NCBI GenBank assembly: GCA_011503125.2
Contig: WWBZ02000051.1
Location: 372,001 to 436,000 of the forward strand
Direction of reading: 5' to 3'
Length of the DNA: 64,000 bases
From: Botryosphaeria dothidea
Lineage: Eukaryota; Ascomycota; Dothideomycetes; Botryosphaeriales; Botryosphaeriaceae
Within the stretch, counting starts at the first letter, position 1. Every line of letters begins with the position of its first letter. A program made the translations under genes and the position numbers. The notes below the pieces were generated by a model. It was not told the DNA's origin. It ran no database searches and worked only from the letters and a program-made list of their open reading frames with translations. Positions 1-64,000 of this stretch are shown here, piece after piece.

Positions 1-1542
1 CTTGGGTTCTTTGCAAATCAGTTGAGCTACCCGCAATTCTTCGAGCCGATGGACTAACCATGGGGATACACTTCGTCTGGTATAACCTCAGGCGGTTCAC
101 CGTCGGCTGACACCGCTTCTTTCCTCGCTCCAAGCTTCTGGAAGAGGCTCGCGATCACCGGTCTATGAAGGAGGGTCCGTAATTGCGGGGCAGAGAACTT
201 GTCGTGAATTAGATGCAGAACCATTCAGTACTTATACGTAGCAAAACCAACCTCAAGTATACCTAGATAAGCGTTTGCCAATTCTTCTTTTCTGTTTTGG
301 CAAAAGTCATCGATCATCCACAACAGAAGCTCGTCAGGTAATGGGTCATCGTAGATTTTGGCTTTCACGATCCCTGAGATGAAAGTTGCGTCTTGCGTGG
401 AAGGGTCTGGTATGTGTGAGTATTATGCGCGTCACCTGAGATCATATTTACCCACCAATCAGGCTTTTGTGCCATCCATTCTCAGACAAAATTTGTGCCG
501 GAAAGTTGGATCGGGTTCGAGCCGCAATCTCACCACCGCTGGCCTCGAAAAATCGCCACACTTGATTCATCTCAAGCGCCTCTGTTCTTTGTAGAGCGTC
601 GAATGTCCTGTCGGCGTCTTCCTCATTATCTAAGGTTGTGCTGAGGCCTTCTTTGGTGAGCCTGGCGTTGATTTTGCTGCTTTGTTCTGCAGCCCTCTCT
701 GCCTCTTCCGCCTCTTTCTGTGCCGCCAGAACCTTAGCCTCAGAATCCAGCCCTTTTTGCCGCCGTGCCACTAGATCAGACAATGATATTTTGTAGTTCC
801 GTCGCGGGGCCACAATGGACTTGAACTCCTTGCGAGGTGGTGCGCGCTTGAAATGCGAGCGTAAGTCGTATGCGGATGTGCTCTCTTCTCCATCTCTCTT
901 CGGCTTTATGGCCGGGTTTGGATTGGCTGGCGGGGCTTGCGCGCGCCGCTTCTTGTTGAGAATTGCGGTCAAGTCCTCCAGCTCCGAATCTGAATCATCC
1001 TCCTCACTATCCGACGTTCTCACGAGTGGCACCCCGTCCTTTACTATGCGCTTGCTGGAAGTTGAAGATTGAGACTGCTGCGGAAGTGAGGAAAACGATG
1101 AATTGAACGATGACCCCGGCTCTGCACTACGGGGGTTCCGGTTGCTCATCTCATCTTGTGGCAGCGACGGATCTGTAAGAGGTTCTTGCGGAGGGGGGCT
1201 GTGTGTTGGCTTCGTCTCTGGCGCAGGCGGCGGAGGCGGCGTAGGCGATGGGAGGTCACGGCGATGAATGGATGGCGGCGCAGAGGATTCTTTTGTCTGA
1301 TCTACAGATGGCCAGCGCGGCCTTCCACCGGGTTCTGGAACGCCGCTGTCATCAGCCGGCGCGCGCGACTAGGCATGGGCGGTTGGAATGGTTGGAGTCG
1401 CGGCTGGAGTGTCGAACGCACCTAGCACATTCAGCGAGGGGAACGACGAGCCGCGTTCGCGACGGTCCTCGGACAGGGCGCGGGTGTTCTTGGGTTCGGT
1501 GAAGGGCTTGAAGAAGTTGGTGATATTGGCATTGCGCTTCAT
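1..1542 (-). CDS. CANIN/Nse6-like candidate (partial, C-terminus off the left edge)
   Basis: Minus-strand gene starting at 1542 and running off the window. A consistent model is exons 1422-1542, 456-1334, 252-406 and 59-197, then a further exon near or beyond position 8. This gives about 431 visible residues. The first intron (1335-1421) has GTGCGT, a CTGAT branch-like site and CAG. The N-terminus (residues 6-14, NITNFFKPF) resembles a degenerate PIP box, but lacks the leading Gln. An acidic, Ser-rich disordered stretch follows, then a basic region, an Ala/Glu-rich helix and a helical C-terminal part. The layout of disordered N-terminus plus helical C-terminus, and phrases such as YDLRSHFKR and a short ISLSDLV motif, resemble fungal Smc5/6-associated CANIN (Nse6/SLF2-like) proteins. 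That assignment is from memory and weak. The gene itself is well supported, because four exons keep frame across plausible introns. The 252-406/59-197 junction needs an AAG acceptor. Confidence 0.55.
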
Positions 1543-3621
1543 GGTGGTAGGCGCAAGGTGGTGGTGGGACGTCAACACACGGCAGCTTAAGCTTTGGCGC
1601 GATGCGTGTGCTGTGGACGCGCCGCAGCGAACGCGCGGGCGCACGTGAAGCGCCTTGGCCTTCGAAGCATCTTGGGCGCGCGAGCCAAGTCGAACATGCT
1701 TAAAAGCCCCGGCCGGGCTCCTATTCTAGGCGATCAGCGCCCTGCGTTGTGCGAGGTCGGTTCGCAGGCGCTGTCACAGAGGGCTGCGCAATTGAAGCAA
1801 CTATCCCGATGGCTTTGTCATGGCTTAATCTACCCGCTTTCGACCGGAGACTCGCGTCAAGTCCGGGGCTCCATAAATTCTGATGAGATGGTTCAACCTT
1901 CCCGATTGCGGATGAATCGTCGCGACGCCCAGAAATCCAACCCTCCGCGTTGTGCAAGACCTGCGTCGGCAGCGGCATTGCACGGCAGGCGGATGCCGCG
2001 GACGCATAATCATCCGCCGAGCGGGCTACGATAAACGCCGGAGGGTGTGGGCGACCGTGGAATTTGTGCGTCCCGCTGGAAGCCGGTTGCTGCATCGAAA
2101 CGCCGACGGCGGAGCCAGGGCAGCCTAGGGCACACTCTCGCCCGAGAGGACACGCCGACGAAGTAACGAGGGGAAGCAACAGTGCTGAGAGGCTCAGAGG
2201 CGGGCGCAGTCAGCACTCCGCTGAGTAGCAACCGCGCGCCGCGTTGCTTTTTGCGTGCTACCGTCTCCACGTAGGTGCTACAAGCTGACGTGACCACTGC
2301 AATCCTGCTGATCTTACTGCTGCTCCCTGCCGTCTCCCTAGATGCAAATTATTCGCAGGACAAAAGCAGCAGCTCGGCAGCCCGGCCGAGTCATTTGCGA
2401 AATGATGCAGCCGCCGCAGCGTGGGAGATCCGCCCTCCTGTTTCCGCCGTGCTGGCGCCTCGGAGCCTGGGGCCTGGAGCAGCAGAGCGGCGGATGCACG
2501 GGGCTTCCGTGCCGGACTAGCCTCCACGATGGTTTTGCTACGACGCGATGCTGAAAATAGGCGCGGCTGCGAGGGATGACGAAGCGCGGCGAAGGAGTCG
2601 GCGGCCGCCCCTCGTTGTTGGCACCGCCGCCTTGGCCTGTTGCTAGGGACACCGTAGACACAACTGCAGGAACCTGAGAGGCCCTCAGACTCACCGTTGC
2701 AATTTCTTGGGATCCGGGGCCTGAAGGATGCAGCCGCTGCTGCTGCGGCGGTGATTCGCACACCTAGATCGCCAACGCGCGCTCGTGAGCGCTCGTTACA
2801 TGACACAGGGCCGTGACCCACGCCGCTCGGATCGTCATCTAATCTTCAAGGGTTTGCGCTGAGCCTCGTCCATCCCTGAGCGTGGTTGTTTTGGCTCGCC
2901 GTGACCGTCAGCACTCGCCGCTGCCAGCGACAGCATTGAGCGCGCGCCCTTGGCGGCAGGGCAGCCGGGCGCGGGCGTGTCAGGAATCAGGCACGGCAAT
3001 AATAACGCGCGCGCGCCTCCTGGGATTATGCCATGCACCACATTGCTGCACCTGCACAGCGCGCGCTCCGGACTCTCGGCTTCACGACGTTGCGGGCGGG
3101 CTGCGGCGAGGCGCCAATCTGATTCTCGGGCGGCCACCTTTCCCGTGCGAGGCGCGAGGCGTGCAGAGCTACGACACCAGCATCATAGAAACACTCTCAG
3201 CCCGCCGCCTCCTCGCGCTCCACCCTTCGACCCTTCCGGCACCAGCCCTACCCTATCTCTAACGCGTCCCGACCCCGAGTGTGCCGGATGACTGGCCGGC
3301 TCTCTGCGCGCCCGCTTGACGACATTCCTCCCGCGCAGATTTTCCCATCTGCTTACTCCATCCGCCTGGCCTTAATTCCGGCCTAACCGACAATCGCCGC
3401 CGCCGCCAGCTCTCCCACACCATCCACGCTCGCTCCTCATCGCATCTTGCAACGCGACCGCCGGATCGCCCTCCACACGCTGCAGCCATCTCCACCCTCG
3501 CATCCGCCCCGCTGCTTGCCGCGCTGCGACGCTCCTGACCTTCCCCGGCTGAGGCCGGCTGATCGCCGCTGCGCTCCTCTCGGTCCCGGGCTTCTGTTGT
3601 CACGCCGCCATCACAACAACA
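1543..3621. promoter_or_regulatory. Divergent intergenic region between the CANIN-like gene and the flippase
   Basis: About 2.1 kb of GC-rich DNA separating two divergently transcribed genes. Several overlapping open frames exist on both strands (for example 1721-2179 and 2258-2821), but they encode Arg/Pro/Ala-rich low-information peptides with no family resemblance or splice logic. Pyrimidine-rich sequence at about 3390-3600 looks like the flippase 5' leader. No gene is called. Confidence 0.5.
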
Positions 3622-6600
3622 ATGGCGCCCCCGAACCCCCCAGAGGACAGCGAGGTGTCGAATCCGGTGAAACGCATCCGCTGGGCAACACATCGCATGC
3701 AGGGAGACCAAGGCGTAAAGAAACGCGAGTCGGTGCTAGGGCGCTTGCACAAACGCATTGGCTCCGGAGGAAGTGAGAAAAGGGCAGAGGCCGAGGGCCA
3801 TCCAGAGAGCAAAGAGACTCCCGGCGCACCTAGCGATGAGGGTGCGACTGTGTCCGACACTAGCGAAGATGGCGAAGGTGGCCGTTCCATCTACTTCAAC
3901 ATGCCGCTACCACCCGAAGCCAGGGACGAGGAAGGACACCCGCGCGCCACGTATGTACGAAACAAGATCCGAACCGCAAAATACACGCCGCTCTCCTTCA
4001 TCCCGAAGAACCTCTGGCTTCAATTCCACAACATCGCGAACATTTATTTCGCCTTCATCATCATTCTCGGTGTAAGTACTTGGAACAACTTGGCCCCAGC
4101 GCCAGACGCTTACGCAGCTTCTAGGCCTTTTCTATTTTCGGCGCATCCAATCCCGCCCTCAACGCTGTCCCTTTGATCGTGATTCTCGCAGTGACGGCCG
4201 TGAAAGATGCCATCGAAGACTGGCGAAGAACAGTCCTCGACAATGAGCTCAACAACGCTCCGGTGCATCGCCTCGTCGACTTCGAAAACGTCAACACTGC
4301 GGAGGATCGTGTTGGCTTGTGGCGACAGTTCAAGAAGGCAAACACAAGGTTGCTCAAGTTGATCTGGAGTTCATGGCAGCAGAAGAAGAAGACCAAAGGT
4401 ACCAGTGAAAAAGGCAAGAATTATGCAGAGAGGGCGGTGGACGAGTCTAGGCCATCAATCGACGCGAGAAGATCCTTTGCTTCCCACCGCGGTTCATACA
4501 TATCAAGGAAAAGCGACGATGGACCACCGCCCGGCGAGGGAGATGCCATCCAAATGACCCCCGTGCCCTCGCCCCTTCCAGGCCAAGGCAATGGCAGCTC
4601 TGTAATTCCTACTTTTGAAGGAATTCATCCCGGACCGACTTCGGAGAAAGTCAACATCGAACCGCCGCAAAAGTTCTATGGCAGCGTGCTAAACCCATTC
4701 AAAGAGTCGCCCGGAAAGGCTCGGTTCAAGAAGGACTACTGGAAAAATGTGCAGGTCGGTGATTTCGTGCGTCTGTACAACGAGGAACAGGTTCCGGCCG
4801 ATATCGTGGTCCTTGCGACTTCGGATCCCGACGGTGCATGTTACGTGGAGACGAAGAACCTGGATGGAGAAACCAACCTGAAAGTCCGACAAGCGCTTCA
4901 CGCCGGACGGAAAGTCCAACATGCCCGACACTGCGAAAAAGCCGAGTTCTACATCGAGAGCGAGCCCCCGCACGCTAATCTGTACGCTTACTCCGGTGTT
5001 CTCCGCTGGAACCAACACGACCCCAACGATCCGCACGGTGCCGGATCGGAAATGGCGGAACCAATCAGCATCAACAACCTTTTACTTCGTGGATGCAGCA
5101 TTCGGAATACGGACTGGGTCCTTGGTGTCGTTATGTTCACTGGTGAAGAGACCAAGATTATGCTGAATTCCGGAATCACTCCCAGCAAGCGCGCCAAGAT
5201 CTCCAAGGACCTGAACTGGAATGTTATTTACAACTTCTTCATTCTTTTCGCCATGTGTTTGATCGCAGGTATCGTCCAAGGTGTGACATGGGCTGAAGGC
5301 GGAAACTCACTGGACTTCTTCGAATTTGGATCCTACGGAGGTAGTCCTCCGCTTGACGGTTTCATTACGTTTTGGGCGGCTGTCATCCTGTTTCAGAACT
5401 TGGTCCCCATTTCGCTCTACATCACCCTTGAGATTATCAGGACTGCCCAGGCCATTTTCATCTACAACGATGTCAACATGTACTACGAAAGGCTCGACTA
5501 CCCCTGCACGCCGAAGTCTTGGAACATCTCGGACGATGTCGGCCAAATTGAATACATCTTCTCCGACAAGACCGGAACGCTCACACAGAACGTCATGGAA
5601 TTCAAGAAGTGTACCGTCAATGGCGTACCGTACGGCGAGGCGTATACCGAGGCTCAGGCTGGTCTGCAAAGAAGACAGGGAATCAATGTGGAAGAAGAAG
5701 GTGCTCGGGCTCGCGCACAGATCGCACAAGACCGTGTCAGAATGATTGAGATGTTACGCAAGCAGCATGACAACCCCTACCTTCGAGATGAGGAGATCAC
5801 CTTCGTGGCTCCTGATTTCGTCGCTGACCTAGGCGGTGAAGCCGGCGAGGAACAGCGTCGGGCGAATGAGCAGTTCATGTTGACCCTCGCTCTCTGCCAC
5901 ACTGTAATCACCGAGAGGACACCGGGAAACCCGCCGAAGATCGAGTTCAAGGCCCAATCACCTGATGAAGCCGCACTTGTCGCTACGGCTCGTGACGTCG
6001 GCTTCACGGTTCTTGGAAGGGCGGATGACGGTCTGCTTGTCAATGTCATGGGTGAGGATCGGAAGTACCAGATCCTCAACACGCTCGAATTCAACTCTTC
6101 TCGTAAGAGAATGAGTGCCATCATGCGCATGCCCGACAACAAGATCAAGCTCTTCTGCAAAGGTGCCGACAGCATTATCTACTCGAGACTAAAGAGGGGT
6201 GAACAATCCGAACTCCGCCGATCAACAGCGGAGCATCTTGAAATGTTTGCCCGTGAAGGTCTGCGTACGCTCTGCATTGCCGAGAGGGAGCTGGACGAGG
6301 AAGAGTATCAGGAATGGAACAGACGCCACGAGGCCGCTGCCAACTCCGTCACCGACCGTGACCAGAAGCTGGAGGAAGTTGCTGACTCTATCGAGCGCGA
6401 ACTCATGCTCTTGGGAGGCACAGCTATTGAAGACAGACTTCAGGACGGTGTTCCGGATGCTATCGCGTTGCTCGGCAGAGCTGGTATCAAACTTTGGGTG
6501 CTCACTGGCGACAAGGTCGAAACAGCCATCAACATTGGTTTCTCCTGCAACCTTCTGGACAACGATATGGATCTTATCGTCTTCAAGATTGAAGATGAGA

Positions 6601-8376
6601 GCCTGGAAACAGCCGAAAAGGAACTCGACAAGCACCTTTCGACCTTTGGCATGACTGGTTCGGATGAGGAACTAGCGGCTGCTAGGCACAACCATGAACC
6701 TCCGGACCCGACACACGCCATCGTCATCGACGGTGATTCTCTGAAACTGGTACTGGACGACAATCTGAAGCAGAAATTCCTGCTGCTTTGCAAGCAGTGC
6801 AGGGCTGTTCTTTGCTGCCGTGTCAGCCCTGCTCAGAAGGCCGCGGTTGTCGAGATGGTCAAGAACGGATTGGACTGCCTGACCCTGTCCATCGGCGATG
6901 GTGCTAACGACGTGGCTATGATTCAAGAAGCTCACGTCGGTGTTGGCATTGCTGGTGAGGAAGGCCGATCGGCCGTCATGTCCTCCGACTATGCCATTGG
7001 TCAATTCCGTTTTCTCACTCGCTTGGTCCTGGTTCACGGACGCTGGTCCTACCGCAGATTGGCAGAGACCATTGCCAACTTCTTCTACAAGAACCTCGTC
7101 TGGACTTTCGCTCTCTTCTGGTATCAGATCTACGATAACTTCGATTGCGCCTACATCTTCGACTACACGTACATCATTATGTACAACTTGGCTTTCACGT
7201 CTCTGCCTGTCATCCTGATGGGTGTCCTCGACCAAGACGTCGATGACAAGGTGTCGCTTGCCGTCCCGCAGCTCTACCGTCGCGGCATTGAACGTAAGGA
7301 ATGGACGCAGACGAAGTTTTGGTATGTATTCCCCCCTCGATTGAATGTCACTTTAGTTAATGTTCTGCAGGGGCTACATGATCGATGGTATGTACCAGTC
7401 GGTTATCGTCTTCTATCTTGTATACCTCCTCTTCGAGCCAGCCACCTTCAACAGCCATAACGGCCTGGATGTCGCCGACAACAAGCGCATGGGTATCTAC
7501 ATTGCCAGTGCGGCAGTCATCGTCGTCAACATCTATATGTTGATGAATACCTACCGCTGGGACTGGTTGATGCTGCTCATCACGGCCATCAGTATCCTGC
7601 TTATTTGGGCCTGGACGGGCATCTACACTGCTTTCGACGCAGGTTTCACCTTCTACAAGGCTGCACCGCAAGTATACGGAGAATTGAGCTTCTGGGCTTC
7701 AATTCTCCTAGGTACGATCGTGTGTCTCCTCCCTAGGTTTACTGTGAAGTCGATCCAGAAGATCTACTTCCCTCTGGACGTTGACATTATCAGGGAACAA
7801 GTAGTGCAGGGCAAATTTGACTATCTGAAGGAAAATGATTCCTTCATCCCCCCCCCACCACCAGCTGAGACGGAGAAAGTGAACTCGCTTTCTTCGTCAG
7901 ACATTTCAAAGCCTGGTAACAAACCTGGTGAGCGCAACACCATGTCATCAGTTCCAGATGATGAGCGCCCAATTTACCCTCCTTCAGTGGCACCGACTGC
8001 GACAACACATAACCCGAGGAGTCAAAACGGAAGCGACAGCACAAACTTTACCGGCCCGCGCTACTCCTGGCCGGATCAACAACAGCAGCAGCCCCAGCCG
8101 TCTGCCGACAGACTTGGCGAAGATAGGCTTGCTGATCTGCGACCATCCCCCCGGGTGTCAATGGACCGTTCCCGACCGTCAATGGATCGCACCCGGCCGT
8201 CAATGGATCGTAGCCGGCCATCGTACGATAGAGCAAGATCCTCCATGGACAGAATACGGCATAGTTTCGAAGCAAGTAACGACTTTACATCCGCAGCACG
8301 GCTGAGCAGATTAGAGAGCAGTCATTCAGGACCGTATCAGGTCGACACAAACGATTCGATAGGGGTTGCGCGGTGA
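3622..8376 (+). CDS. P4-type phospholipid-translocating ATPase (Dnf1/Dnf2-like flippase)
   Basis: Flippase predicted to move aminophospholipids from the outer to the cytosolic leaflet of plasma-membrane and late-secretory membranes. Exons 3622-4071, 4125-7321 and 7371-8376 join in frame to 1550 residues, close to yeast Dnf1/Dnf2 and longer than Drs2. Visible landmarks: a disordered N-terminus; DGET at about 397-400 (actuator domain); the PISL motif in TM4 at about 578-581; the phosphorylation motif DKTGTLTQ with Asp631; GDGAND at about 1074-1079; and the C-terminal membrane helices. Introns of 53 and 49 nt carry GTAAGT and GTATGT donors. The cytosolic tail holds a five-copy heptad repeat (8158-8262). 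Length and the N-terminal extension favour the Dnf subfamily (DnfA-like) over Drs2; the exact paralogue is inference. In yeast, Dnf proteins work with a Cdc50/Lem3 subunit, which is not in this window. Confidence 0.93.
8158..8262 (+). repeat. Five-copy 21-bp tandem repeat in the flippase tail
   Basis: Five consecutive 21-bp units encode heptads of the form S-M/Y-D-R-x-R-P/S/H. The first three units are nearly identical and the last two have drifted. Each unit contains a basic residue near a Ser, so they could be basophilic-kinase sites; that is inference. Confidence 0.85.
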
Positions 8377-10323
8377 TAGCTGGCGCCGATCGTACATAAT
8401 GCCAGCACGAGCTTCTGTAAATGCTTTGAACGCGAAAGAGATTTTGTCACAATCATCTTGGGGGCGTTCGAGTGGCAGTAATGGTTCTTTTTTACTTTAA
8501 GGATAATGGCCTTTTTTTGGGGATATTGCTCTCAACAAAGAATACCAGACAGAGCGTGGCGTATAGCGGATACCAGGGTCCTTTTTTCTCATCTCTTTTT
8601 CTTCTGCATTGCACCTTTTTGGCACTCTTTCAAAAAGTCGCACGGCTGGGTTTTGATTTGAGCTCCACTTTCGTTGGTTGCTTTGTATTCATTTTGCCCG
8701 AATAGCCTTTGCAGTCCTTTCCATCCATCTTCTGCATTAGCATGGCCGTACGCAATGGTACGGTGTTTAGTTGCCTGTTTTTTTTCTTTCTTACGATTGC
8801 ATAGACGGCAGACACTCCCACGGCTTTTTGCTCTTTCTTCGTATTTCCCCTGGCGATCCCCATTTTGTTGTTGAGTCGCGCTCCGTCTCCGCTGCCGTTG
8901 GGGTTTCTTGTAGATAGATAGTCGAGCGGAGAAAAAAAAGCCTTTTTCCACATGTGTAATTTGGAATTCTTGCCACGTGCATGCATAAATAAATAAGGGT
9001 GGAAGTGCATTGAGTGGGGTCTCCGCAATGCGTGTTGGATGCGGGGAGTGTGACCGTGATGATACGATTACGGTGCCGAGCCGTTTCTGGGACCGCTTGT
9101 CATCTTACTCTTCGTTGTGCACTGTTCAACTGCTTAGGGTGGTACCTTAATTTCGCTGATCATCTTCATCGACATTGTCCTATCGTGTGCTAGTTCCTGA
9201 GAGGAAGTAGTGTCATTGAGTATGAGTTTATCTTGTGATGTACTTCAGTAGACTTCGCTGATCTTCTGGAGAGGCCTGAAATGATCCAAGACTTGGGCTA
9301 TATGCTGCTCGCTATATACTGACGATCTTTCAAATTGGCCAATGAGTCAGTGGGCTACTCGCGGGGTTGATAGTCCTCCCTTTACGGTTTCGTCAAAAGG
9401 CAAACCTGCTGTTTTCAGAAGTCTGGGACTCAAATCACGTGTAGCCGCGTTCGCGCGTCCTTGTCTACATCTCAATCCTGGACCCTAGTTCATTGAGAGT
9501 TGAATGCCGTTGCTCGTTCATTGAACTGAAAGGAGCGTTGGGGACGGAAATGGCTGGCCCTCGAGTGTATGACCATGAGCGTGAACAACGTATATTCCTC
9601 GTGGGTTATAGGCTGTGATGAATAAGTGAATATCTGAGCCCAACAGCTGAAAGAGCCAATGCATAGGTGAAAGAGACACAGGTGAAAGCCCAGGTATGAA
9701 CCCGAAGCGTCCGGAATGGGAAGGATGATTAGCAAGGATCAAGTGGATGGTCGGAGCTCGTTGACGCGCGTGGCGCTCGGTCTTTCGCGCGTTGCACGCG
9801 ACGGATGATGCGCAGAGGTACGCCGGCCGCGAAATCGTCGGCAACAGCACACTTGCGCTCCTCCAAAACTTCCCTCCCCCAGCCAGCTGCCTGTCCTGCC
9901 TTCACGCAGTCTCGTGCCCTTTGACCCTCGTGCCTTCCTGTGTGTGCGAATCGGGCTCCGCAAACGCCGACGCCGTCCATTCCTTTCATCGCCGCCGCCA
10001 TAAGCACCGCGACCCTATCTAGACACTGCGCGCCTCGAACCTCCACCATCGCCGACCCTCATTCGCCCTCGCCTGCATCCGCGCTGCTCTTCTCTGTGCT
10101 GTGCTGGACCGTAGATCCACTGAGGACCGGCTCCTGTCGTGAAAGCAAGCAATTGCCGCTGCGGTTGAGGAACGCCCGCGCCGAGCTCGACCCCTACCTT
10201 CGCACATTTCCGCTGAGGATGACGAGGTCGTGAACCGCAACTTGGGGAACATTTGTGCATACCGGAAGATCTGAAACTGAGCTGGCATAACACCCGGCCT
10301 GCGGGTGCACACCGAAGGCTGCC
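8377..10323. other. Intergenic region, flippase 3' end to SEN1 promoter
   Basis: About 1.95 kb with no convincing gene. The left half has T-rich runs expected of a flippase 3' UTR. The right half (9730-10320) is GC- and pyrimidine-rich and most likely the SEN1 promoter and leader. The open frames present are short and overlap each other on opposite strands. Confidence 0.5.
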
Positions 10324-13300
10324 ATGGGGGACGCGCTGGTGAACAAGCTCCAGTAAGCACATATTCGCCGACTCTGGCGACACACCGGTATCATATAGCT
10401 GACATGGTTTCATTCTGTAGTGAGCTCAAGGCCCTCCCCGAAGACCAACACCTCTTCTGCCCTCGGAACTACTCATCGGATACGGACGGCGTCTATCTCG
10501 ACGAAGATCTGGTCGGCCAACTAGACGATGAAGATGAGACGGAGAGACACCAGCGACACAAGAAGCTCGCTGAGGCAGCCGCCAGGAAGAATCTCGTCCT
10601 GGACTGCATCACGATATTCGCTTTTGACGGCGCCGACGCAGCGCCTTATCAGGAATGGCTGAAGGAGAAGCTGAACCATGCTATGACTACCTGCGATGTC
10701 TGCATCAGGTTATACCACAGGGCACGCAACGAGCTGAGGCATAAGCTGGAGGAGGAGTATGATTCGGACGAGGTCTCCGAATTCATGCGCATTTTCGACA
10801 ATATGAACGTGGAGCGGATTACCGACGGCTTGGACCATGCGGCCAAGCTTCTGCGGAACGAACCGGAGGAGTTGAGGGGCATTGGAGCCCTCGATAACAA
10901 GGGAATGTATGCGCTCTTTGAGTCTCTGAGCTGCGAGGCACTTTTGAAGAACGAGTTGCTCTTGGCGAAGCATTTTGACGAGCCGTTCGACCTTGTCCAG
11001 ACGAAAAAGAGGTTACGGCTTGGCACGTACACGGCGGCCATGACCAGATTCCTTTTCAGCACCAATGAGAACCGGTACATCTGGGCTCTGACGTCTTGGA
11101 CGAGGTTCAAGCGAGGCCTTACCAAGACCGAATTCGCTGCCGCCGTGCGTGATCCGCTGTTCGACGCTATGAAGAGGATGCAACTTGTCTGCATAGACCC
11201 TCCCTTCTTGCCGCTCTTTTGGGGAGGTGTCCGGATCATTGTGGACAAGCTGGATAAAGAGCTCATCACGCATTCACTTCGAGCTATTGAGATTGATGTG
11301 TGCAAACTTTCCCTTGAGCACCTTCAATTCGATTTCAGTGGTTTCAAGGATCTCATGGGTACGGTTCAGCAAATTCTCGAAAAATCGGCTGTCGACTTTT
11401 GGGATGCAATGGGGGCCATTTCGCCGGTCACGGTTATCGAGCAAATATTGGGCAATAAAACTCTGGAGCAACTTTTGCTACGCGCGGAGAAGCAGGATGC
11501 CACTGAATCATCAACTTTGGATGAGGTCTTCGGCTGGGCCAGTCCATTCTTTGCCTCAATCAAAGCCACAAACCAGACGCCAGCTTGTCGCGCGCTCGTA
11601 CACCAATTGCTCTCACGCTTTCAAGAAGACAGGTACTCGCGCACTTCGCGAGCATATTGCTACGAACTCGGTCTTAAAACTCTACTGCAGTCTCTACGGA
11701 GGATGAACACTGGGAACACCCGGTCCACCTTCGTCGGCTACGCCACCGTTGCTGATATGCTCGACTTCGTCAACCTCCATATCGAGGATATCTTGGCCAC
11801 TATCAGGGTCAACAAAAGCCTGAATCAGGATGCCCATATTGTGGAACTCGGCCTGCAGGTGGTTCAGTACACACTGACGCTGGATTGTTTGTCCCTCGAG
11901 GTGGACAAGGAGGCTCTGGCGCGCGGCGAACAATTGCACCATGATATGAAGAATGACGTCCCTCCTGTCTGGGATACTATCATCAAGTCAATTTACCCGG
12001 GCGATGTCGAACTCGCCACAAAGGTGCTTATGGGGGCAGGCTTGCTGGTTGGGATGGAGCCATTTGTTGTCAAGTCCGGCGTGCCGATGTCAAAGAGTAT
12101 GAACTGGTGGAATAGCACGTTCTCCAACCTGTCAAAGGCCGTGACAAGCGTCCTTGAAAAGCTATCCGACTTTTCTCCGGCAGATCTGAACAAGCTTTTC
12201 GATTCGAGGGATTCCGCTCATGCCGTCATCATACACCTTTTCTCTTCCGAGTCGGACTCTCGCCAGGCTGCTGTCGAAGTAGTCAAGGCAGTCAGCTCCG
12301 AGGACAGCCGTCGAGATGCCCTAGCCCATATCATCAAGACCTTCTACTTCAACGCCCTCAAGCCGATTGAGCAGTCACTACGACGGGTGTCGAAGAAGCA
12401 GGTGTTTGCTCCTATGTCCAATACGCTGAAGCTATGCAGCGATGTCGTGGATGTGCTCTGCAACCCTCAAGACGGTCTTCTGAGATCCCGGTCATTGACT
12501 GCGGAGGATGCTGCTGTCACGGAACAGGTCTGGACGACATTGTGGCAAACTCTTATGACCGTTTTCGAGAAGATGGAGGACTGGAGCAATGTCGGGCATG
12601 ACAAGACGAAGATGATGGATTTCTGTCGTGATACCATGCAGTTCGCAGATGCTCTTTACGATGAGTACAGTCATTTCGCAAGCGCCCTCAAGCAAGCCGG
12701 CAAGCAGGAAGCGGAGAAGGGAGAAGATATCGCTAAGAAGCTGCTCAAGTGGCCTCAGATCACCATGGGCAGTATGTCCAAGTGGCTGCGCTTGCGCGAC
12801 GAGTACCTCATCACCAAGTCGGTTGCCCTCACGAGTAAGCTTCTGGTCCGCCTGAGGAATGCCAATATCGATATCGACAAAGATACCCGCCTTTTCATTG
12901 AGGAAGTTCTGGAAGGCAAAGTCCGGACGAAACTCTCACCTAATCAGCAAGCCCAGTTGGAAGAAGCTTTGGAGAAGCATCTGGGCTACTCCATCAGAAA
13001 GGAGGAGAAGCCTTCGAAAAAGGTCAAGCAAGGATCTATCAGTGCGTGGGCGACGAGCGGTACGGGGAGGGCCTCACCCGCCAGCTCGGGTGCCGAGGAG
13101 CCTGACAGCCTGAAGAAGATTCTCGATGATCAGTCTACGGGGGCAGCGGCATTCAGGGCACGCCAGAAGGCGATTCAGCAGCAGGCTGACAAGCTGAAGA
13201 AGCCGGTAACTCTGCCAGATCGAAGCGAGTTCATGAAGCAGCGTGAGAGAGAGAAGGAAGAGGCGAAGAGGAAGAAGCTCGAAGCTCTTCAGAAACAGAA

Positions 13301-16300
13301 GAAGAGTGCTCTCATTGGTGTTGCTGCTCAAACGGCTGAAGCTGGCTCTGGCACGCGTGGAATCGGTGTGGCTGGAAAGGACCACAGTACCAAGGGCGAA
13401 GGTGTCATGGTGTCTTCCGACGAGAGCTCGGACGATGATGACGATGAAATCGATGAGGAGCTGTTTGGTCCGTCGGTGAAGAGAGACAGGGTGCCAAAAG
13501 CCAAGCTGCCTCTGCTACCCCAAGGTCCCGTCAAGAAGAAGAGGGTACAGCGGTCGTTCAAGGATATGCGTGCACGTCTGGCGCCCGATTTGTCGTCTCT
13601 CCACAAGACGATACTCAGCTGGGACTACTTCCACGACGGTGATTACCCACCGAACTCTCGGACGGACATGTACAGCAGGGTGCCCAACAAATTCCAATCG
13701 CCGTACGACTACAAGAACACGTTCCAGCCGCTGCTCACGTTGGAAGCGTGGCAAGGGTTCGTTAAGGCTCGAGAGGAGGGTACATTCAAGCCCTTTGACA
13801 TCAAGGTTGTTAACCGCTCGAACGTTGATTCTTTTATTGAGCTTTCGACAAACATGTCACATGCGGACAACAAGGAAATCTCGATCTCTGAGGGTGATAT
13901 TTGCCTGATTTCCAAGGCACCTCAGCCGGCAAACACACCCGATGCACCGAACTGCCTAGCAAGAGTCTACCGCATTACCCGCAAGAAGGCACATCTCGAG
14001 ATCCTTTACCGCCTTGTTCACGGTTCGGCTCTGATCCAATCGCTTGTTCCGAATGCCGTGGTACATGGTGTCAAAATCCAGTCGATCACCCCGCTCGAGC
14101 GTGAATACGGTGCGTTGGTTGGTCTGCAGTACTACGATCTTTGCGATGAGATCATCAAGGCGAAACCGTCACCGCTACTGAACTACACGGATAAGCAACT
14201 GGAGTCGTTCAAGGATACGTACAACTTGAACAGAGCACAGGCGAAAGCTGTTAAGTCAGCAATTGACAATGACGCCTTTACGCTCATTCAAGGGTAAGTT
14301 GACTATGCAGTATTAAAGGATAAAATGCTAACGTTATGACAGTCCTCCCGGTTCTGGTAAAACAAAGACCATCGTCGCAATTGTCGGCGCCCTCCTGACA
14401 GACAGTTTGAAGAGCGGAGGAGGAACAGTGATCAACAAGCCTCCTGGTCCGAACAACGCAGCAGTACGCAACAACCTTCCAGCACCGAAGAAGCTGCTTG
14501 TTTGCGCACCAAGTAACGCTGCTGTCGACGAATTGGTCATGCGTTTCAAGGAGGGCATCAAGACGACAAACGGCCAACACAAAAAGATCTCGGTTGTCAG
14601 ATTGGGACGCAGCGACGCCATGAACGTCAATGTCAAGGATGTCACTCTGGATGAACTGGTCAACGCGAGGCTGAACATCAACCCCGATCAGAACGGCGAC
14701 CAACGAGAGGAGACCGGAAAGATCATGAAGGAGCACCAAGCGGTATCCGAGAGGGTCAGAAATGCTCGCGAGAAGCTCGATTCAGGAGAATTGAAGGGTG
14801 AAGCACTGTCTGAGCTCAAAGACGAGTTTGACATGCTACGTCGCCGCAAAGCACAGTTGAGCAGCAAAATCGATGAGTGCAAGGACAAGGAGGCCTCCCA
14901 GAGCCGTGTGGCGGATCTCAACCGGAAAAGAGCACAACAAGCCATCCTGGACGAGTCTCACGTTATTTGTGCGACGCTCAGCGGTTCTGGTCATGAAATG
15001 TTCCAGAACCTGAACATCGAATTCGAAACTGTCGTCGTGGACGAAGCCGCCCAGTGCGTTGAGATGAGCGCTCTGATTCCACTCAAGTACGGTTGCGCCA
15101 AGGCAATTCTTGTCGGTGATCCCAAACAGCTGCCTCCCACCGTCTTCTCCAAAGAGGCTGCCCGGTTCCAATACGAGCAGAGTTTGTTCGTCCGCATGCA
15201 GACCAACCACCCCAAGGACGTCCACCTGCTTGACACGCAGTACCGTATGCACCCAGAAATCAGCTATTTCCCCTCGCAAACCTTCTACGACGGCAAGCTG
15301 CTGGACGGCGCCGACATGGCGGCATTGCGTGAGAAGCCGTGGCACAGCAGCACGTTGCTCGCACCCTACCGCTTCTTCGACGTGCAGGGTCAGCACCAGG
15401 CAGCGCCCAAGGGGCACTCGCTCATTAACATCGCTGAGATCGAGGTTGCGATGGCGCTGTACTCGCGCCTGATGGACGACTTCCGGGACGGGGTGGACCT
15501 GCGTGGCAAGATCGGCATCATCACACCGTACAAGAGCCAGCTGCGCGAGCTCAAGGACCGATTCGCGCGGCAGTACGGTGAGAGCGTGTTCGAGTTCGTT
15601 GAGTTCAACACGACGGACGCTTACCAGGGCCGCGAGAGCGAGATCATCATCTTCTCGTGCGTGCGCGCCAGTCCGGCGGGCGGCATCGGTTTCTTGCAGG
15701 ACATTCGGCGTATGAACGTCGGTCTCACTCGCGCGAAGAGCTCGCTGTGGGTGCTGGGCAACTCGCAGAGCTTGGTGAGAGGCCAGTTTTGGAAGTTGCT
15801 GGTTGAGGATGCGCAGAAGAGGGAGAGGTACACGCACGGTAATGTGCTGGCGATGTTGCGCAAGCCTTCGAGCGCTTTCCGGGCGCCGAAGGGCGCGTAT
15901 AGCGGGCCGGTCACGAATGGAATCAAGGCGATCAAGAGGGATGAGGAGCCTCGTCGGCTCAAGCAGGAGAGGAAGGGCAGCTCGTCGAGCATGGAGGATG
16001 TCAAGCCTGCGCCTCCGCCCCCGGCGCCGACGATGGTGAAGAAGGAGAAGAAGGCCGTGGATGATGATTGGGGCGATTTTCTCGGTGGTGGTGACGACGA
16101 GCAAGATGCAGATGGTGATGCGGATATGAAGGATGGGGTTGTTGATGGGAGCAGTCCTGCTCCTCCTACTGCTGCTGATCATCGCGGTGGCAGCAGCAAT
16201 CCTCCGTCGAGGCCGGGCTCCTCCTCCGCGAACATTGCGGGAGGTCAGCAACAGCCGGCGAGGCCAAAGATGGTGCCAAATAAGCAGGCTAAGAGGAAGG

Positions 16301-16344
16301 CGGACCCGTTCATGCCGAGGAACCCGAAGAAGCCGAAGCCTTGA
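10324..16344 (+). CDS. SEN1: SEN1-like superfamily 1 RNA/DNA helicase
   Basis: Nuclear helicase of the Sen1/senataxin family, which terminates non-coding and some coding RNA polymerase II transcription and resolves R-loops. Exons are 10324-10352 (a 29-nt first exon), 10421-14293 and 14343-16344, giving 1967 residues, in the usual fungal SEN1 range. The long N-terminal half is the helical Sen1 N-terminal region. A charged linker with an acidic Ser/Asp patch follows. The helicase core has Walker A GPPGSGKT at 1301-1308, motif II DEAA starting at Asp1534, then GDPKQLPPT and a YQGRE-type motif further on. The second intron (14294-14342) interrupts the Walker A codon region. The C-terminus is Pro/Lys-rich and probably carries nuclear localisation signals. 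The start codon was set by the short exon MGDALVNKL, which restores frame through GTAAGC/TGTAG. An antisense 504-codon open frame over the 3' half is a GC-bias shadow. Confidence 0.95.
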
Positions 16345-19300
16345 GGGCACGGCACACGTACACCATTCCTCCCCTTTCCAACGGAAGGAAGAGAGAGTGA
16401 CGTTAGCATGGAAGCACGGAAAGCATTGGTGGGCGTTTGCTTTAAGCTGCTGGACTGGATTGCATAAATTCTACGTATAACAAGAGGATTTCGATCGGAG
16501 AGGGATTGAGCATCAAATTCTTTTTGGGAACTCGGGGTCTCAGTTGTATCGGTACTAGAATTCCTTGCAGCTATTTTTTTTTTCTTTTTCCGTTCCTCCT
16601 CCGTTTTTTGGAGACTGAGAAGGGGCTGAATTGCCCGTGGAATCTTTTCGTCAGCTGGAAGCAGGATAGGGATTAGGGTGAGAGAGGGATGCGCCTTTTT
16701 TACTAGGTAGCTCGTGTGTTGCGTGCGCGTGTGCGCGTGAGTGACTTTGATTGAGTGCCTTGACGCATGATGGGTTATACCGGAGTGAAGAATTTTTGGG
16801 GAACGTGGGTCGCCCAGAAGCAACTTGCCGTTTGGATGAACGGGGCTTTGTCCGTTCGCTTTTGCTTTTCCTCTTTGACCACGCGTTACTGGTGGGGTTC
16901 AACCACGCGGCAAGAAAGGCACGCAGACCGCCTGTCTCTCTTTCTCTCTCTCCAATCTCTTTCTGGGAGATGATGGGGGAAGAGAGAACGAGCCACGGCT
17001 CTCGGATCTGAGCAGCAATGGGTGGAGTTGGTGGCACAAGCTCAGGGGCCCGGCCATTCGGGATGCTTCCGTGTTGGTTGTTGTTTCGATGGTTGGGGCC
17101 GAGAAGCAGCTGCTGGGGTGGCACAGCGCGGGCTTGCGTAACCCCTCCCAGAGAAAAAGGAAATGCTCGAAATTCCGATGGCTAGCCCGGCGAGCTTCTT
17201 GTGCGTCCGCCCACGATTCTCTGACCATGCATGTCAGCAGCAGCGCAGTGCGGGGCGTCCTGTGTGTGGATTCTCGGCTAGTGGGGATCTTCCATCTGGC
17301 TGATTGACGGCTGGTGCTCTGCGCCGTTACCTCACATGCTGCCTATCTTTTGATCAAGCAGAAACGGCCGACTGGGCCGCAGACACACTGTGTGCGTGTG
17401 GTGGCCAGACAGGCGCAGCAGCGTGTCGCCTGATCAAAGGCAGAGATCTGACGCCTCCCCATCGACAGGAAAGCGGACGTTCGATAGACACGAACCGCAG
17501 ACCTGGAAATCCCGCCCCGGCGCCTTTTTTTTTTTCTTTTCGGTTCTCGTGGGCGTCAAGCGACTTCTTCTTTAATCTCCGGCGACGCTTTTTTCGACCC
17601 GTTACACAACGCCATTTTATGTACGCCTTCCCATCCCAGGCTTTCCCCTTCTCTTTCCGTTCGCCTCCTTGGGCGTTGCCGATCCCCTGTTTCAGAAACA
17701 CACCGCTCGCCGTTGTTGACAAGGGCGGGTATCTGTGGGAGCGCGTGGGTTTCGTCCACGCTGTTTTTGACTCTGACGTGCTCGGGCGATGTCAACGTGG
17801 ACGATGCTGCCAATGCCAGCGGCGCCGAGTGCCGGTGCCAGGAGATCGAACATCCGCTCGTGCCCGCGGCCGGATGGCTGCAGCGAACGCGGGAAAAAGC
17901 CGACGCCGGGGGATTGGTGGAAGAGGATCGATGGCTCACTTTCCGACGCAAGGGAGAGGTTGAGTTGAGTTCAGCCCCCACAACCCCCGGCGATCCGCCA
18001 CAGGTCGTTCTGCTGTTGCAGGTACGTACTCTGCTGACCTGAGAGCCTCTGTCGTTGGCTCTCTGCCTGCTCTCACTCCGTCCGGCCAGCCGGGATCATC
18101 CCACCGCCTGGCCAGTCGTCCTCCCTCCCCCGCCTACCGCCTCCGAACTCTGATGTGAGCGCGCGTGTGTGTGTCTCTGTCGTCCCACCGCCCATCGACC
18201 CGTTTCGGACGGGGACGATGTCGCACCGCAGACGTTGGCGCTGCCCTCTGTCCAAGCTCTCCTTCCCCGACTCGGATGCGGCGCTTCTGAGTTGGGGAGT
18301 CGGGCGGCTGCGCTAAAAGGGGGGGGGAGGTTGACTGTCCAGTTTTTTGGAGTAGGACGGTCTCTCGACAGCGCCAGCCTGGATGTTATGCGGAGCTGGG
18401 ATCACGGTTTCTTCCTGGGGAATTTCGCATATGAGGTCCGCTCTTTCTCTGCCAACCGCTGGGAGCGAGCTGCTGCTTGGCTGCGGTGCGACCATGGCCC
18501 AACGCTTCCCGCCTTACTCCGCCCGCCGCCCACCTGAGAGAGAGAGGCGTGGTTCCGGGAACGTGTTCGTGCGCATGCTGACGGTTGCACCGAGACACGA
18601 TTGGGGGGAAGGTATGACGGAAAGAGGACGGCAGGTGAGTCGAGAGAGGCAGAGCGCGAGAGAGCGCGAGAGAGAAGCGCGAGTGAGCCACACGCGGCGT
18701 GGGCAAGAATAGCACCAAGAGCACGTTGCTTATATTGCCGTGGCGCCGGTTTCTCTTGCAGCCTTTCCCGCCCGTCTCGGACAGGGTCTTGTCAAAAAAA
18801 TTCAATAGTGTTCTCCTCTCAGCGTTGCTCGGCCATTTCGCTCTCTCTCTCTTGCTTGGCTTGCTGCAGGGCACGCTCACCATCAGATGAGCAGGACTGC
18901 GTCTTTGTAAATCTCGCATACCCGCTTTTCCCTTTCTCACTCTCCCACCGACCTGATGCTCGGCTCCTGTAACCGCTGGTTTGTTCAATTGCTTCAGACT
19001 TCCCGACCTACATAACCGCGCACAGCCTGCTTGGTTAGCAGCAAAGCACGAGAAAGAACAGGCGTTTGGCACGCGCGTATACGCACCGACGCATGCGCAC
19101 TTGACCTACAGAAGGTACATACCCCAGAGGAAAGGTAACCAAGCGGAAGCTGGGAAAGAAAAGCAAGCTCGCACAGCTGTCAATCGCCCCCAAGCCCCGG
19201 GGATTCCAGAACTCAAACCACGCGCCGAACTCGAGACCAGGCATCTGGACCGACGTTTCCTCTTTCCTGTCCGTTGCGTCTCTCGGGATTGCTTGAAAGG

Positions 19301-19532
19301 GCTGCCGTGTGTCTGTGAGTCTGGCACCACCACGGCGTCTCAAGCGGCACCAGACCCGCGTACATACGAACTGATCCCGATTAAACGCTCTCCCCAGGAA
19401 TCCCGTCTTCGTTTTCCGCCACGCTCACCAGACTACCGTTTCAAAACATCTCTTTCTTCCTTCCCTTCGGGCTCGGCTCTTCCTGTCCCAAGCCTTTTTT
19501 AGTCTCCGACAAAAGAGGTACCAGCGCACCAG
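16345..19532. other. Long intergenic region after SEN1
   Basis: About 3.2 kb without a supported gene. It contains T-runs (16566-16590, 17525-17540), a GA-rich/CGAG stretch near 18630-18690 and pyrimidine-rich sequence that probably belongs to the long leader of the gene starting at 19533. The open frames of 100-230 codons here are Arg/Ser/Pro-rich and overlap on both strands. No RNA gene was recognised. Confidence 0.45.
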
Positions 19533-20209
19533 ATGCAGGCGGCCGTTAGCGGCGGTGCTACCAGCACGGCTCGAGGCCACACCAGCGGCAACGACAACAC
19601 GACCACCACCACCGGTGTCCTCCCTCGTCCCTCTTCTTCTTCATCCGCTCCCCCTCCTCCTCTTCCTCCTCCTCTTTTCTCCCAAAACCGCAACCCTTCC
19701 CCCCTTATCTTCATGAACCACACCCCGCGCACCACCCCCGCCAGCACCACCACCATCGTCACCCCCTCCACCCGCACCCGCAGCGCCAGCGCCGAGCTCC
19801 TCTACGAAGACGGCGCCCCACCCGCGCCCTCCTCCTCCTCGTCTTCCCAACCCGCCGACGTCGAGCACGTCCACCTCCTCGAAGGCAGGGACCCCGACAC
19901 CGCCGACCACCACCGGCCCCAGCGCGGCCGCAAGAACGGGCCCTTCCCGACCAACGACGACGAGGACTCCTCCTCCTCCTCCTCCTCCTCCTCCTCCTCC
20001 TCCTCCTCCTCGCGCGACCGCTCCGGCGCCGGCTCCCCCTGCTGGTGGAGCCTGCCCGACCCGCCCTTCTGGGGACCGGAGACGAGCGCGACGACCAGGC
20101 CGCCGACCGCCGTCGTCCGCAAGCCGTTGACGGTGGACACGGCCGTCGCGGGCGGCGCCGACAGGCAGCCGAGCCTGCCGATCCAGGGCCTGGGCGAGGT
20201 GAGGCCGGC

Positions 20210-20250
<41 letters not shown>

Positions 20251-23216
20251 AGAAGGGCAGCGTTGGGCAGCAGAGCGGTGGGCGGAAGAGGGCTATGAAG
20301 ATGCCGCCGCCGGTGACGGTGCCGCCGCCGCCGCCGCCGCAGCAGCAGCAGCAGCAGCCGAGGGCGGAGCAGGGGCAGTATACGCGGTTTGATTTGGCGG
20401 ATTTTTTGAGGAATACCGGGCCGGAGATGGGTGGGTTGGGGGTTTTGCCGGGGGTGGTTGGCGGTGGTGGGACAGCGGGGAGGAGGGATGGAACGGGAAC
20501 GGGGGGTGGTGGGAGTGCGAGGAAGCATCGGAGTGCGTTGAGGTTTTTGGGGTATAAGAGGAGGAAGAGCTTGGCGGAGAGGGTGGGGACGGTTGAGGGG
20601 TGAGTCTTGTAGTTTTCCCTCCCACATGCTTTCCTTTCTTTTTGGGTTTTCTTCTTCCTTTTGAGTGCGGGGGGAAAGGCCGCGTGATGGTGTTTGATGG
20701 TGCGTGGATTGGTGCTGACTGCTTCTAGGGGGCCCGGCATATCGCAGCCACCACCCGAGACATTCATTCCGGCCCGCAGTGTCATGCAGATGGCAACTAA
20801 AGGAAGTGAGTTGCTGTCCATCCAGAATGCAATGCCCGTGTAGCTGACTCAAAGGTAAAAGATACGAAATACCTGCAGATCGTCACGGAGCAGAATCCAG
20901 TCGACAGCCAGTCCCTGGCCAACCAGTCTCTGACCACTCCATCGCTGGAGAAATCCAAGAGGTACCACAGCCCACCTCTGAATGCTACGCCTCAGACCGG
21001 TCCACTGACATGAGCAAACCAGCAACGAAATGATCGCGCTCAAACGCCGCTCCGCCTCCCTCCCCGACAAGCTCAACTCCCTCGGCACCGAGCAGTTCGA
21101 CACCTGGCTCTCCACCCTCGGCCGCCTGCAGCCCGGCAGCCCGGACCTCGCTGCTGCTGCTGCTGCTGCTGCTGCCGCCGCCGCCGCCGGCGAGACCGCC
21201 GCGCCTCCTCCCGACGGCGAGAGCAAGCCTGCCGCCCTGCGCATCACCAACCTGTCCGCGCCGTCCGAAGACGCGCAGTCGTCCACGCTGACGCCGACGA
21301 CCACCAGCGCCGAAACGGCCGTCGAGAAGGTCAGCAGCGTGCGCCTCGTCAAGCACGAGGCCGACGACGCGGCTGCGGACGCCGCCGCCCCCAAGCCGGC
21401 GAGCGTCGACGCGAAGGCGGCGCTGTTCAGCAACCCGCCGAGCGCGCTGCCGACGCCGACGGCGATTCCTCCCGCCGCCGCCGAACCTGCTGGGGAGGAA
21501 GACGAGGAGGCGGCTAAGCCTCCCGTTCCGGCGAGGGAGGATGCGCGGAGGACGCTGCCGTCGCAGATGAGGCGCAGCGGTCGCGGCCTGCCGCTGCGCG
21601 AGAAGACGAGCAGCGAGAGGCTGGCCGGGCAGGGCATCAATGTTCGGAGGCTCCAGCAGCAGTCACCCCCAGCGGCCGCGCCGTCGGCGTCCAGCTCGAC
21701 GTATCCGGCGTACGAGGATCCGGATGAGGCGGCGGCGGCGGCTGCTGCTGCTGCTGCTGGGCATGGCAGGGTCGACTCGGTCATGACGGACGGCACGACG
21801 ACCACGACGAGCGGCTCCGGGTCGGGGTCGTCGGCCTCGTCGTCCGAGGAGAGGGAGGAGATGCGGGAGGGCGCGGTCAGGGCGACGAGGAGGGGGAGGG
21901 AGGAGAAGATTCGCGCGAGGAAGCTGCGCGATCTGCAGAGTAGGAAGACTGGGGTGTCTGCGCCGCCGAGTGTGCCACCCAGGAACGGTAGGCATCACCA
22001 CCACCACCACCACCATCAGCAGGGCATCGATGCGATCGTGGCCAAGAGCGTGGTGGAGGAGGGGCCGGAGACGAACAGGCAGCCGCAGCTCAAGAAGAAG
22101 AAGAAGAAGAAGGACGAGAATGGCTACAGCGTCAGGCCAGCGTCGCTTGCGCTGCTGCCCGAGGGCGACCGCTTCGATGGGCCGACGGGGTATACGCCGC
22201 GGGAGGGCCAGATGAGCTTGACTCCGGTCGTCACGGTGGCCGAGCAGATGCCCGCCCCCAGGGGCCGAGCCGTCAAGAAGCCGGCGAGGCTGGTGCTGAG
22301 GGACCAGGCGTACCCATCTTCTTCGTCTTCCAACCACCACCATCGGCGCCGCAGCTCGGCGTCTTTCGCGGGGCTGGACGGCAGAGTGTGGCCCGTCGCC
22401 GTCCGAACAAGCCTCAGCGCGCCAGCGGCGACAGGCAGCAGGGACGACATGGAGCTGGCCATGGGCGGCGGTGCTGGCATCCGACAGCCCTCCTCCTCCT
22501 CCTCCTCCTCCCAGCGCGACGCGAGCGGCAGCGGCCGAGACCAGCGCCTGTCAGCCGTCTCGATGTCGTCGTCGTCGAGGCGAGCATCGAGCCTGAAGTT
22601 CGTGCCGGGCAGGGAGGAGCAGCTGCGCGAGCTGCGCGCCCACCTGCACCAGCACCACCCGGCCCTGCAGTCGCGCGAGAACGGCAGCCACCTCAACACC
22701 ACCAAGCAGCAGACCAGCAGCAACTGGCGAGACAGCATCGCCACCTCGACCAGCAGCACCGGCTTCGGCTACTACTTCCACCAGGCCCGCGACACCCGCG
22801 CCTCCCCCTCCACGCTCCAGACGCCCAGCGCCATGTCCGTCGTGTCGAGCCTGCTGCTGCCCCAGCCCCACGCGCAGAACGCCGCCACGGCCACCACGGC
22901 CTCGAACGCGCGCGCCAGCGTCGGCAGCTCCGCCAGCAACGGCACCACCGGCACGCTGCTGTCGTCGCGCAGCAGCGGGCGGCAGCAGAACCACCACGCC
23001 CATTGGGAGGCGCGCATCGAGGAGCTCGAGCGGCAGAACAAGCTGCTCGAGGCGGCGCTGCAGGCGGTGCTGAAGACGAGCGGCATGCTGAACCGGTGTC
23101 CATGCTCGTCGTCGAGCAGGGCGGCGAGCAGCGAGGGCGGGGTGGCGGATGAGGCGGGGAGCGCGTTGGATGTGTATTTGGGGACGAAGATGGATGTGGG
23201 GAGGGAGGCGGAGTGA
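19533..23216 (+). CDS. Low-complexity coiled-coil protein of unknown function
   Basis: Exons 19533-20599, 20729-20805, 20844-20961 and 21023-23216 join to 1151 residues. The second intron would be only 38 nt, so that junction is tentative; the others have GTGAGT...CTGAC...TAG and GTACCA...CTGAC...CAG signals. Most of the protein is predicted disordered, with homopolymer runs of Ser, Thr, Pro, Gln, Ala, His and Lys. Three islands look conserved: RFDLADFLRNTGPEM before the first intron; the segment around MIALKRRSASLPDKLNSLG after the third; and a C-terminal coiled coil (WEARIEELERQNKLLEAAL) followed by a small CPC motif. I recall similar islands in uncharacterised Pezizomycotina proteins but know no function. 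Basic patches and the coiled coil suggest a scaffold or cytoskeletal or nuclear role; that is a guess. Confidence 0.75.
19968..20010 (+). repeat. (TCC)n microsatellite encoding polyserine
   Basis: About 43 bp of perfect TCC repeat inside the low-complexity gene, encoding a serine run. Further trinucleotide runs in the same gene lie at 20219-20250 (ACG, Thr) and 20320-20360 (CCG/CAG, Pro then Gln). Confidence 0.9.
21150..21189 (+). repeat. GCT/GCC run encoding polyalanine
   Basis: About 40 bp of GCT and GCC codons encode an uninterrupted alanine run in exon 4 of the low-complexity gene. A shorter alanine run lies near 21730-21760 and a CAC (His) run near 21997-22016. Confidence 0.85.
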
Positions 23217-24054
23217 TGGGTGTTCTTTCTAGGTGTTTCTGGGTGGTGTTTCTTCCCCTGCGGGATTCATTCTTTGGTCTTGATGATGAACGATCGTTTC
23301 CTTTTGGTTGTGTCTCCTTTTCTTTCTCGCTGTACGTTTAGTCCGGATGCCATGGCTTGGATGTGGAGGACGGGCAGAATGAAGTGCGCAACAAAACTTG
23401 AGGAAAAAGGGGGTGGGATGGATGGAAACGTCGATATTCAAATATAATCAACCTGTTTTTCATCGGATTATCATGGCCGTCATTTCCGTATGGTGTTGAC
23501 GACTATGAGACGAGAGGCGGGAGACTTGATCGGGAGTGCGAGTGGAACCAGGCAAACCGTGAGGGCGTCACGTGCCATGGATGAGGTAGCCGAAGTCAGG
23601 GCGGCGAAAATGCAGCATGTTGCGAGTAGGACAGGTGGTGGAGCGTCAGCAGTGGCGGCAAAACGAGGACATGGTGGGGCGCGGTGTGGCTGAGAAGAGA
23701 TCTGAGCGTCTATTTTTGGGTGGAGAGATCGTTGCAAGGGTCTCCTCCAGCACGACGTAAACACCAGCTCTCCTTTTTCTTCCAAGCCTTGCCCGCCCAG
23801 CTCCTCCTCCTCCTGCTCTCCTCTCTTCTCGCAGAGACCCGCTTCAATCGCTCGCTCACCCCCACCAATTGTCCCGCGCCCGCCGCCTCAGCTCTCAGCC
23901 CCACGTTCTCTCGGTGCACTCGACTCGCTCGCTCGAAACATCCCCGGACCCCGCCCTTCTTACCGCCGCCGCCGCCGCCGCCGCCGCCAGCTAGCCCGCT
24001 GCACTGCTTCCACGTCGCCGATACCCCATACTCGCAAACACACACATACACGCA
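23217..24054. other. Intergenic region and GNA1 leader
   Basis: About 840 bp between two plus-strand genes. Pyrimidine-rich sequence from about 23760 to 24050, including a CCG run near 23970, is consistent with the GNA1 promoter and 5' UTR. No gene is seen. Confidence 0.5.
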
Positions 24055-24709
24055 ATGTCCATCCTCTCGGACCCCAACGCCCCGCTCTTCAGCACCGAGC
24101 TGATCTCGCCCCAAGTCGCCGCCGCCCTGCCCGACGGCTACACGGTGCGGCCGGTGCAGCGCTCCGACTACCAGCGCGGCTTCCTCGACGTGCTGCGCGT
24201 GCTGACCACCGTCGGCGACGTCGACGAGGCCCACTGGGACCAGCGCTACGACTGGATCAGCCGCCGCAACGACGAGTACTTCCTCATCTGCGTGCTGGAC
24301 GGCCAGGCCAAGATCGTCGGCACCGGCGCCCTGATTGTCGAGCGCAAGTTGTGAGCGCCTCTTCCCCGGGTGCTGCCTGCGCTCTTGCTGACTCTCTACC
24401 CAGCATCCACAACCTCGGCCTCGTCGGACACATTGAGGACATCGCCGTCGCCAAGGACCAGCAGGGCAAGAAGCTGGGGCTGCGCATCATCCAGGCCCTC
24501 GACTACGTCGCCGAGAAGGTGGGCTGCTACAAGGTGAGTGCTCTGTCGGTCCGCGGTCCGTGTTGGTTTTTTTTTTTTTCTCTCTCTCTCTAACGCTCCC
24601 GCAGACCATTCTCGACTGCTCGGAAGCGAACGAGGGCTTCTACGTCAAGTGCGGCTTCAAGCGCGCCGGCCTGGAAATGGCTCATTACTACGAGGCGCCC
24701 AAGGCTTGA
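24055..24709 (+). CDS. GNA1: Glucosamine-6-phosphate N-acetyltransferase
   Basis: Acetylates glucosamine-6-phosphate with acetyl-CoA, a step of the hexosamine pathway to UDP-GlcNAc, the precursor for chitin, N-glycans and GPI anchors. Exons 24055-24350, 24404-24533 and 24605-24709 give 176 residues, close to the roughly 160-residue yeast enzyme. It is a single GNAT fold: N-terminal YTVRPVQRSDY; the core strand GHIEDIAVAKDQQGKKLG, which includes the acetyl-CoA pyrophosphate loop (Q/R-x-x-G-x-G/K form, here QQGKKLG); then LDCSEANEGFYVKCGF with the family Asn-x-x-FY-x-K-x-GF signature. Both introns are clean (GTGAGC...CTGAC...CAG and GTGAGT...GCAG). Start chosen at the first ATG in frame, which gives the usual N-terminus. 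Confidence 0.96.
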
Positions 24710-25194
24710 GTTGCGAGGACACAGAATGATGGCGACGATATACCGGGATCTTTTTTTTTTTTCTTTCTTTCTCGATCTGTACGAATATGACATGAGGGAT
24801 TTAGAGAAGATACATATAGAAGGAAAGGGTCAAGATAAGGTACTGTACCTGTGGTCTATCAAGAGAGACTTTTGAAACGAATCTGTTTTGCTGCAGAGCA
24901 TCTCCATCCAAAAGTGTCGTTATAGCACTGTCAATTAATTTCACAACAGTCATGTGTGCTTCCTGATTCCGTTTTCTTTGTGTATAGGGCGTGTGGAGTG
25001 GGTGAGGTAAGTTGGTGGACTGTAGTGCGTGTAGTTGAGGATTCAGGATATGCAAAGAAGAGAGAGAGGGTAGTCTTGATGTATCTATTGTGAAAGGTAC
25101 AGAATCATTCTGCTCATCTGGATGAGTGCTTCAACTCATGTTCACAGAGCTGCTCATTCTCTTCTCCCCTCATCAGCAAATCATGTGCCTGGAA
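24710..25194. other. Convergent intergenic region
   Basis: 485 bp between the converging 3' ends of GNA1 and the membrane-protein gene. It has T-rich runs at about 24750-24770 and no open frame of interest. Confidence 0.5.
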
Positions 25195-26235
25195 CTACGT
25201 GTGTTGAGAACCCTCAAAGTGCAAAGTTGTGTATTCAGGCGGCAAGCGCTTATCGGGACGGTTGTGAAAGAAAATGATATAACAGGCTGGACGCTAGTTA
25301 GCTGATATCTGGAGCAGCAGCCCTTAAGTCTGCAGCCCAAAACAAATTACTTACCCAGCAATGCAAGGTCATCTATCATCGATCCAAACCATTTGTCGTC
25401 GAAAAACACGGCAAGGTAGAGAGAAATCAGTACAGCCCGCATCTGGATTTGCAAGTCAGTTATTTCGAGCCACAGGAACTTGAGCTATCATTCTGACAGC
25501 TTACCGCGAGGATCACTTCGATGAAAATTGCTATGTAGAGAATCCGTCTCCATGGCGCCTCTCTCTCCGAAAGCAATGGCTGATTTTCTGGAACTGTCCA
25601 GCTTTTGCTGCGCCGTACGTAACCAAAGGCTGTGGTGAAGAAGTAGAGGTAAAACGGCATTTGGAGGGCAAGAACCAGATATTGCCGACCATCAGGCATC
25701 GAACAAACCGCAACAAAGACTGTCGAACTCAGCACCAGCAGAACTTGCCCGATATGCGTGTCTCGGGAACATCGCTTGGCGAGCTCAGGTGATTGAGCGG
25801 GCATCGCCCACCAAAGGGTGCGGAAGAATGTCATGAACGCCGTAAGAGAAAGGAGGGCGGCGCCCAAGCTACAACCCGAAGTACATGTAAGCTTCACCGA
25901 TGAGAAGAAAGGAACAAGAGGGTTTAAACGCACTCAATCAAGCCGGCGAACGCAGAAGGCGCCAGCTTTTCCGACGGGTCGCCGTCGTTGATTGGAGACA
26001 AGTTGCGCAGGAGACAGCCAACTCCGATTATTGGGCCGGCAACCATCGAAGGCCATGTATACCAGGTACGGCTCCATGCCATCTCTACTTCGCAAACTAT
26101 CCCGAAGCAGACAAAGAGCAGCGGGATCAGCATGAACCTGACGAATGCAATCGCGATGATAAGAACCTCCCAACCACGGCCGTATTCATTGTGTTCGAGG
26201 CCGACTGTAGGGGTTATTTGGACTTTCGGAGACAT
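25195..26235 (-). CDS. Multi-pass membrane protein of unknown function
   Basis: Four exons (25934-26235, 25505-25868, 25355-25442, 25195-25286) join in frame to 281 residues, with clean introns (GTGCGT...TAG, GTAAGC...CTGAC...CAG, GTAAGT...CTAAC...CAG). The product has about six hydrophobic segments: roughly 20-45, another before residue 80, then near 110-125, 145-165, 170-190 and 205-235, the last split by an exon junction. There is no signal peptide and no recognised catalytic motif. It lies at the edge of the accessory block, about 0.9 kb upstream of and divergent from a small DUF4267 membrane protein; a shared promoter region is possible. Fungal-specific transporter-like or TLC-like proteins are alternatives I cannot distinguish. 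Confidence 0.8.
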
Positions 26236-27162
26236 CGCTGAAGGTGTTGCATATGCAAGCGAGACTGTTGGGGTGGGCTGTGTCCGATGTCACCTGAACC
26301 AGGCTTATTGAATCGGGTGGAGCCTGAATCCTACGAGAAGTTCGTAAGCGGGCGGAGTCGCGTGCTCCGCAGATCATTCAGATCATCGATGCCCTTGGCG
26401 ATTGATGTTTCGCCTCACCAAGCAGCTGAAATGAGTAGCTTGGGCTGATGTCTAGCTTTTCGGAAGTGTTATAGGTAGCTGCTCGGCCATGGTCGCAATA
26501 TGCAGCGGCTGGTGGCCTTGGTAGACTCGCCAATGTCCGTTCCGTAGTCTTTGTAGCTTCACTGAAAAAGCTCGCAGATGCGGGCTTAAATCCCTGCAAA
26601 GCCCCTGTGTGCTGTGGAGCTGCATGTGATCAAATGAAGTTAGAAACATCGTTGCTCCGCCCGGAAGAGTAGAGGTCCGGGGAGAGTAGAGCGAACCCTT
26701 TTCGCAACCACTTGTTACTGTTTCACTTAGTCTAGTACTATAATACAGATCTAGCGAGCAGTTCATCATACAACTTACGGTGAGAAACATGGTGTGAAGT
26801 TTGTTATAACATGAAAATTGAAATTGATCAAGGCCAGATTGATCTACCAGGAATTACCAAAGAGGTGGAATAGAAAATTCTCGACGGCAAAATAATCTCC
26901 AGAACCAGAGTTTTCAACCGTAATAATAGCGCCTCAGCCAGCTGAAAACAATGTCCAAAATGAAGTATAATAGTCTGCCGATAATTAAAAGAAAGAAACC
27001 CAGCATGACCGTGGAAATGAAAAGTAGGGTATGGATCACTGCCGACGGAGCATGCAGTATCCGGTAATGCTTACTTTTACATCTCCAAGTCATCTCAAAA
27101 ACTACCCCGTGCTACACTTTGAAAGGACTAATACTACATCGTTCCCACTCTGTCCAACTGCT
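26236..27162. promoter_or_regulatory. Divergent intergenic region
   Basis: About 0.93 kb between two divergent membrane-protein genes. It is AT-richer than the flanking conserved genes. No convincing gene; an open frame at 26452-26790 on the minus strand lacks any recognisable feature. Confidence 0.45.
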
Positions 27163-27537
27163 ATGGCTTCTCTTCCATCCTTCCCGCAAGCCTTCAGCTA
27201 TGCGATCGGCGGCGCCGCCGCCACAGCAGACTTCTCAGCCTTGTCCAAACACACCGCGCCATCGTACACCCGCAGCTTTGGACTTCCTGACCGGGCTTCC
27301 TGGTATCATTTTATTGGAGTCATGGGCGCTCGCAATGTTGCTATCGGCCTTTCCATGATGTCATTCGCCTTCAGGGAAGATTGGAAGGGAGTGGGGACAT
27401 TGATGACATGTTCAACGTTCTGTGGCCTTGTTGACACCGTCATCACATGGAAGTATGGTCGCAGGGAGTCAAGCTATGTTCATATAGCGGGTACAATGGT
27501 TATGGCAGTTGGAGGGTGGTTTCTGTTGTCTGTGTAG
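27163..27537 (+). CDS. DUF4267-like small membrane protein
   Basis: Intronless, 124 residues. Four hydrophobic segments fit the DUF4267 family of fungal and bacterial four-helix membrane proteins. Typical features are the phrase GARNVAIGLSM near residues 56-66, a Gly/Ala-rich first helix, and a charged GRRESS segment before the last helix. Function is unknown; members are often found in accessory or secondary-metabolism loci, so their presence here fits the accessory block. The start was taken at 27163 because the upstream in-frame extension to 27031 is not hydrophobic and does not match the family N-terminus. Confidence 0.8.
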   Translation: MASLPSFPQAFSYAIGGAAATADFSALSKHTAPSYTRSFGLPDRASWYHFIGVMGARNVAIGLSMMSFAFREDWKGVGTLMTCSTFCGLVDTVITWKYGRRESSYVHIAGTMVMAVGGWFLLSV

Positions 27538-27904
27538 CATGGATGCGCTCCTGGATTTGCTGAGTTGCTGGTTCAAGATACCAAAAAAGGATTAAGATGT
27601 AACATTCTTCCTCGAACAAACTTTACAGATCATAGCCTTCTTATCAAAACAATTTCAAAGGCTCTCGTCATATCAAAAAGAATCTTGAAATCCTCTCAGA
27701 GTCATCTGCGAACCCGCGATTAGGGAACGTTGCACACCTCGTCGGGTAGATACTAAGGGAAGCGCCTTCCAACCCTCCGCACGCCGAAGGCGCCCGGAGA
27801 TTCTCCACACCATCAGCGCCCCGGCACGTTGATTTCGCCGGGGCGTTACCACGTAGCTACGCCAGTATCGAAAATACTCACCTAGCATTTGCCATTAATC
27901 CCCA
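27538..27904. other. Convergent intergenic region
   Basis: About 370 bp between the 3' ends of the DUF4267 gene and the AAA-lid gene. Nothing recognisable. Confidence 0.5.
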
Positions 27905-29436
27905 CTACTCTTGGCCGCTACTGCTACTCTCACTACTGCTATCGACTTCACTATCGCTCTCCTCAGAACTGGTTTCCTTCTTTGGTTCCCGCTTTTTCTT
28001 CTGCTTGTCCTTTCTCTTCGTGCCTTCAGTGTCAACTGAGATATACTTTTTCTTATCCTTCTTCTCTTTCTTCGGCACAGGCGTCTCATCAGAAGACGAT
28101 GAAGAAGTATCACTCTTCTTCTTTCTCTTCTCCTTCTTCCCTTCGAATGCTCTGGTTTCATCTTTGGTAGTTGACTGTTGGTTTACAGCAGGTCTTGTAG
28201 GCAGCATACCGAACCCTCTTGCCGCTGGAAATCCAGACATGGGCATTGCTCGTGGCACTTGCTGTGTCGAACCTTCCGGCTGCCAGTCGGCCCGCTCTTC
28301 ATTGAAGACAGCTTGTTCTTCAAACGCTTTTCCACCGTGCGCATCTTTGAGATAGTCATAATAGTTCTTCGTGATGGTAGCCACCTGCTCGAAATGCCGG
28401 CGCTTCAGCTCCGCCTTCTTGAATCTCTTGTGGGTACCAGCTTCGGCTTCGCTGGCACCAGCCCTCCGAATTTTCTCGATGCGGTCGTAGTGAGCCAAAG
28501 CCAAAGCCGTTTGGAAGGCATTGCGAATCTGGCGCCCATTCCATGCGCTGCTGGGGGTGTCCTCCCCTGGTGGAGGAGTGTTTTCTCGGAAGTGTTGAAC
28601 CGCATAGTCCAAAAGCGTATCCTTGTCGAACTTGATGGCAATATCAGCGTTCTTGTTGTTGTGCTTGATTTTCTTCAGCGAGTTCTCCCAGATCTTCTTC
28701 GTAGATCTCTCGTCCAAAGCGGGGTAGAAAAGAGGGACATGTATGCGTGATGCAAAGGCTTCGTCGATGACGCCAACTTCGGTGTTTTGCTCTTCGTTCT
28801 CAGCAACGTCATCCTGCTGTGGGTGCTCGCTCTCTTCCTGTACCCCTTTTGAGGCTTCCTCGGGTGGAGGGATTTCTTCCTTCTTGCCGTCCTCAGAAGA
28901 ACTGTTGGCGGAATCCTCTTTGGTGTCATCAGCCTTGGAAGCTCCTCTGGTTGTGTCATTCACCTCATCGCTCGGGGCTTCTTTGGAGACTTTCTTGTCC
29001 TCACTTTCACTGGGAGGCTGGATGACGGTCTTGTAATAGATCACAAGTACATTTGAGCGGGTTTCAGGACGATTGAACCCTTTGAGTGGTTGCCACTCCT
29101 CCATCGGAAGGCGTCTGACGTTCGTATCCAATTCGTGGGGCTTTTTCTCGACCTTTTCGCTTTCTTCGTCCTGACTACTGAAAATCGTTGTCAATCAAAA
29201 CTGTATGTGACGCATTTGGATGGGCTTGCTTACCTTCCATCTTTAGCTTCAGTCTGTTTGGATAGTTTTTCTACCTTTGTCTCCAATTGCACCATTTGCG
29301 ACTTGAGCTGTAATATTTGTGTCTCGAGATCAAGGCTCTCGGACGCTGACTCAACTACTCCAGTGTCTGCCAGTTCATCTCTCTTGTTCGAGTTGCCTTT
29401 CTCATTCTCATTTGCCTTTGTGTTGTTGTTCATCAT
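27905..29436 (-). CDS. AAA-ATPase relative lacking the ATPase core (C-terminal lid retained)
   Basis: Exons 29234-29436 and 27905-29177 join in frame (GTAAGC...CAG) to 491 residues. The N-terminus has a short coiled coil (residues about 35-65), then a segment around VRRLPMEEW that resembles the start of large fungal AAA proteins. A long acidic linker follows. It then enters abruptly the region that normally follows the Walker motifs: IDEAFASRIHVPLFYP (arginine-finger/sensor area), an ERSTKKIW helix and the WNGRQIRNAFQTALALA sensor-2 helix of the fungal AAA+ lid domain. No Walker A (GxxGxGKT) or Walker B is present. The C-terminus is a Lys/Glu/Ser-rich tail with many SSSS runs. Full-length relatives are about twice as long. 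The frame is open and spliced, so it may be expressed, perhaps as a non-catalytic partner; alternatively it is a young internal-deletion derivative on its way to becoming a pseudogene. Confidence 0.75.
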
Positions 29437-30205
29437 GAGTGTTGCAGGTGTAAGGGCCGAGCTCAGTCAAAATTCTCGTGCATTGACTCTTGAAAGTACA
29501 AGAATTGGCAACGTGGATGTTGGCGAAGGAAGAACGTGCAAGCTGTCGTCCACATCTCCACACATTGAGCCATTAACACAGTCTTGTTTTTATTCGTAAG
29601 ACATTTGTGCAAGGGTGTCGAATTCCGCGACTGCGCTATCCTTCCCCACGCGGTAGGTGATGAGCTGACGCTGACGCAAGCCAACAACCTTCATTGAATG
29701 CGCGCGATCGAGCTGAACACCTGAGCTTTTTTTCAGCCAGCCAGGTTTGTGCGGCATCAGGCTATCTTTGCCTCCAAGGCGTTGCCTTTGCGGCGTTCGC
29801 CACCTCCAACTGGCGGGTAATCCTGTGCTTTTCGGGAACCTTGCCGCCTGCGTAACATTCAGCCTTGCACACCCAATAATGAAATTAAAGCCACGGGACG
29901 AATGATTAGAGAGAGATAAAACCTGAAATTTCATGTGCACCACGGGAGCGGTAAGCTGCTGCTGCCTGGCTGCGGGGCTGGTCAAGCATCAGCAAACAAG
30001 GGATTTGTAAACACTTATGTGCTGTGTTAAGTGATCGGCTCCTCAAATTGGCCTTGCAAGAGGCTGAGGAGCTAACTGTTCAATTCGGCCTCTCAGCCCC
30101 AGAGGGAAGAGAAGCGAAGCCTATCTCTGCCAAATCTTTCTCCTTTATTTTGCCTTTCCGCTACCTCTGTTGACCTCTTTCTCTAAAGTGATACCGATAC
30201 TCAGA
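29437..30205. other. Intergenic region upstream of the decayed NACHT-like gene
   Basis: About 0.77 kb between divergent genes. No supported gene; a 131-codon minus-strand frame at 29590-29985 has no recognisable feature. Confidence 0.45.
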
Positions 30206-32423
30206 ATGGAAGAGGAAGAAGCAGCCGCGGCTACTCAACCGCCCCCATCGGCCAGGCAGCTTTCTTTTCGGGATGCAGTTTTGACGTACATGCAACGTCG
30301 TATGGATGGATCGGTCCATCCGGCTTTCAACACTCAGCGGAAATTGACGGCCAAATACGAATCGGCATCAGGAGAACTCTCAGTAGTGCGGCAAGAGAGA
30401 TATGCCGCTGGGTAAACTGTTCTGGAAAATGTTCTTCCGGGCTTGCTGCTGACTTTTCCCAAGTCTTGAGATTTCAAACATCCGCTCAAAGGCTTTGTGA
30501 GTTGCAGTACACATTCGACGCATTAGAATTTTGTCTAAACATTATAGGACAAACGACGAGCTCAACAAAATCTATTCCGGAGTTGAGACTGCGCAGAAAC
30601 AGCTCGTCGAGGTGATGAACGATTTCCAAGTATCGGTCGGGCGGAAGAAGGATATCGACATTGATCCAAATGGCTGTCATACACTTGATGAGATTGAAAG
30701 AATGTTGGATAATGCATCAGAAGTCCTCGTAGAGGCCGAACATGGCTATTCTGTCGAGAAGACAAAGGGAGCGTGGGGCCGCATCAGAAGCGGGTTGCGG
30801 AGCTTTTCCAGACACGCCAACAACGCAAACTTCTTCATCTCCCTTATAACCCTCGGAAGGGAACTATCTGTCATCCCTGTCTGGAGGGCTCAAGCTTGTA
30901 TGTGCGGTAGGTAAAGAAAGCCCCCATTACTGGATTCCTCACAGGTGGGACGCCGCTGATGGGATTTATAGGCAGCCACCAGACTTGGCACAGTGCGGAT
31001 TGCCATCTCGAATGCACTGGAGGAAATACCTGCGCTGTTGAGTGATAAAGGACAGCTGCTTCAACTGATAGATCCATACGGCGTCCCCGAACTTCTTCAT
31101 CAGAGAAACGCAGCCCTTTCAGTTTCTATACTGCACGCGATCTCAGCCATGATCAAATGGTTTCAAGCGAAATGGACCAAGTCTATCCGTAAGAAGATGT
31201 AGAATACGGAATCAGAGGAAAGTCGAATGCTGATGCCCTCCCAGAAAAGTTTGGCAAAGTCCTGCTCAAACCGGCAACAGCTTTTGAGGAAGAGATAATT
31301 GAGCTTCTACAAAACATCAACAAGAAAGCCACGCAGTTCAAGGTTCAAGCTGATATCTCTTACAAAGATATCGATTTACAGAACACGGGTCAGACCAAAG
31401 CTCTGATGGTAAGGATGGTGGATGAGAATGAGTATAGACATAGCATGGGTAAGCTCTACTTGGTAAATTGTCTGGAATTTGAAGGCTCAGCTAAACTATT
31501 TAACGGAGTGAAGTGGTCAGAAAGATTGATTCTACGTCAATTGATATGAATCGAAACATGGAGCACTTTCAGGACTCCCTTGCTAAGGCAATAAGCGGAA
31601 TCTATGACATGTTAATCAGCGATCCGGAAAGAGCACAATCAGTCTGTGAGTATAACAAGACATGCTTATAGGTCACCATCTGACTTCCAGACAGTCACGA
31701 GACGACCTTCTCCAGAGTTCCAAGAGCAAGAAATCATTGACGCCTACGGATACGACCCATACCTCCTGGGTGAGGACTGTCAGAGACTCCTTGAAATCGT
31801 TCAAAATATGGACGTAGACACTCAGCCCCGGGTCTAAAATCGTAACGCTGGCCTTTTTCTGTGGGGAGCACGTCAACCAGAGGAAAGATCAATACGCAAG
31901 TCCTTGCAAGATGGTGTTGCTCTTGATCCTGCAGCTTTTAGAGCAGCAAGCATACCATAAACGCGAGACGCACCCTCAAGTCCTCGACTACATGGCCAAA
32001 GACCTGGACATCAATCGTATCGATGATCTGCTCGGCCTCTTTCAGGCAATATCGGTGCATCTTCCGCAAGATATCATGGTATTCATCGTGATTGATGGTA
32101 TAAGCCATTTTGAAGATGGCAGTCGCAGAAGCGAAGCAATGGATGCCATCCGTGGCTTACTGGCGCTGGTCGAAAATGGGAGTGGACCTTCAGTTAAATT
32201 ACTCGTCACCAGTCCCGCGTCAACACGGTCTACTTGGAAGGTTTTTGGGAGCTTCAAATCTTCCTCGACAAGGATAGCAGTCTTGACGCTCAGGCACAGA
32301 TATTCCGGTCGGGTGGGGTTCAAAGCTTTGGGGTGGACTCTGGATGTAGGCGAAAGTATAGCCTGCCTGCAGGATGACAGGAACGCTTACTCAACGGGAT
32401 CTTCTGTCAAAGATTGGATTTGA
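30206..32423 (+). pseudogene. Decayed fungal NACHT/STAND-like gene
   Basis: The pieces read like one protein of the fungal DUF7708/NACHT-associated type, but no single model stays open. Exon 1 (30206-30412) and the next exon (from 30549) join through GTAAAC...CTAAAC...TAG. Near 30848-30855 the frame must shift by one base to move from NANFFISLI into PSEGNYLSSLSGGLKLV, the family-typical segment. Exons 30972-31188, 31245-31448 and 31514-31645 then join well, the last through an AAG acceptor. The next segment (GYDPYLLGEDCQRLLEIV, ending in a stop at 31835-31837) is out of phase with the preceding donor. The final part (from about 31840, with LPQDIMVFIVIDGISHFEDGSRR, a Walker B-like strand) lies in yet another frame, and the usual segment with the P-loop appears to be missing. 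At least three disruptions make a functional product unlikely unless the assembly is wrong. Confidence 0.65.
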
Positions 32424-34189
32424 TCTGAGAAAAGCTCTCGTGTGGGCCCACGTCCCCAGATTTCTGTATCTATCTCAACGGATTCTACCGCGAAGAGATG
32501 TCCCCTTCAGCGAGTTTTTCATAAAGACCTTCCTTGAGAAACAGGCATGGCTGATTCCTCACCGGACTGTCTGATTCTCGGAGGGCCGAGTTTTCATACA
32601 ATATTTGGAGCGTGAGACATTCGCAATAGGATGAGACCCTCAATTCCCTCAAAAGACCGCCCAAGCCGTGCAAGCCGGGTGTGTTGCGTTATCTGGCCTG
32701 GCTTTGTGAACGATATGTACTTTTGTGACGGTAACATCCTGCAATGCCTTGATCCGGACTCCAAATTCTATCATGGTCTTGGGCGAGGGACCCATGCGAT
32801 TTGATTTGGCATATTTCGTAGTTGTGACCAGGTTCGATACATTCCTGGGTTGCGAGGTCATTAACTCCGAAGTCATAATCAATAGCTCGAACAAACACGG
32901 GCGCCTCAATAGCGATTTCCTCGAATGAAACGAAGCTGACCACGCGATTACCGAGATCCTACGACGCAGCAATCGATGGGTGGAATACTGGACCAACCGG
33001 AAGGTCTCGTTTTCGGAAACAGTTTGACGGAGGAAGTGCGAAGTTGAAGACGATTTGACGGAACTTCGTACTGTGATGATTACGCATCTCTCCAACCATC
33101 TATCGTTGATCAGTACGGCAGCCTCCTCATTGCCGTTCATAAGATGCGGAGGTAATTTTTAACATGTCATATACTAATCATTCAGAGTTTAAGGTTTGAC
33201 GTTTTGGGTAGCATATCTGTAACATTTTCCTAATCGGGCTCAGCACAATCTTCTTGCGGCAGTCTGCACTACTAGTGCTGGAAACACCATCATGATTCAC
33301 TATGGTCTTGTAAACTGCCAGTTCAACCCGTCAACATGGATTAAGCTAATCCTGCACGTCAGAGTAGCCTATGGTCAACCAAAGGTGTTGTTGCATCCAG
33401 GTCAGAAAAATGGTTGGACTAAGGCAACGTAATGTCGCAATGATCTACGGCAGCCGCTCAAGCCATGATCCAAACACAGCAATGCATCCAAAAATAATTT
33501 TCCATTCTTCCCCCGCACGGAAACCCTAGTAGAGAGACCATCAGGAGACTACGAAAACGCACACACCGACAACCCGATAGTCTAAGACAAACCCGTACCG
33601 CTTATAGTGTTGAAGTGCCATGAGCCAGTGCTCCGAAAAACAGTTGTCTGTGTTTCCAAAAAAGCTAGTGATGTCGCACAGCCAGGTCAGCGCTAGCTCA
33701 GCAACGTCGCATCAAGTCGGGCGACACGGACACAGCCACTTTTACAGTGCACGGCAGCGCTGGCAGGCAACATCACCTGCAAGTCATCGTCCGTGTTCGA
33801 GAAGGATTTGGCGTCTCGGGTTTTTCATTGAATCCTACTGCTGCGCTGTCTTCAGCACCGGCGGAGCTCAATCCCCGTACATAACACTGCCTCGAGTGAG
33901 CTGCACGAAGGATCTGGCCAGTTCTGTAAGCTTTAAATGCTCGTGCGACAACGGGAGGCTGGTTGTTTGCCATCACCTCAGTAGCTCTGGTTAGACATAC
34001 CACCGCGCTTCACTCACCAACATTTGGGAATACTTCCCCACAACACCACCGCTGTATAAGAACGAAGACTTCCGCTCACTAGCAAACCCGCCAATTTCCA
34101 TCCAAACACACCTCACTCCGCCTACGCGACACACCCACAACACGAAACAATCAAACCACCCACCACCCACAACTCCAAACCCAGCAACC
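32424..34189. other. Gene-poor accessory stretch
   Basis: About 1.8 kb after the decayed gene. Short frames at 32374-32574 (+) and 32649-33140 (-) may be leftover C-terminal coding sequence or chance; neither has a recognisable domain. The sequence is AT-richer with many stop codons. From 34020 the CA-rich leader of the next gene begins. Confidence 0.45.
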
Positions 34190-34897
34190 ATGCGCTTCAC
34201 CACCCTCCTCACCACCAGCATCCCCATGACCATGGCGGCCGCCGCTGCAGTCCTCCCGCGCAGCGCCCCACCCGCCCTCTCAACCTCCACGGCCTTCAAG
34301 CTCATCGCCAACGTCCTCTCCCTCAACGACCCGCTGGCCATCAACGGCTACGAGCTCAACCGCTTCGTCATGAACTCCGACACATGCACCAACGTGCTCG
34401 CCCTCTCGCCGCCCGCCGAAGGTACGCCCGCATCCTCCCCTCCCCTCCTCCAAAAAAAAAAAAATACCTAACGCTCCCCACCAGGCTCGCGTTTCCACGC
34501 CACCGCCGCCCCGTCCGTCTGGGCGCCGGTGACGTACGACTCCGACCCGGCGAGCGCCTACCTGACGCTGCCGCGCGGCGAGGGCTCGTCGACCGTGCCG
34601 GCCGCGCTGCCCGTCGAGGCCAACTGCGGCGCCGGCGGCACGACGGGCATCGCCGTCGCGCCCAACGCCGACGGCGTGCCCGTGCTCACCTACGGGACCG
34701 GCAGCGGCGGGTGGATGGCGTGTCCGGCGTCGACGCTGGGGACGCAGGTGGGCGGCGACGACGGGGCCGTGTTGGTGGCGATCCGGCGCGGCGGGCAGAG
34801 GCTGTTGGACGGGTGCGAGGAGGTGGAGTTCAAGGCGGTTTGTTATGGGGAGAAGGAGCAGGAGGGCGGGGAGGTGGTCGAGTGTGTTGTTGCTTGA
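34190..34897 (+). CDS. Small secreted protein, DUF7907-like
   Basis: Exons 34190-34421 and 34485-34897 join (GTACGC...CTAAC...CAG) to 214 residues. Residues 1-22 or so form a signal peptide with an Ala-rich core (MTMAAAAAVLP). The mature protein begins with FKLIANVLSLNDPLAINGYELNRF in short motifs typical of DUF7907 fungal secreted proteins (F-x-L-x-A-N-V...N-G-x-E-L). It then runs through Gly/Thr-rich beta-type sequence. Six cysteines in the mature part could form three disulphides. There is no enzymatic signature. It could act as a cell-surface or effector-like protein; that is inference from size and secretion only. GC content is clearly higher than the surrounding AT-rich stretch. Confidence 0.8.
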
Positions 34898-36353
34898 TTG
34901 CGGGGAGTGAGTGAGAGAGGGGACGATGGTGGTGAGATGTTGATGGTGGTGACTTGGTAATTATTTCTTGGATTAGAGTGGCGGAGCAATCGGGTAACCG
35001 GGGGGAAATATTAGTAATTTTGCTTGAAAATGGAGGATGTTGTGGAGGCAGGCCCAGTATGCAGTTGAATGACTTTGTTGACATGGGACTTAACGGTTGC
35101 AGGGTTCTAGGGTCCTAGTCCCGTGATAATGCGAGTCGGTTGGCAAGCGAGGCGAATCATGCCTAAGCGAGCTATATATGGCGGTGTGTTGGTCCTTCGT
35201 GTTGGTGTGGAGCTAAGCCAACCGGTTTACGCGTCTGCGCAGATGGTGGGGTGTTAATGGCGCGTCATGAACGGTTCGGGTATTGACAAACAGATTCTTG
35301 ATCTGATGCCTTCACATGCTGCCGTAGGACGATGTAGAAAAGATAGTCGGCTTCTTATCAAAGCCGGTCCAATTAATTCCATTCCGGCTCTCCTTGAAGC
35401 AACCATCCAATAGTCTCTGTATTGTACTCCCGGACGAAGCCGACTCCCAAAGTATAGATCGCTTGCCCGTCCAATACCTGTAATGAAAAGAGTGTGTGAT
35501 TTATAAGAAACAAGATCCATGACGCCACATGACGGTCTTGAGAAGAAACTTTTCGTATGCGGAGTTAGGGTATAGTGCGAATAGAGGACGTATAGGGTAA
35601 CGAAAAGACATCCCGGATGGAAATCTGACTCCTCTTCATCTCTTAGGAACCTTGGCAGCGGCAACACATTCGACCGTGTGTTTTTCGGTATATAGAGCCC
35701 ATAGGTTTTCGTGGGGAGAGAAATTTCTCGTGCCTTTGGTAGATGGGAAAATGTCAGTTATTTGAAACAGCAATGCTGAAGCAAACTGTCATGAAGCGCA
35801 AGACGGTGAAAGATTGTCTGGTTGATTCCATTCCCAATGCTCTTATGTATGGTAGTCGTGAGGTATATGCATCGCTAAACGGGCATGCTGTAATATGCGT
35901 GTATCTATCATTAATCCATGGGACTTCACAGGCCCTTTTGTTTTCCTGTACTGTATCGACAATATCAGGTAATGCCTTCAGGATCTTCGCTCGGTATAGT
36001 CGGTCGCCGGCGCACCGGTATGCGCATTCCAGGCTCTCGGAATTCTTGTAGAAACTGGGTGCCAAATTGCGAAGGGAAAGCCTCGTATCGATCAGAGCGC
36101 CGGTCGACCCTTGTGAAATGTTTAGCGATGGTCCATAAGAAGGAGAAGGGTGGGATTTGCGCTCGCACCAGTAGACGCTATCGGGGTTGCTATTCTGGAG
36201 CACCGCCCAGATATCTAGGTGCAAACGCGGGTGATTTGTAAGCTTGGGTCCAGAAGAAAATTAAAACATACCGAAAGTTGACGTGACGCTCATGATAATA
36301 AAGGCCATGGAAATCCAAACACCCTCTGCTTAACATGTTCCATGAACTCTGCC
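34898..36353. other. AT-rich region with a possible orphan exon
   Basis: About 1.46 kb between two 3' ends. Mostly AT-rich and rich in stops. A minus-strand segment at 35373-35477 looks like a terminal exon (listed separately). Other minus-strand frames at 35754-36224 and 35965-36168 cannot be joined into a convincing gene. Confidence 0.4.
35373..35477 (-). pseudogene. Possible orphan terminal exon
   Basis: Minus strand: a CTTTTCATTACAG acceptor is followed by a 34-residue open frame that begins VLDGQAIYTLGVGFVREYN and ends with GEPEWN and a TAA stop. The composition is protein-like, unlike the neighbouring frames. I do not recognise the family. The upstream sequence to about 36240 contains further protein-like pieces in several frames, so this may be the 3' end of a degraded gene. 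Confidence 0.3.
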
Positions 36354-38236
36354 TTAACTACCACGACCAAATTTCACGTCTCGGCATTTGATCATCTCTA
36401 AAGCAAAATCATACGTAGGAAGCACAATCTTACCTTCAAACCCATCTAATTTCTTCCTAATCCATCGTGCGTATTCTTCGTCATCTTGTACGACATAGTA
36501 GGCTAAGCTGATAGGCATGAGCCATGAGAGGGCAGTGTCGTCCGATTTGGTGAAAGTGTCCAGGATGTATTCGAATGACCGGCAAATTTCCATCGCTGGC
36601 TGACGAAGACTTCGGGCCTGACCGGGAAGAAGGAGAGGAGTCCGTGGCATATTGGCGAAAATGTGGTCTTGTAGGTAGCTGTAATCGTCCGAAGATTGGT
36701 TTGACTGTGGAGAGCTGGCGGCAGGCGGAGAGGGTGAGGAATGTTGAGATGAGGGGGATGGAGAGGGGTATGGAAACGCAGCCGGACGCAGTTCGCCAAG
36801 GAACCGGAGGACCCAAAGGAGTACGGCATTATATAGACATATCTCATTGGCCTGGAGCCAATTCTTGTAATGCAAAGCCGTTTCCAGACCTGGAGGAATC
36901 TCGGATCGTTTGTAATCTGCGGGAGCCTTTGCTGGAACTTCGACAGCGGCATTCGGATTTCTGGCTTCCCAAGCCCAGCGCCAATGATATAGTTCTTGCA
37001 AACTCTTCTCAACGCGAGTCAATAAGCCTAACCGTAGTGGAATGTCGTTTGTGGCTTTGAAGGTCATCTCGTCCTCGAGGAACCCCGGAACATCGCAGAG
37101 CACGTCAAGGAGCGCGTTGCTTGGACTCTTTGCTGCTGGATCGAGTGCCCAAGGAATGATTTTCCACTTGCTTTCTTCGAAAAAAGTGCGCTTCCGTTCG
37201 AGGAGAGACTTGGATATCTGAGGAGAGCCGTCAGTGGAAGCTCTGACTATCACGAGCGGGTGAGGACTACCAATAGGTCTCTGGTTGCCTCGAATGCACT
37301 TAGCCATGGCTGATGCTGGAATTTTTCCGGACCGCAAAGAAGGAGCAATTGCTTGAGACCGTCATGGTGGCTGAAATCGGCATTTTTAGTGACAGAGAAC
37401 TGACCACTGATCAGCACCGTATCCACTCAGATCACAGAGATTTGGAGATTCAACGCACATTATACATCAACAATACCATTACTGGGACAATGTATTTTCC
37501 AGCGTTCTTCTGGTCGACTTTCGAGAGTTCTTTGATTAACAGGCGCAGAGAGGCTCCATACTCGCTAGAACCCTTGTCCTGGATCTTTTTCTGACGCTGA
37601 GAATTGCCGAAGAAACCGAGAGCAAGGGCCCTGCAGGCTGAGAGGGACATGTCATCAATGCGGCCTTTGGCGGCGAGTTGCAGCCAGGGTCGACCAAAGC
37701 TGCTGTAGACAAGGTTGGAGAAGGTGAAGGAGAAGGCCATGTCCTCCATGAAGCTATCGAGGCCTAGCTCTTGGGGCACGGAGGGGAAGTAGTAGGCGAA
37801 CTGCTGCTTTCGCCGCACAACGGCACGCTGATCCGGAGCATCTTGGGGCTTCTGCTGGATTTGAGCGCGGGCCTTGGCGAGAGCTTTTGCGCGGGCAGCT
37901 GGCGGAGCAGGAGAAGCAGAAGCGGAGGATTCGCTGCTGGATGATGACGAAGACGGGCCAGCGGCGGTATGAATCAGGAAGTGGATAGGCTTTTTGTAGC
38001 CTTGGCAGGTATAGCCCGACTTCTCGCAGCGGAGGCACGTGGGCTTACGCTCGTCTGGGCGGCCTGGTGTCAGCGGATGTCTGGGTGCGGCACGGCATGA
38101 TCATCACGCACCGCATTTGATGTGTCTCGCACGGCACGTGTGGCAGCCGCTGAGAAGCGGAAGCGCGTTAGCTGTCAAAACGAGCGCGCGGTTGGAGAGA
38201 GGCGACTGACCTGCTGCGGCCCGGAACCCCCACCAT
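36354..38236 (-). CDS. Zn2Cys6 (Gal4-type) fungal transcription factor
   Basis: Five exons: 38211-38236, 38112-38149, 37459-38063, 37271-37399 and 36354-37217. They give 553 residues in frame. The binuclear zinc cluster sits at the very N-terminus with cysteines at 11, 14, 21, 31, 34 and 41 (C-x2-C-x6-C-x9-C-x2-C-x6-C), spread over the first three exons. The sequence before it (MVGVPGRSSGCHTC) is the common fungal start and fixes the initiation codon. An Ala/Lys/Gln-rich linker follows, then the helical regulatory domain typical of fungal Zn-cluster factors (near residues 220-265, including HHDGLKQLLLLCGPEKFQ). A Pro/Ser-rich insert separates it from the C-terminal helices. The DNA target is unknown. 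It is the only regulator in the accessory block and could control its neighbours, but nothing shows that directly. Confidence 0.92.
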
Positions 38237-41200
38237 CGACGCGGCTTGGGCGGACGGCAGTCATGCAAGGGGCTGTGGGCAGAGGGATGGGGCGCGTGAA
38301 GAATGATATACTGGTCGGGACGGCGATGGCAGGGTGGGCGAGGCTTGAAGGCTCAGGCCGCATGGCACATCAGTAACGGTTCGCTCCCGCTGGGCTGGGC
38401 GCGGCAGTTGGGGGCCAAGCAGCGCATAAATATAGTGACCGCTACACCGAGTCAGGGCGGGCGCAAATCGCAGACAGGGCGAGGACTGGGTAGATTGGCG
38501 ACGGAGCAGCGTGAGTCGTTGGCCGGGTGTGCGGCTGGCTGAGCGGGGAGGAGGCAGGCAGGCAGGCAGGCAGGCAGTTGTTTCCTGGCGCTCGAAAAGC
38601 GGCGGCCCGATCTCATTGGCGCCGCCCGCCAGCGCGCGCCCGCCGCCGCCCACACGAACCCTGCCAAGTCAATTTCCATATTATGCCTCGCCGCACGCCG
38701 GGGAAACAGTCGCTCGCTTGATTTATACCAGGACCCCGAGTCCAAGCCCAGGCGCGACCCGCCACCCGCCACCCCCGACCGTTGTCCCGTCCGCCTCCGC
38801 CTCCGCGTCCGTCCTGCCGCCGCCGTCCCGCCCGCTGCTGACTGCAGTGCGCCGAACGCCAGGCCCAAGGCCGTGTCGAAACCACGGGCCCAGGGCCCCC
38901 CGCTGACCCTCTGTGATAGGGCCGCACCTCGCCAACCGCTGCGCATCTCATCCGCCGTTCTCCACGCGACTGCGCGATCCTGCAGAGTCTAGGCCCTCGC
39001 CGTAGCCGGCCCGATCCTCCCGTTGAGACTCTCACCACCATCTGTCCCTCGCGGTGTCGGAGTGCGCTCCGACTTCGCCCAATTGGGACATTGCGCCAGC
39101 GCTACGACGGTGTAAATAATAATAAGGCCCTGCTGTTTCCCCTGGCGATTCTTTGCTGCATTGTCGACGCTCCTTCACGTGCTGCTCAAGCCGACCCAAC
39201 AGCCCACAATCTCGCCTAGAAATCCCCTCTTGGCTGCAGGCCGACGACTCCGCACACCTGACGCTTCTCCCCTCGGATGTGCTGGGACCGCTATCTCTTC
39301 ACCACATGCGACAACGCTGCCTCAACTGCCGAACTAGGCCCAAGCAACGTCTTGCCGCCGGCATTTTCTGACGCCTCCTCGCAAATTTCGATCGTCCTTT
39401 TCAGCTCCGTCCTGCTGCTAGGTTTCTCTGCCACAGTTGCTTTCTTTACTTTGCAGATCTCAAGGCTTTCCTTTTCCATCCTGGCCAAAGCGAGCAAAGT
39501 AGCGCCATGATCGACGCTTGGAGGCCTTTCTGGCTGTGTGTATGCACATCTTCGAGCCTCCCTGCTTTTGATTTTCCGATCATACTTCTCCTTCACAATT
39601 CATGCGTGAACTTTATTCAACACCATATTTCCTTGTCATCGTTGATCATTCCCTTGATCGCCGCCGGGCCGTATTGGAAGGATTCCGAAAAGCCAATGCT
39701 TCCAAGAGTACGGCGCAAACAACTCAAAATCCGGCTTCTGCGGTGTCACGCGAGATTTCAGGAATCCATTGCTGCAATATTATTGCCCCCAGGAGCAACG
39801 ATCAAGCGCAAACGCCCTGCGCTTCATCTAGCGATCTGCGGATCCAACCGGCTTTGGAAATGTCAAGCGAGCTAAGCGCGGTCCGCCATACAGTCATGAC
39901 AAAAAACAACGCAGAGTTTGCCGGCAATCCAGCAGGAGGGACAAGTCCACTGATGGGCCACATGCTCCACCACAAATGCCCACATCGTTTCTTTGGCCGG
40001 GACCAGGGTCCATCTCCGCTGCTACCCACCTCGTGTTATCACTTATCAATCGGATTGATCCCAGAGGGGCTGACCTAATTTTCCGTGTTCGTGTTGGACT
40101 CTGTCTCTTTTCCGTCCAGATCCTGGAGAACACCGCCAGTCGAGTTTCGGGACGCGGGACCGATGATCTGCGACTGGCCTCTTGAACCACGCTTTACCAC
40201 ATTTGTGGCTCAACTACCTCTCCCCATGCCTCTGTCTCGGTCAGCGTGAAACAAATAGTTCTTTTTCCTTCAGGTCTGTGTCAGCTTGGAGCTGCAGCAA
40301 ATATTCCTGCTTTTTCCACGCTGGTTCTTCTGACTCGGAAATAACCCTGGCCAAGATCCTGACAGCTTTCCCCGCGTATGACGAACGTATCAACCAAGCA
40401 AGCAAGCCTGTGAGATTTTATTCCCGCACCTTTTCCGGGCTGGATGATCTTAGATGCAATAACGGTCTCCGAAGCCGACCTCCGATTTAAAGTAGTAAAG
40501 CGGCCCCATTTCCTATTAGAAAGGTACGCCCGAGTGAACCCACATTGCTGTCACTCGGCATCGCTTGATGACCCGTCGCAATTGCCGACTTGGCAGGTCC
40601 GGCTCCGCAATGTTAGAGTGGCATAGGGTAACTTCCAACCTGACTGCATCATCACAGACTGGACCGCATCAGCAGGCACAGTGTCTTATTTCATTGTCTC
40701 ATGAGTCTTCCTAACATGTGGGTTTATTTGCATCATTGGTCGTCAGAATGGCCGCCAGCGGTAAGACAATGTATCTGAGTGGGAGCACAAAGCAGCCTCC
40801 CGCCATTTCATAAAAGTCAAGAAACACAAAAACAAAATGAAGGAATTATGCTCCACAAGACAGTAAGTTCAAAATCAAGAGCAAAGCAAGAAACAAAAAA
40901 AGAGTAGTCAAGCTAAGGAGAACTCACGGTGTGACGCGGTTTTCTTTTTCGTTGGAAGCGTTGTTTAACTGCGAGATTTTTCTGGGAGTCTACGCGCTTT
41001 CTTCTCCTCGATTAACGTGCCCCGCAAATTCACCTTGCATTAATGAATCATTTTCTTCTTTCAAAGCGTGCATGCTGTATACTCCTGCGTCTGATCATCG
41101 ATCCCCCCCCCCAATGATCGCCGGGCGCCCAAAGCATCTACTTGTCAGAAAATTCTGATCTGTGTGAAAAGTCGTACGAGATCTCCAGGCCGACCGCTCT

Positions 41201-42302
41201 TCTAAACTGCTGCTACGCCCCATATCTGCCTAGACGAGTGCTCGGCGCCGCACGCTCGGCATGCCTTCCGTCGGGTGTGGCGCTTGCCGGTCGTGCATGT
41301 GCATCGGGTGCACTGCTTTGATCGGGCAGGGGGACCCGACGTTATCAATTACCGAGGCGTGAGTGGTGGCAGCAAGAGAGCTACGGTGTTATGTGGGAAC
41401 ACATTGTACATCAACTCGATGCAATTCCGTTGCCAGGATAGCGGAGCAGCTAGGAGTTTCTCACGACCGCCCGCACGCCTCACAGGATTTCTTTCACCCA
41501 TATACGCCCCTTCTTTACAGTGGAATTAGCGCGAAGGGCCGGGCTGTCGTATGTAGCCACCGACTACACGCAAATACGCCCATCTTTCGGCCTAGAAAAG
41601 AGGCCATTTCATCAGCAATCAACACGGCACTCCACAGAACGCACAGCAATCTTCAAGTACTGCGTGGATTCTTTTGCAGGAATACTTTACGATATGCCAC
41701 TAATCCAGGACCCTGGCAACCAGTCCGAATAATAACCCTTTACACCAAATTTCAGACCCAAATGTCAAAAAACCCCTCATTATCCAAGGACAAACGCCAT
41801 AGAGAGACCTATCCCCAAATACGACGTAGAGAAGGGAACAAGAAAGGAGAGTCTGGTAATGCCAAAGTCTCAAACACACAAAAGCCTCCCAGAGCTTTCC
41901 CCATGGTCTCGTTAGCAAAGAAAAGAAAAGGGGAGACTATTCTCTCCCGTATCGAAAAATTGACCCATAGGCCCCGAAACAAAGAATGAAAATAAAAACA
42001 AACACCATGAGCAAATCTCTCCTTTCCGGAGCATGATGATAGCGGTGTTGCAAGAAAAGAAGAAGAAAAACGCCGTTTCCCAATGCCTTCCACAAGAGAT
42101 ATAAATCCACCAACAAACCAAAACTTCTCTTCCCCGTTCCCCCATTTACTTGTAAACGAAGAGGATCATAACAAAGGAAATTATTTTCGTGTCGGTAATG
42201 ATCGGACGCCGCTTTGTTTTGTTCTCGTAGAAGCCTGCGACGAAGGCTTTCTGCTCATCTCATGCACGCACATCTCCGGTAGTCGTGGCAAGAGAGAATC
42301 TC
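38237..42302. other. 4-kb region without a supported gene
   Basis: The left part (38240-39100) is very GC-rich and probably the promoter of the Zn2Cys6 gene. The middle (39100-40700) has alternating pyrimidine tracts and several short plus-strand frames (39277-39510, 39602-40078, 40182-40490) with intron-like signals but no protein-like continuity. The right end (41700-42300) is purine-rich on the plus strand, as expected for the nimA 3' UTR read in reverse. A non-coding transcript is possible but unsupported. Confidence 0.4.
38553..38577. repeat. GGCA tetranucleotide microsatellite
   Basis: About six tandem copies of GGCA (AGGC) in the GC-rich region upstream of the transcription factor gene. 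Confidence 0.85.
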
Positions 42303-44734
42303 TCATCTCAGCCCACCAACAGCAACCCTCAACCCCGCGCCCCTCTTGAGAAACGGACTGGGACAATCCGCACTGTCCTGATCCCACTGCGGGGCCGGCG
42401 CCGTCAACACGGCGCTGCTCGACTTCCTCGCGGGCACGTTCTCGCAGCCGTCAAGGCCGCTGCTGCTGCGGCGATCCGACGAAGACGCCTTGCCCTGCGC
42501 CAGCTCGACCAGGGTGCGGCCGGCGACGAGGCTGTTGGCGGCAGCGGCAGCGGCGACCTTCTGGCGCAGCAGCGCCGCCGTGTTGGCGCCCTTCTTGCTG
42601 CGCAGCGCCGTCGATGCCGTGTCGCGCGCGAAGCCGGCACCGTCGTCCATGCTGCCCGTGCTGTTCTTGCGGACGGGCGAGCCGCCTTCGCTGCCGGGGA
42701 CGGGCACCTTGGTGCGCTTGCGCGCGGGCGAGGTGGCGACGACGGGGACGGTCGAGGTGGGGCGGGCGCGGCCGGTGGGCGCGCCGGCGCCCATGCGGAG
42801 GAGGTTGGGAGCGGAGGGGTTGCGGTTGGGCGCCGGCCCGTTGCGGGCGAGCAGGTTGCGGCGGGTGAAGAGGTGGGCGGCCGGGTTGGGGGCGTTGTTG
42901 GCCGCGAGGACCTTGAAGGGGTCGTTGTCGGGGCTCTTGCGGGCGCTGTTGGTGCTGCGCGGACGCGTGGGCGAAGGCAGCGCGGGGAGATCGTCGTCCT
43001 CCATCTCGTCTTCGACGTCCGAGGCGCCGTTCGGGCTCGAGTAGGCGGTGGGCGAGACGGGGTCGGACATGTTCGTCGGTTCCCAGCGCTCGGCTGCGGC
43101 GGCGAAGATGTTGCGGCGAGTCTTGGGCTCCGCATTCTGCGCGTTGCGGCGCGGGCTCAAGCTGAGACCGGCAAGGGAGATGGGAGAGGGATCTGCCATC
43201 TGAATGTCCATTGGTGAGGCGGCAACCTCGTTGAAGGCAGTAGTGTGGGCACGCTGGAACGCGGACCTTGCGGGCCTCTTCTCGGGAGTGGTGGCCCTGG
43301 GCTTCGGCTGCTTGGGGGGCGACTCCTCGAGCGAGAAGGAGGAGATGTCGGTCTGTGACGGGAATTCGGAAGTCTCGCCTAGGGTGCTGATTGACTGGGC
43401 TGCGTCCAATGTGGGCGTGGACGAGCGCTCTGCCGCATGGTTCTGCTGCAACTTCCAAGCATGCATACGGCGCTCCACTTCCTCCGCTACGCGTTTGTTG
43501 ACCTCCTCATCAAAAGACTTTCGTAAACGTTCCAACTCCGTGTTGATGTGACGGTCAATCTCCAACCTGGCCTTCACCTCCCACTCGCGACGCAGTTGGT
43601 TGTCGACAGAAATGCGCATGTCATCCCTCTCCTTCTCCAGTGAGGCAACCTTGTCCTTCAGTTCCCTCTCGACCAGCTTCGTCGCCTCACGCTCCTTCTT
43701 CAGCAGCTGACCCATCTGTACGACCTCCTGCTCCTTGCGCATGAGCTTCACAATGGGAAGGTTCAACAACTGCGCCGTCTCGGGCCTCTTGGTGTGGTCG
43801 ACCTTCAAGCAGCTTTCCACTACTCGCCTGAGATCAGGGGAATAGACGTTGGGAATAGTCTCGAACTGGCCACGACGAATTTTCTGAATCAGATCAAAGT
43901 GAGTCTTCGCATCGAACGGAGGCTTCTGAGCGCAAAGCTCATAGATGATGCAGCCTAACGCCCAAATGTCGGAAGATGCGGTGTACTTCTCCGACATGCA
44001 GATTTCAGGTGACATGTAGTAAGGAGTTCCGACGTAGGTGGATGCGAAGTCGTGAGATTGCAAGATCTTGGACAGGCCGAAGTCACCAAGCTTGACCGAG
44101 TTGTCCTCGCCGAGGAAGACGTTCTCAGGCTTGAGGTCGCGGTGGAGGATCATGATGTGACGTTGCTTCTCCTTGACGGGGATGGCATCGTTACCCAGGC
44201 CCATGACGTTCCTGCCAGCCTCAGGTGGATCCTGTCCATAGTGGCAGCGATAGAGAGCGGTGCAGAGTTGCGAGAAGATACTCCAGACAAACTCCTCATC
44301 GGCATACTGGCGCTTCGACTTGAGACGCTTGATGACCTGACCAAGATCGCCGTTGCCGCAGTATTCCATGTAGACGTGCAGGTCGTGTGAGGACTTGAGG
44401 TGGACGCGGTCGATGTACTGGACGATATTGGGATGGCGCAATTCCTTGAGGATGGAGAGCTCGGCCTGCAATTGCTCCTTCTCCTTGGTGGACATCTTGG
44501 AATAGCTGATCTCCTTGCGACACAAGACCTGCGACGGCGGGTTAGCAGGGCGACGGCGACGGTGCGGTCGCAATGAATGCACTCACATAGCCGTCCGTCT
44601 TCCTCCGCACCTTGCGGATCACGCCAAAGGAGCCCTGGCCTGGTGGATGGTTAGCTATCGGAAGCGAAGGGTTAAAGCATTCCTTCGGACATACCGATCT
44701 TCTCGAGAACGTCGTACTTGTCGTCGTCGGACAT
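42303..44734 (-). CDS. nimA: NIMA-family mitotic protein kinase
   Basis: Serine/threonine kinase of the NIMA/Nek family, required in filamentous fungi for entry into mitosis. Exons 44695-44734, 44587-44639 and 42303-44528 give 772 residues. The start (MSDDDKYDVLEKIG) is the standard NIMA N-terminus. Glycine loop GQGSFG near 14-19; catalytic Lys36 in the CRKE motif; HRDLKPEN at 160-167; DFG at 180-182; activation-loop VGTPYY with Thr199. The kinase domain is followed by a long coiled coil (about 300-400) and a disordered Ser/Pro-rich tail with several S/T-P sites, in line with cell-cycle phosphorylation and PEST-type turnover known for NIMA. Introns: 55 nt (44640-44694) and 58 nt (44529-44586), the first splitting the glycine-loop codon. 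Divergent from the ankyrin-BTB gene with a 0.7-kb spacer. Large plus-strand open frames over the 3' half are shadows. Confidence 0.95.
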
Positions 44735-45442
44735 GGTGTATGTGTGCTGGGTATCGCTGCTGGGTATGGTTAGGTGGGGAGGAAGAAAGACGACGGTGAT
44801 GGATTATGCTGCTCAAAACATGCTGTCGCAGGAGGTCGTGGTGGTGGTGCAGGTGTTTGCGGCGGGTGCTGCTGGTGTTAGTAGTCGTGGGCGCCGGTGC
44901 GGGAGGTCAAGCTCGAAAGGTAAAATGGTAAACAGTGAGTAAACGAATTGGCCGCCCGTCGCCCCGGCAGCGGGTCACGTGCGCTGCATCGCTGTCGCAA
45001 GCAGCGCTAGCGTTGCGGCCTGCGTCATAGCTCTCGCGCCTCGCACGCGGCTGCGGCGGGGGGCCTGCTGAAATCGAAGCCAGACGAAGCCTGCGATCGC
45101 TCACAGCTCCAGCTCCTCTGCTGTGCCTGCTGCAACGAAAAAGCACAACAGACGTCAGATGCCGCCGCCCTCTCGCGCCGTCAGCCGCATCCTCTGTGCG
45201 CTCCGGCTGCACGCATGTTGCCTCGTCGATTCCCTCCACCCAGCGTGAGTCCGGAGCTCTCGCGTCGCGCGAGCTCTTTTTGCCTGGGGAACGATTGCTC
45301 GCGCTGCTGCGCTGTTCCCGATTATGTCATCGACCGTTAATCACCGCAATCGCGATACGCCACTGTCCCTCCGCTCCACGCTGCAGTGCTCTCGCCCAGC
45401 ACCCGCATCTCCACTTTCTTTTGCCAGTGCTTCCCTGCCACA
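44735..45442. promoter_or_regulatory. Divergent promoter region of the NIMA kinase and BTB genes
   Basis: 708 bp between divergent start codons. It contains a GGTCACGTG E-box-type element near 44973-44981 and pyrimidine tracts before the BTB start. No gene. Confidence 0.55.
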
Positions 45443-47520
45443 ATGGTCGTTCCTAAGCACGAGCTGGAGGCTGCCCTCCACGAGGAGAACAAGGCCATCC
45501 GCGCCGGCAAGCTCAAGGAAGACAATCCTCTCGATTTCAGCGAAGACTTCCGACTGCTATGCGATGCTTGTCGTCGCGGAGACCTGAAATTATGCCAGGA
45601 GCAGCTCTCTAAGGGTGTGAACATCAACGCCAGGGACCAATTCGACTACACTCCTCTGATTCTGGTATGCACACTCCGTGCCCCGCACCAAAATCATTTT
45701 GCCCTCCATTCGCCACTTTCGTGGAATTACTCATTGAACAATTGTCTGATTGCTCCTAGGCTAGTCTGTGTGGACACTATGAAGTTGTGCAGCATCTACT
45801 CGAGTCCGGAGCTCTTTGTGAGCGCGATACTTTCCAGGGCGAACGCTGCTTGTACAATGCTCTGAATGACCGCATACGGAACCTGCTTCTTTCCTACGAT
45901 TATTCCAAATCCACCGATCCGCTCCAACCTTTCGCCGCACACGTAACGTCACTCCTGACCAGAGACACGCCGAATACCTCGGATATTACAGTTATCGCCG
46001 CCGATAGGGAATTGGCCTTGCACAAATTGATCCTGGCTGCGAGATCACCCTATTTTGCGAAGAAGCTCGCCGATGCTCCCGAGACCAAAACCACCAACTT
46101 TTCATCAGATAAAATACCCGCTCAATCGCTGGAGGCAGTGATTCGCTACCTGTACTTCTCTGAAGTGGCGCCAGATTTTGGGGACGGCGACGAGGAGCAG
46201 ATTATATTGACAGGTATAGACAAACTAGGGAAGAAGCTTCAAATCGAGCATCTTTTCCAGCATATTCTTGAGAGCAATGATAGGCGGCTAGCACGCCAAA
46301 GGCGGACGGATGAAGTCAACCGGGGAAGAGATCAGATTGAGGGTTGGTTCAAGGAAAACGTATTGAAGCACAAGATGGTTGTCGACACGGCACAGGCGGA
46401 CAATGTAAAATGGGACAGGAACAACCGGATATTCGCAGACGTCCTGCTACGCGCCGACGAAGACTACTTCGATGAGGACGAGGACGACGCCACCACCTCG
46501 ACGCCGTCAACGCCAAACTCAGATGTGCCAAAAGTCCGCAACACCCTCGGCCCTCTTAACGGCATCCCCATCGGCCCCAACGCAGGACGCTCGCGCTCTC
46601 CCTCGCAGCACCGCCAACCGCGCAAATCCGTCCTCTACCCAGTCCACCGCTCCATGCTCATCCGCTCCGAATTCTTCCTCACCATGTTCTCATCCGGCTT
46701 CCGCGAAGCCCAGCAGACGCCCTACCTGCAAGTCATCCCGATCGACTGCTCGCCGCGCGTGCTCGAGATCGTGCTTACCTTCCTCTACACCGAGCGCGCC
46801 GACTTCCCGCTCGACGTGGCCATCGACGTGCTCTTCACAGCCGACCTGCTCTGGCTCGAAAAGCTCAAAGTCCGCGCTGCCCAGATCATCAGCACGCTCG
46901 GCAACGGCAACACCTCGACCGTCGAAGCCGAGAACCCCCGTGGCGAGCACTCCAAAGAGGACGACGAGCCCCTCGACATCTACGACGTCGTCCGCGCCGG
47001 CTGGGACACGCGCGTCCAGCGCCTCGAGGAGTTCGGCGCCCGCTACATCGCGAATCGCCTCGAGCGCTACATCGACGACCCGGACTTCGCCGAGCTCGTC
47101 CAGGAAAGCGCCAACCGCGTCAAGGCGCGCCAGGAGACGGACACCGTCGAGCTGATCGACGACATCCGCTACTACCTCTCCGAGCGCTTCCGCCTGCGCT
47201 TCGAGGATGCGGGCCTGGAGGAGATGATGGACGAGGAGGGCGAGATTGATCCGGAGGCGGCGGCTGCGATTGCTGCGGCTGCTTCGCAGGACGACGGAAA
47301 GGCCGAGGGCGGTGACGCCGTCGTGCCGCCGACGAAGGAGATGGAGAATCTGAATGTTGGCGACGGCGATGAGGCGGCGAAATTGGCGGCGCAGGCGGGC
47401 GCCATCAGGACGCTGGACGGCGAGCTCGCCGGCGATGAGTTCGCGCAGGATGCTATGAACTACCAGATCCTGCTTGGGAAGATCGATCGGCTGCTGGAGA
47501 CGCTTAAGTTGGATGCTTAA
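45443..47520 (+). CDS. Ankyrin repeat and double BTB/POZ domain protein (ABTB1/Btb3-like)
   Basis: Exons 45443-45664 and 45760-47520 give 660 residues; the 95-nt intron falls inside the ankyrin segment. Order of parts: ankyrin repeats at about 30-105 (LLCDACRRGDLKLC... and DYTPLILASLCGHYEVVQHLLESG); first BTB domain from about 150 (SDITVIAADRELALHKLILAARSPYF); a linker with an acidic stretch and Ser-Pro motifs; a second BTB from about 360 (LYPVHRSMLIRSEFF) with its BACK-like helical extension; and an acidic, Ala-rich C-terminus. ABTB1-type proteins, including S. pombe Btb3, are candidate substrate adaptors for Cul3 ubiquitin ligases. That role here is by homology of architecture only. Confidence 0.92.
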
Positions 47521-48040
47521 GTTGGGGTGGTCGGATGGCGGATTATTCGCTGTATCTTGGAATGGGGAGTTAGGATGCATCTGGTTCCCAGTCCTCCCGG
47601 CTTTGGATCTAGCAGGGGAGGATGTGCAATGGGAAAGAAGAAAATAGACATGCGCAAATGACCGAATGGAAATGATGAGATGAGTTTCTCGAATGCGGAT
47701 GTGCGGGTCTCAGCAGACGTGAATTATTCCGTCGTGACATTTCTTCATTGACTTCGCGCAGCTCATAGTTATCAGGATGGGTGTCGTTCTCCTGAATGGA
47801 AAGGCTCTCGTGCATCCTTCTCCGAGATCGTTGAGATGGGACTACTGTGCTCACACATCTCGTGGACGTCTTCGGTGATACGGAAATAATGAGGCAAGCA
47901 TGCAAAATCTGGGATCAAAAGATTCTTCACGCATGACATCCTTCAACTTCATATGCAAATACAATTTCATTCAGCTACCTCAAGTCATCACAATGTAGTC
48001 AAGCAAACACCAGAACACGCCAGCGCTACAAAGCAATGCA
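47521..48040. other. Convergent intergenic region
   Basis: 520 bp between the 3' ends of the BTB gene and MRS6. Nothing recognisable beyond likely UTR sequence. Confidence 0.5.
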
Positions 48041-49942
48041 TCACTCATAATCATCATCATCCATCGTCTCGCGGTCCTCAAACTGCATGAAGGACGCCAG
48101 GTCAGCATCAGCCCCCATGATCTTTTCCCATAGGGGCCTGACGTGCTCGAGTATCGAGTCATCGAACCTCAAGTCCAAGGACGGAGGCGGGAAGGCTAGG
48201 ACGCGTTCGTGAGTGGTGGTGGGTGTGCCAGCTTGCGACCGCTGCTCGTAGCGCAGAGACCAGAGGATCTTTGGCGCAACGTCTTCACCGATGCCCTTCA
48301 AAAGAGCCTCGACAGCGGCGTCTAGGAGCTTGGCGCCTTGTTCGCCGGTCAGGGAGGTAAATCCATAGAGTACACCTAGGAACTTTTGTTAGCGAAGTTC
48401 CTGACGCGACGTCTTGAGATGTGAGATGGGATGTGAAGCCAATATCAGGTTGTCAGAGATTTTATCTTCAATGAAATTGCAGACAATGTAGATAAGTATT
48501 CATAAGGTTGATCATCATATTGGCAGCAGGGTTGAAGGTGTAGTGTGAAAATAGGGAGTGAGGACTTACTTTGACCTGCTGGGCACTCGCCAGTGTCACT
48601 CGAATGCACGAAGACGTACACTGGCGGGTGCTCAGAGCTACCGTCAACAGAGAGGCTGCCGGTAGGGAAAGAGACGACTGCACCTGCAGGAACTGGAGCG
48701 CCCTCAGCCAACGGAGGGAAAAGGTATTTAAGGGCAGAGGACACGATCGAGATGCTCCTCAAACACGAAACAGCATCTGCGGAGGAAGCCTCCACGTGAG
48801 AAGGCAGGTCATCATCTGAACCAATAATCCATCTTGTGGAGATGTTGTCGCCCTCCGTCAGCTGTGCCGAGACCTTTCGTTCGGCTTCCTCAGTCTCAGC
48901 GGAAACATTGGGATCGGTATTGACGGTGGTGACGCCCTGACCGAGGACATATATACCACCGCCAACGGCCTGGGCACGACAAGCGACCTGAGAAATCTCT
49001 GCAAGGCCGCCCCACTTCGGAATGACACAGGCGAAGCCCGGACCAAACACGCCGATGGACCGAAGGTGATTTGCGATCCGGGGAAGCGCGTACTCCGTCG
49101 ACGTCTTCTGCGGCGTTTCCGGCGACAGAGTCAAAGCCAGAAGTGGCGCTTGCAGGTCTGTGGGAATCTTGAAGTGGTCGGACAAGAAGTCGGTGAAGGA
49201 CAGGGCACGATGATCGAGCCAAACTTCCTCCTGGTTCTCGTAGTCGCCGACGAAGCGCAGGAACTTCATCAGAAGCCTCTTGGCCTTGAAGTCGATGGCC
49301 TCGTCCGCAAACACATCCTCGCGACCGCTCGGCACCTTCATCAAGCGTCCACCAATCCGCGGTGTCTCTCCAGGCTCATCCGATGATTCCGCCTGGGACT
49401 CAGCGCCCGGAGAGAACACCCACCAGCTACCCACCGCCAGGAATTCCAGCTGCCGGTAGACTTTCGACGAAACCAGTACTGGAAGTATAGCGGAACGACT
49501 GTAGAGTAGCTGGGGTGCCAGCGCCAAGCTGTAAGACCGGGCAAAGCCGAGTTTAGGTTGGGTTGAATCGGTGTCGCTTGGTTGAGGTTGAGTTATCGAG
49601 GCATGGCTGAATAACGACGACTTGGTCTCATCTGCGCCGGTCAGCCACAGTTTCACAATGCCAGCGGGACTCGATGTACCTTCGCTGACCTTCTTCGCCC
49701 ACGACTCCGCCTCTTGCAAGCTGAAGGCTGCTTGTGGGCCTCCGTAAAACTCGTTTTTGTCTACATGCAAGACCTTCTTGTCAGACCGGGATAGAGCTCT
49801 TCACGAGGCGCTGCGTCAGTCAGAATTTGCAGAGCTTGAACGGACGGGACGGTCGAGGGCAAACATACAGAGCAAGCAGGGACTGCTCGACACCAGTGCC
49901 GGCGATGAGCACGTCCCAGTTGGTTTCACTGAGACTCTCCAT
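48041..49942 (-). CDS. MRS6: Rab escort protein (Rab geranylgeranyltransferase component A, MRS6)
   Basis: Presents newly made Rab/Ypt GTPases to the geranylgeranyltransferase and delivers the lipidated products to membranes. Exons 49869-49942, 48570-49798 and 48041-48375 give 545 residues. The first exon encodes the GDI-fold dinucleotide-like start (WDVLIAGTGVEQSLLA), continuing after the intron as LALSRSDKKVLHVDKNEFYGG, the conserved REP/GDI block. Further blocks include the ALPRIANHLRSIGVFGPGF and VACRAQAVGGGIYVLG segments typical of REP/GDI proteins. The insert and C-terminal extension favour REP over the shorter GDI. The first intron needs an AAG acceptor to keep frame; the last intron (48376-48569) is unusually long for this window at 194 nt. 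Confidence 0.93.
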
Positions 49943-50697
49943 GGCGGCGAGATTGCTCAGTGGTGTCTTGGTGCGTGTGAGCAAGGGAAGGTCACCAGGC
50001 ACGAGAAAGAAGCGGTCGAACTGCGCTAGTGCGGTGACTAAGCAACCTTTCCGCAAAAATTCCCGCGACGCGTGTGAGCCTCTTCTTCTCTTCAACCGCG
50101 CTCTTCGTCCACAACGCCCTCCCCATGGGTGTCTGCGGAGGCTAGGCATCTTCATTGCATGTCTTTTACGCGCGGGAGATGAACGATTTGTCCTGTATCT
50201 GCTGCTCTGGATTTCACCTGAAAGAAGCGGTTCGTCTGTGACGCGACATACCTCTGAAGCCGTTTCCCGGCCTCGTTCAGCCACGAACTGAAATTGCTGA
50301 TGTGGACTGTCTCGTATCCGCCATGCGAGGTTCTGGGATAATCTCTGCGCAACGGCATCAATGCTGCTCCTCGAGTCTCTACCGCGGAGGTGGGCTGTCG
50401 GAGCTTGGGACATTGATGCTCTAACACCCGCGAAACCAGTTCGTCTTGTCGCGATGACCACCCCTAAGGGTCTTCTACTATTCCTGGCCTCACATGACAA
50501 ATGCGTCACTCCAACGTGTCAGTGTTTCACATCCTTAATCGCATAATATCTACGAAAATTTTGTCTCAATTGAAGGTCTATGTTGCAGCTTTGTACGGCC
50601 ATTGGCCGTGAGCCGTTGCAGCCGATCACTAGGTATAATGCATCATCAATCCGTCATATACTCACGGGCGAGCCCGATCAGATGTCGATATCAATCC
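49943..50697. other. Intergenic region upstream of MRS6
   Basis: About 755 bp between the MRS6 start and the 3' end of the peroxiredoxin gene, both on the minus strand. A minus-strand frame continues upstream of the MRS6 ATG (to about 50509), but it is Arg-rich and unlike the family N-terminus, so it is taken as leader sequence. Confidence 0.5.
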
Positions 50698-51483
50698 CTA
50701 CAACTTCGCAAGGACAGCCTCAGCGCCGGAGACCTGAAACATGATGTGTTAGCCTTGCAAATCCGGCGAGATTTTGTGGCGCAACGCCAGGGAAAGGAAG
50801 GCACTTACCGTGACCTGGCTGGGGTTGGACTCGTTCTCGGCGTAGGAGATGGTGCCATCCTTCTCGATGACCAGGGCCCAGCGACCGTTGCGGTCACCCA
50901 TGCCGGCCTGCCAACCATAGTTCTTGGAGAAGAAGGTCTTGTCGTCGCTGAGGAAGTACTGCAAGCAAATCAGATCGATGTTCGGGGGGCAGAGGTAAGG
51001 ACACGTACGACAGGCTTGCCGTTGGCCTTGTTGACCTTGCCCCAGGCGTTCATGACGAAGGCATCGTTGAAGGCAATGATGTAGACGGCATCGATACCCT
51101 TGGCCTGGAGGTCGTCAATCTTCTCGATGTACGGAGGAACGTGGTAAGCCTGGCAGCCGGGGGTGAAGGCACCTGAGGTGATCTGGTTAGCTTGAAGCCT
51201 TTGGGAGGGCGAAAGAGATGCACGCACCGGGAACGCTGACAAGGACGACCTTCTTGCCGGCGAACTCCTTGTTGGCATCAAACTCGGTGGGACGGCCGCA
51301 GACGGTGGGGTCATCTTCGAGGATGGGGGCGTAGCTGCAAGATGGATCAGTCTCGGCTCTAATGCTGCAACGATCTCCAGCAGGGCCGCTGCAATTGGAA
51401 AGTTGTGAAGCCGCAAGCTAATGGGACACGTACGTGAACTTAACGCCCTCGGGGAGTTTGTCGCCAACCTTGAGAGGAGCCAT
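50698..51483 (-). CDS. Peroxiredoxin, PMP20/Asp f 3-like, with peroxisomal-type C-terminus
   Basis: Thiol peroxidase of the Prx5/PMP20 class, reducing hydrogen peroxide and alkyl hydroperoxides. Five exons (51434-51483, 51228-51334, 51009-51172, 50809-50958, 50698-50733) give 168 residues, the same length as the well-known Aspergillus homologue. The peroxidatic cysteine is Cys59 in the motif PGAFTPGC; a second cysteine at about 29 lies in the VCGRP segment. The final exon encodes only 11 residues and ends in Ala-Lys-Leu, a type-1 peroxisomal targeting signal. All introns have good donors (GTACGT, GTGCGT, GTACGT, GTAAGT). Divergent from the unannotated 2-kb region before the GT8 gene. Confidence 0.95.
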
Positions 51484-53557
51484 TGTGGTCAATTGAAGTT
51501 GGGAGAAGTGTGGGTTGTGGTTTGCTTCAAGATGGAGCGTTGATGGCAGAAGAGAGGTGATGAAGGAAGACTTGAGGTTAAGAGAGTTTTTGAACACCTT
51601 GGAGGGGCAGCTCCTTCCTAGCTTGCCGCGGCGATTTGGAATCAACGCTGCCCCGCGCATGACGTGGTTGGCCGAAGACCGAGCGAGCTCGCCATCTTGC
51701 TGCTTCCGGCCCCAGCCCGCCTCACCACCACGGCCCCAGGGCATGATACATCCCCTGCGATACAGCCACATGTTAGCCGGCCGTCTCCGGTGCGTCGGTA
51801 CCAGCTCCAGGCACCGATATCATTGTTGTACATGGCAGACAGGTTACACAGCAGCGACACTACGCGCCAGAAGCTCTCCGCAAGGCAAACAATCAAGCTC
51901 CCGCGGCGCACCGCACACAGCGCGCTCATTGGACGGTGGGCCTCCCTCATTCTAGACCGCCCGAGCGCCGAGCCGCCAGACTCGACCGTTACATGCATCC
52001 GAGTCAGCAATACTGCTCCAGCTCGATCGCAACCGGACAGGCATTGCTCTCAAATACTTTCCGCCTGTGCTCACCAAAATCGCCGGGTCGGCACGGCGCT
52101 TCTTGGTAAGCTTGAGAGCAAGCTCACTTAGGCTTCGGCAACTTTCCGGTAACTTAGGCGACTAGATGATGGCAGAACATCTCACCGCCTCAGATCCGCT
52201 GCTATAGTTGCGACGAAGTCGGCGCGTTCCATGATTACATTCTGCGGAATCGTCAGCAAGCATCTGCTCTTGCTTGCTAATCCCCAGCTGCCTTGCATAC
52301 CTTCCCAGATGCATTAAGGTCATCCGCTGTACAAAACACAGGATCAACAGGCTGACGGAGCGAAAGCTTCTAGAGTAGGGCCGATGGTAGAGAGTGTAAG
52401 GTTCACCCTTCACCGTCTTACCAAGTGCGATGTCATCTTCACTCTAGAGAAACCAGCTTCCGAGCCCAGTCAACTGCCTAGTCACGGCTCTGCTTCATGG
52501 GAATAAGGCACCAACCACTGCTGACAGGACGATATTCCCAACAAGTAAGAGAGAACACCACCACAGATACACAAAGGAATGTGAAACATACATTGAGACA
52601 ACTATTTCCGCCCAGCCCAATGGTAGCTGCGTCCCCGGAGCGATATGAGCTTTCCACGCGTAGTAATGAGATGGCCGTGCTGTCGCTCAGGCTCGCTGGC
52701 CAGTTTTCATTTTCTCGCGCAGTGGGGTACGACACAGCTTTGGAGCGCGAATCAGACAACCGCCACAAAAGTTACTGAATGCGACATAGCCAATTGGTAA
52801 CAGAAGCGCTAAGGATTCTGCCAGACACAACTCGCACACAGCGACCGGAGAAACACAGAGTGTGCAAGTTGCAATGCGATCAGCCGTTGCGTCCTACTGA
52901 TAAGCCAGTCCAAGGCATCGATGCCAGCATGAGATCGTTCGCTTCCCTTCCCGAAGCTGTGCTGCCTTTCCCGCTATATCGATTGTCCATCGGAATGCTG
53001 ATGATGGTGGATATGGCATTCTTGAAAAGGTCATGGCCTTCAGTCTCGGAATGACCACAATAGCCGCGGCGTCGTTTTCTGATCTTGTAAGGAAAGTGCA
53101 TTTCGAAGTTACGTCCAAGAGAAGAACGTAAGTTTTCAATTGAGTTCGCACGAGAACAGCAGGAGTATCCAGCATACAGAGTAGGACTCAAGGCCGGAAA
53201 CATATCTGAGTGGCTTACACCGGAATTCCACTAATGGATGTTTGGTTCACTTGACCCCTATTTACAGGTATGATCTACTGGGCTACTCCCTCCCTCTTGA
53301 ACAGCCGTTCACCAAGTGACAGCCACTTGTGTCCTCATGTTTCTTTTCTCCCCGACAGCCAAGCATCTACTAACTACAGATCGGCCGTATTCGACGAAGG
53401 AAGGGACGCCCAGGAGCACGGGGCTACTTGGCGGCTCCGGACCCACATCTCCTCCACTTCGGACTTGTGTCCACTTTCTCCTTGGACATCTTCAAAAAGT
53501 CCCATGTGTTGAACAACCAAAGCTACCCCCGCGTCGCAATCTCAGACGCGGCTAGGT
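51484..53557. other. Intergenic region between the peroxiredoxin and GT8 genes
   Basis: About 2.1 kb with no convincing gene. Opposed frames at 52478-52778 on both strands and 52779-53203 lack features. The right end (53280-53550) is pyrimidine-rich and likely the GT8 leader. Confidence 0.45.
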
Positions 53558-54589
53558 ATGCCTCCCATTCCTTTGTCAGAGTTCTGCATACGCCGGAAGC
53601 ATGTTTCTCTTAGTCTCCTGTGCTGCATTATCTTATGGCTTCTATGGCGCTCACAACCCGGCGCACCAATCATTGATCCGTCGTACGGACTATTAGACGA
53701 TGTTTCTGAATCCTCAAGATTTGCAATTGCTACCTTCCTCAGCGAGAACCCGGGCACCGATCCCAATGACCCGGAAGGGACTGACTACTACTACGCCGCC
53801 ACGCGAGTCCTGACCTACCAACTCCTACACGCCGAATCAACCCGTATCCGGAACGCCTCCGTCGACTTCCTCATCCTGGCCACCTCAGAAGTCGCCCAGT
53901 ACAAGGTCGACCAGCTCACGCGCGACGGCGCGACCGTCATCCGCGCCGAAGACGTGCCGCTCAGCTGGTGGATCTCGACGGGCGTCAGCCGGTGGAAAGA
54001 CCAGTTCACGAAGCTGCGCCTGCTCCAGATGACGCAGTACGCGCGCGTCCTCTTCCTCGACGCCGACACGCTGCTCACCGCGCCCATCGACCCCATCTTC
54101 CACGAGCGCCCGTCGGCGCGCCCAGCCCGCACGCGCCTCTCCCTCGTCCGGGAAATCAAGCGCGACGAGGCCCCCGTGCCGGCCCACTACGTCTTCTGCG
54201 CGCGCTCCGACAACGACCTCGCCGGCCGCCGCGACCACGCCTTCCCGCCCGCGCAGACCGAGACGTTCTCCGCGGGCTTCTGGCTGGCGGCGCCCAGCCT
54301 CGAGCTGTTCGAGCTGCTGATGAGCGCGACGCGGCACTGGCGCCGCTTCGACCCGCACACGATGGAGCAGGGCTTGCTCAACTACGTGTTTCGCAAGAGC
54401 GGCGCCATGCCCTGGCAGGAGCTGCACTACCGCTGGAGCGCGACGTGGCCGAGCGAGAAGGACCTCGAGGGCGGGGTGGTGAGCTTGCACGAGAAGCTGG
54501 GGATGGAGGGCCCGCCGGAGAAGCTGCGGTTGATGTGGTTTGGGTTGTTGCAGGAGATGAGGGGGTTTTATGCGGAGAGGGTAGGGTGA
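53558..54589 (+). CDS. GT8-like glycosyltransferase, type II membrane protein
   Basis: Single exon, 343 residues. A short basic N-terminus is followed by one hydrophobic helix (about 17-30), the layout of a Golgi type II membrane protein. The lumenal part has the GT-A fold hallmarks of family GT8: VDFLILATS near 102-110; a KLRLLQMTQYARVLFLDADTLL block with the metal-binding DAD at 168-170; and a later FSAGFWLAAPS segment. A typical GT8 HxxGxxKPW-type end is not obvious. Relatives include glycogenin-like and yeast Gnt1-like GlcNAc transferases; donor and acceptor cannot be told from sequence. GC is higher in the catalytic part than upstream. Confidence 0.88.
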   Translation: MPPIPLSEFCIRRKHVSLSLLCCIILWLLWRSQPGAPIIDPSYGLLDDVSESSRFAIATFLSENPGTDPNDPEGTDYYYAATRVLTYQLLHAESTRIRNASVDFLILATSEVAQYKVDQLTRDGATVIRAEDVPLSWWISTGVSRWKDQFTKLRLLQMTQYARVLFLDADTLLTAPIDPIFHERPSARPARTRLSLVREIKRDEAPVPAHYVFCARSDNDLAGRRDHAFPPAQTETFSAGFWLAAPSLELFELLMSATRHWRRFDPHTMEQGLLNYVFRKSGAMPWQELHYRWSATWPSEKDLEGGVVSLHEKLGMEGPPEKLRLMWFGLLQEMRGFYAERVG

Positions 54590-55270
54590 TGGAATTTTTT
54601 TTTTTTTGGAAGGGAGGGATGGAGTAGAGAAGAATGTACCAATAATACCCTTATGATAGATGATAGACCTTTCATGTTTCCAATGGAATGCTCGATTGGG
54701 CAGTTTGATCCAGTGCCGATTGCAAGGCGGACTCCGAATATTAATCAGAAGGGCTTAAAGAAATAATTAAAATGAACAAACAAGTAGGAAAGAAACAGGA
54801 GCAGATGCGCGGAAAGCGCCATACTCTCCGGCCATCAGTGTATACAACGGACAGAAGGACACCCGCATCCCCGAAAGGGCTAGATGCCTGTATATGCAAG
54901 CGTCGCATCCCGGTCTCTTCGTGCCCTTTGACGCAAGTGGGGCTTCGTGGCTCACGCCGTGACGCCCTTTCACGGTTACATCACCTCTCTGCGCCAACGA
55001 GAGCTCACCGAGCTTCTCTCCCGCATTGGACGCAGCCCGTCAGCACCTTATTAGCAACCACAAGACCTAGGCTGACAACTACCGATACCTCCACGGAGAT
55101 ATCCCACTGCCGCGCATCGGCAAGTTGTTGAGTCAGAACCGAAGCCGCCATCGGCATTGGGGATGTTTGGTTAGCTGACCGTTGTATAAGAGCACGTTGC
55201 AGGATTCGCGAAGCTCGATAGATTATTTGGCCTCCATTGCTTGGTTTTCTAAATAAAACAGGAAAAAAAG
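54590..55270. other. Intergenic region
   Basis: 680 bp between two plus-strand genes, starting with a T-run at 54594-54608. No gene recognised. Confidence 0.5.
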
Positions 55271-55857
55271 ATGTCCCTCGCACCACCATTCACACGCGAG
55301 ACGGCACAAGCCAAGGTCAAGAAGGCGCAAGATTTATGGAACACGCAGTATGTGACTCTTTCTTTTCAGTTCTACTACCACTAACGGCTATATGCCATTT
55401 TAAAGGAAGCCAGAAGACGTGGTAAAGGCGTACACCGAAGACTCCATCTGGCGCAACCGCTCCAGCTTCATCAAGGGCCACGAGCAAATCGTCGACTTCC
55501 TGACCAAGAAGTGGCAGAAAGAAAAGAGCTACCGTCTGCGGAAAGAATTGGTATATTCCCAATGCACTCCGAGTCCTGCAACATTCCTCCCTTGCTGATT
55601 ATCGTTCCTCGCAATGCCCACAGTTCTCCTTCACCGACAACAAAATCGCCGTCCAGTTCTGGTACGAGTACCAAGACGCCCACGACGGCATGAAGTGGAA
55701 GCGCTGCTACGGGCTCGAGGACTGGACATTCGCTGAGGACGGGCGCATGCGCAAGCGGCAGATGAGCGGCAACGACGTCGAGCTTGCCGAGGGTGAGCGC
55801 TGGTTCGCGGGCGACGTCGACGTCAACACGGTGGAGATCGGCGAGGAGCATTGGTGA
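55271..55857 (+). CDS. DUF1348 protein, NTF2/SnoaL-like fold
   Basis: Exons 55271-55347, 55406-55550 and 55624-55857 give 151 residues, the normal length of the DUF1348 family. Visible family features are the early helix with A-x-x-L-W-N-T, the SIWRNRSSFIKGHEQIVDFL segment, KWQKEKSYRLRKELFSFTDNKIAVQFWYE, and the C-terminal DWTFAEDGRMRKRQMSGNDV strand. These proteins adopt the NTF2-like cone fold, but their reaction is unknown; they are widespread in bacteria and fungi. The introns have GTATGT and GTATAT donors and AAG and CAG acceptors; the first acceptor is AAAG. Confidence 0.93.
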
Positions 55858-56066
55858 ATGGAGAGAATGTTCACGTATCGCGCCCTTGTTTTCCGAGCGC
55901 TCCTTTTAAATATTCTTTCTGCTGCCTTCTGATGTGCGCCGCTGCTGGCGCGCGCATACGCTGCCGTCCTCCCAGAAATGTGATGACTCCCTGATAACGC
56001 CCGGCCATGCAAAGGGGTATCGTAGTAAACCGCCCAGAGTGTGAAATGTAAGAAAGGGGTCCGCGT

Positions 56067-56533
56067 TTACGGCGTAGGCGGCGTGTCGTGGACGACGACA
56101 ATCATGAATCGAGGGTCTGCGGTGCCGTTGTTAGCTGCCAGTTCACCAGGGCGGGGTGTGTGCTAGGAAGCCTACCGGGCACGATTACGAGCTCGTTCTT
56201 CTTGGTGCGCAGGCGCAGCAGCTTGACCTCGTCTTCCTCCTCCAGGTTCTTGACCAGCTCGCCGGCGGCCTCGATGAAGCCGTACACCATGCGGGCGACA
56301 TCCTCGGCGCTGCGCATGCCCGTCTCCTTCTGGCCGTTGGTCAAGGGAGCGGCGGAGGCGGCATTCTCGGTCGAGGCAGGCAGCGTGCTGTTGGGGTTCG
56401 CGGTGGCGCTGTTTGAGCTAAAGCCCGAGGTGTGGACGATTGCGCCCGTGTCGCGGGCGAGCACCAAGGTGCTCTGCACGCCGGGCTTCTGGCTCAGGCG
56501 CGTGAGGAGGGAGAGCGTTTCGGAGGGCTTCAT
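56067..56533 (-). CDS. Roadblock/LC7-type dynein light chain
   Basis: Exons 56176-56533 and 56067-56116 give 135 residues. The protein opens with ETLSLLTRLSQKPGVQSTLVLARDTGAIVHTSG, in pieces the standard Roadblock helix 1 and first beta-strands. A Ser/Ala/Asn-rich loop (about 40-70) is inserted, then ARMVYGFIEAAGELVKNLEEEDEVKLLRLRTKKNELVIVP and a final DPRFMIVVVHD strand, as in dynein LC7. It probably works in the cytoplasmic dynein intermediate-chain complex. The insert is longer than in animal LC7 (about 96 residues), and common in filamentous fungi to my recollection. Divergent from IPI1 with a 370-bp spacer. Confidence 0.9.
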
Positions 56534-56903
56534 GGTGTCAGTGAGTGGCTGGTGGTGCAGAGGGCGAGTGCCAGACGTACGACTATTTGCGTCATGGTGG
56601 GCGACCAAGAGGGCAGGAGGGAGAGTGCGCTGCGACTGCTGTGGGTGGAAGCTGTGGTGAGTGTTGACAACAAGCGGGAGCTGCTGAGCGACGGCTGCGC
56701 GCGCAGGCACAGGCACAGGCGGGCGGCGGGCGGTCTTGGCGCGGGAGCGGGCGCCTTTCCCCATTGGCCGCTAGTCTGACATCACAAAAATCATCCTCCC
56801 TCCGCCGCCGGTCCCTCGTTGCCGCAACGCATGCAGTCTCGTCTGGCTGCTCCTGCCTGCCCAGTAGAAAAGAGGAAGAGCCTCCTCGACAGCGGCTGAC
56901 AGG
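56534..56903. promoter_or_regulatory. Divergent promoter region of the Roadblock gene and IPI1
   Basis: 370 bp between divergent start codons. Nothing specific recognised. Confidence 0.5.
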
Positions 56904-58243
56904 ATGGGTTCCAGCGCGAAGAGGAAGAAGGAGAAGAAGAAGGACTTTCAGAAGCCGAAGCTGAAAGTCGGCAAGACAAAACCCAAGGCCGACAACTTCA
57001 CTGACACCAGCTTCAAAGCCAAATGTAAGTGTGTTTGATATACATCCAAGGCTATCCTTCTCAATGCTTCTCTTACATCTCCATTTCGAACTACTTCTGC
57101 TCTTTATCTTATTCTTTCTTTTTGTCTTGTTTTCTTTTTTTTCCTGTTCGCCCCATTCAGCCGTCCTTTCTTGATCCACAATGCGCTTCTCATAATTTCT
57201 GCATTGGGGAGACATGGGAAGACGTCGTTTCTTCCCTACTTCCATGGGCTTCATCCAAGTTTATTGGGACGTGCATCTGACCTCTTCATTCAGCAATCGT
57301 TGTCAAGGAGCAGTCAATACATACAGCGGCGCCAACCGTTACCGCGCAATTCACCCATCAGCTCGGCCTGCTCACCCACAAATCCGACACGCAAAGACGT
57401 GAATCCCTCTCCTACCTCACCAACGCCGTCACCTCAGCGCGGACGCAAAATGCGCCCCTCCCCCAACCCGTCTCCGTCATCATCCCCAAGATCCTCTCCC
57501 TAATCTACGACAACTCCACCGGCGTGCGCCAACAACTGCTCAAGCTCCTGCAAGCCCTCCCGCCATCCGACGTGCGCCCGCACACCGAGGAGCTCCTCCG
57601 CCGCACCCGCGCCGGCATGACCAGCCTCTCGACCGACATCTGCACGACCTCCTTCGACGTGCTCGACTGGCTGCTGCAGACCGACCCGCTCGGCACCGTC
57701 GGCTGCGCCGGCGGCTGGGTGCACACGCTCAAGTGCTTCATGAGCGTGCTCGGCTGGAAGGACCCGCGCGCCGCCGCCCAGGGCCAGAAGTGGACCACCT
57801 CGTCCGCCGCCGCAAACGCCTCCTCCCACGCCAACACCGAGAAGCTCAGGAAGCTGCGCCACCACCAGCTTACCTCGCTTACCGCCTTCCTCAAGGCGGG
57901 CATCGCGGAGGACGCGGATGCGGCGGCGCGCGTGAGGAGGGAGGTGGAGAGCGCTGCGAGGAGCTGGTTCCCGCTGCACCAGGCGCATTGCCACATGCTG
58001 CCGAACCAAAGCCCTAACGGCTTTGCGCATCTGAACTTGTTTGGTGCGTCGAAGGATGAAGATGGCCAGATGTATACGGATAGGCAGGGGCGACAGCAGG
58101 TTTTCGCGAGGCTGATCCAGCCGGCTGCTGCTGCCGGATTGCAGAACGCCAAGAAGGAGGGTGGTCAAATCGGCAGGGCTGCGGGAGAAGTTGAGAAGGT
58201 GATGCAGGAAAGTATGGATGATTTTGACGGAGCAGAGTGGTAA
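56904..58243 (+). CDS. IPI1: Pre-rRNA-processing protein IPI1 (Rix1 complex, TEX10-like)
   Basis: Component of the nucleolar Rix1-Ipi1-Ipi3 complex needed for ITS2 processing and 60S subunit maturation. Exons 56904-57024 and 57294-58243 give 356 residues, matching fungal IPI1. The N-terminus is Lys-rich (MGSSAKRKKEKKKDFQKPKLKVGK...), followed by NFTDTSFKAKSIVVKEQS, the IPI1/TEX10 signature, and the helical repeat part with RRESLSYLTNAV and PKILSLIYDNSTGVRQQLLKLL. The intron of 269 nt is the longest in the window and contains a long T-rich stretch. Confidence 0.95.
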
Positions 58244-58773
58244 AGACGATCCCTTTTGATCTACAAGGGGATGTCATTGAATGAAGCATGGCTGGTGTTG
58301 CGGCGTTTCATGGTAGAAGGCACCATCACAGGGAAGCATGGCGGGTATCATATTCTGAAGGGTCGGGAAGACGCTTTACACGCTGGCAAACCTTTTCCTT
58401 TATAAGCGGCAAAAATCAATCATTGGGGTTATTGGTCTCAACGAGCGCGATATCAGCAGGCCTCAGCATTCATATCCAGGCTCGGCAAGGTATTCCAATC
58501 ACTCAAAATAAAAGAGAACATCCTCGCCGTTCCCTCAATACAAAAATCAACACTCCTCATGTTTCGACTACAGCACTTTCACCAAAATCATTTCCTTCTC
58601 ACCCACCCCTACCGAAGCTTTCCTGAGCGGCAGATCCTCGGTAAGGAAGGTCGTGTAACCCCTGACGAAAAAAATTCTCGGCCCGCGCTAGGATCTCGCA
58701 AACATCCACACACACCCCTTTCACAGCTAAAAGAGACTTGTCTTCCACGACACAGGCAAAAGAAGAGATCTTC
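58244..58773. other. Intergenic region between IPI1 and the tRNA gene
   Basis: 530 bp, AT-richer than IPI1, no gene seen. It is the likely IPI1 3' UTR and the 3' flank of the minus-strand tRNA gene. Confidence 0.5.
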
Positions 58774-58909
58774 CGACGTTGACAAGATTCGAACTTGTGC
58801 TCCCGAAGGAAACAGATTTCTAGTCTGTCGCGATAACCCTGAGAGATCATTAGCATAAACGCTGGGTTGATGGTATTCGGTGAGGTTGCTTACACTCCGC
58901 CACAACGCC
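58774..58909 (-). tRNA. tRNA-Ser(AGA), interrupted in the D-loop
   Basis: Read on the minus strand. The 5' acceptor strand GGCGTTG (58909-58903) pairs with CAACGTC (58781-58775), with one G.T pair; the discriminator is G. D-stem GCG/CGC, anticodon stem ACAGA/TCTGT, anticodon loop CTAGAAA with anticodon AGA, a long variable arm with a TTCGG loop (class II, as expected for serine), and T-arm ACAAG-TTCGAAT-CTTGT are all intact. The D-loop is split by 55 nt (58839-58893). Without the insert the tRNA is 81 nt. The internal A box (TGGCGGAGTG) ends at the insertion point and the B box (GTTCGAATC) is intact. No intron is present at the usual 37/38 position. Confidence 0.85.
58839..58893 (-). other. 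55-nt spliceosomal-intron-like insert in the tRNA D-loop
   Basis: On the minus strand the segment starts GTAAGC, has a GCTAATGA branch-like site 14-17 nt before its end, and ends CTCTCAG. All three signals match the protein-gene introns of this window. One G is shared at the borders, so the exact ends are ambiguous by one base. Confidence 0.7.
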
Positions 58910-60531
58910 TGATTGGTGCTTCATGGATATTACCCTTGCCAGCAACTGTCATGTACCAAGAGATGCAAGCCAGATCTGTTAAAAAATCGGAATGTAGTAC
59001 CACAGGGCCTTAAAATATGCTAATCTTGAGCGGCATGTTAAAATTCGTTTGTATATACATTCGTAGCTTTGTAATTGGGCAACAGATTCTAAGGAGATAG
59101 TTCAGGTATCTTCTACACTAATAAGTACCACTTTTGTGGTGATGGCTGGCTTAAAACTGCTAGACTGGTGGTTGAGAGGTCTCTGGTATCGTCTGATAGA
59201 TTTCTGTACTGTACAAAGACGCATTACGGTGACGAATCGCCTTTCCTTGCTGCGCAATCCGGTTTTACCATAAAACCCGAACGTCATCAAGCCCCATCCT
59301 CGCGATATCACCATTGAAACAATAGTCACGAATGAATAGCGTGCCAGCGGAGTTAACGTAACACGAACATGGAGTTAGCGCACAATCAGGAAAGCGAAGG
59401 TATGTTCCGACATGAAGAATTGTGGGATCGGCGTGGCAATTTGCGTCGCGAAGCCTTGTCACGTATGTTCCACTCGCCGAATTTCTAGCCTCATGCTTGG
59501 TGTTTCTGATTATATATATCCGACGCACGAAAGCTCTGTACTGAAATGCTTGAATCTTCCACGTTGGAAACTACCGTAATACTATGGATCTGATAGGAAT
59601 TCTTAAGGGCAAAGATTCATGCTAGAACAGAAGGTCTCAATCGGATCTCACGCCATGGCAACCAGGCCCCAGATACGCTCATATCATGATGGAGGACGTA
59701 AGGCTTGGACATCCGTCTCCTTCGGCTCTGAGGGAGAAATTTCAGAAGCCCTAGGAAGAGAGCAGCGCGAAGGGCAACTTAAAACTTTACGGCATTCGGC
59801 GCTTTAAGACATCGCACCTACTAAATATACGATATCTTGAAAGTGAGATTCCAGAACTTGACCGCAGCATCTACCATGCTGGCCTCAGTTTGAACATTAA
59901 GCCGTCAGACCTGGACAGACTTGAATTAACGACAGCAAAAAAGATGTAAACGTCCCCAAACTAGAGGGGAAAAAATAACACAAGAGAGCATCTTGCGACT
60001 TCGCAGCTTGCTTAATGACTATGGTATGGTCTAAAGTTAGCCATTCTACTCTGTAAAGGTAATGCAGCGAATGAGGGCAGACGAAGCGTTGATTGAATTT
60101 AACCGCATGATGTCTCTGGAGACGTTCTCTTTTATTGACATCGAAGAGCAATGAGACCTCAGTTGCTTCTCTAGTTATCGTTGGTACTGAAGGCAGCATA
60201 AAATGTGTTTGAGCGATACTCGAAGAGAGCCATTCTCAAGTTGGCACAGAAATCCAGGAGCAAATATGTGAATTTGAGTATCGCCAAAGTATTCTTAGCG
60301 TTTTGTCGATTCTCTGTTACCTGTGATCCTGTGAATTGGCAGGATACGAGCATGCATGCAATTTGTTCCAGAACAAGCTAAAGCGCTTGGCATGTTCAAA
60401 CAAGGCGGGGGGTATGCCTATGTTTAGAGCAGGATTTGGCCCCCAAGCTGGTCTCGCTTAAGCGAAAGCCAGAAGCCTTCAGTTGCGTGAACATCGTCAC
60501 TCCACTACGAAACAACAACAATCATCCAGCA
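58910..60531. other. AT-rich region without a supported gene
   Basis: About 1.6 kb, rich in stops and TpA steps in several parts, between the tRNA gene and a DUF7730-like gene. Small frames (59102-59329 and 59265-59528 on the minus strand) have no recognisable content. It could be an old degraded repeat, but no element ends were found. Confidence 0.4.
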
Positions 60532-61484
60532 ATGCCATTTCTTCGAAAGACCATTCTGAAGGCTTTCGGCCAGGGCCATAAACTGAAGGATCCTCATGGG
60601 AGAAATAATAGGGAAGAGATTGAACGCCAGGCAAATAGTGCTCCGCGAGCGCTTCCGCCCACCCGCCCACGTGCCCTCTCTCGCCTCGCTGCAGCAGATC
60701 AGCTTCAATCGCTGTTCTTTGGAAGGCTCTCTGCAGAGCTAAAGAATATCATCTATGAGGAAGTTCTGGCAGGTCACCGGGATTTGCACTTAGCTAACAT
60801 GCATCAACGACTTGGATGCATTCGCTGCTTCCAGCACGATGACGGCGTGCCTGGCTGGAAGCACGATTGCTGGGGGTGGTGCTACCTCGATGGTACGCAC
60901 AGAGGACCTCTACCGGGACAGCCGTCAGGTTCATCACTACTTCCATTGTTGCTAACGTGCAGACGGACGTGAGTAGATCTCTCCAATACCACCATTCCAA
61001 GCGCGCTGATACGATCCCTGTGCACAGCTATACCGAAGCAATCGATATCCTCTACACTCAAAACAAATTCGTTGTCCGCCAGTGCAAGACCATAGTGGAT
61101 CTCGAGAGGACGATATTACCCCACCGTCTCCACGCTATCCGGTATTTGCACATAGATGTACCTCTGGACTTTCCGGTGGACAAGGACGAGCTGGCATGGC
61201 CTGTGTATCCACCAGATCCTTACCATTCGATGTGGGTGCCAGCTTGTCGCACCCTTGCACGTATGCAAGGTCTTCAGCATCTACGCATCACCGTTTCCGA
61301 TATCATGGCCCAGCATCGTTTTCAGCGGCAAAGCAATCCGGACGACATGTTTGTTCAACTGCTGGAATCCCTCATTGAAGTCAAGGCGCTGGTATTCGAA
61401 GTGTACTTGGATGCACCAATAGACACTTCATATGTCCTTGGGCGCCTCGGTGCGGTGCCTTTTTCCCTTATTATAAGGCAGTAG
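60532..61484 (+). CDS. DUF7730-like fungal protein
   Basis: Exons 60532-60968 and 61028-61484 (GTGAGT...GCTGAT...CAG) give 297 residues. The start was placed at the ATG at 60532; an upstream extension would need a TTG codon. A basic N-terminus precedes the LFFGRLSAELKNIIYEEVLAG block and the CRRTYTEAIDILYTQNKF block after the junction. Together these are typical of the large fungal DUF7730/F-box-like family (L-P-x-E-I-R-x-x-I-Y start, then R-Q-x-Y-x-E-A-x-x-x-L-Y-x-x-N-x-F). The rest is helical. The function of the family is unknown, and such genes are numerous and variable between species. It faces the metalloprotease gene, with the poly-G tract between them. Confidence 0.8.
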
Positions 61485-61558
61485 CTGAAGATGCTCTTTA
61501 TTTCTCCGTTACACGATCTATTTGAATTGATTTGCAAATTTCCAATATCTGAGAACCT

Positions 61559-61562
<4 letters not shown>

Positions 61563-61590
<28 letters not shown>

Positions 61591-61602
61591 AGAGAGAGAG
61601 AA
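61563..61602. repeat. Poly-G tract (26 bp) followed by a GA repeat
   Basis: 26 consecutive G (61563-61588), then alternating AG to about 61602. It lies between the 3' ends of two convergent genes. Runs this long are prone to slippage and to assembly error; the true length is uncertain. Confidence 0.9.
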
Positions 61603-61639
61603 GAAGACCGAAAAGAGATTGCCCCGTCTTCGAAGTCTG

Positions 61640-63014
61640 TTAAACCACAGCTTCTGCTTTGACGACCTTGACAAACCGGCCTGGCTCGGCAAACCGTTTA
61701 TCGTACGAAAACCGAGTGTCCACCAAGTCCGGCCAGCGCTTGTTTTTGTTCTCACTCTGCGGCTTATTCTCAAACTTCCCATCCACTGCAACCCTTACAC
61801 TACTCTGCGTGTCGTGGTAGAACCGCATGGCTGCAAGGAACATGTCAGCATCGATCTCGAAAACAAGACTAAACAAAGATGCATACCTGAGCCAAGTAGG
61901 CCATAGGAGTCTGCGTTACGTTGAGGTGCCTCGATCGGCTTATTAGGATTCGGTCCCTTCTGCGCTAGTTTCCTGCATTCATTCCATCCATAGCGCGGGC
62001 CAAAGAAGGGGGGACTGGTGCCACCGCCGACCTTTCGGGATCTGTTAATCGTGTTCCAGGCACATGGACGGGGAGACATACATCGACGTTCTGGCCGGCA
62101 CTATTTGTGTGCGACAGTTCGTGCAACAGCACCTTCTCAAGTAGAGCAGCAGAATCAACTGGAGTCAACGGCCATCCACCGTCCAGCTTAGGGACGCTCC
62201 ACTTGAATATCTTGGTCTTTTTCTGCACGTCTGTCCACGTGTTGTATTTCTTCCCTTTGGCATAATTGATGAACCAGGGGCAGATCTGTATCTGCGAGAC
62301 CTTACCCACGGGGTTATGGGTGTAGGCAAAGGTGGTGGGGAGTGCGCTCTTGCAGTCCTTCCATTCGACCTCTGTCTTAGGGTCGATGGCGTATTCGATG
62401 TCTGTGAAGCTTTACCATCAGTCGTCAAGATAATCTACGGGGTACTCGTCATTTTTGTGCGGACTGACCTTCATCGTACCACTTGCCATCCTTCTTACGG
62501 GGGTCATCACCGAATCTACTCATGTCACAGTAGACTTTCTACGCGACATGTTAGTATGCGGAATTTATACATTGTCCGACATTTACTCACAACGTCTCCG
62601 AACTTCGCTTTATCCACTTTTGTACGCATATTGATGATGCCATTCAGAGTAACTGTTACCATTAGCATAGTGGTTCTTTGCCAAGATGAAGATCGCTCAC
62701 ATCTAACGCTGGTCATAGAGTTTATGTCCGGAGTTTCGTTGTCTCGGAAGAACAACCACTTGAAGACGTCGCTCACGTACTGGTCGCTCATCTCGTTCTC
62801 CAGCGCAGTAAGTGACGTCTGTGCCATTTCAAAGGCAGTTTCCATGGCATCGTTCACCATGTTCGCGGTGCTTTCTGGGCTTATCAGCGGAAGGTTCTTG
62901 GGGGGAAGAGTATGATGACGCACCGTCTTTGGTGCAGGATGCGTCTAGCTCCCATGAGCGTGCGACTCCAAAAATGAAGCTGGAAGCAGCTAAAACCCTG
63001 ACTGGGAACTTCAT
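61640..63014 (-). CDS. Secreted HEXXH metalloprotease, M35/aspzincin-like candidate
   Basis: Seven exons (62924-63014, 62701-62874, 62591-62652, 62469-62538, 62082-62401, 61887-62031, 61640-61830) join in frame to 350 residues. Residues 1-20 or so form a signal peptide (FPVRVLAASSFIFGVARS). The zinc motif HELSH is at 226-230 in VLLHELSHTN. After an intron that needs an AAG acceptor comes a YGWNEC segment, then NADSYGLL, which resembles the region after the active site in deuterolysin-type proteases. The third ligand cannot be fixed: the usual M35 GTxxDxxYG reads GTSPPFFGPRYG here, so an Asp is not where expected. Five cysteines are in the mature part. It may be an extracellular protease or a relative that has changed activity. 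Confidence 0.75.
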
Positions 63015-63794
63015 TGTCACGAAGATGTTGATCAGACAGACTGTGATTTTGTTTTCTGTCGATTTTGCTCCCATCTCAACTGACTTATATCCCCAAAACA
63101 CTTTCGTTCTGAGTGCGTTGCTAAACTGAGTACCAACAGAATGTAGTTGGTGGCTAACTAAGAGCTGAGGAACCCGGATTGGATAATTCTGAGCTCTGTG
63201 CCATCGTACTGCCGAAAATGTGGCGGAAGAAAATGGCCCTTTCTCGATCTAGACGTTTCCTCAATTACAGTCCAATCAAAGGACAGCTGATCAGGTTTGA
63301 GCCTTACGACAACACGAGAGAAAATTCCAACACTGTATTGAACGCTGTAAGAAAACAAGGGTGAGAGAAAGTTGATTAAGCAGGAGAAAGTGTGGCGCTC
63401 GAGAGAAGAGTTGGGAAATTTAAAATAACTTCCAGGAACCCATGCACGCGAAGCATTGAAGCGTACCTGAAGGATTGCCAAGCCGGATTTAAGGCGGAAG
63501 ATTTACCATCAAGGAGGCGGTGTGCGGCTGAGTGCATATGTTCCTGCAGCCTTGTCGTTTTGGGGGCGGGAAAGGATCGCCAACCCTTGTCCATGGCACC
63601 AACAACCAACTCTGAGCCTGTCGTTCACGCAAGGGTTTGCAAATGCTACATCTTCTCAATTCAGGTTACCGCCGGCTCGAGTTCTGAAGGCCGCTTTTAC
63701 TTCATGTCTATATCTACCCTTCACCGAACTGCTAAAACTCACTCCTTAGCTACCCATCGCTTCTCTTCTCACTGTGTTTTTACCGTCCTCCAAG
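63015..63794. promoter_or_regulatory. Divergent region between two secreted-protein genes
   Basis: 780 bp between the metalloprotease start and the next secreted-protein start. No gene recognised; small frames on both strands only. Confidence 0.45.
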
Positions 63795-64000
63795 ATGATA
63801 CGCTATTCTGCAGTTCCGTGGTTCCTGGCATTTGCCAGCACTGCCGTGGGACAGAACTCGGAAAGGGCGATCGACCCCACCGGCACACAGATCGGTGTGA
63901 ATCCGGTGACTGTTGATATGCCAACCATGTACGGACCCACTCATTCATTGACGGCTGGTGAACCTTTGTCTAACATATCATTCAGAACATATGCAAATAT
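63795..64000 (+). CDS. Secreted protein, 5' part only
   Basis: Starts at 63795. The first exon ends at 63928 and a GTACGG...CTAAC...CAG intron leads to an exon at 63986 that runs off the window. The first 19 or so residues (IRYSAVPWFLAFASTAVG) are a signal peptide; the mature part begins QNSERAIDPTGTQIGVNP and continues after the intron with ITYAN. Only about 50 residues are visible, so no family is assigned. Confidence 0.7.
   Translation, partial: MIRYSAVPWFLAFASTAVGQNSERAIDPTGTQIGVNPVTVDMPTMYGPTHSLTAGEPLSNISFRTYAN

What the first reader, a model, noticed from the sequence alone, without database searches (positions are those of the whole stretch)
58774..58909. Nuclear tRNA-Ser(AGA) gene split in the D-loop by a spliceosomal-type intron
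Seen directly: a serine tRNA with all stems paired, interrupted after D-loop GAGT by 55 nt that begin GTAAGC, contain GCTAATGA and end CTCTCAG. Removing it gives an 81-nt class II tRNA; the standard 37/38 intron is absent. Known: nuclear tRNA introns in fungi sit at 37/38 and are cut by the tRNA splicing endonuclease. D-loop introns are known from archaea and some red algae, and introner-like elements that spread as spliceosomal introns are known in Dothideomycetes. Inference: an introner or reverse-spliced intron landed in a Pol III gene. It may be removed by an unexpected route, or the copy may be dead.
Basis: partly seen in the sequence, partly recalled or inferred. Interest (0 to 1): 0.88.

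Follow-up and report, generated by a model that had tools for sequence, protein, structure and literature searches.

The report
Spliceosomal introns inside fungal tRNA genes
In a plant-associated fungus, at least sixteen transfer-RNA genes, including every phenylalanine one found, are interrupted by insertions that look like messenger-RNA introns, so the cell's mRNA splicing machinery probably has to help make its tRNAs.

Summary
It is not a lone oddity. The genome (Botryosphaeria, by one 99% protein match) has four Ser(AGA) genes: three split at the same nucleotide, one unsplit. Inserts of the same architecture sit in at least 16 tRNA genes: Ser(AGA) 3 of 4 found, Phe(GAA) 5 of 5, Leu(CAG) 3 of 3, Ala(AGC) 3 of 3 complete genes, Glu(TTC) 1 of 3, His(GTG) 1 of 3. 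They are 51-59 nt, all GT-AG, all with CTAAY 10-11 nt before the 3' end; ten ordinary tRNA introns lack this. Exons stay identical or change in compensating pairs while inserts diverge. No unsplit Phe gene was found (three mismatches allowed), so removal must work if the assembly is complete. A U6 gene in the same genome carries such an intron too. Most likely these are U2-type spliceosomal introns in Pol III tRNA genes, removed by the spliceosome. There is no RNA evidence, relatives could not be searched, and literature access was partial.

The parts
58894..58909 (-). tRNA-Ser(AGA) exon 1: acceptor 5' strand and 5' side of D arm, ends GAGT (16 nt)
   Evidence: pairs with 3' strand CAACGTC; identical to L002 exon 1
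58839..58893 (-). 55-nt spliceosomal-type intron in the D loop, just before the G-G that starts exon 2
   Evidence: same position in L002 and L003, absent from L004
58888..58893 (-). 5' splice site GTAAGC
   Evidence: also the donor of the U6 intron and, by reading, of one SEN1 intron in this window
58849..58853 (-). branch site CTAAT, 10 nt before the 3' end of the insert
   Evidence: CTAAY at 10-11 nt in 16 of 16 inserts
58839..58841 (-). 3' splice site CAG
58774..58838 (-). tRNA-Ser(AGA) exon 2: rest of D arm, anticodon arm, variable arm, T arm, acceptor 3' strand and discriminator (65 nt)
   Evidence: identical to L002 exon 2
58819..58821 (-). anticodon AGA
   Evidence: ARAGORN call on the form without insert; place counted
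58892..58902 (-). A-box-like Pol III promoter element TGGCGGAGTGT, which runs 2 nt into the intron
   Evidence: read; consensus recalled
58786..58794 (-). B-box core GTTCGAATC in the T arm
   Evidence: read; A-to-B distance 108 nt against 53 in unsplit L004
58758..58761 (-). TTTT downstream, candidate Pol III terminator
   Evidence: no control was run for T-runs

Best explanation
The insert is a U2-type spliceosomal intron in a working RNA polymerase III tRNA gene, one of at least 16 in this genome. Inferred pathway: Pol III transcribes the split gene to a downstream T-run; U1 binds the GTAAG-type donor, U2 the CTAAY branch site, and the spliceosome cuts out the 51-59-nt intron as a lariat and joins the exons; the joined RNA folds as a tRNA and is end-processed, and where a 37/38 intron is also present the tRNA splicing endonuclease and ligase remove that one. 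Shown: positions, signals, host-like architecture, exons better conserved than inserts, no unsplit Phe gene found. Inferred: transcription, removal by the spliceosome, order of steps. Not shown: how the introns got in (reverse splicing followed by reverse transcription and recombination is the favoured guess).
For: (1) 16 of 16 inserts start GT and end AG and have CTAAY 10 nt (13) or 11 nt (3) before the 3' end; letter shuffles of the inserts give CTAAY at 5-20 nt in 6% and GT..AG in 0.16%. Nine of the 16 (Ser_2-3, Phe_3-5, Ala_2-3, Glu, His) were found through exon or T-arm/acceptor matches, not through these signals (Ser_2 also matched in the insert). (2) Host mRNA-type introns look alike: two SEN1 introns in the window (by reading), and 15 scan candidates outside the tRNA inserts, chosen by donor and branch motif so that only length and spacing inform: 12 of 15 are 49-68 nt and 12 of 15 have 9-14 nt from branch to YAG (they include SEN1, U6 and a U3 intron). 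(3) 0 of 10 ordinary tRNA introns that I picked has GT..AG or CTAAY in that zone. (4) Removal gives a tRNA of the expected type by ARAGORN in 14 of 16 genes. (5) The five Phe genes share one exon set while inserts are 50-66% identical; Ser L001/L002 exons 81/81 identical, inserts 69%; Ser T-stem pairs 49-65 and 52-62 differ as compensating doubles (read). (6) Joined Phe junction, up to 3 mismatches: 0 hits in the genome. (7) A U6 gene there carries a 58-nt GTAAGC..CTAAC..CAG intron.
Against: No RNA data. Two weak splice sites: GTTCGT donor in one Phe gene, AAG acceptor in His. Exon 1 is only 8-30 nt and a Pol III transcript has no cap (recalled), which should handicap the spliceosome. The His insert follows nt 8 and so parts the A box from the start of the gene. 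One insert (Ala-AGC_2) contains TTTT, a possible early Pol III stop. The three Ala inserts pair with the exon before them over 5-6 bp, through the branch motif. Exon identity could partly reflect gene conversion; no rate test was run. An unsplit Phe gene could be missing from the assembly. ARAGORN misparses two of three Leu genes after removal, and it also accepts some wrong removals as tRNAs of other types, so it is a permissive test.
Confidence: 0.82

Rival explanations
1. The inserts are ectopic tRNA introns removed by the tRNA splicing endonuclease through bulge-helix-bulge structures, as in archaea and Cyanidioschyzon; the GT..CTAAY..AG signals are coincidental.
For: Sites after nt 25 and 30 and in the D loop resemble archaeal non-canonical sites (PMC4090602 passages). 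The three Ala inserts pair with the preceding exon over 5-6 bp; Ser_2 reaches 4 bp at the junction.
Against: Longest exon-insert pairing averages 3.75 bp against 3.74 in shuffles (16 inserts), while 13 ordinary introns of the same genome average 4.92 against 3.55. This tests pairing with the upstream exon only, not a full motif. 16 of 16 inserts carry spliceosomal signals.
Confidence: 0.07
2. The split copies are dead insertions; unsplit genes supply the tRNA.
For: Unsplit paralogues exist for Ser(AGA) (L004), Glu(TTC) (L087, L117, identical to each other) and His (L161, L167). [quoted passage not shown]
Against: No unsplit Phe gene. All 23 matches of a joined Phe+Ala+Leu probe lie at five Phe, three Leu and three Ala loci, all split, and one Ala T-arm fragment. 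Exons are identical or compensating while inserts drift. Splice signals are kept in all 16.
Confidence: 0.06
3. The inserts descend from one mobile introner-like family that spread through tRNA genes (a rival on origin, compatible with removal by the spliceosome).
For: Uniform length and branch spacing. Between-family similarity has mean z 1.3 over 101 pairs, top z 4.2, and two pairs (Leu_3/Glu 0.73, Phe_1/Glu 0.70) are as alike as inserts within a family; part of this is the shared branch motif. Leu_3 and Glu share a 17-nt 3' end; the longest in 300 shuffled sets is 14.
Against: The whole-gene query found no copies outside the four Ser(AGA) genes. Within-family identity is only 0.50-0.75 and the position is constant within each isoacceptor, which points to old insertion, duplication and drift. 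Apart from Leu_3/Glu the longest shared stretch between families is 11 nt, against a mean maximum of 10.25 in shuffles.
Confidence: 0.15
4. Assembly or sequencing artefact.
For: C3 seems to duplicate part of C12: Ser(GCT), U6 and Glu(TTC) genes recur at an offset of about 1.70 Mb.
Against: The 16 inserts are all different in sequence and lie at 16 different places.
Confidence: 0.01

Closest known systems
mRNA-type introns in fungal U6 snRNA and U3 snoRNA genes
   Same: GT-AG introns with a branch site inside small structured RNA genes, with split and unsplit copies side by side. This genome has one in a U6 gene and at least one in U3.
   Different: The host here is tRNA, with internal promoters, a dedicated splicing enzyme of its own, and several isoacceptors hit at several positions. 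A 2017 paper calls U3 and U6 the only small structured RNAs known to be often interrupted by an intron (PMC5832005, passages).
Ordinary 37/38 nuclear tRNA introns removed by the SEN endonuclease and Trl1-type ligase
   Same: Short introns in nuclear tRNA genes; the 13 split genes other than Ser carry one of these as well (two Leu by reading).
   Different: Position, GT-AG ends, branch site, and no raised exon-intron pairing on average.
Ectopic tRNA introns of archaea, Cyanidioschyzon merolae and nucleomorphs
   Same: Introns in the D arm and anticodon stem (PMC4090602 section 5; PMC3978253 and PMC9602550, passages).
   Different: Those of archaea and C. merolae are tied to bulge-helix-bulge motifs and how nucleomorph ones are removed is unknown; here the inserts carry full spliceosomal signals.
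Spliceosomal introns in fungal 18S rRNA genes
   Same: Spliceosomal introns in a non-coding RNA gene (PMC11889510, passages, citing Cubero et al. 2000).
   Different: rRNA, not tRNA.

Membership tests
U2-type spliceosomal intron | GT-AG ends with host-like donor | tested here: met
   16 of 16 GT..AG; donors GTAAGT 6, GTAAGC 3, GTCAGT 3, GTAGGT 2, GTAAGA 1, GTTCGT 1; acceptors CAG 10, TAG 5, AAG 1
U2-type spliceosomal intron | Branch site at host-like distance from the 3' splice site | tested here: met
   CTAAY 10-11 nt before the 3' end in 16 of 16; 12 of 15 host candidates at 9-14 nt
U2-type spliceosomal intron | Removed by the spliceosome through a lariat | not testable with these tools
   no RNA data
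Functional nuclear tRNA gene | Intact tRNA after removal | tested here: met
   ARAGORN on forms without insert: Ser 3/3, Phe 5/5, Ala 3/3, Glu 1/1, His 1/1, Leu 1/3; the other two Leu genes by reading
Functional nuclear tRNA gene | Exons better conserved than the insert between them | tested here: met
   gene conversion not excluded, no rate test
Functional nuclear tRNA gene | T-run downstream as Pol III terminator | tested here: inconclusive
   a run of 4 or more T within 60 nt (49 nt where less was held) in 16 of 16 split genes, without a control
Ordinary tRNA intron (SEN type) | Position 37/38 | tested here: not met
   inserts follow nt 8, 16, 18, 25 or 30
Bulge-helix-bulge ectopic tRNA intron | Exon-insert pairing at the junctions | tested here: not met
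   mean 3.75 bp against 3.74 in shuffles; ordinary introns 4.92 against 3.55; the three Ala inserts are exceptions with 5-6 bp; full motif not modelled
Introner-like element | Many near-identical copies in the genome | tested here: inconclusive
   none found for the Ser insert (a tool that skips very common words); the other 13 inserts were not searched against the genome on their own; one between-family pair shares 17 nt
Introner-like element | Target-site duplication | not tested
   no locus of a relative before insertion could be reached

The most novel reading that the evidence does not exclude
In this fungal lineage the spliceosome is an obligatory tRNA-maturation enzyme: every tRNA-Phe(GAA) gene, and probably every Ala(AGC) and Leu(CAG) gene, is interrupted by a U2-type intron, and many precursors need two splicing systems, spliceosome and tRNA endonuclease, on the same RNA, so translation depends on mRNA-type splicing directly through its tRNAs.
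Probability: 0.68. Interest if true: 0.96.

Novelty: new variant of a known kind. Interest (0 to 1): 0.9.

Why it matters
Nuclear tRNA introns are held to sit at 37/38 and to be cut by a protein endonuclease. A set of tRNA genes with spliceosomal introns, some without any unsplit copy found, would show that the spliceosome can process Pol III tRNA precursors in nature and that mRNA-type introns can settle in tRNAs and become indispensable. It makes testable how an uncapped RNA with an 8-30-nt first exon is spliced, in what order spliceosome and tRNA endonuclease act on one RNA, and how spliceosomal introns enter non-coding genes. It also means that tRNA annotation of such genomes is incomplete: ARAGORN and Rfam miss the window gene, and ARAGORN misnames split Phe as Arg and split Ala as Val.

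Tried and rejected
A general pattern for A-boxes interrupted by GT..CTRAY..AG was sent nine times unchanged and never answered. Scans of viral and prokaryote contigs for the Ser pattern gave 0 matches each, as expected for a fungal gene. The recalled-tRNA probe gave five matches, four Lys-like and one initiator-Met-like, so split genes for Asn, Cys, Ile, Tyr and Pro, if any, are uncounted. The B-box census covers only T arms with GGTTCGANTCC: 172 places, against 96 for the reversed control, of which 86 are GGTTCGABTCC (control 85) and 86 GGTTCGAATCC (control 11). 165 of the 172 lie in stretches I held; the seven others are on C14 (2), C15 (2), C26 (2) and C27 (1). None of the 40 GGTTCGAATCC places fetched last is a tRNA. 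RF00005 scored only 63 of 1497 candidates. The tally of 16 is therefore a lower bound. One search is discarded (one row had wrong coordinates). The first branch-spacing count included tRNA inserts and is replaced, from whose 16 rows I drop one faulty row (negative length), leaving 15; two of these share one donor and some may be mitochondrial. On re-checking I raised the shared-origin rival from 0.10 to 0.15, because between-family similarity is higher than I had first written.

Full report
Observation. The gene is on the minus strand at 58909-58774: exon 1 of 16 nt ending GAGT, a 55-nt insert GTAAGC...GCTAATGA...CTCTCAG, and exon 2 of 65 nt with anticodon AGA, class II variable arm, T arm and acceptor strand. 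ARAGORN finds nothing in the gene as it stands and tRNA-Ser(aga) when the insert is left out. ARAGORN and Rfam find no tRNA in the window. A window protein of 343 aa is 99% identical to one of Botryosphaeria dothidea, so the genome (51.7 Mb, 78 contigs) is taken to be from that genus or very near it.

Other Ser(AGA) genes. A search with the whole gene found four places, and an anticodon-arm pattern with up to three mismatches found the same four and no control match. Three (this one, C47:3602027 and C47:2053681) have a 55-nt insert at the same nucleotide; the fourth (C12) is unsplit. L001 and L002 have identical exons (81 of 81) and inserts 69% identical. In 16 columns that I set as donor, branch and acceptor, 15-16 agree in every pair; in the other 39, L001/L002 agree in 22, L002/L003 in 14 and L001/L003 in 11. 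Exon differences between L001/L002 and L003/L004 include two compensating double changes in the T stem, and L003/L004 differ by one in the acceptor stem (read).

More split genes. Stretches around T-arm patterns were fetched and scanned. Inserts with the same signals turned up in Leu(CAG) (three genes, after nt 25), Ala(AGC) (three, after nt 18), Phe(GAA) (after nt 30), Glu(TTC) (one of three, after nt 30) and His(GTG) (one of three, after nt 8). The Glu insert is absent, to the nucleotide, from two paralogues that are identical to each other (L087, L117). The 13 genes other than Ser also carry an ordinary 37/38 intron (two Leu by reading). The Ser(GCT) and Ser(CGA) genes seen have only ordinary 37/38 introns. 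A BLAST probe of joined exons gave 23 matches: five Phe, three Leu and three Ala loci, all split, and a T-arm fragment of Ala on C36; at the split loci matches run at most 8 nt past the joined junction, into the insert. A pattern across the joined Phe junction, three mismatches allowed, has 0 matches in the genome. All five Phe genes share one exon set. Phe has one anticodon (recalled), so the insert must be removed if the assembly is complete.

What the inserts are. All 16 begin GT and end AG and have CTAAY 10 (13 genes) or 11 nt (3) before the 3' end; lengths are 51-59 nt. Chance per shuffled insert is 6% for CTAAY at 5-20 nt and 0.16% for GT..AG. Six of the 16 were noticed with splice motifs in view; nine came through exon or T-arm matches. 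Of 10 ordinary tRNA introns that I picked (five from Phe), none has either feature. Introns of the window's SEN1 gene read GTAAGT..CTAAC..CAG and GTAAGC..CTGAC..TAG (the second by reading). Of 15 mRNA-type candidates outside tRNA inserts, selected by donor and branch motif, 12 are 49-68 nt and 12 have 9-14 nt from branch to YAG; 6 of these 15 fall at 10 or 11 nt, against 14 of 193 CTAAY sites without a donor upstream. Pairing with the upstream exon, which the tRNA endonuclease route would favour, is at the shuffled level on average (3.75 against 3.74), whereas 13 ordinary introns used as control exceed theirs (4.92 against 3.55); the three Ala inserts are exceptions with 5-6 bp. The inserts thus look like the host's spliceosomal introns, not like tRNA introns.

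Origin. Inserts within an isoacceptor share the site but are only 50-75% identical; between isoacceptors similarity is slight on average (mean z 1.3, 101 pairs), but some pairs are as alike as within a family, and Leu_3 and Glu share a 17-nt 3' end (0 of 300 shuffled sets). Some exchange or common source is therefore likely for at least that pair.

Precedent inside the genome. Of three U6 genes found (47 of 2779 candidates scored), two copies on C3 and C12, identical in the stretch read, are unsplit and one (C18:304005) has a 58-nt GTAAGC..TACTAAC..CAG intron with a B-box-like GTTCGATCCC inside it; the stretches next to the intron match the unsplit copies. At least one of two U3 candidates has a 63-nt GTAAGT..GCTAAC..CAG intron. 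So a small-RNA gene, for U6 a Pol III gene (recalled), with a spliceosomal intron is normal here.

Mechanism. The tRNA promoter boxes and a T-run of four or more within 60 nt downstream of all 16 genes (no control) fit Pol III; A-to-B-box distance in the split genes is 108-143 nt. Removal by the spliceosome is inferred from signals, host-like architecture and conservation. The intron in the window gene starts near the end of the A box and leaves it almost whole; the His insert does not.

Literature. A 2014 review, read in its section on eukaryotic tRNA introns, treats D/T-arm insertions as likely pseudogenes, with nucleomorphs and C. merolae as exceptions (PMC4090602). A 2014 review (passages) places nuclear tRNA introns exclusively at 37/38 in general and describes algal exceptions (PMC3978253). 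A 2017 paper (passages) names U3 and U6 as the only small structured RNAs known to be often interrupted by an intron (PMC5832005). Ten answered full-text searches showed, in the titles and abstract starts listed (20 of 108 papers), no paper on spliceosomal introns in nuclear tRNA genes; the library lacks most subscription journals, so prior description cannot be excluded.

Limits. No RNA reads, no relatives' genomes, an incomplete tRNA census. Some splice sites are weak, and gene conversion may contribute to exon identity. The origin of the introns is unknown.

Noticed in passing
L063 (G000:C18:304005-304103 and downstream): A U6 snRNA gene split by a 58-nt mRNA-type intron that contains a B-box-like GTTCGATCCC; two U6 copies (C3, C12), identical in the stretch read, are unsplit and have a B-box-like GTTCGACCCCC downstream of the T-run.
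   Followed up: partly
L064, L065 (G000:C7:553462, C29:2279735): L065 (U3 snoRNA) has a 63-nt GTAAGT..GCTAAC..CAG intron near the 5' end; L064 appears to have one too, by reading.
   Followed up: partly
3' trailers of the five Phe and three Ala(AGC) genes (L002, L033, L183, L184, L186; L072, L162, L172): A similar hairpin in all five Phe trailers (CCAGYC..GRCTGG, with a T-A to C-G paired change in one copy and a mismatch or wobble in two) and a CTGG..CCAG one in the Ala trailers lies between the tRNA 3' end and a first T-run at +35 to +49; in the split Ser and Leu genes the first T-run is at +3 to +13. It might hold the precursor while introns are removed.
   Followed up: partly
G000:C3 and C12: Ser(GCT), U6 and Glu(TTC) genes recur on C3 and C12 at an offset of about 1.70 Mb, suggesting a duplicated or haplotype segment in the assembly.
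   Followed up: no
tRNA-Gly(GCC)-like genes L059, L060, L135, L137, L151: Several of these genes have long introns near 37/38 (66-67 nt by ARAGORN in four of them) that differ in sequence; ARAGORN labels one Thr.
   Followed up: no
G000:C47:3602027-3602162 and C47:3602601; L003: A split Ser(AGA) gene and a split Phe gene lie about 440 bp apart on C47; another split Ser(AGA) gene (L003) lies about 730 bp upstream of a Ser(CGA) gene with an ordinary intron.
   Followed up: no
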